Shown here: piece after piece, positions 1 to 64,000 of the stretch
How positions within the stretch are numbered: position 1 is the stretch's first letter
Layout: every line of letters begins with the position of its first letter
From: Sclerodactyla briareus
Taxonomy: Eukaryota; Echinodermata; Holothuroidea; Dendrochirotida; Sclerodactylidae
Assembly: GCA_026419785.1 (NCBI GenBank)
Contig: JAODTK010005557.1
Span: forward strand, 1-64,000
Direction of reading: 5' to 3'
Length of the DNA: 64,000 bases
Made by a program: the position numbers and the translations under genes
Notes under the pieces: generated by a model
What the model saw: the letters and a program-made list of their open reading frames with translations, nothing else
Told to the model about the DNA's origin: nothing
Database searches by the model: none

Positions 1-3000
1 GAGACCCCCGCGCAGTTGCGCCAACCATCAGGCTCTCGGGCCGCCCAGGCGGACAGCCCTGACCCAAGCGGTCTCGTGAAGACATGACGCGGTGGACGGA
101 TCGTCCACCGGGAGCGCGCGTAATGCCAAAGAAGGGCAGTTGACGATCGCGAAGCAGGCAGCTGACCTCGAACCATCCCAGCACTGGCCCTTTTGTTTGA
201 CACCTAGATTAATTAGGTATCGGTAATCTAAATATACGGCGAGGTGAAGTTGCCAAGAAAGCATTCAGTCAAATTGAGTCAATTCAGTTATGAGCTGAAA
301 ATTGGAGCTTGGTTACGATGCGCAGAACAAGCAGGGAAAAAAATGCCTCACAGCTCCACCTGTCTAATCCTACTATTTTTCCTCACTAAACTTACAAGAA
401 ATTATTAACTTGGGGTTTGATATCGTCATACAATACCGCCCCCCCCCACAGCCTATTTCCGTTGCCTCTTCTCGTTTTTTCCCCGCCGCCTGTTTTCTTT
501 ACTGAAGGTTAGGATGAAGTTTCCGTCACGACGGCAGGCTGTGGATCAACCCCCTCTGGAACACTCCTCCTACCCTGCCCTCTCAAACACCCACACCCCT
601 CCCCCAACCACTCCTACCATCCTACAATATGCCCCATCCCTGCATTTGGCTTTCACCTGGTAATTGGGATCGCCGACGCAAACACGACCCCCCCATTACC
701 TCACTTGTCCGCGTACTTACTACTGCATGATGGGAGGGCATCATGGATTCGAACTAGAATGATGGTTCCGTATGTCTCATGCAAGGCGGCAAATAGGTCC
801 GAGAAGCTCATTCATAGGCCGATTCTTTCCCCGGATACGTCACTACCCACTACATTCATCAAAACCCCTGATTTTAAAATCACAAAACCCACGATCCAAT
901 CCACCACGCCAAACCCCCCAATAGCCTGTTTGGCTTTTCCATACTTTTTGCAGAATTGCGCAATTTATCATGCATTGCGCAATTTACGCATCCGATAAAT
1001 TTATCGTACGATAAAAGTTTAAAATAATTTTAACTTGACGTCCGATAATTTATCGATCGTATCGTATCGCACAAGTGGGAACATCCCTTGGTGCATGAAT
1101 GAGAAATTCACATGTCAATACACTACCCATCAGTTATTCAAACATGAACGATGTCACTTCAATTTCCCCCTTCTTTTGCTGATAACAAATACGGCACTGT
1201 AATCTTATCATGACCATGAATGAAGTTTGTTCAGTGGTCGGGCTTCACTGTAAAGGCTGACGGCAGAGGAGTCATTAAGTCAACCGTATGCGGTTGATTT
1301 ATTATACGTGACTACCTATGTGGAGAAGAAAACCCAACCCTCACATTTAGATTCAATATATCTCAGTAAGAGTGCAAAGATAATTTTGTTTTCAGTGTAA
1401 TCCCCATCACGAGCCAGCACTTTGTTTCTAGCCGATGTGTGAGTATGAACAGTTCTCTCATTCCCCGAGGCCCATTTCCGGCGATCTATGCAGGTAAAAC
1501 CCAAAAATGTTCTTGATGTTTTCCGGCCACCTAGGGTGGTGACCCCCGGGTTGATAAATCCCGCATACGCCTCTTATGTGCGTAAGAGGAATGGTCCGCC
1601 TGATTCATCTAAAATTATTATTCACACCTATGCAGCCATTCGTCGGAACATCTTTTAGAACAGGAGTCTAAATAGCTAACGCCCCTTCCACCCCCATGCG
1701 CATCACCCCTCTCAAAAAGTGGGGGGTGGGGGTATTGCCACATTTTCAAAATTTTCCTGTGTGGAAATGTTAAAGTCATAGGAGCATTGTCAAAAAGTGG
1801 GGACATTAACTTGCATTGCCCCCCCCCCCGCCCCCCACCTGTTGACGCCCATGCCTTCCCCTCCCCCTGAACAGTATGAACAGATTTAACCATATACTTG
1901 TTTCAAACCCAGCGCCTATACACATGCACTAGTAAATACAAATTGCAGCCATACCAAATAACAGGTCCATCACATCCTTAGTCTCACATTTTCTTTCACA
2001 GGGAAGCAGCCGAATTCAACACCAATTGATAATAATATAAATTATAACAATATGTGGCATTATTCGACTTGTAGAGGTATAGACAAACGCCCCGATTGAA
2101 AAGCCAAAATCTCAGCGATAAAATAATTCACTGATCATGAGGATATTGTGGTAATTATTAGTGGGTATGTGGCAGGAGAGAAAAATGTAGAAATTGATTT
2201 GTCGGTCTGGTAAGGACACACATACAACCTTGATCATCATAGGCGGCGCGCGTCCCCCAAAAAAATTCGGGTGGGGGTCCATCCCCCCCTAAAATTTTGA
2301 CCAAATGAATTTGGCGCAAATTAACCCAACATCGACAATTAAACATCAGTATCATCTGCGGAACATGATGGAATAATCGACAATATATCATTATAACGGC
2401 CTGAATAATGTGAAACTAGTATCCTTTTCTAAGTTCAACAATTGTTGCTGTAAGCCGAACCCGTTGCCGCCTGGTCTGCGATATTCGCAGCTTGTAGCGA
2501 AATCTTAATCGACTGGGAAGTATTTACCTCCGCGTAGAGGAAATCTGAAAAAAAACTAGAACAAGGAAGGAAACACGAGTCAGCATTTTTGGCAAATAAA
2601 AGTGATGAACCCCGGGGGGGGGGGACTGATCTGTAAGTAGTCTCTTGACTAGGCTAATAGATTATTCAAGCTGGGACAATAATCACGGCTGTATCACGGT
2701 ACAAGGCCACAAGACTCGGCAACAAAAGTGGAAACATTTGAAAATTATTAGTCCTTAGAGTAAAAATCGAAAAGTGATGCTTGCATTTGTTCAGCTTATG
2801 AGGACATGAAGAAATACCCAAATGAGATGTCTGTGAATTTGACTTTATCATTAACTATCTTGCAGTAATGGCTTGGTTACGTACGTTTCAAATAAATAAG
2901 AACCAAAAAAAGCAGATTTATGTATGCGACTTTCGTGAAATGTCTACGTTAAAATGCTTAATAGAATTGCTTACAGATATGTTGAGATACAACAATGACA

Positions 3001-3530
3001 TTTTGAAACCTCTTATTCCCTGGTTTGTTACCAAACTCCTCACAAGTGGAAAAAAGGTCTCACGTACGTTTCAGACAACACATTTGGTGGTCTTCTAAAC
3101 GTACGTACTAATAACTACCATTTTGCCAGAAGACAGGACCCCGTTTTATAAATGCGGTACATATAGCTCACATGGCTCAGGACCGGCCATCTGGGAGTTT
3201 GTAAAACCACAAAGTTCTTCTACGCTCGCGCCAACCAATGGTGGCGCTCGCTCGGATAGTCACACAAACCAATACTCAGGTTGGTCTGCGTCCCCTAAAT
3301 TTTTAGGTTCGCCGCCACTGTTGATCATAACAGTCGCGCGGCACGGCGCCGGCTGTTCACAGTGAATCGCGGCATCGACTGTTGACCAAACTCGGACTGA
3401 TATTCCGGAGTAGTCTGCAGGCAATCTGAATTTCGGTTCCAAAAACGATTTTTTCCAAAAAAACGTTATTTCAATATCGTGGGCTTGTTCCGGGGCGGAT
3501 TCGTAAGGGAGGTAGTTGTCCGGAGGAATA
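1..3530. other. No gene recognised; left-edge segment
   Basis: The first 190 bases are clearly richer in G+C and CpG than what follows, but no protein family could be read in either strand. The remainder is A+T-rich with short C and G runs (for example near 440, 1825, 2610) and no frame that looks coding. Near 1670-1840 and 2240-2300 there are blocks of G and C runs with AAATTTT between them, which look like worn interspersed repeats. Nothing further can be supported. Confidence 0.5.
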
Positions 3531-3539
3531 GTCTCTAAT

Positions 3540-3895
3540 GATATATCCATGTAGTACTTGACTTCGGGGGTGTTGTCCGGGGGTAAAGGTAAATGTCCGG
3601 TGTAGATGGCCCCGGGGTATGTGACCTTCGGGGGTATTTGCCCGGGGGGTGAGTGTCTGGGGGTAGTTGTCCTCGGGGTATTTGTCTCGGGGGTAAGTGT
3701 CAGGGGGGTGATTGTCCGGGCGGTAGTTGTCCTCGGTGGGATTTGTCCTAGGGGGTAATTGTGCGGGAGGTAATTGTCCAGAAGGTAACTGTCCGAGGGT
3801 ATATGTCCCGGGGGTTGTTGTCCTTCGGGGGTTATAGTTGTCCGAGGGGTTTATGTCGGTGGGTTATTGTAGCGGGGGTAGTCGCCCTTAGCACC
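3540..3895. repeat. G-rich minisatellite, unit about 15-19 bases
   Basis: Some twenty imperfect copies of a unit close to GGGGGTAATTGTCC follow one another. Unit length drifts by a few bases and the G run varies from three to seven. One strand carries nearly all the G runs, so single-stranded G4-type folding is conceivable. No gene lies within it. Confidence 0.85.
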
Positions 3896-4129
3896 GAAAT
3901 TATTACAACTATATATGTGCATACGTGTGATGAGTAAGCATTCATTGCAAAAGGCAGATGCAAGTGGTGTAGCCTTTGTTAATTTTTGTAATATTCAGGG
4001 GCCTGCGTCCCGCGCATAGGTTTGATCCCTCCTAAAGAGAAAAATATGTGCCTCGCTGCACCGCGGTGTTACACTAATACCAGTGGGGTCCTACATTTCC
4101 CCCCGCACATGGTTAAGGGTGGAGATTAA

Positions 4130-6215
4130 ATGAACAAAAGCCAGAGGGACAGTTACAAGAAGGAAGGTTCTAGAGGAGGGAGTGGGTTGATCGGACGAAG
4201 CCCAAGAGGGTGGTCGGCGAACAGCAAAGTGATTAAAAAGCGGAGAAGACGGGAAAGCAATGGGAAAAAAATCTGGCAAAAAGGCACCAGCGGGAAAAGG
4301 AAACCTGGTGGTGGAACGATGATGTGCAGAGGGTGGTGAAGGAAAAGAAAAGAAGACGCTAAGAAAGCAAGGGACGCATCTGGAACCCCAGTGGACAAAG
4401 AACGTACAAGGAAGCCAAGGAGGAAGCAAAGAGGGCAGTGGCTTCAGGCAAAGAAAGACAAGCATGGAGGAGTTGTACAGAGCGCTGGAAAACCTTTACA
4501 GAAGGAGGAAAAGAAACTGTCAGGCTGGACAAAAAAGAGGGACAAGTCAAGCAAGGACCTGAACGATCAAGCAGAGGAAGGTTGAGCAAGGAAATGTGTT
4601 GACGGAGAGAGACATGATCACCAGTGATGGAAAACATACTTTGAAACGCTGGTGAATGACGAGAACCCCAGGTCAGTCAGGGAAGATGGCACTACCAACC
4701 TTGGAGTGACGCGAGAAGTGACGAGTGATGGAAGTGGAAAAAGCCTTAAAGCGAATGAAGAATGCGAAAAAAGGCTTACAGGACCAGACAGAGATCCGTG
4801 GAGGCATTGGAGAGTCTGGCGAGAGGAAGGAGTAGTGACAACTACCTGAATGATGTGAAAGATTGGAGAGAGGAGTCATGCCACAGAGTGGAGGGATAGT
4901 ACTATAACCCCATCTACAAGGAAAAAGGGGACATCCAGGACTGTGGCAATACAGAGGCATAAAACTTTGGGTGGATGTCACATCGATGAAGTTGGGAAAA
5001 CAGATCATAGACCAGAGCTTCAGGACGAAACAACAATTTGGAGAGAAGAGCAGTCGGTTTTATGCCGGGGAAAAGAAGTACAATAGATGCCATCTCAGTG
5101 CTCGGACTGACAATGGAGAAATATAGAGAGAAACAGAAGGGCCTGCATCTGGTATTCATAGACCGGGAGGAGGGCATTGAACGTGTGACCTGACAAGAGT
5201 ATGGAATTCAGAGGGAGAGAAAGTTGTACCAGAGAGGTTGTGAGACTAGTACCAGACATGTACAGGACGTCACGACACTAGTCCGGAAAGCAGCCAAGGC
5301 GATACGAGAAGTTCAAGTGAAGGTGGGCTACACCAGGGATCAGCACTTAGTCGTTATCTGTTGACTGGTTATGAATGTCATCACTGAGGAAGTTAAGGAA
5401 CCCTCACCCTGGAGCATGCTGTTTGCTGAGTATTGCACTCCGTGCAGCAGCACCAGAGAAGAACTGGAGATAAAGACAGAAGCTTGGCGGAAGTGATGGA
5501 GGAGAGAGGTCTAAAAGTGAGCAAGAAAAAGACAGAGTATAGGCATTCAACGAGGCAACTGACAGAGACATCACATGCACAGAGTAGTATGTGCTGAAAA
5601 AGGTGGCAAAGTTTAAAACTTGAGGCGACGATGAGAAGAGTGAGATGGGAAGTAGGAAGTTAAATGAAGGAGGGTGGAAAAGAGAATTTCCAGGCAGGCT
5701 GGAGTAACTGGAGAAGAGGCTGTTGTCAGGAGTTCTTGTGACAAGAGGTGTCGGCAACAGACTGAAGGGAAGGTCTTTAAAACGGCAGTTCGGCCAGCGA
5801 TGACGTATGGGGCAGAGACATGGAATATAAAGAAATCAAAGAGCCAGATAGTTGGCTGTCGCCCGAGATGAAGATGCTGAGGTGGGCATGTGGTCACAAC
5901 TCTACTTGACCACATAGAGAACAAGGATTCCCGATCATAAAAGATTCAAGAGAAGAGGCTGAGATGGGTTGGTCCTTGATCAGACGAGAAGAAGACCAGT
6001 ACAAGAAGGACCGGGGGAGATGGAGGTTGCAGGAAGAAGACGCAGAGGAAGACTACGAAGGAGGTGGATGGACTGCATCCATTGAAAAGCCTGGTGGAGA
6101 AGAGACTGAGGAGGAGAGATGCGGAGAATCAACAACGCTGGAAGGCCATGACCAGAACACGGCGACCCTACTTGAAGTGGGATAAGCCAGGACAGAAGAA
6201 AAGAATCTCTGAAAT
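4130..6215 (+). mobile_element. 5'-truncated LINE, reverse transcriptase region, frameshifted
   Basis: This is a decayed non-LTR retrotransposon on the plus strand. Reading across frames gives the linker motif ETWWWNDDVQ (about 4297-4325), YKEAKEEAKRAVAS (about 4400-4443), NDENPRSVREDG (4655-4690), then reverse transcriptase blocks FMPGKRSTIDAI (5060-5095), YREKQKGLHLVFID (5120-5163), VMNVITEEVKEPSPWSMLFA (5370-5428) and REELEIKTEAWR (about 5458-5490). Further on come TYGAETW (5802-5823) and the C-terminal GRRRRGRLRRRWMDCI (about 6031-6080). Order and spacing match the RTE-like/'TYGAETW' LINE group common in animals. The upstream endonuclease is absent, so the copy is 5'-truncated. The catalytic FADD is FAEY here, and many frameshifts and stops occur. 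Group assignment is from motif memory and is less sure than the LINE call. Confidence 0.88.
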
Positions 6216-6774
6216 CGTGTTAGCTTGAAGTTGAAGGTATTGATCGTTCGTTCCTGGGATTAGTGGACCACCGGCGTATGGCAATCCGTTTTACTCCTTT
6301 TCCCTCATTAATGATATAACCAATTATTTGATGATATCCGTTAGGTAATTATTTTTTTTACTCTCTCATGTTAGTAGAAGAAATGACCCAAAACCAGGGC
6401 TTGTTTGAGAGAGATGAGTTGCTGCAACTCTTTCTGACCTGTGGGGTAAGCTCCGAAATGACGCATAGTGAAGGATAAGGCGGGTTTGCCTATCTGCTGG
6501 TGCCCTTGACGATCTTCTGTGTAGAGTCACCTCAAAAAACTTAACGCCACCAAGCCAGAAATTTAAAGGGTTTTTGCCCAAGGTACCAGACCCCAAATCC
6601 GTTGAGTCGGATATAACAGGATCTCAGGTGGCCTCCCCATAACAATAAAGTCCTGTTCGCCGGCAAGCGCAACACCTAGATGGTGATCCAGCGCAAACCC
6701 CGTACTGAATGCCAAACTGATAGCAAACCCTATCACACTGCATGCCACACTGATAGCACTAACCCATTCGCAAA
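6216..6774. other. No gene recognised
   Basis: This is the spacer between the LINE remnant and the GATATC minisatellite. A short tandem pattern (TGCCAAACTGATAGCAAACC, near 6710-6755) is repeated about twice. No coding frame or RNA gene was seen. Confidence 0.4.
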
Positions 6775-7075
6775 ATGATTTGATGACATCATCAATTCAT
6801 GAAGATATCACAATTCATTGAATGATGATATCATCAAAACAATTGCTGATATCATAATTGCCTAATTAGTGATATCAGCAAACGCTATATTATCACCAAT
6901 TCATTTGGTGATATCTATAATTCAATAATGATATCGAGTAGGACTCATTTGTTGATATCACCAAACATTTGATGAATGGGGGTGATATCAATATTGAAAT
7001 GATATCGTCAGATTAATTGGTGATATCATCAAAATTTGGTGATATCATCAAAGTATTTGGTGATGATCGAGGTCA
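6775..7075. repeat. Palindromic GATATC minisatellite
   Basis: About fourteen copies of GATATC occur in 300 bases, most inside a longer self-complementary unit close to TTTGGTGATATCATCAAA, with units spaced about 20-25 bases. Because each unit is its own reverse complement, the array has no strand and could extrude small cruciforms. The copies are imperfect. Confidence 0.9.
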
Positions 7076-7477
7076 AATAGCAATCAAAAGTACAACGGCT
7101 ACCATACGGCCGCGACATATGCGATTGTTTGATGATTCGTGCAGGCGCTGAACCAGCCTTCCAGTCGTAGGGGGAGCAAGACGATTTCCTCGGCTCGATT
7201 TGGGACTCTTCTTCCCGGTTTTTTCCCTGCTGCTGCCTAGTGGATGAGTGATGAAAGTGACCGCTTACTTCATGAGGCGGTCGGAAAGCGGGCTTCCCCT
7301 CGTACCTCTCACCATACCCCCAATACCCTCAACTTGAATGTCATTTTGGCCTACTTACAGTCTAGCAATTATTCAATTCATCCCAACTCAAATTTCCCGG
7401 TATCCAATCAGCACAGCATGGTTCGTGTGTGTAGAATGGGAACAACGTTAGTAGGCATCTTCGGGACTAAATATTCT

Positions 7478-7482
<5 letters not shown>
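7076..7482. other. No gene recognised
   Basis: This stretch lies between two simple-sequence arrays. A short open frame begins near 7244, but it has no recognisable domain and ends at the (TA)n block. Nothing else was seen. Confidence 0.4.
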
Positions 7483-7508
<26 letters not shown>

Positions 7509-7813
7509 ATATATATTATATAATATATATTATATATATATCTATATATATATATTATATATAGCAATCTATTATATTATATTAATAGTATATATATATA
7601 TATATATTATTATATATATACTAGATATATAATATTATATATATATGGCCACGGTTTCCGCGCCTTCACACACATATATATATTCTATTATATATTATAT
7701 ATTATATATAGATTAATATATATATCTATATATATATATTATATATATATCTATAATATATATATATATATATATATATTATAGGGCAACGGTTCCGCGC
7801 CTGACACACATAC

Positions 7814-7850
<37 letters not shown>

Positions 7851-8115
7851 TAAATATATAATTACCATATATATATATATATGCTATATATATATATATA
7901 GTATTATAGATATATATTATATATATAATAATATATGTTGTGTGTGCAGCGCGAACCGTGCCTATATATATATATATATAGACAATATTCTATTATATAT
8001 ATATATATATTATATATATAATATAGATTATATTTATATATATAATAGATATATATCATATATATAATATATAGATAGATATATATATATATATATATCT
8101 ATATATATATATAAA
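7483..8115. repeat. Long (TA)n block with embedded CG-rich islands
   Basis: Roughly 630 bases are almost entirely TA dinucleotides with single-base slips. Three short G+C-rich islands interrupt it near 7647-7676, 7783-7811 and 7936-7962. The first two read close to GGCACGGTTCCGCGCCT followed by CACACA. The third is the same motif in inverse orientation. Confidence 0.95.
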
Positions 8116-8889
8116 TATGGGGGGATAACCCTCCGACTTTATAGATCCCTGTTGTCATATGCTTGTTAGGTATGCAAACTGGGTAAGAGGGCGCTATTAA
8201 GCATACTAGAGGGTACCGGGTGGTTATATCTCGGTTGCATAGTACAGAACGGATGAAATCGGATTTTCCATGGAAACTGGGGATTAAGAGCACCATCGTT
8301 GTACACCCCTAAATTGGGGATCTTTCCCCAGTCGCTTACGAAACGTAACATCCCCGATTCCATAGTACAAACCTGACACTCATACACACATATCCCCGAT
8401 TGACGCCTATTACCAGAACACACATCCACCCTCGGACGAACACAATTGTTAGTATCCTTGCATAGTCATGGACATCTCGTTCTCGTTCTAATGTCACCAT
8501 AGCAACACGGCAACAGAATAACTCCGTGGAACTAATGAAGAAGGACTTTTATTACGACTATTATCCGGCAAAATGGGCCGATTACAAGTGCGCACTTTTG
8601 CCGAATGAAAGATTTACTACGTGTATGCACTGTACAAATGTTTAAAAATTAAAATGGGCCTGAATACGGTTAGGAAGTCTCGAGGAATTTCCGCAATTGT
8701 TTGATCACGAACTCCCTCCCAGTCACGTAGTATCACATTATATGATTAGGTTAGGCTAGCTACCTATGAGCTAACTTCACTGGTCAGAGGCGTGGCCCAA
8801 ATATGAGTTTTACGGGTCGCGTGTTTTGAGTGTCCAATCAGTTAAGCTGGTTCTAGGTCGGGATGCAACTGACGTGCGGGCTGGAAAAT
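8116..8889. other. No gene recognised
   Basis: Mixed-composition sequence. Short open frames exist on the minus strand but show no family motif. Near 8280-8410 a phrase with 'ccccgatt' and 'ggggatc' recurs, which hints at a worn repeat. Confidence 0.4.
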
Positions 8890-9220
8890 CTTTAATTAAA
8901 CCTTGAATTCATCATTCTGAAAAGTCGATCGATATTTTTTAACCCACTCTACTATACCATTTGGGTACATACATTGCCTGTATGGGACCGTCTCGGTCTC
9001 GAGACCATTTTTTGCTGGTCTCGGTCTTGACAGCCTGTGGTCTCGGTCTCGGTCTCGAACCCTTCTGTTGTCCGGAATCTTCCGATCTCGCTCCGAAACC
9101 AGCAAAAATATTTGTTGTCTTTGTTTTTTTCGGAATAATTTTGAGTTCACGAAAAACCATCCTGCAGCATGCAATTCATTGTTGAGCTTTTACTGTGAAC
9201 TAGCAAGTGGAGTGGGCTTT
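8890..9220 (-). repeat. GAGACC-repeat interspersed element (inverse copy)
   Basis: Reading the minus strand, this block matches 14010-14310: it opens with AAGCCCACTCCACTT, passes a segment with GGTTTTTCGTGAACTC, and then runs into irregular GAGACC hexamers. On the plus strand the hexamer reads GGTCTC. The element is about 300 bases long. No coding function is apparent; the Arg-Asp open frames it produces are artefacts of the hexamer. Confidence 0.75.
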
Positions 9221-9335
9221 AATAATAATAATAATAATCATAATAAGAATAATAATAATAATACTAATAATATAATAATAATAAGAATAATTAATAATAA
9301 TATACTAATAATAATAATAATATTTATTAGGCATA
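9221..9335. repeat. (AAT)n microsatellite
   Basis: Imperfect AAT/ATA trinucleotides run for about 110 bases directly after the GAGACC element. Such tails often mark the 3' end of a retroposon, but no reverse transcriptase sequence is visible next to it. Confidence 0.95.
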
Positions 9336-11230
9336 TCACAAAGAGTACCAATCCGCTTTAAACTGGTCAATGCCTGGGAAACAGTTGAGACAACTTGACA
9401 TGTCCCAGTTATGGTTGGCAGTCATCACCGTAGTCAGACACGTACAGTAGGAAGCAGGATGTAGAAGAAGGGGAACTATTTACATGCTATGAATAGTATC
9501 CGTGCTTCCCACGAGTAACGAAAAGCCGTATTGTAGCCTAGCCCTATTCAACCTAATTGTTATCCCCCCGCTAATATATTGAACCCTGACCTGATAAAAA
9601 AAATGAGGAATGAAAAAGAACCCGGGCATAAACATGGGGAACCTGTTACTACGCTACCAATCACACAAAAAATCCCCAGCAGGAAACTTATTACTGGAAT
9701 AGGAGAGGAAGAGAGAGGTGGAATATTAGGTGATTTCAGTTACTAATTTAATGGGGAGGAGGGAGCAGTTATTGGTAATTAAATGATGCTAGTTACTGCA
9801 GGAGCCTAAAAAGCCTATCAAATTTACTGTATCATATGAAACGTGAACATGAATTGTTCGGTTTCAGACAGATGGGTTGGACCTTTCTGACATTGGTACC
9901 AGTTTCGCGAAAGTGATCTGACATTCACTGCACTTGTCCTTGAATGAGGAGTTGTTCTCAGTACACTTATTTTCATGTCATTAGGATGCTTTATTGCATT
10001 ATTGCTACCTTGTCATGAAGTAGTTATTGCCTATGCCTATGCATGGTATATGAAATTGGTCATCCAATTAGTAGACACAATAGTAATGGTAAGATTCGAA
10101 AAAGTGGTCAAGTACTGGTAAGATTTTGGGACTCAAGGATGGGGGTATGGAGGGGGACACAATAGCGCCCCCACCTCGCCACATAATAGGAAGCGGGTGT
10201 CCTGGGGTGGTGGGTGGGGGGGGGGTCACTACCTGAGAAGCTATTTGAATACGAGCCTGAGGAGAGGGATTATGAACAATTTCCTGCTGCCCGAACACTT
10301 AATAGTTTTGCGGGTATATAAATACACTGCACCACGGCGGACCATGAAGTGCATGAAGACCTGAGCCTCGCCATCGCAAACTGCATGCACAACCACCTAG
10401 AGAAAACTTCCTGAAAGTTAGCTTGCAGTATGGATCACTAGAAACTCTGCTATTCTCTCTCCCACCCTGTGAATGGGGGGGGGGAAGGGGGATGCCTCAG
10501 AATGTTTTCAAGGAGTAAAAGAAAAACTGGAAACGACGCGGTAGGAAGAAAAATCAAGGAAGACACAGCGGAAGAAAGAATCAAGTTGATAAAATAAGAG
10601 GGAAATTCATACGACGGGTTGACGACACGATCAAACAACTGACCTATTAAAATATATGTAAAATGCACACTGCACGGGAGTATATATTCTTCATGTATTC
10701 GAAAACTTTACCGCCCAATATTGGCGAAGGAAAGGGAACGCGATCCTCTGGCCTTCATCATGGTATAGCTGGACCCTGTGGCAACACAAAAGACAGAATC
10801 CTGCGATCAAATACTTGGTTTTCACCATTTTGATATTCCGTATATCGTATACCCACCGGTGTTATACACAGACCCTCGAATCAGGTGATGATTGTGTAAG
10901 TCGTGCCGCTCGCCTGGTAGAGCGCTTCACCACTGGACGCACGAGCAACTTCCTCCCGCACACTGTACTGTACTGACGTGACGGCATATGTTTCTAACCT
11001 AATGCAGCTTGCGGGACAGCGAAATGTCCCAACATGGGTATCGTAACATGATGCTCTCGCCTTATGAAATGGTTGTAGGGTCAAAAGAGCAGAGAGTGAA
11101 AAGGTTGACGTTCCGACTCCATATAAAAGTACGACTGTCTGTAGGATGCCCAGAGACTGAGGCCTCGAGTTGTTAACAGTATTTATATCCATGATTCCGT
11201 CTATTCCCTGATAACATCCTGGATCAGTTC
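9336..11230. other. No gene recognised
   Basis: About 1.9 kb without a supportable gene. G runs occur near 10200-10230 and 10475. The minus frame at 10881-11192 is open for 103 codons but shows no motif. Its low end contains CTGGTAGAGCG, which resembles a tRNA A box, with no matching B box. Confidence 0.4.
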
Positions 11231-11539
11231 AATTCAGATGAGAAACAGAGGGGACATTGGAAGATTTTTCACCAAGCTCAACCTCCCCCCCCTCATTTTG
11301 GGCAAGATTAGTTTCAACTGCCACGTGAAGGGATTACTTGTGCATAAAAGAAGTGTTCGTCGATTAGAGTATCGCTCGCCACGTTCATTATCCCATGAGA
11401 CTCCCTCAGGCGCAACCGTCGCCGGAAACCTCAGGCGCAATGACTTTTTAACGCTGGTCCAATCCAATCCGATTGATTCATGAGACACTTGGTACATGTC
11501 CCCTGGTGAACTCTCGATGAAGTTCGACGTGGGCATCAT

Positions 11540-12060
11540 TGTCTGCTGCCCTAGTTTGCAGGTTTTACTTACAACACGAAATAGTGTTATCCCGATTTAC
11601 CACGAAACTTGGTGGGTTGAGGCAAATGTAGTCCCAAAAAAACATGCACGGGCTTTCCAAAAAAAAAGTTTAAACACCGAAGGTCCAATTTGTGGGGTTT
11701 TTTTTAGCGAAATATAGGTTAGTCCGATTCACACTAACTTGTTGGTTAGACGAATTTGGTCCCAAATAACATGATTTGATTTCAGGTCACCCAGAGGTCA
11801 TGTTTTTTCTCGCAATTTTCCATACTAGTCGGATTCGTCGCACAAAACTCGGTGGATGTGGACTGTTGTGTTGTTAGTCCTGAAAACAACGTGAAGGGTC
11901 ATTCCCAAGTCCAGGAGGTCAATTTTGCATCATCATTCGATTTTTTCTAACTTCGATTCGTCTTATTTAAACAAAACTTGGGGAATGAGGACTACAGTTG
12001 GACCTGAACACGGTAGGCCATTTCAAAGTCACTAGAGGTGAAATGGACATAATTTAATGT
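11540..12060. repeat. Degenerate tandem repeat, unit about 130 bases
   Basis: At least four units carry, in order, a phrase close to GATTCxxCACAAAACTTGGTGG, a 'gtcc(c/t)gaa' phrase, a 'ggtca' phrase and 'aatttttctaact'. Instances begin near 11595, 11725, 11835 and 11955. Divergence between units is high, with many one-base gaps. No coding role is suggested. Confidence 0.75.
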
Positions 12061-12149
12061 GCTTCTTCTAACGAGTTCCAAGGCGTTTCCTTCTGGGGTA
12101 TACACGTCGGCGGTTTCACCCGCCTTGCAGATGTTCTCGTTTCCAAACT

Positions 12150-12790
12150 GGGTGCGAGACTATCCACGAGCGCCACCGTAGGGTGCACGAAGGTATGTTG
12201 AAAGTTCCGTTTTTTTTTCGGGCACCCCATATCATTAGAACGGTGGCACTACCTGGGATAAAAATGACCAACGAGCACCCTGTTGAAGGTCAAAGTGCTA
12301 TTTCCACAGGGGCTAGCTGGCATCCTGGGTTCTGGAAACAACTTTTTTCGTTGTATCGAGCTCTGCATATGTTCCGGGCTTTTTTTGGCCATAGGAGCGA
12401 TATACTGTTTGAGGCGAGTGCCACTACATGTGGCGCGGAGCGAGCATGATAATTTTGGTTCTTGGCCCCCGGATCACTTTTCACTGCCTGGTCATACAAA
12501 CAACCAGTGAACACTGCAGAAGATCGAAGTATTATCTTTACGGGGGTGGGTATCTTGATCTGAGCTATGGGGACAACAGTTTGGATATTGAGTACCACAA
12601 CCTGAGCATGGCTGGAGCACCACACATGGGTGGCACGATCCTCTAAGAAGATTTTAGTTTTCGACATCCCCAGTAACACTTGGAATGGCACTAGGGAAAA
12701 ATTACCAAAGAACACTGCCCAAGGGCGAAGTTTCAATTTCACAGCATAAATGGTCTGAGGTCTGTCGAAAACATTCCGGAAGTCCAGGTT
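12150..12790 (+). repeat. Interspersed tandem repeat, unit about 200-220 bases, copy 1
   Basis: Units contain a short palindromic phrase close to GCGCCAC...GTGGCGC (for example near 12418-12442), then a 'ttttggttcttg' phrase, 'gaacactgc(c/a)gaaga' and 'tggatattgag'. The same order recurs at 16130-16745 in the same orientation, so this is a dispersed family whose copies are themselves tandem. Open frames on both strands follow from the repeat and are not genes. Confidence 0.7.
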
Positions 12791-12839
12791 TTTTAGCTGG
12801 GGATGAGCAGCTTCTAAAAGTCATCATGTCTCACCTTCC

Positions 12840-13160
12840 GTTCGTTCGTGCGTTCGTCCATTAGTCCGTATGTTCGTCACGCACTCATCATTAACCAGTG
12901 TTGTAGTCGAGCTCGGCACATCGAGAACGCGATCGAGACCCAGAGGTGTCGAGACCGAGAAGAAGACCAGGAGACACAACTTCGAGACCGAGACCGAGAC
13001 CAACAAGGTCGAGACCGAGATCGAGACGAGACCGAATGTAATAGTTGTATAGGGCAAAAAATGGAAGCCCGAACTGGTAGATGGCATATGTAGACCCAAA
13101 TGCTCTATTTTTTACATGATAGAAAAACTTGCTCGTGATACATTTGGCTTTCAATGATCT
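12840..13160 (+). repeat. TTCG microsatellite followed by GAGACC element
   Basis: 12840-12885 is an irregular run of CGTTCGTTCGT. A very similar run lies at 48195-48240. From about 12900 the sequence changes to irregular GAGACC/GAGACG hexamers up to about 13035, the same motif as at 8890-9220 and 14010-14310. The short tail after it includes a phrase on the minus strand that resembles the element at 8940-8985. Confidence 0.75.
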
Positions 13161-14009
13161 GCAAAAAAGTCAACACCTTCTTATTCCCGGCCATTTCCAC
13201 AATAGACAGGGAATAGTCTAACCATGAGCCATAAAATCAGGGCAGACCTACCAGTGATCATGCATGCCACCGCCAATTCCATCCTCCCCCAGTTCGCCAA
13301 ATTTGTCAGTGAAGCCATGAACCAAAATATTTCCCCCTTCCTCACTAAATATAAAAAGGGTCCAAATAAGATGAGAAGAACAGTCAGGATGCAGACTGAC
13401 CTCTATGTCATCCAACAGTAATGAATATGGTACCGATACGCAATCACAACTGCCACTGCGACTGTCATGGATGAGCCCTCCCACCTCTTCACTTGGTCTA
13501 CCTTTCTATTGGCCTCCCCGGGAGCCATTCTTTCTCTGCATCTTCATCAAGCATCCGAATACTACGGCTTCCTAAAACAGGGAATTAGTGATATCTCCTC
13601 AATGCTGGAGAGTTTTGTGTTGGGGTAGCATATGTAACCGGGTCCCATGTTCTGTTGTATTCATTTAATTTTTATCGTGGCCCAGGGTTCCAATAATATT
13701 AGGGTATGATAAAAAATTCGTGAATAGGCCTAGCCAATACGGCTCTGAAAATCGTGGGAAGCCACAGGATTACTATTCAGTTGAACAGACACATGACAAT
13801 TAATTGGCGCAATTTGATTGGCTAATGCCTAATATATCCACTGTCAAATACAGGCTTTGAAGTGAAGCAACACGAATGAACCCGTTACCAGGCTTCTGCC
13901 TCCTTGTCTACTGTACTGTGGCTTACTTGTGAGGACTGCATTACAAGTTGAGCTAGCAACACTACTGGGCCCTGGGCCAAGGGATCACAAAACTGTTCCC
14001 CACCATTGA
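13161..14009. other. No gene recognised
   Basis: No recognisable coding frame. A 65-codon open frame near 13224-13421 has no known motif. The segment ends with GGCCCACTCCACTTTG, the opening of the GAGACC element that follows. Confidence 0.4.
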
Positions 14010-14310
14010 CCACGTTAAAGGCCCACTCCACTTTGTGCTAGTTACATAAGTTTTGGTTTTAAAAGCTCGAACACAATGGAATTGCAGGTTGTTTGTTCCC
14101 TGTACTAAAAGTTATTCCGAGGGAAGAAACACAACACACAAGGTTTTTGCTGGTCTGAAGACGAAACCGGAAGACTTCCGAGACCAGAAGCGGTTCGAAC
14201 CGAGGCCAACAGGGTGTCAAGACCGAGATCGAGACGAGACCGAAAAACACTGGTCATCGAGACAGAGACACGGGTCGAGACACTACAACACTGCCTCCTA
14301 AACCGTACAT
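14010..14310 (+). repeat. GAGACC-repeat interspersed element (direct copy)
   Basis: Direct-orientation copy of the element seen inverted at 8890-9220. It starts with GGCCCACTCCACTTTG, carries AAGGTTTTTGCTGGTCT near 14140, and ends in GAGACCGAGATCGAGACG-like hexamers up to about 14285. The two copies are similar across their full length apart from small gaps. Confidence 0.75.
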
Positions 14311-14785
14311 ACGATCAAGTTTGTAATTGGTGGCTGGATGAAGCTATGTCACTGTGCATGGCCCTGAGTTACAATTTTGTTTGCATCGTATGATTAGATT
14401 TCGATTAAATCAGATTAATACCCCAAATTCCCACACCATCTATGAATCTCTGAGGTTTGTTACATTACACACTAGCAGATAGTGTTTATCTTATGTCAGC
14501 AGGGACCAGGTACGCAACCTAAGTGAGCTAGTTCACAATGAAAACCATTGTCCAGGGGAAGATGATTTGTCTGTCAACACATCCCGCTCGTTTCTATTTG
14601 GTTATGAAAATTGGTCACCCAGAAAGAGTGGTTCCACATGTTGGGTTTTAGTCTGCAATGGTTGTTTCAAGGGTGTATGTCAGGATTTACCATGATGAGA
14701 CTTTAGAAGCGAGAGGAGAGATGTTTAGTGAGGAGGTATGGGGGGAGTGAATGTCGGAATACAAGAAAGGCCAAAACAGGCTAGT

Positions 14786-16049
14786 GATTCCTTGACTCTT
14801 TCTGACAACATGTAGCCTGACACAAGGACAAATTGGAGCTCTTATGGCAACATACTTTGAAAATGTCCCATTTCTCCCAACCAACAAGTGATAACCTTGT
14901 AAGAAATTACACACTAAATTTTCAAGGTTTCAGCCTTTGCTCTGGTGCTCTGACCTGATCCCCAAACAATAGCGTTATGTAAGCAGCATAAGGAATCAGA
15001 CATACCAGTATGTGCTTCATCCATCCAGTGTGGTCAGGTTATCGTGTTACAAGCCAACATGGTCAGAAACCCTAGACTTTCCATAAATTTTCTATTTTGA
15101 CCAAAATTAAATCCCGACACTCAACCAAAAAAACAATGGGGGCCTGGACTCCCCATAAGTACACACCAAATTTCAGCTTGATCAGATAAACCATTCTGGA
15201 ACTATCTGTGTCTACATGGTTTTCAGACATTGAACAGTTGAATGATGACCTTGACTGAACCCAAAACATAGGGGTCCATGTATTTTGTTGTTTTTTTTTT
15301 TTTTTTTTTTGTTTTTCATAGGGGACACCTCTCCAGTATGAGCTTCATCCATCCAGTTGGGGTGAGCTCGTGTCACAGCACAAAATGGCCGAAATATGAC
15401 GTTTACACTAATTTTACTATTTTTGACCAAAATTCACCTAAACCTAAACCAAAAACATAGGGTTCCTGTACTCCATAAAGAAGCTAAATAACAAATTTCA
15501 AACTGATGTCAGACCAACCATTGGACTTATCGTGTCACAAGGTTCTCAGACTTTGACCTTGGTGACCTCAAAATGACCTGACCTGCCCCAAAACGTTAGG
15601 TTTCATGTTATTCATCATAGGGAAAACACACCTACAACGGGGTTGAGTTATCGTGTAACATGCTAAAGTTGGCCAAAATATGACTTCTCACAAATTTCAT
15701 GTTTTGACTAAAATTCACCCGACCCATACCGAAACAATGGGGTTCCTGTACTTCCTAATAAGAAGCTGCATACAAATTCAACCGATCAGGCAACATTCTG
15801 GACTGATCGTGTTCACAGGGTTCATACTTTGACTAATGGTGACATCAGATGACCTCTGACTGACCACCAAAACAGTAGGGACCATGTACACCTTAGGGGA
15901 AACCAACATACCAAGTATGGGCTTGATCCATCAGGTGGGGCTCGAGTTGTTGTGTTCACAAGACTAAGCGGCACACACATACATACAACACATACACACA
16001 CACACACACTGTCATGACTGCATAGATTCCTCGACTTCGTCAAGGAATC
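14786..16049 (+). mobile_element. Helentron/HINE-like element with about 300-base tandem core
   Basis: The block begins with GATTCCTTGAC (14786-14796) and ends with a hairpin whose arms are GATTCCT and AGGAATC (16025-16049). In between are about three units of roughly 280-330 bases, each with the phrases 'tttgacct...ccaaaacaatagg', 'tatcgtgt.acaag' and 'gaccaaaattcac'. A (CA)n tract lies at about 15970-16010, just before the hairpin. A poly-T run at 15289-15310 interrupts one unit. Short inverted termini, core tandem repeats, a microsatellite and a 3' hairpin are the hallmarks described for HINE or 'pearl' elements. No Rep/helicase gene is present, so it would be non-autonomous. The class assignment is inference. 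Confidence 0.55.
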
Positions 16050-16129
16050 AAAAATCGGTTTCTGACTCAGTTTAACTGATCCTACACATACAGCTACTGC
16101 TCGCCAGCTCAAGACGTTCACAATTGCTC

Positions 16130-16745
16130 TTGTTTGCCTCGGACGATATTTCGAAGCGGATGCCACTATAGGCGGTGGGAAGTGAGCATGTTGATTTTTC
16201 GTTCCTGCCCCAAACTCACTGGAAAATGAATTAGCACTGTCTAGTCATACGAGGTACCAGCGAACACCGCAGAAGAACGGAAATTGCCTGCCCGGTCAGA
16301 AAAGGACAAAACGAACCGCTGCAAAATATCGAAGTGTGATCTCATAGGGAGTATAAATGTTAGCTTGAGTTGTAGAGAGAACAGTCTTGGATATTGAGTG
16401 CAAACTATTGAGCGGATAGGTCGAGGAAATCATACAAGAAGATTTTGGTTCTCGACATCCCCTGAGCAGAGGCACTTTCTGGAGAAAAAGAATAACCACC
16501 GAAACTACCCAAGACGAAATGTGTCTTCACAGGACAAAGCTGGTCCGAGGTCCAATTGTCAGATGTTGATACTGGATGCATGTTTCCGGGATCCTCGACT
16601 AGGACCAAGACTATCAGTGCGCCATTATAGGTGGCGTGAACGACCAAGAAAGTTTGGTTGCAGGAAAACCCCAGATCATCCAAAATGCAGTTTCTGGCGA
16701 GCAGGGCGCTCCATAGGTGACGCGAAGCAAAACAAGAAAATATAG
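16130..16745 (+). repeat. Interspersed tandem repeat, unit about 200-220 bases, copy 2
   Basis: Same family and orientation as 12150-12790. The palindromic phrase appears near 16162-16175 (GCCACTATAGGCGGTGG) and near 16618-16638 (GCGCCATTATAGGTGGCG). The phrases 'ttttggttctcgacatcccc' and 'tggatattgag' are shared with copy 1. Two opposite 115-codon frames inside are shadows of the repeat. Confidence 0.7.
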
Positions 16746-18830
16746 ATAACATTTTGGGGTATTGAGCACTAATCAGGGATCAATGGCATGTGTGTGAAGA
16801 ACTAACGGAAACCACCTGAGATAGGATTGCAGTACAAGGCTGGTTGAGTCGGGGGGGGGGGGGGACTTTTGGGTGTTTCAGGAAATATGTTGCACAGCGT
16901 GTTTATCCCGGTAAGATTTTCAGTTGAATTAGTTGGGCATAGGTCGCAGAATTTGATTTCAATCATTTTATTGCGTTGTTAGGCCCAGACAGGCACAATG
17001 TTATCTCTGCTACACCAGCAATCAGGAGGGGCTACGTTTTGCGCTGCTAAGACATACGCCATGGCAGTGACAGGACTAAATAAAAACTAAGAAAAAGACT
17101 GAGAATCCAGAAAACATAATCTAAAACAAGGATCTCGAAAGATAGATTTGAAAATTGAACAAATCTGAAGAGAAAGGCAGCCTATGGTTGGAAAAAGTCA
17201 TGATAGCTATACTCTGTGAATGATAGAAAAAACAAGACAATATACACTACGTAGTATTAAATAAAGTACATACATGAATACCTCCATACACAACCGATAT
17301 GTACTAAAATAATGGATCTAAAATGGCCAGATATAGAATCTATTGTGGCAGGTGTGACGATAGTAAAATAATAAACACCCCAGAATTAGCTGCGTAATAT
17401 AGTAGAGTCAGAGTGTAATGTTAGTGTTTCTGATGGTGGGGATATATTCAAAAGCGCTTCACAGATAAACACCGTGATCCCTCCACAATTGTCGCAATGG
17501 AAGTATGGTCTTTGCTATTGTAGATGTATTGCTGTAGCCCTAATTATCGCATGAGTGTGGTGAAGTGCCCCTGCCCAAGGGCACATGGAAAGAACATAAA
17601 CAGCGTGTGGATTTAAAATTCACATCCTCCACAAACCTGCGATACGGCCAAATAACAAAGATCAAAACAGAATCAGCTTGTGGATTTAATACATCCCTCA
17701 CAAACCCTGCGATACGGCAAATATAACAAAGATTCGTAATCTCAGACTTCGATCAATGGGACTTCTTTAACTGAGACTTATCGAGATGGTCTCGATGTTG
17801 AGCAAGTGACAATACCATAATTCCATGGAAATCGCCTGACAAATGTGTTCACTGAAATCATGGCGGTTCAACACTCACATCCTGAAAACCGACTTTGTAG
17901 GCCAATAAATACTCGCACTCGAAGCGGAATCCGCGGTTTTCTACAAGAGGCACGATTGTCGACTGTTGTCTAGAACAACAGAACTCCTACTTTAGCCCTA
18001 TACTCCCAATTGGATAGGTGAAGATACTAATAGGTATTGCGATTTTAAGAGTACTACATATCTGTAGTATAGAATATAAATCACGTTAACATTTTTTCTC
18101 TCTATGGAAACTGGACCCGACGGTATGTGGCCCGACAGCTGTAGACAACCAGGACAGAGATTTTGCTGAACAGTGAAAAGACACAGGCACATATAGAATA
18201 TATACGAAAGGGGGTCTGTTGTCCAAACCATAACTAAGCCTATAGCTTCAGATGCTGAATTTTTCTTGATATTGAAGACACTGTTTTGTTTTTCCGTATC
18301 CATTACCCACGTGAAATAACGCGAAGCGGCGACGATTGTAGAGTCAATCATCACGGGAGTCCAACTCCACTTACCACTGCTCGTCGCGGTTGGGTTTCAC
18401 CGAGTCCCTTGACCTCTCAAGTGAAATTCCATAACTGCGAATAGGGGGTGCGACACGGATCGATAAAATTCACGTGCGCACGCTCTTCATCGCGTATTCG
18501 ATTTGACAGAGATAGAGATTTCATAGACCCTTTTCGCAAAAGCATGTGCGGGACACTGTGGGATAGTTTCGTTGCATGCTGGGAATACAGGGGATCGTTT
18601 TGTGGAAAAAAATTAATTTAATATCTTTCTCATTCTTGTGCAGATTGTCTCAAAATTTATTCTGTTGTCCCCGATAATTGTGTACATCTTAACGTGACAA
18701 ATATGGCTAAGGTGCTTTCTTCGCTGATTTTTTTTATCGCTGAATTCCTAATTGGCCTTCGTGGGCGAAAGAGGCAAATGCTCCGGATAGGCAAAAAACT
18801 ATCTGTAATGATGCCGCCAGCACCGCGATT
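16746..18830. other. No gene recognised; one small tandem duplication
   Basis: About 2 kb of unique-looking sequence with a G run at 16850-16864. The part 17600-17750 is a two-copy tandem duplication of about 75 bases, both copies containing GTGGATTTAA and CTGCGATACGG. The minus frame 17998-18354 is open for 118 codons without any motif that I recognise. Confidence 0.45.
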
Positions 18831-18835
18831 ATCTC

Positions 18836-18857
18836 TTTTTTTTTTTTTTTTTTTTTT
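18836..18857. repeat. Poly-T tract
   Basis: About 22 uninterrupted T residues. On the minus strand this could be the poly-A tail of a retroposed sequence, but nothing recognisable lies next to it. Confidence 0.8.
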
Positions 18858-19308
18858 AGATAGAATATCTATAGAATTTCTTCCTCATAAAACACAATCA
18901 ACATAGATCGAATACATGCTCTGCTGCATCTCTATGGTCTTTCAGCGAAGTCGCATGGTTCAATGGGATTCATTCGCGTTCCATATTAACGTGGAATGCA
19001 ACTTCGAATTCTAACAATAGCCCATCGCACTTTAGAGACTAACAACCACTTCCATGAACGCAGTGTGCGGCATGAATTGTGAGGAATTGCAGTTCTGCGG
19101 GGGAGAATGATTTTTTGTAAGGAGGGAATACAGGTATGATGAGATAAGAGGGAGATGAATATCAACAACGAAGAAAGAGGACCCGAAGGAGCTCGATGAG
19201 GACGATACTTATATAGAATCAATTATCGGCGATGCGGCGTCCAATACGGTGCGCATCGGGACACGGATAATTCTACTATCAGTGTCGCTTCTATTCATTC
19301 GATGGTCG

Positions 19309-19347
19309 TGTGTGTGTGTGTGTGTGTGTTGTGTGTGTGTGTGTGTT
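19309..19347. repeat. (GT)n microsatellite
   Basis: GT dinucleotides with one slip, about 39 bases. Confidence 0.95.
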
Positions 19348-19737
19348 ACGAGACTGCCGCTATATTTGACAAACTAAATTGCGGCTTATTAGAAACTCTC
19401 ATCAATTTATCCGAATGACTGTCATTATAATGGTCATGATGACCAACCCGTATACGCACGTATGGAACGTAGCCTCGGTCGGCCACTCCACCGGGACAAA
19501 CTGCTGCGTTGTAAAACTATTGGAGTGTTCAGTATTACTACTCCTTCCAACGCGACCTATTTCATCACGTGCTCTGTTGGAGCGATGTATGGGTGATTGT
19601 GGCACAGAGAGTCCTTTTGACCCAATCAAAAGTTGATCGGATCTACAGACGGAAACTACGAACGACTATAAACCACCAGTACTCATAGCTTCAGGCGATT
19701 CTTCATTTTAAATTTGTTCAAGTCACTAAACATTCAG

Positions 19738-20014
19738 AAATGGTATGATCATATTGGAGGAAATCACGCCAAAAGACGTCTCACGAACAGTCAAGATTGA
19801 AAACATCTCGTTTTCGTTCGGATCTTTGTCATGTCCTGATGATTTCTTGAAGCTCTTCGATACCGACGTCGTTCCCTCTTCGATGGATAGGGGATACGAC
19901 TCCGGGTGCTTGCTTGAGGCATTCCGGGGGCCTTCACGTATAGTTAGGGATCGACAATGGTCTATTCGACCGTTATCGTCTGTGAAGAGAGAGTGGTCAA
20001 AATTTAGGGAGTGA
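19738..20014 (+). CDS. Candidate coding exon 1 of plus-strand gene, function unknown
   Basis: After an acceptor-like ATTCAG (19732-19737) the frame containing ATG at 19745 stays open to TGA at 20012. It encodes a mixed, globular-looking peptide with segments such as ITPKDVSRTVKIENISFSFG and DRGYDSGCLLEAFRGPSRIV. Third codon positions favour G and C more than the surroundings, which supports coding. A GT at 20010-20011 (GA|GTGAAA) could serve as donor, so the TGA need not be a true stop. No domain was recognised. The opposite strand is also open here for 98 codons, so strand is not certain. I favour plus because of codon use and the three plus-strand exons downstream. Confidence 0.4.
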
Positions 20015-20449
20015 AAAATCAACAGAATGGGTGGGAATAGGTAAAAATTAGATCGATCGAGGATACCCTCGATGTGGCAGAATGTGTACTTGAATGAGTT
20101 AGGTAATATTCAAGGCATTAGCGCGGAGGCCCTGAGATCCAAACAGCCAGGGGACCTTCAAGCAACTCCCTACCTCCTGAAGTAATCTATTCAATATACG
20201 TGGAAACAATATAGGTACACCCAGGAATGGATTGTAAACGTGAGCCGAAAGTGTTGGACTTATCCGGATCGGACATTTAAATATTTGGGAATACTGACCA
20301 GCAGTGAATGAGGAGCTTGCAAAGCGGATTGAGAGTGGCACCATTCAGAAGATTTGGTATTACGACTAATACTATCAAGCCACCAATATCTTTTTAATGC
20401 ATTAATCAACAGGATTAAATACAACAAAATCGAAAAGGTGCTTGCACCA

Positions 20450-21062
20450 CCCACTAGGTAAGTAGGACGGTAGATAATAAAGGTCGACAGGTTGAAAGGT
20501 AAATAAAGTCTGGTAGGCAGGTAGGTAGGTAGGTAGCTAGGAGATAGCCTAGCTAGTCGCTGGGGGTTAAGAGGGCATGGAGTGTATAGGTAGTAGCCAG
20601 CTAGACGGGAGGTGGATGGTATATAGGTAAGGAGGGCTAGGGCCAAACCGATTAATGATGAACTGGTAGGCTATATAGGTGGGTAGCTTGTTAAAGTCAA
20701 GTAGGTAATAAATTGGTATATTGTAGTAGCCCTAAGCTAAGTCAATATATATTAACTGGTATATTTGTAGGTAAGATTGCCGAGTCGGTAATTAGGCGAA
20801 CTGGATACAGGTAACCAACCCCCTAGCAGGACAGGGAGTGGTATATAAGCTGACAAGGGGTAGACGTAGCTAAGTGGTAGGTAGGTAGAGAGCTTAGCTA
20901 GTACCTGCCTATATATATCTAATATGATAATAACAACAATAACGATGGGATAACGGTAACAATGGATGATTCATGATCATGATACTAATAACAAAAACCA
21001 ATAGCAATAAACAATAACGATGACGATGACGATAATGATGATGATGATGATGATGATGATGC
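20450..21062. repeat. Degenerate TAGG-rich region, then (GAT)n
   Basis: 20450-20910 is rich in GTAGGTAGG and relatives (AGCTAGG, GGTAGGTAG), strongly degenerated. 20930-21062 continues with ATAACAAT-like triplets and a clean (GAT)n run at 21010-21062. If the plus-strand gene is real, this lies in an intron. Confidence 0.85.
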
Positions 21063-21137
21063 AGTGAACTGTGATGATGTGATGATAACATGGTCGTGCT
21101 GGTACAAGTTGGAAAGAGGGAGCTGTTTTACTCACAG

Positions 21138-21269
21138 GAATATCCTCCTCAAACATCGAAGGTTAGAAATACAACTACACAACCAACATAGCATCGACCC
21201 ATCACTGAATCTGAGAACGTGGCGGGACCGCCTCCTCTGCCAGCATTGGAGCTGATCATTGTATCTGCG
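21138..21269 (+). CDS. Candidate coding exon 2 of plus-strand gene
   Basis: The exon is bordered by acceptor CTCACAG (ending 21137) and donor GCG|GTAGAT (GT at 21270). It is 132 bases, exactly 44 codons in phase 0, and encodes EYPPQTSK at its start and the proline-rich GPPPLPALELIIVSA at its end. One in-frame TAG sits at 21189-21191. It may be a sequencing error or a true null mutation. The intron to the next exon would be only 57 bases. No domain was recognised. Confidence 0.45.
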
Positions 21270-21326
21270 GTAGATAAAATGTGCGCAAATATTTAATCTG
21301 ATGCAGAAGTTTCTCCTCTCTTTCAG

Positions 21327-21542
21327 TACGTTCCCAAGACACTGGAATCCCGGCGGACCATCGTAATTGTACAAGACAGGAGTACTAATCCAACAGAAGT
21401 AGACGCGATTTTGAATATGCTGCCCACCCACTTCAGAGACAGTTTCAGAGCAAGTGATCCTTCGTTAGGGGCGGATGAGGATCGACAGCCAAAAACCAAC
21501 CCGTCTCCCTCCTATTCGTCCCACAGTGATCGAACTCTATAA
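21327..21542 (+). CDS. Candidate coding exon 3 of plus-strand gene
   Basis: A textbook acceptor (TTCTCCTCTCTTTCAG, ending 21326) precedes a phase-0 frame of 71 codons ending at TAA 21540. The peptide begins YVPKTLESRRTIVIVQDRS, has an acidic/polar middle with LPTHFRDSFRASD, and a Ser/Pro-rich end. The TIVIV strand followed by a helix-like DAILNML suggests a folded alpha/beta element, but I cannot assign a family. No convincing donor was found before the stop, so either this is a terminal exon or the exon-4 join is blurred by an indel. Confidence 0.5.
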   Translation, partial: YVPKTLESRRTIVIVQDRSTNPTEVDAILNMLPTHFRDSFRASDPSLGADEDRQPKTNPSPSYSSHSDRTL

Positions 21543-21770
21543 TCAGAATTATAATCGCTAGTGTTGGCCCTTTGGTGCACCCCCAGTAATGTTTACACAT
21601 TAGCAGCCTTGCCATTGTTACCTCTACAGTTCATTGTTTTACGTGTGTAGTTGTGTATTTTGGGTTGTATTTTAATGTTAATCCATCTATTGCTGTTGAG
21701 AGCATTGATTGCCCTGTGCGGGTTGTAATAATGATCTTATTTATCTTATTAAGAATCGTTCTGTTTCCAG

Positions 21771-21875
21771 AGAGCAGTTCATCTTTCCGAACATTACAAG
21801 GAGGTCATCCATAGTTTAGAAGATCAGCTAGCACGCTCAGAAAATGATAGCAGTGACAATCTGATGACTATTTGA
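21771..21875 (+). CDS. Candidate terminal exon of plus-strand gene
   Basis: An acceptor TCTGTTTCCAG ends at 21770. The following frame encodes 34 residues including HLSEHYKEVIHSLEDQLARS, amphipathic and coiled-coil-like, with an acidic Ser-rich tail, and stops at TGA 21873-21875. Short charged C-termini of this kind are usual for intracellular adaptor or receptor tails, but that is only a style argument. The phase does not join cleanly to exon 3 as the sequence stands. Confidence 0.45.
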   Translation, partial: RAVHLSEHYKEVIHSLEDQLARSENDSSDNLMTI

Positions 21876-22708
21876 ACAAGGAAGCGCAACCGTCTAGAAT
21901 AGCGGAACCTTTTGTAAGTAGTACCCTGTTATCGGGCCGTAAATACGGGGGCGTGGGGGTGTGAAACCCCGCCTTGAGATATTGAAAAGTCGGTCGAGCG
22001 GTCGATTTTAGGGCACCTTGAATAGACCCCCGAAGATGATGTTCGTGAACGAGGAATTCCATAAAAACTGTAACAAAGGGACCGTGGTACAGGAAGCACC
22101 TACGGAAGAAATTGCAACCTCCCCCCCGCCCCCTCCACAGGTCGCCGAAGAAAAAAAATAGTGAATAAAAAGTCGAGTTCAGATGAACATCTTTAGGTCC
22201 CATAGGCTCACACCCCCTTGCGAAAATGTGGTGAACGCCCCTGTCTGGTATTGTACAAGAGACTAAAAGGGCGTTTCTGTTATTGAACATTCATGTGAAT
22301 GGAGAATGAAAAAATGTGCTAGTTTGTCCCTGAATGGTATCACCATCGTGAACACTGTATGGAAGTCGGATGATGCAATGTACAGAGTAACTTTAACTGT
22401 GAAGAAACAGGTTTCCCTTTGTGAATAAAGCGACAAAACGCCCAAAGAGAAATGCAGTAGAGCGGGGTCACTCTACGGGTCTGGTGAATATGGTTGTATG
22501 GACGAATTGAATCCCCCAAGGACCAATTACCCCATACACATAAACAATTCTTGGAGACCTCGAAAGGATCGATTTCGTATACCTTCGCGGGATAAGAAAA
22601 ATAACAATAAGTGGTAAGAAAGAATGGACTTCAGCACAATGATATCTTCTCCCGAATTTTTCAGCAGGCAACGCTCAACTTCCCAGAATGGCCAAATTAC
22701 GTTGTTAT

Positions 22709-22800
22709 TTAGATATAATGAACAATGTCTATAAAACAGCTGACGTGGCGGCAGTCCCAGGTTGGCGTTCCCAGTTTGGTACGTCTCCCAACATCATTCA
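22709..22800 (-). CDS. Kinase exon: C-lobe end (subdomain XI) and stop
   Basis: On the minus strand the frame reads NWERQPGT followed, after a small frame slip, by FIDIVHYI and TAA at 22709-22711. In receptor kinases the corresponding stretch is W(E/H)xxPxxRPTF, then an (F/I)xxIVxxL-like helix. Here the Arg-Pro-Thr part is blurred by an indel around 22745-22755. The acceptor is not clean. The protein would end almost directly after the kinase domain. Confidence 0.7.
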
Positions 22801-25800
22801 AATTATTCTCTTCATTTTACTTAAATCAACATTTTGAAATTTGTTTGAGGGTGCATGCACTCACATTTCGTCTGGACATCCTTCGGTTGTTCCATCCTGT
22901 AGCCCTCCTTCAGTTGAGCGACCAGAAACCGTCCAGCGGACGCCTGGATAGGGGGTCCCCCTAATGTAAAGATCTCATACAGAACCACTCCATAAGACCA
23001 ACAGATGTGGAATAGGGAAGAATAATCGTCTAAGTACTATATTGCAGTTGAAATTGCATATAACGAATCGGGTTATAGTCCTGCTAATGTAATGTCCTTT
23101 TCCATTCATTCAAGCTAAATTACCAGATATCAAAGGTATAGTATCGAGTGACAGCTAGTGATTTTCAATTTTGTAATTCTGCAACAGCTTACGGAACATT
23201 GGTTTTCCTCAACCTGGCGGAGCTATGAATACGTAGAATAGGAATGTTTGACATGGCCGTATCAATCCGAATTTTGATATTACCTATATCTGACCGCGCA
23301 CTCATGATCTTTACAACAACTTGCCATCCATTCAGGTTATCGGGGTTTGAGGGTTGTTACATGTTGTCTCCTCCGCCCTTACTCCACGGGCTTTGACCTT
23401 TCCCAAACAATGCCAACCCCAGCCTTACCACAAGAAATAGGCGAAATCAAGTATGACACCCGTCCGTTCTTCCTACTTCAGTTTCCATTACATACACATA
23501 CATACATACATACACATGACATACATTTTTTTTACAATTTACATGAATACCATACATACATACATACAGTACATACCTTACACACGAACAGAAGTATCTA
23601 ATGTTTGCAGCCATTCTTGCCATTACCCAGTATTATGGCAATCCTCTGGGTAGAGGTGGGATGGGGGGGAACACGAAGTGTACCCATTAAGTCTTCGATG
23701 GGTGCCCCTCCCACTCGCCGTTGAGGCAGGGGCCTAGCGTAATACTCCACACGTCGCTTCTGAGAACAATATCCCACTCAGTATTGCCTCTAAGCTGCAC
23801 ACTTTATTGGTATTTTCTGTTCCTGCTCCCGCCGCTTGTACACACTCGAGTATATGTCGTCGGCTAACCCGAAGCTGAAATCTTCAGCGTCAGTCTCGGA
23901 CCAACAGGACAGTCGGGCAAGCCAGATCTCGTGGTAGAATCGCTCTTATGGAAGTAAGCCTGCAGAGAATGGGGCAATCCTTCAGTGGACAAGCTGATGC
24001 TACAGTGTCTATTAACATACTTTTTACATACATGTGCGTGAGTCAGATTCGGGCCGAAATTTAAAAAAAAAAAAACTGTTCAAGAAGCTGAATTCTAGGA
24101 CTCCGAGACTATAGATTGGGCTGATCTTTCACCACAAGTGTCGCACTATCCTGACTATGTCTACCCTAATCCCTGATTACAGGGAGTAACAATGTAGCAT
24201 ACGACGCAAACAGGCCTCTGTAATATTTGAATCCTCATTTCACCCACTCTCCCAATAAAATCCCGTTGGTCTGGAAACGATGTCGGGGTTGGCAATCTTT
24301 TGATTCATTACATTGCTTGGATTAAGCTAAACGACGATTAAAATACGAATAGTAATCCCTGGATTACTAGTTAGTTTGATGGCCGAGTGAGATTGCAATT
24401 AATGGCTTCAAAGCTGTTACCATTTTGACGATTAAATGGAACCGCTGTTTTCGGGGTTCCGGGAATGAGGGCAATCTACAGCCAATGACTCGCTGTCCCA
24501 TTGACCTTACTGTACTGGCTCTCCAAAACTAAAACGAACTTATATTAAATTACTGAACTGAAATGAAGCCTACCTCGAAAGATGAACTAGAGCACCAGGG
24601 TGATGTAGCTCAACCGCACAGATTACAAGAGATGTACAATTATGTGATAAATGTTCAAGATCATGATCAAGGAGGCATTTTGAAGCAAGTGAACCTTGTG
24701 CCCCTGTAATGACTTTTGACTGTGACTTCATGAGAACAAGGAGTCTTAAAAATCAATAAACATTCCACATGATGGGCCCCAGGCCCACACTGGGCCTTGG
24801 GTTCCATATCCCTGACCCCCTGAAGGTCCTGCTATTAGACCATTATGATCGCATCACACTGTGCAACACAAATTGTAGGAGATACAAGTTTTTGGCCTAA
24901 TGGCCTTAGTCCCAAACTGGGACCCTGTGCCCCAAATTCCCGACACCCCCAATGGCGGCCTCTACCCAAGGCCTATTACATGTAAAAATCAATTGAAGCC
25001 TGTGGAAGGAGATGCATTTCAATACCATCGTTTGAATTCAAAAAATGAAAAAATTCCTGAACACCCCCAAAATTACGTGCTGTTGACCATAAATTAATGA
25101 TAGAACATCAGCACTTGCACCAAAATTTGTTAGGAGATACTTTGAAAATTTTCCATAATGGTCATAATTGCCCCTTCAATGCTTTTGACCTTGACCTTCA
25201 CATGTCAAACATGTCCCATGTAATACATTACAACCCCAAGTTTGGTTGGCATCGTCACAGCATGATGTTTGGGGGACAAAAAGCCAATTGTTGAAACACT
25301 GGATAGATATATAGTATATAGATATATAGATAACCCAGATAATAATATAGATTAGATAATAGATAGATAGACAGCAAAGTTGGTAGATCTAAAAGTGGGT
25401 TGAAACCGCTCGTGTGTTATATCCTCTATTTAGTTTTGCAAGGTCAGACGGAACAAAAATCGACTCCTTTTGGTTTGCAAATGATGTGAAATGTGGCCTT
25501 TAACAATTGGGAGATTCATATAATGCGTCTTTGTAGTAATAGTCAGAACTGTTCGAAATGTTCGATAATATACCCAATGTACCGAGATGATACGTACCAT
25601 TTCCCTTAGCTCTCTGGTGGGCCATCGCTTTAGCTGCCTGCTCCACTCTCGCAATATTATAATGTTATCTTCTCGCATAAGAACTCCTGAAAAGATCGAT
25701 AAAAACATGATGAAGTACAATTTCGGGTGGGAAATCACCATGCTCTCCAATGTGGACGACACCATTATTTCCGGTATCACATACCTCCGTCATTTTTTCC

Positions 25801-28800
25801 ATATGCCGATACCCATGCCGAGATTTATTAGGTCCCGTAAATAGGAGAGGATGTATGACTTGCTCATTAACTGACATAGGTTTTGTCTATTGTTGAGACA
25901 TTGAAATTCCTCGCTTGTTTTCGGTTAGCTATTATCGGCCTCATACTGCTTTTATTATTCATTATTCTGTAATGTGCCACGATAGCATGGCTTTTTTAAA
26001 TTGCGAGACTATTGTATTGCTCCAGATGTTCTGGAAGAATAGCCCTCGGGCGAACATCAAATATGATCGTAACCACAAAAGACCAGTTATAACAGGGCGT
26101 CCTAAGCCCAACGGAAGTGCTTAGACGAAATAATGACCATAGTTTGGGAAGAGTTTTACAGGTATGGAAACGGAAATGAGTACCATATTGAATGATCAGA
26201 AATACATTGTTTATTAAGGACAGTTTCGAAAATACTCGAGTGACAAGTCCAACTAGGCGATTAGTCAATTAGGCCTTCAGTCGCGGCGTTGTCACCGAAA
26301 CGCCGAATGGATGATGTTACAACTGCCTGAACCAATCAGCGAAACCTTTTCCTTCGTCGTGGGAAATACGCTCCCAGACCGAAGAGGCTTTTGGCCCCGC
26401 AGAAATAAACGGTATACCCCACACATCGTCAACAACCTCAACGAACTATCGGCCTACCAACGAAATGACCAACTAGGGGAAAACAACCCCAACCGGTAGA
26501 AATTTGAGGAATACCCCTGTATCCTTACCTAGACCAAATAAATATACACCCTTTTTCACGGCCATAAAATATCACAACCCGCAAGTAAACCATTGAGATG
26601 GCTGGTGGTTGCGCGTTATCCCCACAATGCATATACATCTTCGGGTTCCTCTATATCTGCCAAGTCAATATGAGCAGGTCGGCAGGGGAAATACCCGTGA
26701 TTCGGACGATAGGTCTATATAGGAACTCGACATCGAGATAGGTCCGTAGATGGTTAACCTTGCCGGACAAATTGATCGAGTGAAGATGCTTGAAAGTTCC
26801 AAACCAACGGCAATATACTTGTGGGGGAAGGGGGGGGGATGGGGTTGTGCGTTTTATGGTTGTCTTCCGCATAAACCGAGAGTGTGTACTATTCTGAAAC
26901 AAACGTTTCGTCTTCATAATATGTTTGATGCTTCGCTCCATCCGGAAACGCGCGCAACAATGGTTTCGCCGCATTACCTCTCTACATCTACGTAAGAAGT
27001 TGAGTAGGTCCCCGTACTGCATGTACTCCGTAATTAGGTAGTATGGTTCCCTCTGCGTACAACAAGCTAACAGAGACATTAGGTTGGGATGTTTGCCAAG
27101 CTGCATCATCAATTTCATCTCATCAAGAAGGTCCTCCTTAACATCATATGAAGCACCATTCTGAACGTGAATATTAACCGATAATTATTCATTATGATTG
27201 TAGTTTTTTTTTCTACTTGTCTTTTTTTTTCATCGCAGTGTGGGCCGGATTTCCAGACGAGCCTCACGTCGCTGTCGTTTTTTTGGTGCTAACAGACGAT
27301 ATGCCTGTCTGTAATTGGCGCCAACCACAACCATAATTACAGCGTTACATAGAATACATCACAGGCAACTACTATGTTAGTATTCACAGTGAGGTAGGCC
27401 TGAACGATCATAATCTGAACAACACGAGGCACAGAACATGAGCTGAGGGGGGTTACTATGGTTTACGAACGAGCTACCGTGCCCATTATAGTATCAACTA
27501 ATGGGATAGATTGACCATGATATTATAGATGTCCACTACAAAAACTAGAAATGAAGAATGCCACGAACCTTTGGTCGTTTTTACGACAGCTCACATACTC
27601 TTGGTCGTTATTGAGGTCATAGATGAGTCCTTTGTAGACGATTCCAAACTGTCCCTTACCCAGCTCCTCCTGTAGTTCCCGCGACCTTGTTCATGTGTGA
27701 TCTCTTTCGGCTTCAGCATAGGATCAACCCTGTCCTCCATTTCTGCATTTCGAAAAAAAATCGGCTTATTAGTATCATTCCCTAAATTCGAACGTCATGT
27801 TTTATTAGTCTTGACGAATCTGCATTTATTGGGAATCTTTGTTCTTGCTCTGTTCGCCAACTGCTACATTGCAGATGTTTAATGTGGACATGCCGAAGAC
27901 TTGTTTAGCATCCTTCCCCCGCACTAATATTCGCACATTATGCTTCCCCCAGCACTAATATCGCACATTATCATTCAATTAATTCGAATTCAACCTATCA
28001 TACTTTTACTTGTCGGAATACTCTCTTTTTTTTTCATAAACCCCCTAGTTTTGTCTATCTGGTTTACCTAGCGACTGCGGTGTACCCATTTTTTTTGTTC
28101 AAACAACATTCGTTTTAACATTTATATTATTCCCCCTGACTGGCTTGGTCTAGTCAAAACACGACAGTTCAATCTCTAGAACGTCATCAACACACGCCTG
28201 ATAGGAACGCCATGTCCACACACGGTAGCACAAATATACGATGTTCTGGCACAACAAAAATACTCGCCGCCAAAGTATTCATACTTACGTCGGATGGACT
28301 ATTTAAAAACAATAAGTTCTGGGGGCACTGAAGGATTTCTATATGAAGCAGAGCGGGATTAATGGTTGGGGCGCCAGTTTAAGGTACAGTTGTTTTCGGA
28401 TACCAAATATTGAGGCCTCTGCATTATATTATTGTTCAACTTGATGTCGATTGGACGGTACATGGACCGTAGTGAATCGTCCGGCGGGACGGATTCGTGG
28501 TGCAGATTGCCATTGGGAACTTGAAAACCTCTGCTCTATCCACTACGATCGTTCCCTTCCCTCTCTAGAATGACATACGTTAGAAAATAAGTATTATACC
28601 ATGTTTTCGTTCTTCACCCTTCGGCGCCCTCCATGCGCTGGAAGACCTCCTCAATTACTTCTTTGTCGAATACATCCCTTTCCTTCCCTCCTCGCGATTG
28701 ACAAGCATATTAGAGCGCAACCAATGATGACAACAGGGTGAACGAGCATCGCTAATCAGGAGACTTCCTGCCGTACTGATCGTTGGCTCCAGACTGTTCC

Positions 28801-29345
28801 TGTCTGAGATCGGCAATGTATGGCGCTGGACTGGTAGTTACTGTTGGACGAGAAAGTCTTTGGTAATTTACATAGGGCTCATTGTGGCATTCATCCTCGT
28901 TTCTACAAGCGGCCTTAGCCTCACCTCTCTCCGTTCCTCGCTCCAATTTCTCCTCCTTGGTAGCCTGATCAGACATGAACCCCGATTTCCCGGGTTGTCT
29001 GGTAACGATTACGGTACCGTCCGTTCTAACGGCTCGGTTGGTATATATAGTCCGATTTCTATTACTGGCCGGTCAGTTAGAGTAATACGGCCCTGGTGAC
29101 CGGTTCCCCTCAGATCTCTATGTAACTGTAAGGAGTACTACATTTCTCACTGATAACACTTGCAAACTCATTAATATTTGGTAAAGAGTAGGGTATCAGG
29201 CGAGGATCCAAGGGTATACCTGTAACCCTTCCCGTGGCAATTATTGCACTGAAAAATAACAAAACGATGATGGGCATACCCACGACAGACACTAAAATAG
29301 CGTCATTTCTCATCAAAAGACCGCACTGTGAAAACATTTTAAAAC
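22709..29345 (-). CDS. Receptor tyrosine kinase gene, minus strand, multi-exon, frame-broken
   Basis: Eight candidate exon blocks in transcript order (29345 down to 22709) spell a receptor tyrosine kinase: probable transmembrane segment, juxtamembrane stretch with YVNYQ, glycine loop GKGQFGIVYKG, helix C and hinge (MKLMMQLGKHPN, LITEYMQYGDLL), helix E (SPADLLILTWQI), RDLA and activation-loop Tyr, helix F (WSYGVVLYEIFTLGG) and the C-lobe end WERQPG. The HPN, CCT and TEYMQYG signatures place it with FGFR/RET/Cad96Ca-type receptors, which are membrane proteins that phosphorylate tyrosines after ligand binding. The extracellular part was not found and may lie above 29345 or be lost. Single-base indels hit the VAVK, HRD and DFG regions. 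It could be a pseudogene or a working gene seen through a noisy assembly. The introns hold repeats, including a GATA-tailed element at 24590-25380. Confidence 0.85.
22865..23000 (-). CDS. Kinase exon: subdomains IX-X
   Basis: Minus-strand reading gives WSYGVVLYEIFTLGG from 23000 downwards, then QLKEGYRMEQPKD. This is the helix-F/G region of tyrosine kinases. The Gly-Gly-Pro and the EGYRMxxPxxC pattern are hallmark positions of the receptor class. The end ...ACGAAAT|GTGAGT (GT at 22863-22864) is a consensus donor. One missing base after the PKD codons shifts the frame in the last few codons; the family pattern there is CPDEM. The intron to the next block is only about 60 bases as read. Confidence 0.9.
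23490..23590. repeat. (ACAT)n microsatellite
   Basis: Irregular ACATACAT tetranucleotides with a short T run in the middle, lying in the intron between kinase exons. Confidence 0.9.
23740..23959 (-). CDS. Kinase exon: catalytic and activation loops
   Basis: The exon starts after a good acceptor (CCCATTCTCTGCAG, then GCTTACTTCC from 23959) with AYFHKSD. It contains the catalytic RDLAC block at 23918-23934, KIS and the DFG position at 23868-23879, then GLADDIYSSVYKRREQEQ, which has the activation-loop tyrosines, and KIPIK near 23805. It ends near SDVWS at 23744-23758. One base is missing next to the His-Arg of HRD and one in the Asp codon of DFG, and the LEAIL block is shifted too. Order and spacing are otherwise standard. 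The SDVWS at this exon end overlaps in meaning with WSYG of the next exon, so the junction is unresolved. Confidence 0.85.
24590..25380 (+). mobile_element. GATA-tailed interspersed element with tRNA-like head, copy 1
   Basis: The element starts with a phrase close to GGTGATGTAGCTCAA (24599-24612) and has GTTCAAGATC about 50 bases later (around 24653), resembling tRNA A and B boxes. The body repeats phrases such as 'ggcccacactgggccttggg', 'accaaaattxgtaggagatac' and 'tttgaccttgacctt'. It ends with 'aaaaagccaattgttga' (about 25278-25294) followed by an irregular (GATA)n tail to about 25380. It lies in a kinase-gene intron in the opposite orientation. Other copies are at 38765-40085, 49295-50535 and 59310-60085. 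Confidence 0.7.
26640..26740 (-). CDS. Kinase exon: helix E (subdomain VIa)
   Basis: Minus-strand frame reads YLDVEFLYRPIV and then SPADLLILTWQI, ending at 26654. This corresponds to the end of the kinase insert and the start of helix E, where receptor kinases read xxDLLxFAxQIAxGM. Directly after WQI a TAG appears. With one extra base the frame would continue as an Ala-Arg-Gly like the family, so the stop is probably an indel effect. The donor is not clear. Confidence 0.75.
26978..27160 (-). CDS. Kinase exon: helix C, hinge and helix D
   Basis: This exon is intact: acceptor ATTCACGTTCAG, exactly 183 bases (61 codons, phase 0), donor GAG|GTAATG (GT at 26976-26977). It encodes NGASYDVKEDLLDEMKLM, with the helix-C glutamate, then HPNLMSLLACCT and the hinge YYLITEYMQYGDLLNFLR. 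The HPN motif, the double Cys and the hinge pattern are the best evidence in the window for an FGFR/RET/Cad96Ca-like receptor kinase. Confidence 0.93.
27575..27742 (-). CDS. Kinase exon: glycine-rich loop
   Basis: An acceptor TTTTTTTTCGAAATGCAG precedes 27742. The frame first reads EDRVDPMLKPKEITHEQ, shifts by one base near 27685, then continues RELQEELGKGQFGIVYKGLI and YDLNNDQEYV. GKGQFG is the ATP-binding glycine loop. The catalytic lysine should follow as VAVK. Here GTG-AGCTGTCGTAAAAACG (27583-27600 region) looks like that motif with extra bases. The donor is not evident. Confidence 0.85.
27743..28751. other. Kinase-gene intron, nothing else recognised
   Basis: A+T-rich sequence with poly-T stretches (28027-28036, 28090-28097). 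A short direct duplication with TTCCCCC(A/G)CACTAATAT occurs near 27913-27965. No other exon could be read. Confidence 0.5.
28752..29075 (-). CDS. Receptor kinase: probable juxtamembrane exon
   Basis: The minus-strand frame is open from about 29075 down to 28752. It encodes a charged cytoplasmic-type peptide with TRQPGKSGFMSDQATKEEKL, EPYVNYQRLSRPTVTTSPAP and a polar tail. EPYVNYQ is a plausible tyrosine phosphorylation and SH2-binding site, as is usual between membrane and kinase domain. Position between the transmembrane candidate and the glycine-loop exon fits. Exact borders are not resolved. No domain search could be done. Confidence 0.6.
29110..29345 (-). CDS. Receptor kinase: possible transmembrane exon
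   Basis: On the minus strand about 25 hydrophobic residues (ILVSVVGMPIIVLLFFSAII, then ATGRV) are followed by IPLDPRLIPYSLPNINEF. This could be the membrane-spanning segment and its cytoplasmic edge. Alternatively a splice acceptor (TTACAG before GTATACCC) starts an exon inside this stretch and the hydrophobic run is intronic. No signal peptide or extracellular domain was found above it. Confidence 0.4.
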
Positions 29346-29821
29346 AAATATATTCGAAATTTATAACTGTGCTGCCTAAATTATTTTTGCTCAACAAATC
29401 ACAGCACAAATGCATGGACAAATTAATATCTATTTTCGCGTACAACTAGGTCTGTCTACAAACATAAAATCACGAGAAAATAGGAGAGCGGAACGTTTTT
29501 ATTTGCATTCTGTTTCAATTTTTCAATATAATAGTAAGCTTCAGCTGCCTGGGATGTCGATTACTCATTGGCTCGTTCCCGAAAGACAAGAGCGCGAATC
29601 TTGGGATGATTGTCAAAACCCGCAAACCAACCCCGCCCCCGCACATTGCCACGTTTCAGAGCTTCCCGAAAATGATTTCTAAACCACTGGCGAACCCGAC
29701 AAACGAACTTTACAGCAATACAAAACAAACCGGTTTGAATCACCTTTACACAGCTGCCAGCAACTACCATTGCCTATCAGCCTCTTTCCCTCTTTCCTTC
29801 CTCGCACATGCGGACTACTAC

Positions 29822-30155
29822 GGAGCGCGAAACGTCACAAAATCCACCAAAGTTGGAAACAACCCAACAAAAGAATCAACCCATCGAAAAAAAAATTCAA
29901 CCCATCGAAAACAATCACCCATCGAGAAAAGAATCAAACCATCGAGAACAGAATCAAGCCTTCAAAGAAAGAAATCAAACCTATCCCAAAAGCGGAATTC
30001 ATACTATCCCAAACACGAATCCAGTACGCCATAATATCCTCCCAGACCTCCACCTTCACAAGGATTTCTACATTTATTGGGCTGCCCTTTAAATTTGATA
30101 CACTCCTCGCAGTTCCTGGTGCGCGGAATGTAACAAAATCATCAAGCATGGAACA
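29822..30155 (+). repeat. Minisatellite-bearing element, direct copy of an inverted pair
   Basis: A head phrase GCGCGAAACGTCACAAAATC (29824-29843) is followed by about seven units close to CCCATCGAGAACAGAATCAA, a middle with 'ctatcccaa.agcgga' and 'ctccttxaaxxxtgatacact', and a second head-like phrase GTGCGCGGAATGTAACAAAA (30119-30138). The same order occurs inverted at 32190-32612. Lys/Asn/Pro-rich open frames are by-products. Confidence 0.8.
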
Positions 30156-32189
30156 GACCTCATGATTTTGGACCGCAATCTCCCTTCGTAGTGATTCCTG
30201 AAGGGTGATTTTCTAAGATCTGGATACCAGCTTTCATTGGCAGTTTTGGCCATGTTTCTTTCTTCGCTAAGAGCATACATATTTTGGAGAAAGTCTGGAG
30301 TGTGCTGGTCAAGCTGAGGAGCTTTTTGTTTCACCCTCTTGTATTCTACTATTTTAAAATGGTAATTGGGCAAATAGAATAGTGTTAGTTTTGAATGGTT
30401 TTTTAGGGGGCGACCTTGTCGACGTCTGGGAACTAAACAGTCCTCAACATGGCATCGGATCAACACCGCGGCGAGTAGGTATTTTGTGTCCCTTCTTTCT
30501 GTATTTGTTTAGGCGAGGCATGGAAGACCTGCTCTTAGTAGCGCCTTCCTAGTGTTGTCTAATTATCTCTATAAATGAAGGTTTTTTGGTCCATAGTCAT
30601 TTTCTACACGCATGCCAGTGTTTATATCGATCATCGCATCAAATTTGTTGTAACCGTGGGGATTCGTTGTAAGGATGTCCGGCTATCAGGGAAGTGTGAC
30701 ATCCACATATACGCCACAGTGAACGGCTGTTTCTTCTCTGAATTCGGTCAGTCGGAGACAGACCTGATACCTCCTGAGTTATAAAGTATGGTTTGTTGTT
30801 CAGGTTGAAAAAAAGCGTTGTAGTTGGACCAGTTTCTGTGTGTTGTTTTTGGGTGTAGACCAAGGGTCATTTTCTGAAGAATAAATGGACCATTCAGGAA
30901 CATCATTATTTTTTTCAACCATTTTAGCTTGTTACCTGCAAACTTATTCCATTCATGTGATCTATGTACGTTACTGATTAATTCATGACATTCACCAAGA
31001 ATTTACAGACTTCTAGATATCCTACCATACTTATTGATTTCATTACCTGTATTTTATGTCGTCTTAATCATCTAGAAAAGAGTACATAATTCAACATTCT
31101 AGGCTATAGTACTTAACCACTTTCACTGCTTGTAGTAATTACCGCATGTAGAGAGATCACCGAATGATACAGCCATCACTCAATAACTACACGCTATAAC
31201 AGCAATGAGTCCTACAAGTTTCCAAATAGGCCAGTATTGCACGAATTCAGGTTCACTGTCAGTGTGGCGGAGGGTGGGGGTGGGGGGTGGGTTGGGGGGG
31301 GTGTGGGGGGGCAAATTCCCCACGAGTGGTCCGGACGCGATCAAAACTTTCGAGTCTCAATCACCCACCTCCTATGTCAATACCTGCATCTCTATGTTTT
31401 GTTGTTTTGTATGTTCTGCAGCACAAAACAGTGGGTAGACCGCTTCGGGAAAGGGTGGTTTTCCCTCCCCACCAGAATGTAACATGCTCTTAGGACATTC
31501 CAAGATATCATAAGATTGTACAGGCCTATATCTAACGGTTGTATAGTTTTATAGTATGATAGGTGGATGTATATACTGATGATCTATTACTGACCTAAAC
31601 TTAAGCGAAGAATAAGATATATGATATGCTTTAGGTAATAGACAATTTTCACTAGCCTGTCGGGGGCAATCATCACTCGTCGAGGGTGTGATTTTTAGCA
31701 TACCCCCTCGGGCCCGACAAAGTGGGATCTTCCCCGGACGGTTGGGGGGGGGGGAATAGGCGCGCGCTGCCACCCCGCCGCTGGCCGGCCACTTATCCTG
31801 TGCACTGGCTATAGGCTCACTACATGCTCCATCATTGCCATAGGACAGGATGTAATGCCCTTGGCCAAGGTGCTGGTTGTCGTGGGATTCGCCAAGTGCG
31901 CAAGAGGCCAACGTGAGTGGTTTTCAGTATGTACTCGTCACTCCATTACATACTTTTTCTGTTAAATGAGAGTCCATTTGTAGTACAAATGTAGTGTTGT
32001 TCACTCTACGAAGTTTATAATCAGTCATTCTGTAGATACTTTAATCTTATTCTCTCTGACTACCCTCTCTCGCACCTTCTCCACTATGTACGCTCACTCA
32101 CGCTATGACCAATATTGCGACAAGGATCATTACGCAGGGTTGAGTTCTTGCTTTCCTTGACAGTTAACTTCGTTTTGACAACCGTTGTT
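30156..32189. other. No gene recognised
   Basis: Sequence between the two arms of the inverted pair. It contains G runs at 31270-31312 and 31742-31753. Minus frames at 30089-30466 and 31549-31911 are open but unassigned. The phrase 'cccttggccaagg' near 31858 resembles filler seen in other marine-invertebrate retroposons. No firm feature. Confidence 0.4.
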
Positions 32190-32612
32190 TTCTGTTTTCG
32201 ACACCTTGATTCTGTTTGGAACACCTGTTTTCTGATTTGGACTATTGTATTCCAAATCCTGATGGTCTGATTCCATTCTGATGTTTTGTGACACTCCGCG
32301 CACCAGGACCGCGCGAAGTGTATCACACTTAAAGGAGCACGGCAATAAAATAAAATCCTGTGTAAGGTGAAGGGTCATGAGTATCATATGACGTACGGAT
32401 TCTTGGTGGGATAGGCTGATTCCGCTTTTTCAATGGGTTGATTCTTTTATTTGAAGGATTGATTTCTGGTCTCCATGGGTTATTCCCTTTTCTCGATGGG
32501 TGATTCTGTTGTCGATGGGTGATCTTTTTTCGATGTTGTGTTGTCTTTTTTCGTTGTGTTGATTCCAACTTTGGTGGATTTTGTTACGTTTCGCGTCCCG
32601 TGTACGACCTCT
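32190..32612 (-). repeat. Minisatellite-bearing element, inverted copy
   Basis: Read on the minus strand from 32612: head ACGCGAAACGTAACAAAATC, then units close to CCCATCGAGAAAAGAATAAC, the same middle phrases, and the second head GTGCGCGGAGTGTCACAAAA (near 32285-32304). It continues past this with another array of units close to GTCGAAAACAGAAAACAAC down to about 32165. Together with 29822-30155 it forms an inverted pair with about 2 kb between arms. Confidence 0.8.
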
Positions 32613-33451
32613 CAACTAAGAAAATCTTGCGAAATGTTGGACAGAAAAGACGCATGCGAAGAGACTGCATGTGGCAACAGTATCATGAACATTCGGGGAG
32701 CGGAGGGAAGTCGACCCACACCGGGAGCTCTAGGAGAAGTACGCGAGAATGTGGGGGCGAGAACGGGAAACAGCAAGGGCGACCTAAAGAAAATTCTTTC
32801 AACAGTATCAGAAATTTGGCGAATAGGAGACAGCCAGGTCGCCAGGGAGGGGCAGCTTTGTGTATGTAAAAACACAAGTGAGGGTGTAGAAAACTTCCAC
32901 CCACACAGACCTACCTGTTGAATTGACTGTCATCAGAAAAGTGAGTCACCGTGTTGAGCGGAGGGTACCCCAGGGAAACGGCGAACCTATTAGAACACCG
33001 ATAAAAACTAGGATGGTAGAATGATAGCTCTGGATACTCGGTAACTTGTTCATAATATTGTTGTACCTGGTTGTGCCGTTGTGTGCAAGAGGAAAAGAGG
33101 AACCCTTGGGTTTCTTGATAGAAAGCTGTGTTTGCCCCCCCCCCAAAGGTGCGTGAGCATGCCTATACCTCCTTGTGTCGCTCAACCCTAGAGTATACTT
33201 GCTTCACAAATTTGGGATCCTACAAAAAATTTGCTAAAATTATATAAAAAAAAAATGAAGAAAGTATCAAGAGCGCTGCACGCAATTCCGTAGACAGACA
33301 ACGTGTGACCGATATTATGAAGAACACTGAGGAAACACGGTCTGAAGGAGGAAAAAACCAGGCACTCTTCTATCCATTTTATCAATGGATGATAACAGTC
33401 CCAAATGTACGAGATTGGTAATAGGCGTTGCCGCTACATCAAATGCCCATC

Positions 33452-33504
33452 TTTTTTTTTTTTTTTTTTTTTCTTTTTCTTTTTTTTTTTTTTTTCTTTT
33501 TTTT
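33452..33504. repeat. Poly-T tract with C interruptions
   Basis: About 53 bases of T interrupted by three C residues. No retroposon body was recognised on either side. Confidence 0.9.
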
Positions 33505-33839
33505 CATAAATATCAAGCTCCAGTACAGTTTTATCATTCCTCCGAAACTATTAGAGACTGGAATGAATTCCCAACCCCCTGATAATGAAAGCCCCAGTGC
33601 TGAAGCCCCATTCTGAAGCAGCTTGCTCACACACAGTTACTAGTGTTGCCTTTGATGCTCACTGAACACAACATCCTGTTGTGATTCCCGAAAGGGTTTA
33701 ACGAGTACGAAGCAGAAGTAGAAGCAGTACCAGCCGAGATACTGAAAAGGATTTAATAGTGCACTCATCGGATCCAGAGTTTCGGAACAGAGTTTAAAGC
33801 CTTTATTGTGGGTTGGTCAGAGTGCGATGCTGTGTTAAA

Positions 33840-34640
33840 TATTGGGGGGGGACATATGAGGGTAGCACCATTAAGCGGAGCGACCACCATGGTTGGCGCG
33901 TAGTGTGTACCAAGGGAATTTTCGTTTTACAGACCCCCAGAATGCGGGAAACGTCACTTCTGGGGTCATATGGCAGTAAGCAACATCCTGAAATTGTCAA
34001 GGAAATTCCCGATTTTTTTATTTCACGAAACATTCTGAGGAGCTGTGTCGATGTATATTCCGTACAATCTCGGGCCACCGTCGGTTGTTGACGGTAGTGT
34101 ACAAGAAAAAAGTTCTACAGACCCCCAAGATTGCAGGAAAACGGCAATTTCCGCCGTATGGCGTAAGAAACGGCCACAAAATTGACAATTAAATTCAGAA
34201 TCATATTTCTGGGAACGTTCATGAAGGAACTGAGAGGGTGTATCCTACAATCGGGCCAGCCGGCAGCATCAGTGGACGCTTAGGGGTTACAAGGGAAATT
34301 TTCGTTTCACCAGTTACGAATCCCTCAGATTTGACGGACGGTACTTTCATGTCTAATGCAGTAAGCAAACATCCCAAATTGACAATAATTTCTGAACTGT
34401 ATATCTCAAGAAACACTCTGGAAGGAAAATGATCTGCGGGTATCATTTACAATTGACGCGCAACATCAGTTGACGAGTACCGTTACAAGGAAAAATTAGT
34501 CTCCAGACAACCACCCCTCCATGATTGCCAGGGAGCCGGTAATTCCCGCGACTTTAAGGCAGATGCAATCACTGAAAATTGACAGTAATTTCCGAAAACT
34601 GATCGATGTTAATCCTAACCATTCATCATCGTGGGTCTCC
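33840..34640. repeat. Degenerate tandem repeat, unit about 190 bases
   Basis: Four units can be followed by the recurring order 'ttac aagg aaaatt', 'cagacccccagat', 'ggcagtaagcaac', 'aaattgacaataatttc', 'aagaaacattctg'. The CAGACC-like phrase lies near 33930, 34118, 34308 and 34502, giving a period of about 188-195 bases. Divergence between units is considerable. No coding content. Confidence 0.75.
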
Positions 34641-37600
34641 ATTCTACCATAGATGTCAATTGTAATGGAAAAGTGTGATTTTTTAGGTGCATTTGATTTT
34701 AAAACAGGAATTGAGCCCCAGTAGAGACAATTCTGTCATTGTCCGATTGTTTTCCGCTCAAATTTGTGGTCCAAATTTCTCCATGTTCTAAGAATTGTTT
34801 CGCCCCGCTCCGCGCCTGTATAGTTCCATAAGTCATCAATTGTAAACCTCCATACTAATGGCACGATTCCTGGCCCTGTTGTTGTTCGCTACATATAGCG
34901 TTCATCTTCTAACAAAAACAGCACGTCAGGTTGCAAAGCCATTTGAACAATAAGGATCAGAAGTAAGACTAAAACTGTGGGCAGTGTAAGAAGATCGACA
35001 AGTGGTTTCCGGAATGTTGTTGTGGGGGGGGTTAGGAGGGGCGGGGGGGGTGATGAAACATGAATCAAGTCCCTAAAACCCAAATTCTTATCGTGGCCGA
35101 CCTATATGTTACAAACTTGACGATGACACGTAGGGACAAAAAACATATTTTGCCAGAATCTGACAAAGGTATTGTTACCGTGGGCCTACTGTATTACACA
35201 TGTAACGGAAAGATAGGCCCACAGCGCGGCAACGCGTTTTTTTTTTTTTTTTTTTTGTTTTTTTTTTTTGGCATGCGGCCTTATCAACCAACAAAAGTAG
35301 GCAAACTAATAAGAAAGATGTGTTAGCCTTTTGTGTTATGGCTCGTACTGTCCCATAGGATTATAGGATTTTGTCACCAGTCCGCCAAAATATTGGGGGG
35401 GAGATTGATATTATGTCCCCCCCCCCCAAACAGAAATATTGGGGGCATGTCCCCGTCCCCCCCCCCCCTACCATGATGATGCCGCCCATGGGTGATCAAC
35501 GGCGAGTTAGTTATATGGGTGATTAAAGATATGACAGATAGGGAAAAAACAAGTACTGCGTATGCCCGTGCTGAATCTGTGTAAGCTGGCGCGTTGGGAG
35601 TGCCGGTACGCACGACGACTACTTGGCGCGAACGTGGGGATGCCTGCACGACGACTCCTCTCGGTCGCACGTGAACATCAAATATGAGCAGTAGGCGTCC
35701 CGCGAACGTCTCTTATAAAGAGACGCCTCCACGCTCCGCTGCCTACTGGGTTGTCAAACCCCCTCGGGGAGCACGTTGCTGCATTCAAAAACTGTATGAT
35801 TTCGGGCGAAATATTTCAAGATCAATTGGGGTGGATGGCAAGGTTGCAAGGTGGGGTAAATCAGTGAATGTACTTGGTAAAATGGCTGCCTGAACAAAGA
35901 CATGTAAGATTATTGATTCGAGGTTTCTTCGTGGGGCATTTTGGGGCAAAACTGCATTTTGGGGGTAACAGTGTGATTTATACAGCCAGACCAGCTTGGT
36001 CCTGGGTGGCTACATACGGACCAGTGGATGCCCCATAATGTACAGTACAGGTTTTCCGTAGGTATCGGTCTTGCTTGTAAAGGGTTCAAAAAATGTAAAC
36101 AGCGCCTAAGCCCCGTACCACACAACAGTCTATCTATAGCAGAACAGATAGGGCAGTTAACTCGGACAGAGTGTAGTGTGTGATTTTTACGTTCTCCTTT
36201 GCTAATTTGATGCAGAATGATTGAGGCAGCTGTTAGTGTATTATTATATGACTTGTGAGGTGAGTATGTCTAATTAGGGCTATACCCACGGGTAATATAT
36301 TGACGTGCTGAACTTAGCCAGCCATGGCAGAGGAAATTGAGCGATTGGTTGGGCAATGTGAGAGCCAGGTTGTTGGCTCGTAGTAACGAAAATGGCGGCT
36401 GCCGGATATGGGGGCTGGGCCACCAACCGTGGGCGGCACTCTCCCACTATATGGAAGGTTCTGCGAGTGAGACTGCATGCCTCTACTGGCAGGTGGTGTC
36501 AAGAAGGTCCTCCGGGTACACACATTCTTGGGCGTACCTGTGGCAAACCCTGGGGGGGGGGGAGATTATTCCTCCCGCAGCCTTGCTTGAAGAATGGTGA
36601 CATCTCCCACCCTCTGGCATCGAAGTTGTGTGTTGAAGCATCACCATCTGTCAGCCGAGCCCCGCAGGTTAGAACTCCGCCGCACCGCAGGGAGGTGGGT
36701 GTTAGACTCCAAGAGCATCTAACACCACACACTACCTCTCCCCTCCCCCCCCCCTCACCCTCTGCCCCCACCCCACCGCCTCTAGCCCCACCCAACCTCA
36801 TCCCAACACAAATTACTGAAATAACGGGTACCTAGCTACTTTTCAGTAATGCCGACAGGTCATGCTGCACCGAGTGAAGCTATGTGTGGTGGCCATATAG
36901 CCTGCTGGAATTATCGTGCAGCCGTTCAGTTGACCAGGTGAGGTAGTACTGCCAAATAGCATCATGGCACTTTCTCGTGGAGTTTGTACTGTGGTCACTG
37001 AGTTAGCTCTTCTTGTTTGAAACTTTCTGCTCCTGATACGATGCTTGAACTATTCCACGCCGCCTTGAATCTCTTTCGGAGCTTCACTGCATCTGATGTT
37101 CTGAGAAAGTAGCAACCCGAAAGCCTCATCCATGGCAATCGACTTCCCGGGACCATTGTTCACATGGTGTATTGCACAGTGGTCACGGAATCTACCAGTG
37201 CGAGAACAGGTGCTGCTGTGCTCGGGTTCCGTAACTCTGAAGGGCGCTGTTTCTTTACGGCTTCCGCCACCTGGTAGGACGTCTCAAAACGTGTCGACTG
37301 GAGCGTTGGTGGAGACAGTTGAGTGAGTATTCTCTCAATAACTTGTTTGTCCTCACTGTGTGGACAAGGAACTAATTAGATCCGGGCCTACACAGAGATT
37401 GTGTGTTCAGGCACAAATGCTTGTGCATGGAAAAATACATGAGAATGGCAGAATCAAGGGGAAGGGGGAATTGGTATTTGGAAACAACTACATTGAACAT
37501 TGACTGCCTAAAAATTTATTGCCAATATATCCACCTTCACCTCCTCTTAAGGTTATACGCCACCATTGGTCGGTGTTCCTCCGCAGCTGCTGTAGGCTAC

Positions 37601-38100
37601 CTCTTCAAAATCTAGTCCCTAAAAATGCCATTAAAATGCAATTCAAGCAAATCTGGATCATGCCGGTCCAACGTTGTCTGCATGGACAGGACCATGTTGA
37701 AAAGTACCAAGGGATGGCCCGGTGGGGAGTCGAGCTAATTTTGACCACTTCGTAGATTGTTGGATGACGTGGGAAAACTGATTTTCCGGCAGACCCGCAA
37801 GCGTGGGGAAATTCCCAAAAGAGCAGCGGCGAGCTAGGGAAAAAGCGTAAAACGGTCAGGGACAGTGAAGTGGAAGTGCCCATTGAAAGATATGAATGTC
37901 AGCTCGAAATTGATGGGTGGCACTTTCCTGGCGAAAAATTCTGCTCGACTCAGCAGATCCGGAAGGGATTCTATTTAGTGTGTAAGTAAATGAGTCCGGC
38001 GGCTAAAGGTGGTGTGTGACCTGCAGGCGCGCCGCGGGCCGCGCTCGGGGCTGACGGTTCCCTTTAGCGAAAAACAAGTACTTTGCTGGAACCCCTTAGC
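34641..38100. other. No gene recognised; runs of C, G and T
   Basis: About 3.4 kb. A poly-T run lies at 35237-35270. At 35385-35475 an inverted block pairs 'aatattggggg' with C runs. Near 35706-35728 the palindrome TCTCTTATAAAGAGA forms a small hairpin. C-rich 36735-36790 and G-rich 36549-36563 occur. No exon or RNA gene could be argued for. Confidence 0.45.
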
Positions 38101-38119
38101 GCGTTCGAAACGTAGCGTA

Positions 38120-38235
38120 CGCTATGCCGGTTGTATGTATGTATGTTTGTAGGTGTGTAGTATGTATGTATGTATGATGTATGGATGTATGTATGTGTAG
38201 GTATGTATGTATGTCTGTATGTATGTATCAAACTT
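38120..38235. repeat. (ATGT)n microsatellite
   Basis: ATGT tetranucleotides with several slips. It is the reverse complement of the ACAT arrays at 23490 and 57165. Confidence 0.95.
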
Positions 38236-38764
38236 ACCTGGAAAATATATTCCATTATCTTTATAAAATTTCGTGTCGGTTACTGCTGAGCCGTTTGCAG
38301 TCCACGTGTAGCGAGTTACCTGTTGGCGAAAAACAATTTTGTTAAATTTATTTGACTTTATTTAAATAATTTAATTAATTTTGGTTTTAACGAGTTAATA
38401 ATTTTATAATTATGATTAATAGTTAACACCACTTACACTCAAATTTTTTTAGTTAATGTGCTATTGTTTGAATTCATTGCAGGATCCGAGCCGCTTGAAG
38501 AGAGTACATGATTAACAATCACCAGAATGACGACGGTGAACCATCTACCAAAAAAGACCGAAAACCCCTACTCCGTGCAATGGCTTTTTCGAAAACTGGA
38601 ACTCAATTTTATCCTTGGAATATACATCGTAACTGAATCCCTATAATATTCAGTAGTAAACAAAAAACCCCCCCCCCGCCCCTTAAAAAAAAGCTCTTTG
38701 GTACTCTTCTGAAATACGTTTAAATTTATTAGCAGTCTTGTAAAAGTTTAGACCAAAGACTAGA
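38236..38764. other. No gene recognised
   Basis: A+T-rich segment with ATTTAATTAATTTT near 38370 and a C run at 38669-38676. Nothing else was seen. Confidence 0.4.
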
Positions 38765-40085
38765 GCGCCAATGGTGCGGTAGCTCAAAACCGCACCAATG
38801 TAAACAATCTGTCTGTTTTTGCAGGAGCATACAGGTCGGATTGCTAATATTTGCGATTATTTATGCGAGTTTTCACCGGAAATTGATTAGCAGTGACCCC
38901 TAAATCAACGAACAAGCTAGAGGTACGACTGGTTGCGAAATTTTCAACACCAATGGCCCATTAGGCTCGTTCAATGACCTTTGACCGTAGCCTTCAAGAC
39001 TAGGTCATGGCCACCTAGGAGTCAATTAACAATTTGTCGAAATTCAATGGATGGTCAAAACATCTGCGCACATGACTATTTAAACGCCGAAAACCATGCA
39101 TTGCCATATTTTACAATGAGAAAAGGGGCCCTGGCGCTCATATTGGCCTTGGTAGTAAGAGGAGATGCATTTCAAGCGCCAGTATGTGTAGTTTCATAAA
39201 ATAGGCCCTGGGGTACAAGAGGGACACGGACCAAAATATCACTAAACATTCAAAGGGTACGGTTTTATCAGAGCATTCATTATGACCGCCGAACATCATC
39301 ACGGGACTCAACATTTGTAGGAGAAGCATCGGCGGAATGAAAAACGTATGATCCCTTGGGCCAGAAGTCCATAAAACACCCCAATGGACCCCACCTAAGG
39401 AACCATTATATGTACGTTACGAAATCAAGATTGTTTAGAGGAGGCCATGCATGCACCATTGTGTGTAATTTCTGAATGGGCCATAGTGCCCAAGTGGGAC
39501 CTTGAACCCAAAAAATCCCCGGACGCCCCGTAGCTGCGGGCATTGCACCATTATTAGGATCGGAAAGCAGCACTGTTGCACCAAAATTTGTAGGAGGAGA
39601 AGCATTTGTGGTCCAAAAATTCTGAGACCCCCTGAAGGTACGGCTATTAGACGGTAATTACGACTGACCATCAGCACCGGTGCACCAAAATTTGGAGGGG
39701 AAGCAGTTTGCCTGAATGCCCATTATGTGCCCCAGGGCCCACCCCCAAGTCTCTCTACCCAAGGAGCTCACCATGTAACTGTGGAAGGAATTGTATTTCA
39801 AGTACATTGTGTTGAAATTTCATAAAATGGCCTCGGGCCCAAGTGGACATTGGGGTTTAAATTTCCTGAAAACCCCGAAGGTACGGCTGTCAGGCCATAA
39901 TATGGCTGAATGTAGTATGTGCACCAATTTTAATGAAAGAAGTCATTTGGGCGTAATTCCACTGATGGGCCCGGGGGGTCCACACTGGGTCTTGGGTTCG
40001 AAATCTCTGGGCATACCCTGGAGCCTGTATCATGGAATAATTTGGAAAATTATGAAATTGAATAAATTTTACAAGCAGTCATGAC
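38765..40085 (+). mobile_element. GATA-family interspersed element, copy 2 (no GATA tail)
   Basis: Head phrase GCCAATGGTGCGGTAGCTCA (38768-38787). Further on there are at least four sub-units with 'caccaaaatttgtaggagga', 'aaatggcc..gggcccaagtggg' and 'ccccgaaggtacggctattag' at irregular spacing of about 110-240 bases. This copy lacks the GATA tail of the other three and its B-box-like phrase is not visible, so it is probably internally rearranged or 3'-truncated. Confidence 0.65.
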
Positions 40086-41449
40086 AAGTCATGAACTGCT
40101 CATCGTATTCCTTAGGCAAGCTACACGGGTTAAATATGGGGCATGAAATTAGTTGACCGAAACTCAAACAAAACAAAGCAACGGTGGTCATGTTTTCGAT
40201 CGTTAATGGAGAGAAAGGTCTTTGACCTTCTGTCCCGAATCGCATTCTCTCAGAACCTCATTGGGGAAAAGCCAGATGGTGGCCCGCCAGGTAAAAAAGA
40301 AGAAAAGCCGCGCATCTTTGGGGGAGGGGGGGGGGAGGGGGATATCAAGGCAAAAATAGGACATTACGCACTGCCTTTCTGTCCTACACTAGTGTGATGG
40401 CCGAAACAAACAATGCAATGCAGATCAATCAACATAATTGTATATATAAAATATGTGGTGTGGACCTATATTATGGACCTAATGCTTTCTGGATGCCTCT
40501 TCTCTGTACCTTTCTCTGTCGGCATTTCGCATAGTTTGAACCGCGATACAGAAAAGAAAAATTTAAGGTAACGAAAATTAGTAGACTCATGATCAATCAG
40601 AACGCATTCGATTTTAATTAATAGTTTGTAAATTGTACTAACGTGGTACTAACGCCGCAAATGTGTTCGGGTATCTTAAATACATAGTGATATTCAAAGT
40701 TAGCGTTTTGTTGTCAACAATCATGTAGCATTGGGCATACATACATGTCGACGATAGTGTGTCGTTGAAGTTCAAATTCCATTTGGAAAAAATGCAGTCA
40801 GAATTGGAATGAATTATCACTATTTGTTGAATCTCTCTGTTCCAATACTAAAAAAAAATATCCACAACTCCCAGCACAATAAACAATTGATGCCAACCGG
40901 GCGCCTTGACATGAACATAAGGGCATATGCTGAGACCGAGAGGTGCGTCGTACAAGTACTTAGTGATTGAGTGGTGAAGGGTCCCAGTGAAAAACGATGG
41001 GAGCGAGTATGTGTCGCAGGATGCAGTTTCGCAGCTCATACCTACTTACACGCACGCATAAGCGCTCGAAGTCTGGCTAGAAGATATGCCTTAATTGCAG
41101 AGGAATAAAGTTAAAGAGAAGAAGAAAAAAATAGCAGCTTGATGGGAGTTCCCTTTTGTTCAGTCAGAGTGATACTCACATTTGCCTCATGTTTTATTGT
41201 AGCCCGGTTGTTGAACAGTTTCGGATTCTACGCCAGTCTCAAGTCGGACAGCCGTGACGCTTAAGAAAAGTAAGCCATCAAAAAGTTGGACTGTTGACTT
41301 GAGCCGGAGTGTACACTCGAACGTAGGGACATTGACTGCTGTTCCTACAAATTCGGTGACGTCTAACAATCTCAGAGTCACCGGGGGGCATAAACATCCA
41401 ACAACTGTTGATAAACAAATGCAGAATCAGAAAGCCAAGAAGGCTTAGT
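40086..41449. other. No gene recognised
   Basis: About 1.3 kb. A G run is present at 40317-40340. No coding or RNA feature could be supported. Confidence 0.4.
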
Positions 41450-42620
41450 GATTCCTTGACTGCCTTTCATAACCTCACTAGTTTGTAAACATCATTACCT
41501 TTGACCTGACCTCAAAACAATAGGATGCATATATTCAGGATGGGAACCCAGATACCAAGTAGAGCTCATCATCTAAAATGAGGTCGAAGTTCTTAACTTC
41601 ACGCAGCTTGAAAATGCCCAAAATATCAATTTTTCACAAATTCAATTTGGCCCTGGTCTGCACAACCAAAAAAAACAAACAGGTGCTGTACCCCCCATGA
41701 GAATGGTACACACCAACCAAATTTCAACTCGATTGACTAAGTGTTCTGGTTTAGACTTATTGTGTTAACAGATTTCCATACTTTGACCTCCCTCGACTCA
41801 GATGACCTTTGACCTGACCCCAAAGCAATAGGGATCATTGTACTATTATGGGGAACCCATATACCAATTATGAACTTTATCATTCCAAGTGGGGAGAGTT
41901 ATGGTTAAACGAGATAAATTACCAAATTATCAATTTTTTTCACATTTTCCAATTCGTTCAAATCGACCCCGATTCACGCCAAAATCAATAGGGTTCCTGT
42001 ACTTCTCAATGAAAGCTGCATTACGGAATTTCAACGGATCGGGCCACGCATTCTGGAATATCGTCTAAACAGATTTTTTCGGACTTGACCTCTGGTGTCC
42101 TCAATTGATCTTTGACCTGACCCCAAAACAATAGGGCATGTACTCATAGGGATCATGTACCAAATTATCAAATTTTTCCATTTCCCAATTTTTTCTCGTG
42201 ATCTGACCCCCGATTCACACCGGAAAAAAATAGGGGTCCTTTACTCTCGAAAGAAAGCTGCATTACGAATTTCAACCTGACGGACCAGGCATCTGGAATT
42301 ATTCGTTGTAAACAAATTTTTCTGACTTAGACCTCGGTTGACCTCAGATGACCTTTGACCTGACCCCAAAACAATAGGGTTAAGGTACTCATGAGTGGGG
42401 AACCATATACTAAGTATGAACGACCATCCAAGTGGGGGGTTATCGAGTGGGGTAACAAGCGAAATTGAAAATACAATTTTTCACAATTCAAATTTTTCCT
42501 CTCAAATCTGCCCCGGTCTGCACAAAAACAATTACGTTCTTGTATCACCATACAGCAACAGGTACCATTTTTTAAGTCTTTGGCATGCCACGACAGGGAA
42601 TATTTCGAAACCCGGTCCAC
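41450..42620 (+). mobile_element. Helentron/HINE-like tandem array, copy 2
   Basis: It opens with GATTCCTTGAC (41450-41460), preceded by GCTTAGT, the same start as the element at 14786 (preceded by GCTAGT). Four units follow with 'tttgacctgaccccaaaacaataggg' near 41503, 41810, 42112 and 42354 (spacing about 307, 302 and 242). Each has a second half with 'gtaccaaattxcaacxxgatcgg' and a 'tctggaat.atcgt' phrase. Its other end may be at 44700. Confidence 0.6.
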
Positions 42621-44505
42621 CGGGGTGAAGAGCGACGCCCTACCAAGTGTGCCAACCACTCGGTTCAAATCATAGGATATACTTGTATGACCATGCTATT
42701 CAGCTGTGTGGAACATGGCTTAAGTTTTCAAATCCCTAAATGAAGAAGATTTATTCGAATAAATTTCTGGTATTATTCAAACCTTTTAGATGCTTGGTAA
42801 ATGAACAAAAAAAAAGCTACCTTGCGGAAACAGAAGTCCAGATCTCGGTTACCTCATAACAATCTGCTGGAAGGAGGAATGTGGAATCCATTTACATTTT
42901 ATACTAATGGACAGAGATACACCGACCACACTGATGTGGCTACCATACAGATAACATGTTTGATTTCAGTCGTGGGTGCCACCATGTCATCTACTCCCTC
43001 TACGCCATTACGTTAACATATGTATACAGTGCTGGAGATTACAAAGGGCCCCCCAAAATGTAATCTGCGCCCTGAAACAAGTCAATTCGCTAGGTTGATT
43101 CACATAGGATTGCGATTATTAATTCTTCAAATGATGAATTTGCAGAAAGTTTCAGGTATCTATTAGGTGTTGCGGTTTATTTTGAGGTTATCAGTGGAGT
43201 ATTAAGGGACAACAATACCAAATTAAATTGTATTGATATGGGGAGAAAGATAAATAGCAAAAATTTCTTGTGAAGATAATTTTTTGGTCATGATATCCAA
43301 ATCAATAAACATGTTGTGTAAAATAGACATCCCGTAACTACCTAATATTCGGAATTATAGACCGTCAGTGGTATCTGATTTTGGCAGTAAAAGTAAATCC
43401 GAAGAACCCACGAAGAAAGAGCAGGAGGAGGTATTATATAGGGTTAAGGGGTTTTTAAAGCGATTCAACTGGTGTATGAAACGTCGTGGTATACGACTCT
43501 GTTAGAGGCCAACGTGCCGGTGTGATAGAATGGTACCACCTGCAAATGAACAAAGAAAGCAATAGACTTCGTGATTTCTTCCCTGAAAGTTCCGCATTGG
43601 CTCAGCAGTTCACTCACTGGATTGTCGGCAGTGCGTACGGGTTTCTATGATCAGTGTGAAAATTGCATCGAGCGTCCACGTGACCGAACATGCAACTGAA
43701 TATGAATCCATGTTTAATTAATGTTGTAAAACATTATTGCACATTTATTTGCAGTAGGCGTTATCTACTAAAGAGAACGCAACAGCACTGTCTGCAGGGA
43801 GAAGCCGTGTTTATGGCCTCAGTAAATAGTGAAATCGCTAATAGCAATTGTCGGGCCAGGCGGTTAAGTCCCGTTTTGATTACTGTTCGACAGATTTGTT
43901 GGAATACTTTAGGCTAAATGTAAATGTTAAATCCACTGGGAATTGAGGAATCATTGGTTAGGCTTGATGCGAACATATCAGTAATGATCTCCGAACGAAG
44001 AGTGTAAAATATCACTGAAAACAGCAGATCTCATGAATCTATGTCCAATTCAAGCGATGTTAGGTTGAGAATATTGCACTCGAAATTCTTGTTAAGTTGA
44101 TCTGGGACTGAACTGCACTTCCCTATTCTTAATGCCCCATTTGTGAAAGTTTACTTTCAGTCCGCTCAATTTGCATGTATTCTTAAAAAAAATTCCTGGA
44201 TGCAAAATATACCAGAAGGCTCACTCAAACCGTGGTATGCATATTAGCGCAGCTGTGTGCAATCTGAAGAGATCAGTTCACCGTCCACTCTTCGAAACAT
44301 ATCAAACCAAACTGCACGTGAAGATAAGACAGATACCGGAAGGGAAACAAACAGTAGCTAATTGGGCGAGCTACTTCAATTTTTGTACCTGCTGCCCTCA
44401 GAAAAATTGACCGACGAGAATTCTTCAGACAGAATTTTAAAACAGGAAACTGGTTAGACGAACGGAACACGGAACCAATTGCATGAAAACTGTGGTGCTC
44501 ACAAA
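42621..44505. other. No gene recognised
   Basis: Unique-looking, A+T-rich. The plus frame 42801-43016 is open for 71 codons with no recognisable motif, and the one at 43690-43917 likewise. Nothing supportable. Confidence 0.4.
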
Positions 44506-44705
44506 ACAGCCTCGACGTCCGATTATGTTGACCTCAGATTACCTTGACCTGACCCCAAAACAATGGGTTCATGCCCTCACAATTGGGTTGAAACACAGGA
44601 AATTGGGAAAAACAGTGACGAGCTTGGCCATTTGTTTCTATAGATTATAGATTGAGCTCCACCCACTGTCTTCAGTCAATTTAAATGAGGCCAAGGAATC
44701 AATGC
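44506..44705 (+). repeat. Detached fragment of the 'CAAAACAATAGG' family
   Basis: One partial unit with 'cttgacctgaccccaaaacaatggg' (about 44542-44566). The segment ends in CAAGGAATC (44692-44700), the inverse of the GATTCCTTG start at 41450. It may be the 3' end of the same element separated by 1.9 kb of insertion or unrelated sequence. Confidence 0.5.
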
Positions 44706-44814
44706 AAAAGGACAGCACTACTGGGTCGGGCACGTACCAGAAATTCATGCCAATTGGATGAACCAATAACAATGACTGTTCAATAGGATGTGTCCCACAT
44801 GACTACATGTTGAT

Positions 44815-45005
44815 GATATTTATATATATTATATAATATATATATATATATATATAATATATATATATATATAAATTATATACTATATATATATATAATA
44901 TAATATATATATATATATCTTTATATATATATATATATAATATATATATATATAGATATATATGATAATATATATATATCTATATATATATATTACTATA
45001 TATCA
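44815..45005. repeat. (TA)n block
   Basis: About 190 bases of imperfect TA dinucleotides, followed by three spaced copies of ACGGCTATCACA/ACGCTATCACA (45008-45045). Confidence 0.95.
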
Positions 45006-45799
45006 CCCACGGCTATCACAAACGGCTATCACACGCTATCACACACACGCTTTCAATCATCAATAGAACACAAAAGGGCTCAATACCCCGTGGGTAGAGC
45101 ATATACACAGTATACAATTATACCATTTACACCATATTTGCAACCTTTGGTTCACGCACGCACGTAGTGCGAACGATCTCACAGCAGATCAAAGATTTTG
45201 TGAACATCTCGTCTGATGCATTGAATAAGTTATGAAACGTTCTGACGTTGAGTGATCTAAGACCAGAAAATGCCTGTTTCCAGCTTTCAGTGAATTACTT
45301 TGACATGACGTCTTCTCGTTTGGGGTGTCCTCTACGATCCGTCGACGTCAATTCAAGATCTTGGCTAATAGTGGTTTCGCTTAGCATGCAGCTAGCCAGT
45401 ACGTCATCTATTTCGCAACCACCCACATCTGACTTCCTACAAATAGGCAGGAACCACTTGAATACTATACTTCCATCCCCCCCCCGTCTGCTTTCGAACG
45501 TATCGCACACAATTGCTTACCTGGAATAATGTATTGTATGTGAAAAGCAGATCTACCACATAGGAAGCCTCCGCCTGGAAAAGTAAGTAAAACAAGTAAT
45601 CGGTAATTAACTGGCCGCTACCTATACAATACTTTACAGACATATACACCTCTGTCCTTCATTGGGTCAATAATTCACGCTATGGTCCCATGCACAAATT
45701 CAACAGACTTCATATTTTTTGGTTTGGTGCAATGAACACAATGGATGAATGCCTCTCAAGATATCGTGCTCACAAGGCCGAACGTCATAAACCACACAC

Positions 45800-45864
45800 C
45801 ACAGCACACACAACACACACACACACCACACACACACACACACACCACACACACACACACACAC

Positions 45865-45942
<78 letters not shown>

Positions 45943-46005
45943 ACACACACACACACGCACACACACACACACGCACACACGCACACACACACACACACGC
46001 CAACA
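45800..46005. repeat. (CA)n microsatellite
   Basis: About 200 bases of CA with occasional CACC and CG steps. The long His/Thr and Cys/Val open frames over it on both strands come from the dinucleotide and are not genes. Confidence 0.98.
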
Positions 46006-46779
46006 AACATCAGCATCGATTTATAGATTCCCCTTCACCTCCGGCGAGGACTGCTACTACGAAAGCGTTTCCCAGCATCAGGAGCATAGCGTCCAAACCA
46101 TATCAGTGACACCACAATGAATATATACTCGATAGCGAACAAACGTCACACGTGTGAGGGTGTGGATAACAAACCCTTTTCATTTAGTGATGCACAAATA
46201 AGGTTGAATGTCCCTCGTGTGCTGAGCGTCATCGTCGAGTGTATGAGTTGGAGTGCATAATGCGGAGAGACCGAGAGCTAAGGTAACTCATGGATATGGC
46301 AGAATCCCTCAGCGCTTCGGTGGACGATCGGCGCCTGTCGTCTGCGGGCCTCGTGGTTTGGGGCCTGCCTGCCGGTTGGCGGCCAGTAGCGCCACCACTT
46401 AATGGGTCTCAAGACAGTTGTGAGTCCCAGGGTCGGGTCAACCAGGAGGAAAACATGTGATTGGGTGGCTACGACTGGGTGCCTTTCTGGCCTGCTTGCT
46501 GACTGCAGGGGTATGATTCTGCCGACTATGTGCGCGAATGTGACCCCTTTTCCCACTCTGCGTTGTTGCCATACTGACTACTGCCACCACTGTGGTGTCG
46601 CCTCGGAAATCGTCCTCAAAAACATGACGCTTGAAGACCAGCGTGCGCTCCTACGGGCACCTTGGGTGACATTCACCATATAATCCCAATTCACTGTTGG
46701 AATAAAAACAAATCAAAATTATTTGTTAATTGGTGAGTAGACTAATAGAACATTTCAAGGCCTCTCTGGTGGTACGCCC

Positions 46780-46941
46780 GCCACCATTGCTTGAAGGTTT
46801 CCCTACAAACCTGTAGAGCCCATTTGTTGTGTGAGGAAGGAGAGCGCTTTTTGGACTCGCATTATTATGGTATAATAATAATAATAATATTAATAATCAT
46901 CCTAATAATAATAACCACAATAATAATAATAATAAAATATC

Positions 46942-46979
<38 letters not shown>

Positions 46980-47020
46980 AATAAAATAATACTAAGAATA
47001 ATAATAATAAAATAATAAGC
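46780..47020 (+). repeat. Probable LINE 3' tail with (AAT)n
   Basis: GAGAGCGCTTTTTGGACTCG (about 46840-46860) followed by ATTATTATGG and an (AAT)n run to 47020 resembles the '...AAAGCGCTTTG...ATTATTATT' 3' end of CR1/L2-type LINEs. The related end at 54590-54660 supports this. No reverse transcriptase sequence was recognised upstream, so it would be a heavily truncated copy. Confidence 0.5.
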
Positions 47021-47109
47021 AACACAGAGGAACAGAACTTCCCTCATACGCGATTCCTTAGAAGAGTTTCAGTGCCGAGAAGTCCATTTCGAACATTGGA
47101 ATTAATCGG

Positions 47110-47640
47110 GGTTTCAAGGCTGTTCACCTGTTTTACAAGGCCATAGCTGGAGAGAAGCGTTTGATAGAAGTGTTTTGGTACGTCAGTGCAAGTGATATGG
47201 GTTGTGTTTGCAACACACGAAGAGTAGGGTCGTTACGAAGAACTTAACGGTAAGGTCAAAGGGATTAGGTCGAATGAGGACAAAAGGTCAAACAAGGTTG
47301 AAAGGTCAAACAAGAAGGTCACCAGATGAAGTTTGCACAGGCGAAAAAATTCTTCATTACGCCAACCCCCTCCTAATTATTGTTTTTCGAAGATATATAA
47401 AGACTTGAAATACATCCCTCAAACTGTTTCCAGGCTGCTTTACCTTTTACAGAGGACGTAGCTGGAGATAGCTTGTATCGCAGTGTTTTAAGTACTTCAG
47501 TGACAAAAACTACACTCAAAGGGTCACAACTTCATTGGGTCCAGGAGGTCGAGTAGGTCACCGGAAGTAGTTCACCTAGACGAACAAAACTTTTCATTAC
47601 AACATCGCCTGAAATGTTTCGTTGGCAAGATATTATAGGG
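47110..47640 (+). repeat. Tandem repeat, unit about 314 bases
   Basis: Two units. The phrase 'tttcaaggctgttcacctg', then 'catagctggaga' and 'cagtgcaa', at 47113-47190 recurs at 47427-47503. Both units contain 'aggtcaaacaaggt'-like or 'ggtccaggaggtcg' stretches and end near 'cttcattac'. They run directly into the (CA)n-tailed segment that follows. Confidence 0.7.
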
Positions 47641-47777
47641 ATTGCCCTATGGTGACCTCAATTGGAATTTGCCTGACACCCGAAAACCATAGGGTTCATC
47701 CTTTCCGCATGAGCATCCCACGTGCCTAATTTGAACTTGATACATGGTTGCGTTCTTCAGAAGAGCTGACAAGAGGG

Positions 47778-47854
<77 letters not shown>

Positions 47855-47990
47855 CGCAGCACACGTAGCACACGCACACACACGCACACACGCAGCACAC
47901 GTAGCACACGCACACACCACAGCACACAGGCACACACATATATGCACGTGCATAACTGCATAGATCCCTCGAGAAAAAAAACACGAACAT
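47641..47990 (+). mobile_element. HINE-like 3' end: repeat unit, (CA)n, terminal phrase
   Basis: A partial unit with 'ggtgacctcaattgg' and 'cgaaaaccatagggttc' is followed by (CA)n at 47778-47935. Immediately afterwards comes TGCATAACTGCATAGATCCC, the same terminal phrase that follows the (CA)n at 16012-16030. Here the hairpin is degenerate. Confidence 0.6.
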
Positions 47991-48194
47991 CTAGAAAAGG
48001 TTTGAACAAATAAAATTGCGATCACGTCGGAAAAGTGGAATATTGTGTTTTTAAGGAAGTTTCCCTAACATGGCTGAGGATTTAGTTGTCTTCGTGAATG
48101 CAGGATGGGTTTGAGTGACTCTAACACAATACGACCTCTCCTAGGGGCTCGTTTTTTAGCTTTCGGTAGCATCTCTAACATGTCATCATGTCTC

Positions 48195-48245
48195 TCCGTC
48201 CGTCCGTCGTTCGTTCGTTCGTCCGTTCTGTTCGTCACGTTCATT
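48195..48245. repeat. Irregular (GTTC)n/(GTCC)n tract
   Basis: CGTCCGTCGTTCGTTCGTTC-type repeats followed by TCACG. Same type and same following bases as at 12845-12880. Downstream, GAACCGTACATGCAATCAG resembles AACCGTACATACGATCAAG at 14301. Confidence 0.85.
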
Positions 48246-49294
48246 CGTTGCTTCTGAACCGTACATGCAATCAGTTTGAAACGTGGTGGGTGGAATGAAG
48301 CATTCCACCGCTAGGCTGAGTTCATTATTTTGCATATTGTGAATTACTTTTAATAACTCCAAATAATTACCCCAATTTCCACTTCCCTTGAGCTAGCTCT
48401 CCGTGACCGTGAGAGAGTTTTTTTTTTTTTTTTTTGTTTACATTACTTTACTACTCCAATCCCCTCTGCGAGCAGTGTTTACTCTTATCTGTCAGAAGTC
48501 CAGGCGGCAGCCTAGTTGACAATAAAACCGATTGTTCCCCAGGGAAAATGATTTGTCTCTCACAAATCTCGCTCTAGATTGTTGGCTGATGACCCAGAAA
48601 GAGAGTTGTTTTCACATGTTGAGTTCTGTTGGGTAGACCATATGTAGCTAATTTACAGGCCTAGGAATGATTTCAGTTGAGTATTTGTGCTGGCAACTGA
48701 TAGCCAATATAGGCCAATGTGTAGAACTGTTTCCAAGCCATCCAGTTTATGACAGATGTCAGTAAAAGGTCAATTAAATGTGAACAACCAAATGTGATGG
48801 TGAAGACCTGCAGTCTATTCGCGAAGGAATTTTGCGGGCCGCAGCTAATCAATACGTTTCACTGCGCTTGTTTCGTAAGACATTTACGTCAACATTCTTG
48901 CCACTGACACTCAGGACACTTCGAGCTGCACTATTCTGCACAGCTTTATATTATAGCTCACTATAGCCGGCCTTTGACATGCCACTAAGATAACCGTTAT
49001 TGGTGCTATATTACGAAGGCGTGCACTAGTCGTTCAGCTGCCTGCCAAACAATTTATTATTTCTTTCGACCATCTTGGTCCATCACAAATCTTTTTTTCA
49101 CATTGCGATCGGAGTAGAAGTAACAGGTGGTTCAATTAAACAGACATAAAATGGACCAAGCTCTTCCGCTGGGTGACATCATTAGACAACATGGTATTTC
49201 ATCTCGAGCTATGACGGGTGATACGCAGTGTCAATGATTGTCCTCGATCCAAAGGCGGAAGGAATGTGCGATAGAAAAAGAGAAAAGAAAAAAC
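48246..49294. other. No gene recognised; homologous to 14300-14640
   Basis: From 48256 to about 48620 the sequence follows 14300-14640: 'gaaatxgtggxtgg', 'tgaagc', 'cccagaaagagxg', 'cacatgttg'. It is a dispersed repeat which precedes the HINE-like array in the first location. A poly-T run lies at 48418-48436. The rest to 49294 shows nothing. Confidence 0.5.
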
Positions 49295-50472
49295 TGAAGC
49301 GCCAATGGTGCTGTAGCTCAAAACGGCACGAATCTACCCAGACGAATGTACAATTATGTGTCAATGTTCAAGATCAGAGGCCAAAAAAGCAGAGTTCAGT
49401 AAGTTCCAAACAACGCCCTCTTGTGGCCTCTGTAATGACCTCTGACCTTAATCTTCATACGGCCAGAAATGGCTTAGCAGTCAATAAGCATTGTTACTCG
49501 GTTTGTTCAACATCCATCAAAGAATACAACGAGAGAGAAAAAAATAATTTAAACAGTGGCCTTTTGTGGCCCTTTGATGACCTTTGACCTTGACCTCCAC
49601 AAGGTAAATCATGTCCAAAAAGTCAATGAACATTTGATCATAGTTGGTCATATTCCCTCACGAAGACGTTTGGGGGGTCTGTAATGTTTCTTTCATCAGA
49701 TGTTACTGTTTATATCGGCACAATAACGGCACAATACGTCGTTGCATCCCAAATCTGCAAACAGCGATCCGAAAGAAAACATTATAAAACACAGGTGTCA
49801 AGCAAAAATCTAATGGACTTTGTAGGGGAGATACAGTTTGAAATTTTAAACATAATGCTATAAATGCCCGTTTATTACCTTGGGACCTTGATCCTCAAAA
49901 AGCCAAACATGTCTATGATTCAATAAACATTTTGCCCAAGTTTGTTCAACGATCATCAAGAGAATGACCGTTGGGGTCCGAACAGCAAATTTCACACGAT
50001 GGCCTATTGTGCCCCATTATGACAGTCGCCATGATCACAGGTTAAAAACATGTCCGATGTTAATGAACACAGGGCCCAAGTTTGGTCAACATCCATCAAA
50101 GAATGACTGTTCGGGGTCCGTAATGTTCCTTTCCAACAGATACTGTTTCAAGTCTAACAGCACTATATGACGTTGCAAGCAGGTGATCTCCAAAATCCGT
50201 GAAGAAACGGAAAGGAACACCACTCAAGGAACAGTATGACACAGTTCCAAGAAATTCAACCTTTTCTATAGGGAAGATACGTTTTTGATTTTTTACACAT
50301 AATGTCCTATATTGCCTCTTTAATGACCTTCGACATTGACCTTCACAAAGTCACGCATGTCCAAATTGGTCAATTAACTTTGTTCCCAATTTGGTTTGAC
50401 ATCCTCGAAGAATTGTGCCTATTTGTGGGTCCAAAAGGCAATTGTTGACACAATAGATAGATAGATAGATAG

Positions 50473-50534
<62 letters not shown>

Positions 50535-50535
50535 T
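49295..50535 (+). mobile_element. GATA-tailed interspersed element, copy 3
   Basis: The best-preserved copy. Head AATGGTGCTGTAGCTCAAAA (49304-49323) and GTTCAAGATC (49366-49375) resemble tRNA A and B boxes. The body has repeated 'gacctttgaccttgacctt', 'tcaxxcatgtccaaaa', 'caagtttggtcaacatccat' and 'gaatgac.gttxggggtcc' phrases at about 300-400 base spacing. It ends with GTCCAAAAGGCAATTGTTGA (50430-50449) and a (GATA)n tail to 50535. The 119-codon frame at its start is not a gene. Confidence 0.75.
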
Positions 50536-51081
50536 GCATCTAATATTATGTGTCGCACCTTCGTCTTCGCCCTCTGGGGGATCCGGTGGGGTCCAGGTGA
50601 AATTGTAGGTGAGTATCCAATCGAAGCCATTCTTCCAAATCCGCGGAGATCCTAACTCGAGCGCAGACGCGGCAGCTGCAAGATAAGTATAGAAAGTACA
50701 AAGCCATAGAGTACTGTGACCTGAACATATTCACCTCAGTTTTAGCATCATTCATTTATCATATGCTTCGTCCTAAACTGCGTGATGCTCCTCAGTAAGG
50801 TTGCCTACTTGAAACAACGCATATAGCGAGTGGGCGTCAACATAACTGTTACGTTTCTGTCTGTGCTAGCAGTCATTGATTGATTCAGCTAACTGGCCGG
50901 GATAACAATGAATAAAATCGGACCAGCGACTGACCTTTGGGACGGACGGTGTTCAACTTGGTGGGAATCGTCGAATTAACTGCAACGACATTCTCTGGGA
51001 TAGAGATGAATGGATAACCAGTCTACACACAGCCCTCAAAACCAGGCTTATTCTTAAGGTGATCATGATTAATCTAAAGTA
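50536..51081. other. No gene recognised
   Basis: Spacer between the GATA tail and the MITE. No feature was seen. Confidence 0.4.
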
Positions 51082-51270
51082 AAGGCTCATTTAAACGATA
51101 CGATTTTTTTCGCCCTACTGACTTCTTGTCGCTCCCGACTTTTCGGCCCGACTTTTGTCACAACGTGTAAATGCTTTTTTCAATGTCGGCGAAAAAGTCG
51201 GCCGCGACAAAAATCGCATGCGATTTCTTGGAAAATCGGCCCGACTTGTCGTACCGTGTAAATGAGCCTT
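51082..51270. mobile_element. Palindromic MITE-like element, 189 bases
   Basis: Terminal inverted repeats of about 22 bases start AAGGCTCATTTA on the left and end TAAATGAGCCTT on the right, with ACGATACGA and TCGTACCGT just inside. The interior is also self-complementary, with GTCGG/CCGAC phrases and a central TCGCATGCGA. This is the structure of a non-autonomous DNA transposon. Flanks are AGTA and AACGG, so no target duplication can be confirmed. No transposase is present. Confidence 0.8.
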
Positions 51271-51769
51271 AACGGAAGTAACGATAAGTGAACTTCAGTT
51301 GACCCCTGTAACCAGAGTCCCGAGGTCATATACGAGAAACACACTAATCAACCCACTGAAATGCTATATTTACTTGAATAAACCCCACGAGGTAGATTTC
51401 TCTGTTTCAAATACAAACGTTAAAAATATTGCGCAATCGCATCAGTTATTTTCAGGAATTGAGGCTAATCCTCATGCCTACCAGAGAATCAATTCACAGA
51501 TATGTTCTAAAGCTATTAGTGAACTTCGAGCCAATATTAACTAAATTGGACTAATTCTTGTACCTTTATTTCCAATTTTAAGCCATCGATTTTTTTCGAA
51601 CGTCAATGTGGTGCCTGTCTTACTCAACCCTGCAGCTGCGCTGCTAAATCTGTACAGTTAAGCTCACAATTCTTGAGACATTCAACTTTTTTTGGTTTTT
51701 TGTCGAGTTGTTAGGTGCCCCTGGTCCCTGCAGATTGTATGAAACATATTATAAGAAAACTCAAGAAGC

Positions 51770-51935
51770 TCTATGCCATCTACATATGCAATCTCAAAAT
51801 AATCAAGGAATTGGGGTCATATTGGACATTTTTCCATTAAGTTGCTCAAGTACACTGGATAACAACTTACGCAGCCAGTTGATCAAAAACCCGGATACCA
51901 AATTTCGTGCAATTATTGATCCATGACAGCGTTTA
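51770..51935 (+). repeat. Dispersed repeat, copy 1 (partner at 55410)
   Basis: Shares with 55410-55565 the order 'tcaaaataatc', 'ttccatt', 'ttgctcaagtac.ctg', 'gaacaacttacgcagccag', 'gatc.aaaac.cggatacca' and 'ttgatccatgacagc'. Same orientation, about 3.6 kb apart. Confidence 0.8.
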
Positions 51936-52615
51936 AGAACATCCAACGAGCCCTAGCTGGCTATCGATAACTGGTCAACCATTGCTTTTCCGACGACTTT
52001 GGATATGAAGGGGTGATTAATAATTGGATGGTAATCACAATGGAAGAGCCAAGAGATGGCTTCTTTCTAGTAGTGGGGTAACATAGGCGGTTTTCCATAC
52101 TAACTGAATGACCCGGGCTGGAGGGCAGAAGCGTCGAGCAAAATGTTTTGAGGGGCCCATCAGCATGTGTTACTATCTAAGCCGAGCGCCACCACGGGTT
52201 GGCGCGCACCTCATAAAATGTTTTTCGTCACAGAGCAGGAAAACACTTCCTACTTCCCGTGACTTCTAAGTAACGCAACACCCCTAAAATTTACAAGAAC
52301 TTCCACCTTTTCTATTGCGGGAAATATTCTCGAAAATATTTAGTTTGATAGGCTTCTGGCTGCAATTCACTTCTTTCATTCCTCGAATATTCAGTTGATA
52401 GGCTCCAAGCTACCTACAATTCACTTCTTTTACACCTCTTTAGTTTGTGCCATCCGAGGATTTAACCAGGGTTCCCAATGATAGGTTTTCATATGGGCCA
52501 GAAAAATATGTGGAATGAATTAGGGTGCCACGGGGAACTGATGTCGTGATCTATCTAAGCTTCGCCACACCCACTGATTGCCGTGCTCGAATTTTTTAAA
52601 GTGTTTCTCTGTCGC
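51936..52615. other. No gene recognised
   Basis: No gene. 52325-52445 has a short tandem duplication of 'agtttgataggcttctggct...caattcacttctttxa'. Confidence 0.45.
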
Positions 52616-53560
52616 CAAATGGGGAGCTTCAATGGTCATTTTTTATTCAAAATTAATTTAAATAAACTTAAATTTGAAATGTTTTTTTTTTTTACTTTAG
52701 CCAACACTATGATTATTCCTATGAAAGCAGAGTAGCAACATTGGCTGCCGCGAAGCTTAGCGAATACTTATTATGGTCTTCTCAGATGGCCATTTTTCAT
52801 GTTGTAAATTGAAAATAAACTTTTGGTGAAAATTAAAATGAAATTTTCTCTTGGCCAGAGGGGGCCGTGTTTGTTTCAAGCGGCTTTACACTATCCAATC
52901 AAAGCGGCAACATTTATTCGTTTCGGGCGCAGCGTAGCAATTTTTCAAAATTATGGTCTCCGGGGGTTCAAATGCAGTGGTGATCTCCAGACTGCCAGAT
53001 GGCTATTCCACGTGATAATTTAAGAAAAATCGATGCATTAGTATGGATTTTATCTTAGCCACTCCATGTTCTTGCGATTTCAAGGCTAACCAAGCGAACC
53101 GACACCATTGGTTGCCGCGCACGCTAGATTTTTCTTCTTCAAATTAATCATTATAAATGCCAAATGGTGATTTCTAAATGGTCATTTTCAATGAATAACT
53201 TGAAAGTTAACTTCACATATTAGAATGAATTTCACCTTTGTCTCTCTATGTTCATTTGAATTTGGGATTTGGGGCCTATAATTTCGGCCTATTGGTTTTC
53301 ACCCCGCTGCGTAGGAAGCTATTAAAGTAAGGACTTTACAAGATGCCAATGGGTGAGTGCCAGTAGCCATTTTCATCTGCAAAAATGGTATAATAACCTT
53401 CACAAATTATAAGTGAATTTACACCATATCCATATGCAATATTTTCTAATTGAGTGTTCTTAGACGCCAAAATAGTGAGGGCGATGGCCATTTTCATAGT
53501 CATCAATTGAAATACAACTTCACAACACATAACAAGAATCTCCATTTAGCAGTCATGCGA
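52616..53560. repeat. Irregular tandem repeat, 'ATGGCCATTTTC' units
   Basis: Units of about 130-220 bases each carry a phrase close to ATGGCCATTTTC (near 52632, 52787, 53185, 53360 and 53490), followed by 'aaxttgaaaxxaacttxxxx' and 'tgaatttcaccttxg'. Most also contain 'ttggctgccgcgxagcxtag'. Strong divergence; the array continues weakly to both sides. Confidence 0.6.
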
Positions 53561-54049
53561 TTTTAGATTGGGGGTGAAGTGAAGGGTGAGTGATGGGCAA
53601 GTGCATGACAAGCAGCGTAGCACGAAATTGTCAAAGAGGGGAAATTTTTGTGGTCGCAAATGTTAGTTCTAGATGAGGATTAATATCAAACAAAATATTC
53701 CTATAGCCCGGAAGATATATAGTGGTCACATATTGATTCACTAAAAGTGATTTCGATATTTTTATTTACAGTGCTTTCAATACTGCATCGCGTTTTCCCG
53801 CGTTTTTTTATGACCTTCGTTAATAATTCCCACCTTTTCTTGTCTGAAAAAACTTTAACATATTTTTTCCTAACTTGGTACATGGTGTGCCTCATTGCAT
53901 CATCTAGCGGGACGATTTTGGCCCGCGGACCCCATGTTATAACCCCCTAGGGCGTTTTGTGTTGTTTAAACATATTTCCATGAATAGAACAACAAACAAC
54001 AGTGCGATCAGTAGTGCGATCAGTAGTTCTTCCATCAGTCACCATGCAA

Positions 54050-54430
54050 ACAATTATAAGTCATTCCATTTGTTGCTTTCAGATATTGGTATTAGCGTTT
54101 ACTGGTAACAGAAACAGCCTACTAAACAGTGACCAATTTCAAATCATAAGTACTGATTATTGACTATGTCTACCGAAGGAGTATAAGTTTTGTGGAAATA
54201 TGACTGAAATTGCCTAATTATGAAATTAAGACACAATACTAAACTTTACTTGAAAGAATAATTATCTCATACGATGGTGGACTGCACTCCAATGCGTTCA
54301 TGGGAATCACAATGAAAAATTCGCCATGAATGAAGCAAATTATACCCATTAAATACGGTACACCCCAGTGACTCGTCAATGTTAAATTTTGAAGGACCTA
54401 AAGGTAGACCAATTACCCTCCAGCTGCACT
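54050..54430 (+). repeat. Dispersed repeat E, copy 1
   Basis: Shares with 61870-62235 and in part with 56705-56960: 'ggtattagc', 'agtgaccaatttcaaatc', 'attattgacxatgtcta', 'agttttgtggaaa' and 'ttgcxxaattatg'. It also shares 'tgaatgaagca' and 'tcaatgttaaa' with 61870-62235 only. About 380 bases, non-coding. Confidence 0.8.
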
Positions 54431-54589
54431 GAAAATCGACAAATTTGGAAATTGGAAGAACACTATGCAAAATAGACACACTGATTGACCCAGTGAGCTC
54501 CAGTCTATGTAAAAATGTTGGAGAGTGAAGGTAAGCCGAACCTACGAAGTTTCATGAAAATCAGGCAAACTTAAAATTACTAATAATAA

Positions 54590-55385
54590 TAATTACGGCT
54601 TAATATAGCGCGGAACCAACCCAAGGCTGCTCCCAAAGCGCTTTACGGGTGGAAGAAAAAAAAAGAAGGAAAGAAGTATATAGTACATAAAAGAGACAAA
54701 AGCTTAGTAGATACGCCAAAAAACAAATGAGTCTTGAGTTCACGCTTGAAAGAATCGAAGGAGCTCATGCACTTGAGGACGTGCTGGAGAGGTCACAGAA
54801 GGGGGGCGGTAAGTACGGAAACTGCGGTCGCCAAACGATTTCAATCTTGTTACTGGGGGTTGAAGACGCTCTAGTTGCTGTGAAGATCCTAAGGGCCCGG
54901 TACTTGTGTGAGGATTCAGGACATCAAGAAGGTATGCTGGTTTGCCGAACTTGTGAGCACGGAAAACAAGAATGAGGATTTTATAATCTATGCCGGCATG
55001 GATCGGTAGCCACTTGAAGCTCTTACGAATCAAGGTCATTTGAGGTAGGTTATGTCAGGCCTGGTGATGATTCTCGCAGCAATGTTTGTTATTTTTTGTA
55101 TTTTTGATAATCTGGGCAGATGTACAAAAGGGGGGAACCATAACAGGGATTTGGCATAGTCCATGCGGCTGGAGATAGTTTGCCATTAACAAGTTTTCAG
55201 TTGTCGCTCTGTCCAGAAATTCCCTAATTTGACTAATAAGTCTTAACTGGTACATGGTGGCTTTAGAGATAGCAGAGACTTGCTGGTCCATTTTAAGGAA
55301 CTGATCAAATTGTGCACAAGATTACCGCACGAGATACCGGTGAACCGAAATTCCGTTTCCAAGAAGAATATCTAAAGTGGATCTT
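54590..55385 (-). mobile_element. CR1/L2-like LINE, C-terminal reverse transcriptase and 3' end
   Basis: Read on the minus strand: FDQFLKMDQQVSAI (about 55320-55260), YQLRLISQIREFLD (near 55225), then, after a frame break, KWLPIHAGIDYKILILVFRA (near 55010-54950), YLLDVLNP and a GDRSFRTYRPPS-like end (near 54790). This is the classical end of CR1/L2/Jockey-type reverse transcriptases (LHWLPVxxRIxFKILxLxFK). Below 54700 follows the 3' end with TAAAGCGCTTTGGGA and a short ATT tail at 54585-54600. The copy is strongly 5'-truncated and carries at least one frameshift. It differs from the LINE at 4130-6215. Confidence 0.88.
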
Positions 55386-55409
55386 TTCACGATAATATCA
55401 AATCGATCA

Positions 55410-55565
55410 TCAAAATAATCCAGTGCCATAATTCAGGGCGATGTTCGAATATTCTCCATTCAATTGCTCAAGTACCCTGAGAACAACTTACGCAGCCAGC
55501 TGATCGAAAACGGGGATACCAAATTTTCGGACAGATATTGATCCATGACAGCCTTTTAAGGTGCA
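55410..55565 (+). repeat. Dispersed repeat, copy 2 (partner at 51770)
   Basis: See 51770-51935. The shared phrase AACAACTTACGCAGCCAG lies at about 55483-55500. It sits directly beside the 5' break of the minus-strand LINE fragment. Confidence 0.8.
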
Positions 55566-56189
55566 TTCAGGCCTTGGATTAGCGGAAAAAAAAGTTGACA
55601 AGGGGTCACAACGCAGAAATGTGCTCTCGATGAAACGTTATGGAAGATCACTCAAATTCAACTATCAGCCAATGAGATGTTTTCTCATGTCTCGCACACT
55701 AGCGTTTTCAGGGCAATGGTAGAATGGAATGTTTTGGTCGTCCTTATTGGATGCATCTAATGACCTAATTTGACCTCGTGTGACCTACTTGACCTCGCAA
55801 GTCCTCGTTTGCACGATTCTCTTGTGCTTGTAACCACACTATAGACGTCCAGTGAAAGGTCATGAGAAGATCGAATCTTCAATATGGCCCCCCCCCAGGG
55901 CCTGTGGTTCCTGTCTATTCGATTCAGGAATGTTGGACATGGTCTCACAAGGGAACACGACCTGATGGCGTTGTACACGTCGACTAATACGTAATGTGCG
56001 TATAGGCTTGTTTTCCCCTTCGCTGATCGCATAGATGTTCGTTGGTAATAGGTATGTGCAGCCCGATCAGTTTCGCACACTACGTGTTCCGAACTTCAAA
56101 ATGCAATTGTTCCCATGACCTTTGACACAATATCATTATGATCCCATTCCACTGTATTGCAGTTGTGTGGCACAACTCCCGATGTCATC
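55566..56189. other. No gene recognised
   Basis: Contains short 'tgacctaatttgacctcgtgt' direct repeats (55755-55800) of the general GACCT type. No coding feature was seen. Confidence 0.45.
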
Positions 56190-56505
56190 AAAACGAGTTT
56201 GTTAAATCGACTACGGTTGTCCAGATATTGCATTTTAATGGCTTTGGCTTCGAGCCCCGCCTACTCATGAACACTTTTTGAATCGACACTAAAAACAGAG
56301 ACCATCTACTCACTATGGACATCCACCACCCCAGTATGAGAGTAGTATCCCCTTCGCTCCTTCCACTCATCATGCTCACACAAAATTGTCAGTGAACTCG
56401 GTACGCCCGCCTCCTCTATGACTACTATTAAGGACCATCAATACAATAACCACGCGCGTCATAGCACTCCTCCACTGATGTCTCAAACAAAGTTTGACGT
56501 ACATG
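56190..56505 (+). repeat. About 300-base tandem family F, first unit
   Basis: Phrases in order: 'agatattgcattttaatggc', 'gagccccgcctactcatgaa', 'cactaaaaacaxxag', 'ggacatccaccaccccagta' and 'aactccgcccct'-like. The same order recurs at 57470-58150. The SINE at 56506 and other insertions separate this unit from the others. Confidence 0.75.
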
Positions 56506-56700
56506 TGACGTTGTGGCCTATTCGTTAAGCTCGAGCTTGTAACCCAGAGGTTGTGGGTTCGAGCCCCAAGTTGTACCCTTGAGCGATAGCTTGATCCCGC
56601 TTGCTTTTTTTTTCTTACCCGGGTTACAAATGGGACCGGGTGAGGTTTCAGAACACAAGGCGATCGCCCCCAGTGTCCGTCGTTTCGCATCATGTTTACT
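56506..56700 (+). mobile_element. tRNA-derived SINE
   Basis: GTGGCCTATTCGTTAAGCTC (56513-56532) matches an RNA polymerase III A box in tRNA context. GTTGTGGGTTCGAGCCCC (56550-56567) contains the B box GGTTCGAGCC. Their spacing (about 41 bases) is that of a tRNA. The non-tRNA body follows (TTGTACCCTTGAGCG, a T run at 56606-56614, GGGTTACAAATGGGACC). It is inserted between units of family F. Functional tRNA is excluded because the 3' half does not pair. Confidence 0.85.
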
Positions 56701-56704
56701 TCTA

Positions 56705-56960
56705 ATAGCATCATCCAACAATTACAAGGCATTCCATGCGTCGCTTAGAGATTTCGGTATTAGCATTAACAAAACAGCCTACAATCCAGTGACAATTTTC
56801 AAATTCGAAAGGACTGTTATTGACAATGTCCACTAGAGGAGTCGAAGGTTTTTGGAAATGTGACTAACATTGCCAAATTAGGCAATTAGGCTATTCACTC
56901 AAGTTTCACAAAATCCGGCAAACTTTAAAATTACGCATTAAATTATGAAATTGTGCCCAA
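56705..56960 (+). repeat. Dispersed repeat E, copy 2 (truncated)
   Basis: Same phrases as 54050-54430 ('cggtattagc', 'agtgacaattttcaaat', 'attgacaatgtc'). It follows the SINE body directly. It lacks the second half seen in the other two copies. Confidence 0.75.
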
Positions 56961-57069
56961 AATATAATCAAGAAATCGGGTTCCCCCAAACCCGATTTGC
57001 TACCCTGAAAAATTTGTCGCAATTGCACTTAACGTTCGAAAGACATCAGCTACGAGAAAGTGTGTGGAA

Positions 57070-57250
57070 ACCACACACACCACACACACACACCACACAC
57101 ACACACACACACACCCACACATACATCTCATCTATAATCCAATGAGCCCCTTCAGGAATTGATGGAGGTGTAATACATACATACATACATACATACATAC
57201 ATCCATACATACATACAGTACATACATACAAAATACATACATACATACAT
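57070..57250. repeat. (CA)n and (ACAT)n microsatellites
   Basis: (CA)n with CACC steps at 57072-57120, then a 45-base unique piece, then (ACAT)n at 57170-57250. Confidence 0.95.
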
Positions 57251-57254
57251 CAAA

Positions 57255-57445
57255 TGACAACACAGCCATAGGGACTTACTAAGTCTCCTCGAAGTTCAGG
57301 CGAGCAATTGTAGCTCGCTTGTAGCTTGTCGCGGTATATCTCCGGGATTGTCGGAGGTCGTGCGGGGATTGTTCCTATGATCAGGGTAATGTGAAGCGCT
57401 TTGAGCACTCGGTGGTAAAGCGCTGTATAGATTGGACATATCATG
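57255..57445 (+). repeat. LINE 3'-end-like fragment
   Basis: GTGAAGCGCTTTGAGCACTC and GTAAAGCGCTGTATAGATTG (57390-57435) resemble the 'AAAGCGCTTTGAG...AAAGCGCTATATAAAT' 3' end of CR1/L2-type LINEs or their SINE partners, followed by 'tattaacatta'. No reverse transcriptase sequence adjoins. Confidence 0.55.
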
Positions 57446-57469
57446 TATTAACATTAAATCGGACCTAGG

Positions 57470-58440
57470 TTGGCGAGTATTGGCATTGTTTTAATGACTT
57501 GGCTTCTAAGCCCCGACAAAAATCAAGAATATTAATGAGCTCGGCACCAAAAACACCGGGGTAAAGTACGCATATGGGACATCCATCACCCAAGTATGAG
57601 AGTAATACCTCTTTCAAAGTCTTTCCAGGTACTAGTGCTCACCAAAGTTTTTAGCACAACTTCTTAAACTCCGCCCCTATAGAATAACCACAATAAATCC
57701 ACGGTATTCATCAGGCAACCCTCACTTATGTCCCAAAAAAGTTGAGAGAAATCGGACTATGGCTTTCGAGCTATTTGTATTTTTATGCGTTGGCTCTAAG
57801 CCCAGCCCATTCATGAATAGTAATGACTCGGCACTAAAAACAATAGGGCTAATCATGGCCTTCCCACACCAAGTCCCCCCCTCCCTCCCCTATGGGGAGT
57901 GATCCTCTTCAGAAGTCTTCCACTTATCGTGTCACCAGATATTTTCAGCGAAACTACTAGAAGTCCGCCCCTAAGAATATGGAACGAGGACCAACAATAC
58001 CAATACATAGAGTTGTTAGGCACTCCGTCATAATGTCACCTAAACAAGTTTGAGGATATCAGGAACCAACCGTTGTCGAGATATTGCCATATTTGATATG
58101 CTCTGAGCCCCGCCATCATGGGAATATTAGGAGATCGGACACCGCAAAAAATTAAGGGACACCTTGCACCATGACAGACCTTTGAACCAGGTCAGACCCC
58201 AGCAAAGCCAGACAGCACACACAACACAAACACACACATACGCCCCACAAAACACTCGCACCCCAATCCTACACACACCACCACACATCGTACAAACACA
58301 CAAACACACACGCTCAAAAACACCACATCCACACGCACGCACACACATACGGACACACACACACACGCCAAACCTGACTGAATAGGTTCTTATCGCAAGG
58401 ACGAAAAAAAAACCTCGATCGAAGATCGATTGAATTCTAG
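57470..58440 (+). mobile_element. Family F tandem array with (CA)n tail, HINE-like
   Basis: Two and a half units of about 300 bases: 'tctaagccccgxcxxattcatgaatattaatgactcggcac' marks near 57510, 57795 and 58105. Each contains 'aaaacaatagggxxaxtc' and 'cccacxxaagt' phrases and the 'actccgcccctat' phrase. The last unit ends in an irregular (CA)n tract at 58200-58375, followed by GACTGAATAGGTTC and a short hairpin (TCGATCGAAGATCGA, near 58420). The architecture equals that of 14786-16049 though the unit differs. Confidence 0.6.
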
Positions 58441-59309
58441 CTGATGTTTGGAAATCCATTGTGGCCACCATCTATTAAATGCATCAGCAAAAATGGCAGT
58501 GGTTGGGATGGGGAAAAAGAGATGTTTATTTGCGATACAAGGCAAAATCAAAATAGATGTCAAATAATAAATATCTAACAGAGATATTTGTACCTGGGGG
58601 ATTCATTAAAGTGTCACTTTTATTGCCCAGGAACGGAGCGACCGCCGACATCAAGTTCGGAACCAGTGGTTTGAAAAACCCAGTTTGTACTTGGCTATGT
58701 CGACTCGACAAAAGACACTATCTTCGTTGATAACATTCGATCAGGAGACTTATAATTATTGTCAAAGGAAGGACTGCGGACATGTGTTACAATGCAATGA
58801 ACTATCTACCTATTACTCCTATCACACTTGACAATATTGTGTAAAGCTTCGACACAACACCTTGTGTAACTAGCACGGCTACACATTGTTGGTTTAAAAC
58901 ATACATAACTTTAGTGAAGGTTGTGTGAAAAAAATACACAAATTGTATACGATGATTGTGTAACTTATTACACACACAACGTATAGTGTGCTTGTAAATA
59001 ATGGAGTTTCTCCCCGTATGGGTATTCACAGGTACCATAGAAGAACGAATGAGTACGACGGAACTGAATGGAGAGGACGGCACGAAGAGAAAATCCAAAC
59101 TGCGGGTAGACTTGTTTCCAATCATCCTGAGGATAGAACAAAACACGGCTACCAAAAATTGAAAGGGCACTAGGTCGTCCGGTAGTAGCACATGTTTAAC
59201 TGAGGTGAACAAAAGGGGGTTTAAATTTCATCTGAAAAAGTAGGAAAATAGTAAACTGCGTACCGTGAAGATTGTTCGAGTGGAAAACAATAAATAATAA
59301 ATAAATAAA
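58441..59309. other. No gene recognised
   Basis: The minus frame 58802-59212 is open for 136 codons. It is hydrophobic in places but shows no family motif, and codon use is unremarkable, so it is not called as a gene. Confidence 0.4.
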
Positions 59310-60085
59310 CCAATGGGGCTGTAGCTCAAACTGCAAAATGTACCGAGACGAATGTACAATGATTTGTTTAAGTTCCAGATCCTGCGGCCCAAGAGGGCAG
59401 TTTCAAATAATGATCTATTGTGCCCCGTAACGACTTGACTTCGATCTTCATAGGGCAAGATGTTAGCAGTTGATTATTCTTTCAACCTGATGAGGCCCAG
59501 GCCCACACTGGTCCTTGGGTCTGAAGCCCATGAAGGGACGGCTCTTCGACCATTATTATGACCCAAACATCAGCACGGTGCAAACAAAATTGTAGGAGAT
59601 ACAAGGTTTGGGTATTTCTCATGATCGATATAGGGCCCGAACTGGGTCCTGGGCCCACAAACTACTCAGTACACCTTCACAGTGGCCTTCAACTCAAGAC
59701 CATTACTGTAACTTAGAAAAAAATCAATTGGAGCTGTGGAGGGAGAGCATTTCAAGTACCTGGACCTGACGTGATATTCATGAATTGAAATGCGGCCTCG
59801 AGCCAAAGTGGAACCTAGACCAAAAAATTTCTGGGACACCCCGAATGGTCGGCGTTAGAATATCATATGAGATCCAGCACTGCGCACCAAAATACGTAGG
59901 AGGAGATACATTTTGCATGGGTCAATGAAATTTGTGTCCAATTTGGTTGACATCCATCGAAGAATGCCTATTTGTGGGTCCAAAAGGCAATTGTGTGACA
60001 AATAGATAGATAGATGATAGATAGATAGGATAGATGATAGATGAGATAGATAGATAGATAGATAGATAGTAGGAGATAGATAGAG
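59310..60085 (+). mobile_element. GATA-tailed interspersed element, copy 4
   Basis: Head CAATGGGGCTGTAGCTCAAA (59311-59330) and B-box-like GTTCCAGATCC (about 59371). The body carries 'aggcccacactggtccttggg', 'cacggtgcaaacaaaattgtaggagatac' and 'gaccccgaatgg'-like phrases. It ends with GTCCAAAAGGCAATTGTGTG (59979-59998) and a (GATA)n tail to about 60085. The end phrase is the same as in the copy ending at 50449. Confidence 0.75.
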
Positions 60086-60669
60086 TGACATGCAGTATCC
60101 AATAGCTCAACCAGCATAGCTGGTTTGAGCTTAATGAACGAATGAATGACATGCAGAGGACGGCTCATACCCTTGTGAATTGTTCATGCCACGATCAGCC
60201 CCAAACGTTTCATATCAATAATAATGCCTGAGAATGATATGTGGTGTTAATCGCCTGTATAATACCAGAGGGAAACATAGTTTGCAGGACATATACAAAC
60301 AAACCAGAATGTTGGTAGTTTGTTGTTTTGTGTATTTATTGGTTTTACTTTTCGCTCATAATTATTGTTCAGATTAAAAAAAAAAAAATTGTGTGGATGG
60401 CAGTTCATCGAGCAGGTCCATGAGGGAGTATAGTAGAATATCGGCAATGGAGGCAATGAACAAATGAAAAAACAATAGAATCATGGCGGAGGGGCGCTCG
60501 GAAAATAATAGAAACACGCATTCCACCTGGTAATATGATACAAACTATGAAGATATAAAAAGAATAGGTATATACTGAAAAGTTATATTGATCACAGGTT
60601 TAGGCATTAAACGACCAAGTCTATAGCATTTAACTCGTAAAAAAATGTTCCAAAGTAATCTTCAGAAGA
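60086..60669. other. No gene recognised
   Basis: A poly-A run lies at 60377-60389. No gene or RNA was seen. Confidence 0.4.
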
Positions 60670-60671
60670 GT

Positions 60672-60900
60672 GTTCATTCCCCAGTACACGGTTCCTAAAG
60701 TGCATGGACAAGTCTATGCGCGGTACATACGGTCTCCGGCTTATGAAGTACAAATTGCATACAAATCTTCGAGACAGCCAGCGAGAGAGAATGACGTAGC
60801 CTATTCGAATTTAGAAGATGCTACCAGTTTCAGAAATAAGATTAATTTCGCTCAAAAAAAAAAACCGCACAGAAACGGAGGGCAGTTAATGCATAACGAA
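60672..60900 (+). CDS. Possible coding exon, function unknown
   Basis: The plus frame is open for 78 codons. The stretch VHGQVYARYIRSPAYEVQIA and then ENDVAYSNLEDATSFRNKIN reads like a cytoplasmic tail with tyrosine motifs (VAYSNL fits a YxxL type site). It ends in an A run (60855-60866) that makes a Lys series. No acceptor could be fixed and no partner exon was found. It may be chance. Confidence 0.25.
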
Positions 60901-61869
60901 CCCTGACCCGAAGTGAGAGTCGATGGCCTCAACAGCAAACATACAAAAAACGACTTGGCAGTTACCGTATTCATTTGGCCGAAGAGACTTCGATCACGGA
61001 GGAACTGAGCTGCGAGTGTATATATGTGTTTTGACGTGTTGCTGATAGCGCAGATCCAGAATATGCAGTAATTATACATTTGTACTTAGTAAAGTATTCC
61101 ACTGATCCCTAGTGGATTGAAGTGGATCAGTGGGAGGCGGTCGAAAGTTGGGTCATCTGACATTAAATGGACAAATTTTGCGTATAGGAAGGAAGAACCC
61201 AGACACACAATTACTTCTCACTGCATACAATATTGGTTTCTCCGAATATATTGGGGAAAAACAGGGGAAAAAGGGATTCGAAGCACATTTTGCCCGAACA
61301 CATACCACATGATACATCTTAGCAATATACACGGAGGAAAACAAAACCGCTTTGATGCAAAATGCGCGGTAACGACGGTGACGCCAACTCAGAGGTTTTC
61401 TTGTCCGTGCGGTATTAGTTAGTTAGTCGAGAAAATGGGGGGGTCTCCAATAGAAAAGATCACATGACAGCAAACGAAAAACGAAACAACTAGTGCTGGA
61501 AAAATCACTAGCCGCGAAAAAACGCACAGTGACTTTGAAATCGATATTCTGTAAACCGAGTTGCAGGTCGGTAGTGTTAAAACAAGTGATCTACACGGGC
61601 CAAAGGTGGGGAAAAAGGCAGTACTCGAAACCAATGCCAGTGGTTGCGGAGTTTCTACACAAGCATCGGCAACAATCGAGCCATTCCGGAGCTCCAATCA
61701 GGAATTGTCGTAGGATACGTCCAAAGAGGCAACGTCCGTCTAGTAGCTCGGCAAGACACGACGGCAGCGCGTTAACGTGGACGTCACGACGAACAAGGCG
61801 ACCGCCCCCAATGTCTCGCCTGGTTACGCGATAAGTGTTTTCATCTATAGCACATGAGAACCAATACAA
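60901..61869. other. No gene recognised; CpG-richer part near 61650-61830
   Basis: Long frames overlap on both strands at 61493-61869. The segment 61650-61830 is rich in CpG, which opens all frames. A plus reading has an amino-acid-like quality (IPELQSGIVVGYVQRGNVRL), but without motif or splice support it is not called. Confidence 0.4.
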
Positions 61870-62235
61870 GGAAAATTAATGAGTGCTTTAAGATTCTGGT
61901 ATTAGAATTTGACAAACACCCTAATAATGAGTGACCAATTTCAAATCCATAAGGACGATTATTGACAATGTCTACGATATAAGTTTTGTGGAAAGGGACT
62001 AAAATTTGCTAAATTATGCAAATTAGACAATAACAACTTTCTGTTGACCCTTTTCTCACTTCACTTATCGCAGGACCAATTGTGACACCACACTTAACAC
62101 ATTTCATTGGAATCAACAAACTTGACAACGGTGGCCTGAATGAAGCACTTTATACACACTGCCTAACACCTAGTGGACCTGATTCAATGTTAAAATTTGG
62201 CGAGACTAAAGGTATACCACACTTATAGGAAAAAA
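61870..62235 (+). repeat. Dispersed repeat E, copy 3
   Basis: Full-length partner of 54050-54430: GAGTGACCAATTTCAAATCC (61928-61947), 'attattgacaatgtctacga', 'aagttttgtggaaa', then 'tgaatgaagcactttatac' and 'tcaatgttaaaatttgg'. Same orientation. Confidence 0.8.
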
Positions 62236-62389
62236 TTGGTCCTATTAATTTAAGGTGGTCTGTATTATCCTCCAGTGTCAACCCATAAATTCCAGTTGCT
62301 AACAGCCTCCAAAGGGAGTTACTCCCCCACCCCACCAAGCTATCTCATCACACCAGAGCTATGCAGGTGTAACCTGACAAGTGACCACT

Positions 62390-64000
62390 ATGTCTCTCTG
62401 AACAAAGTTCAGGCGAAACAAATCAGATTTTGACCCATACGTGACCTGTGATGACCTTCAATGACATGGCGGCTTTTTAGTAAAAAATTGTACTCTCAAT
62501 GTGATGCATCAACTCTAGAAGAATATGCATTCCAAGAACACGCCAAGTTATCGAAAAAAAGCTATTAAATAAACTTTGACCCCTTGTAAATACCCAAAGT
62601 AAGAAACCGATCGAAGCGGGAGTTGGTCCCTCCATAAAGCACACAAAGGTCACACGATCCAAAAATAACCCCCCCAGTTTCTATTTTTTCTATTGCCCGT
62701 AACTCCTTTAAATAAGCACATTTATTCAAGGACCGAACTTAACCACATGACCACCGAAGAGGTCAAATTGGTCAGAGGTCACAAAAAGCAGGGCAACAAT
62801 TATATCACAATGGTGAACCTTCCAGTTTCACAAATATTCAAATTTCCGATTATGGCCAGAAGAAAAAAGTTTTTGACCCCTAAGTGACCTTGAAGGACCT
62901 TTAATGACATGGCAGCATTTATGAAAATGTAACCTCTCCATGTGTACATCCACTCCTAGGAGAGCATTTTGCATTCTGATGAAGGCCCATTGCATGCCAA
63001 AAAGTACTAAAATAAGTTTTACCCTACGTGACCTTTGAGACCTGCAATGAACATGGCGGTTTTATTAAAATTATTATTCTCCATGTGATGCATCCATCCT
63101 CGAAGCATATTGCATTCCATGAACATGCCTAATGTATTGCCGAAAAAGCTATGAAATTAAACTTGAACCCCTCTTGTAACACCCAAAGTATGCGTCCGAT
63201 TCGGAAGCGGGGGTTGGTTGCCTCCATGAGGGCCACACAAAGGTCATCAACATATCCAAAAATCACCGGTTTCTATTTTTTTCGCCGTAACTCCTTAAAA
63301 AGCACCTTATCAAGACTCAACCTTTAACCACATGACCACCGACAGAGGTCGAATGAGGTCAGAGTAATTACACATGCAGGGCACAAATTAATCACAATGG
63401 TGAACCTTGCAGTCTCACAGATATTCAATCTCCCGATTATGGCCAGAAAACAGTTTTGGACCCTTAACGGACCTTGAATGACCTCAATTGGACATGGCGT
63501 TTCTATGAAAATGAAAAACTCTCCATGTGAGACATCCACTCCTAGGAGCATTTTTGCATTCGATGAACATGCCCAGTGCTATAGTCAAAAAAAAAAGTAA
63601 TAAAATCACGTGTTTTTGACCCCTAAGGACCTTTGATGACCTTCAATGACATGGCGAGTTTTATAAAAATTGTTACCTCCCATGTGAGGCATCCACCCCT
63701 AGAAGCCTATTGCATTCCAATGACCGACCCAATGTTATTGCGAAAAAGCATTAAATTAAACTTTGACCCCTTGTAAATACCAAAGTAAGAGTCCGATCGA
63801 AGCGGGAGTTGGTCTCTCCATAAAGCACAACAAAGGTCTATCACAACACAAAAATAACAGTTTCTATTTTTGCCGACTCCGTAAATAGCAATTATTCAAG
63901 ATCAACATTAACCATCAGACCACCCGACAGAGGTTCAAATGAGGTCAGAGGTCACACACAAGCAGGTCAACAGTTATATCTCAATGGTGAACCTTCCCGC
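62390..64000. repeat. Satellite-like tandem array, unit about 590-600 bases
   Basis: The phrase 'gaccccttgtaaatacccaa', then 'gcgggagttggt' and 'caaaggtcac', begins near 62577, 63164 and 63764, so the period is about 588-600 bases. Within each unit a half-unit is repeated: the phrase 'gacatggcgg...ctccatgtga..catccact' occurs near 62464, 62905, 63050, 63492 and 63647 (alternating spacings of about 442 and 150). The array is cut by the window end and has at least two and a half units. Divergence is mostly single-base gaps and substitutions. Confidence 0.9.

Follow-up and report, generated by a model that had tools for sequence, protein, structure and literature searches.

The window analysed here is a stretch of 64,000 bp (bases 1-64000 of contig C2800, in a genome of 319 Mb and 3171 contigs). 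It contains one complete element of 1294 bp on the minus strand, together with a second, partial copy and smaller pieces of the same family. The features are listed in Table 1.

Table 1. Positions of the element, its parts and related copies in the window.
Feature	Position	Strand	Remarks
Whole element copy (very probably HINE), 1294 bp	14761..16054	-	Element 5' end 16054, 3' end 14761; from aligned termini of dispersed copies
5' terminal T5 (plus strand AAAAA)	16050..16054	-	
5' subTIR GATTCCTTGAC	16039..16049	-	Plus strand reads GTCAAGGAATC
IR complementary to 5' subTIR	16025..16035	-	10 Watson-Crick pairs and one G-T pair, element strand
(TG)n microsatellite of 5' module ((CA)n on plus strand)	about 15972..16009	-	From the sequence
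Core array, ~3.25 decayed units of ~312 bp	14948..15962	-	
3' module	14761..14947	-	
3' subTIR GTCAAGGAATC	14786..14796	-	Plus strand reads GATTCCTTGAC
3' terminal palindrome, degenerate in window copy (family form AAGCCTTTTGGCTT)	14766..14782	-	
Second family copy	41426..42552	-	3' end present, no 5' end found
Probable third-copy remnant	47642..47970	-	Unit fragment, CA tract, 21-nt 5'-module trace (E 0.002)
Isolated core-unit fragment	44526..44587	-	

Anatomy of the window copy

The original prediction outlined a block at 14786-16049 with inverted termini, and both of these are present at the positions given for them, GATTCCTTGAC at the start and GTCAAGGAATC at the end of the plus strand. 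The hairpin at 16025-16049 and the adjoining (CA)n tract that it described are likewise found. The block is a real element, but it was drawn too short. Conserved sequence in the aligned copies passes it on both sides, the true ends lie 25 and 5 bp beyond its limits, and the missed 25 bp contain the terminal palindrome. On the plus strand the copy reads ACAAGAAAGGCCAAAACAGGCTAGTGATTCCTTGAC ... (CA)n ... GATTCCTCGACTTCGTCAAGGAATCAAAAA. Its reverse complement has the order T5, subTIR GATTCCTTGAC, IR, (TG)n, tandem units, subTIR GTCAAGGAATC, palindrome and end. Because this is the order of parts in DINE-1 and in Cg_HINE, the hairpin that adjoins the (CA)n tract represents the 5' subTIR and its IR. 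The hairpin had been taken for the terminal 3' structure; that orientation is reversed, and the start of the block is the 3' subTIR.

The two subTIRs of the window copy, each of 11 bp, are a perfect inverted match to each other. The hairpin is composed of GATTCCTCGAC-TTC-GTCAAGGAATC, with one A/C mismatch on the plus strand that is a G-T pair on the other. This side of the element (5' subTIR and IR) folds better than shuffled sequence (z -3.3; 0 of 200 shuffles as good); the folded 3' end shows no clear excess over shuffles, either in the family form (z -1.3) or in the window copy (z -0.08). The palindrome of the window copy is 4 edits away from the family form, and the element's 3' end, TCTGGT in the family, is TCTTGT here. 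With up to 2 mismatches allowed, the window holds 7 occurrences of GATTCCTTGACNNNNTC where 1.6 are expected, and 0 of 100 shuffles reached 7.

The tandem units of about 300 bases that had been reported are real, though decayed. They were detected by a search with the family's unit; TRF at its default score listed no array in this stretch, the units being too decayed. A poly-T run at about 15290-15311 (plus strand) breaks the array, and its three full units have a mutual identity of 0.703, the lowest of the 23 copies with at least two full units. This marks the window copy as decayed. The sole stop-to-stop frame of at least 120 codons that touches it (15822-16244, minus strand) extends beyond the element.

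Three further features of the window were recorded. At 29820-32601 there is a Foldback-like element with outer inverted arms of 56 nt that are 88% complementary; tandem repeats of about 20 bp (AAAAGAATCAACCCATCGAA) adjoin both arms in inverted orientation, about 2.7 kb apart. An array of some 13 copies of the 15-bp unit GGGGGTAATTGTCCG occupies 3628-3823. The minus strand at 26654-27184 encodes part of a tyrosine-kinase domain (PF07714, E 1.5e-14) and may be an exon from a gene for a receptor kinase.

Dispersed copies and their tandem core

A search with the block as first outlined gave 88 match rows at no fewer than 40 places, the window included, and 40 of 5973 first-look candidates were scored. 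For the alignment of ends, 39 other loci, selected for their resemblance to the window copy, were taken with their flanks; the window copy itself completed a sample of 40. Thirty of these copies were mapped at both ends and are the basis of all counts of ends, junctions and array phase. The remainder (L011, L021, L024, L027, L028, L036, L039, L041, L046 and L047) were dropped, since an end was unmatched or partial or a flank was missing. Where there was more than one candidate end (L020, L023, L030, L032 and L045), one was selected manually; in L032 the boundary and junction analyses took the outermost 3' end, and the array-phase, unit-identity and end-part edit counts took the innermost.

The mapped copies range in length from 595 to 2497 bp and have common ends. 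The 5' subTIR is within one edit in 26 of the 30 and the 3' subTIR in 22, with both so conserved in 20. The IR is within one edit of the family form in 19 copies and the palindrome AAGCCTTTTGGCTT in 23. The leading T run has exactly 5 bases in 20 copies and 4-6 bases in 26. A 28-nt pattern that spans the palindrome and the 3' subTIR, allowed up to 2 mismatches, matched the 319-Mb genome 1032 times (511 + 521), and the reversed control of this pattern gave 0 matches in the same genome. Twelve exact matches to the 3'-end pattern, each with 3 kb of sequence, were selected regardless of their interior. Core units were found in all 12, and the 5' end was recognised in 8; none was found within the 3-kb pieces of L058, L061, L063 and L066. 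The 3' module of L061 is split by an insert of about 2.2 kb nested in the HINE. The insert has TAGGGCCAATTATTTTCC as its inverted ends and what seems to be a duplication, CTATAGG, and we take these ends and duplication to resemble those of hAT-like transposons.

The unit reported by TRF measures 314 bp in L011, where it is present in 9.3 copies, 309 bp in L013 and 308 bp in L037. The unit is an old dimer, with parts 167 bp apart that are 69.5% identical over 105 bp. All 30 arrays start at the same phase of the unit (200-205), and on the 3' side three phase groups account for most of them. For the eight copies whose arrays end at phase 4-13, the number of units exceeds a whole number by 0.33-0.42, which means that the array changes by whole-unit steps. 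Comparison of the 88 unit matches that were long enough, out of 123 in the 30 elements, gave an identity of 0.930 within copies (125 pairs) versus 0.876 between copies (3703 pairs), values that may be biased by recruitment of the sample through the window copy. Such homogeneity within copies, and the large share of the element taken up by tandem units of about 312 bp, would also suit plain dispersed satellite DNA whose apparent ends are chance flanks. However, the 30 mapped copies have in common both end modules and the phase at which the array starts, their boundaries are sharp, and an empty site is available (see below); we give the satellite reading next to no probability.

The 309-column consensus unit contains, at columns 102-134, four direct repeats of AGGTCA with spacers of 1, 4 and 4, which we take to be the nuclear-receptor arrangements DR1, DR4 and DR4. 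A first-order Markov model of the unit predicts 0.133 AGGTCA per unit, and four were reached in 0 of 20000 simulations; small duplications within the unit could, however, account for the four as well. The spacer-1 pair (AGGTCAGAGGTCA) is kept in 55 of 88 units, the spacer-4 pair in 64 and a single AGGTCA in 6, and the window copy retains six TGACCT on the plus strand. Identity in the AGGTCA columns is 95.8%, against 93.1% in the rest of the unit, and there is no case for selection on these columns because several other stretches of the unit are equally conserved. It is quite unlikely that the family spreads ready-made putative nuclear-receptor response elements. If it did, a rolling-circle element may have seeded about 1000 loci with tandem hormone-receptor sites and would be a regulatory spreader. 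In Caenorhabditis, Helitrons are reported as carriers of heat-shock elements (PMC6927752); among the matches listed from the open-licence literature, no paper describes such receptor sites in HINEs.

Insertion sites and Rep remnants

The original prediction suggested checking for a constant boundary between T-T or A-T without target duplication. The ends of the mapped copies are constant, and in 23 of 30 the 3' end is followed by T, a base that makes up 32% of the flanks. Junction repeats were searched up to 6 bases from both junctions of the 30 copies, with shuffled partners as the control. The longest direct repeat was of at least 5 bases in 10 copies, against 8.0 expected, and repeats of at least 7 bases were absent from all 30. 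Target-site duplication was rejected on these counts, repeats of 4-5 bases being slightly above expectation and the overall picture near that of the shuffled partners.

The joined flanks of L037 matched 19 places, own loci included. Seven paralogous loci, 71-76% identical, can be aligned over the junction and lack the element, with L071 aligning poorly past the junction. The empty site in L069 reads ...GTTGTCCCCTTTTTTATTCACTGCTTACAC; the filled site of L037 reads ...GTTGTCTCT up to the element, TTTTTTATTCC...GGCTTTTTCTT for the element and GCAGTTATCATTGCTTACAC beyond it. The insertion sits in a T-run and target duplication is not seen. Directly after the element L037 has GCAG, where the empty sites have other bases. 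Given this four-base mismatch, the T-run and the divergence of the paralogues, the exact break cannot be placed. This empty-site evidence is thin, as it comes from one insertion and from paralogous loci. To judge by eye from the flanks, the host sequence reads like a LINE reverse transcriptase.

Inverted copies of GATTCCTTGAC near both ends could suggest a MITE, that is, a non-autonomous cut-and-paste transposon with short terminal inverted repeats, and pearl elements were first given that name (as told in PMC7492417). Such an origin is nevertheless highly improbable, for the inverted repeats are subterminal and the ends asymmetric, the junction repeats of the 30 copies are near the shuffled-partner level, and the single insertion with empty sites shows no duplication.

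Two loci have arrangements that suit read-through or repeated end use, and neither arrangement proves either. In L059 a head-to-tail pair is formed by a 3' end (...GGCTTTCTGGG), one T and then a 5' end (TGATTCCTTGAC...); in L032 three 3' ends start within 140 bp. A head-to-tail pair and insertion that leaves the target unduplicated would be equally in order for a derivative of a canonical Helitron (5' TC, 3' CTRR, target between A and T), and the two Rep remnants of the genome, described below, may be of either Helitron or Helentron origin. The ends of the family are T5GATT and TCTGGT, however, rather than TC and CTRR, its target is T-rich, and the combination of subTIR, IR and microsatellite is the plan of DINE-1 (PMC4067079). 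We therefore think derivation from a canonical Helitron very improbable and favour a Helentron derivative.

A whole-genome search for PF14214, the Rep domain of Helitrons, found two loci with three matches between them, one interrupted by an internal stop; the same domain had no match in 14 of 14 control genomes. The original prediction suggested looking for an autonomous copy with Rep/helicase that shares both ends. Among the Rep loci no such partner was found, neither of the two being enclosed by family ends. The locus on C2413 was considered as the partner and rejected. The family copy 1.2 kb downstream of it (104755-108016, about 8.6 units) possesses both a 5' and a 3' end of its own, which leaves the Rep remnant outside. 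No family ends were seen in the 19.6 kb surrounding the remnant on C2926. The piece at C2413:103101-103575 (L051/L052) is of Helitron/Helentron Rep type and has the stretch EFQQRGSPHAH. About 5 kb from the Rep remnant on C2926 there is a 220-aa open piece (L053:3832-4491; 121131-121790 of the contig) that resembles the parvovirus NS1 helicase (PF01057, E 2.4e-14), perhaps from an endogenous viral or related element.

Class of the family and relation to known elements

The original prediction placed the element among the HINE/pearl-like non-autonomous Helentrons, and the subTIRs, IR, microsatellite, tandem core and 3' palindrome of that class are all present. Central tandem repeats are frequent in HINEs without being obligatory, and TT is their preferred target. 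With this anatomy, its dispersal, a T-rich target without target duplication, one head-to-tail pair and a fixed phase of the array on its 5' side, the window copy is very probably an old member of a high-copy family of HINEs, rolling-circle elements of Helentron type that lack enzymes of their own. We infer the enzyme and every reaction step of its transposition as follows. A Rep/Helicase made elsewhere would recognise the two subTIRs and nick at the T-rich 5' end. One strand would then be peeled off through the microsatellite and the core array, with a stop at the 3' palindrome, and the freed strand would be joined into a T-run without target duplication. Read-through beyond the palindrome would produce head-to-tail copies, and the core array may lengthen or shorten by whole units of about 312 bp.

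The family seems to be one more of a known kind rather than a new kind. In the Pacific oyster Cg_HINE the 5' subTIR, IR and microsatellite stand on the left and the 3' subTIR and palindrome on the right (PMC7492417), and the present family has these same parts around a satellite-like core. Both have a TT or T-rich target and no target duplication. Cg_HINE likewise has not been linked to autonomous Helentrons (PMC7492417), and the oyster problem of a high copy number with no autonomous partner of the same ends linked to the elements is repeated here. Compared by description rather than by sequence, the two differ in the unit, which is about 312 bp here (two diverged halves at an offset of 167 bp) and a consensus monomer of 138-181 bp in the oyster, and in the microsatellite, (TG)n here and mostly of 4-nt motifs there (PMC7492417). 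Pearl elements of Crassostrea virginica and Anadara trapezia, later re-classed as non-autonomous Helentrons, similarly have a short array of core repeats, although by description, not sequence, these are of about 160 bp (as told in PMC7492417).

The Drosophila DINE-1 and the mite HINE-Mo share with the family the subTIRs, a 3' stem-loop and a T-rich target without duplication, and DINE-1 also has an IR near the 5' subTIR (PMC4067079). Autonomous partners have been linked for these two elements and not for the present family (PMC4067079). In HINE-Mo the distance of the subTIRs is 2-4 nt at the 5' end and 38-60 nt at the 3' end (PMC4067079), compared with 5 and about 23-25 nt here. The present family adds one member to the HINEs with satellite-like arrays and extends the complete DINE-1 arrangement to a further eukaryote genome.
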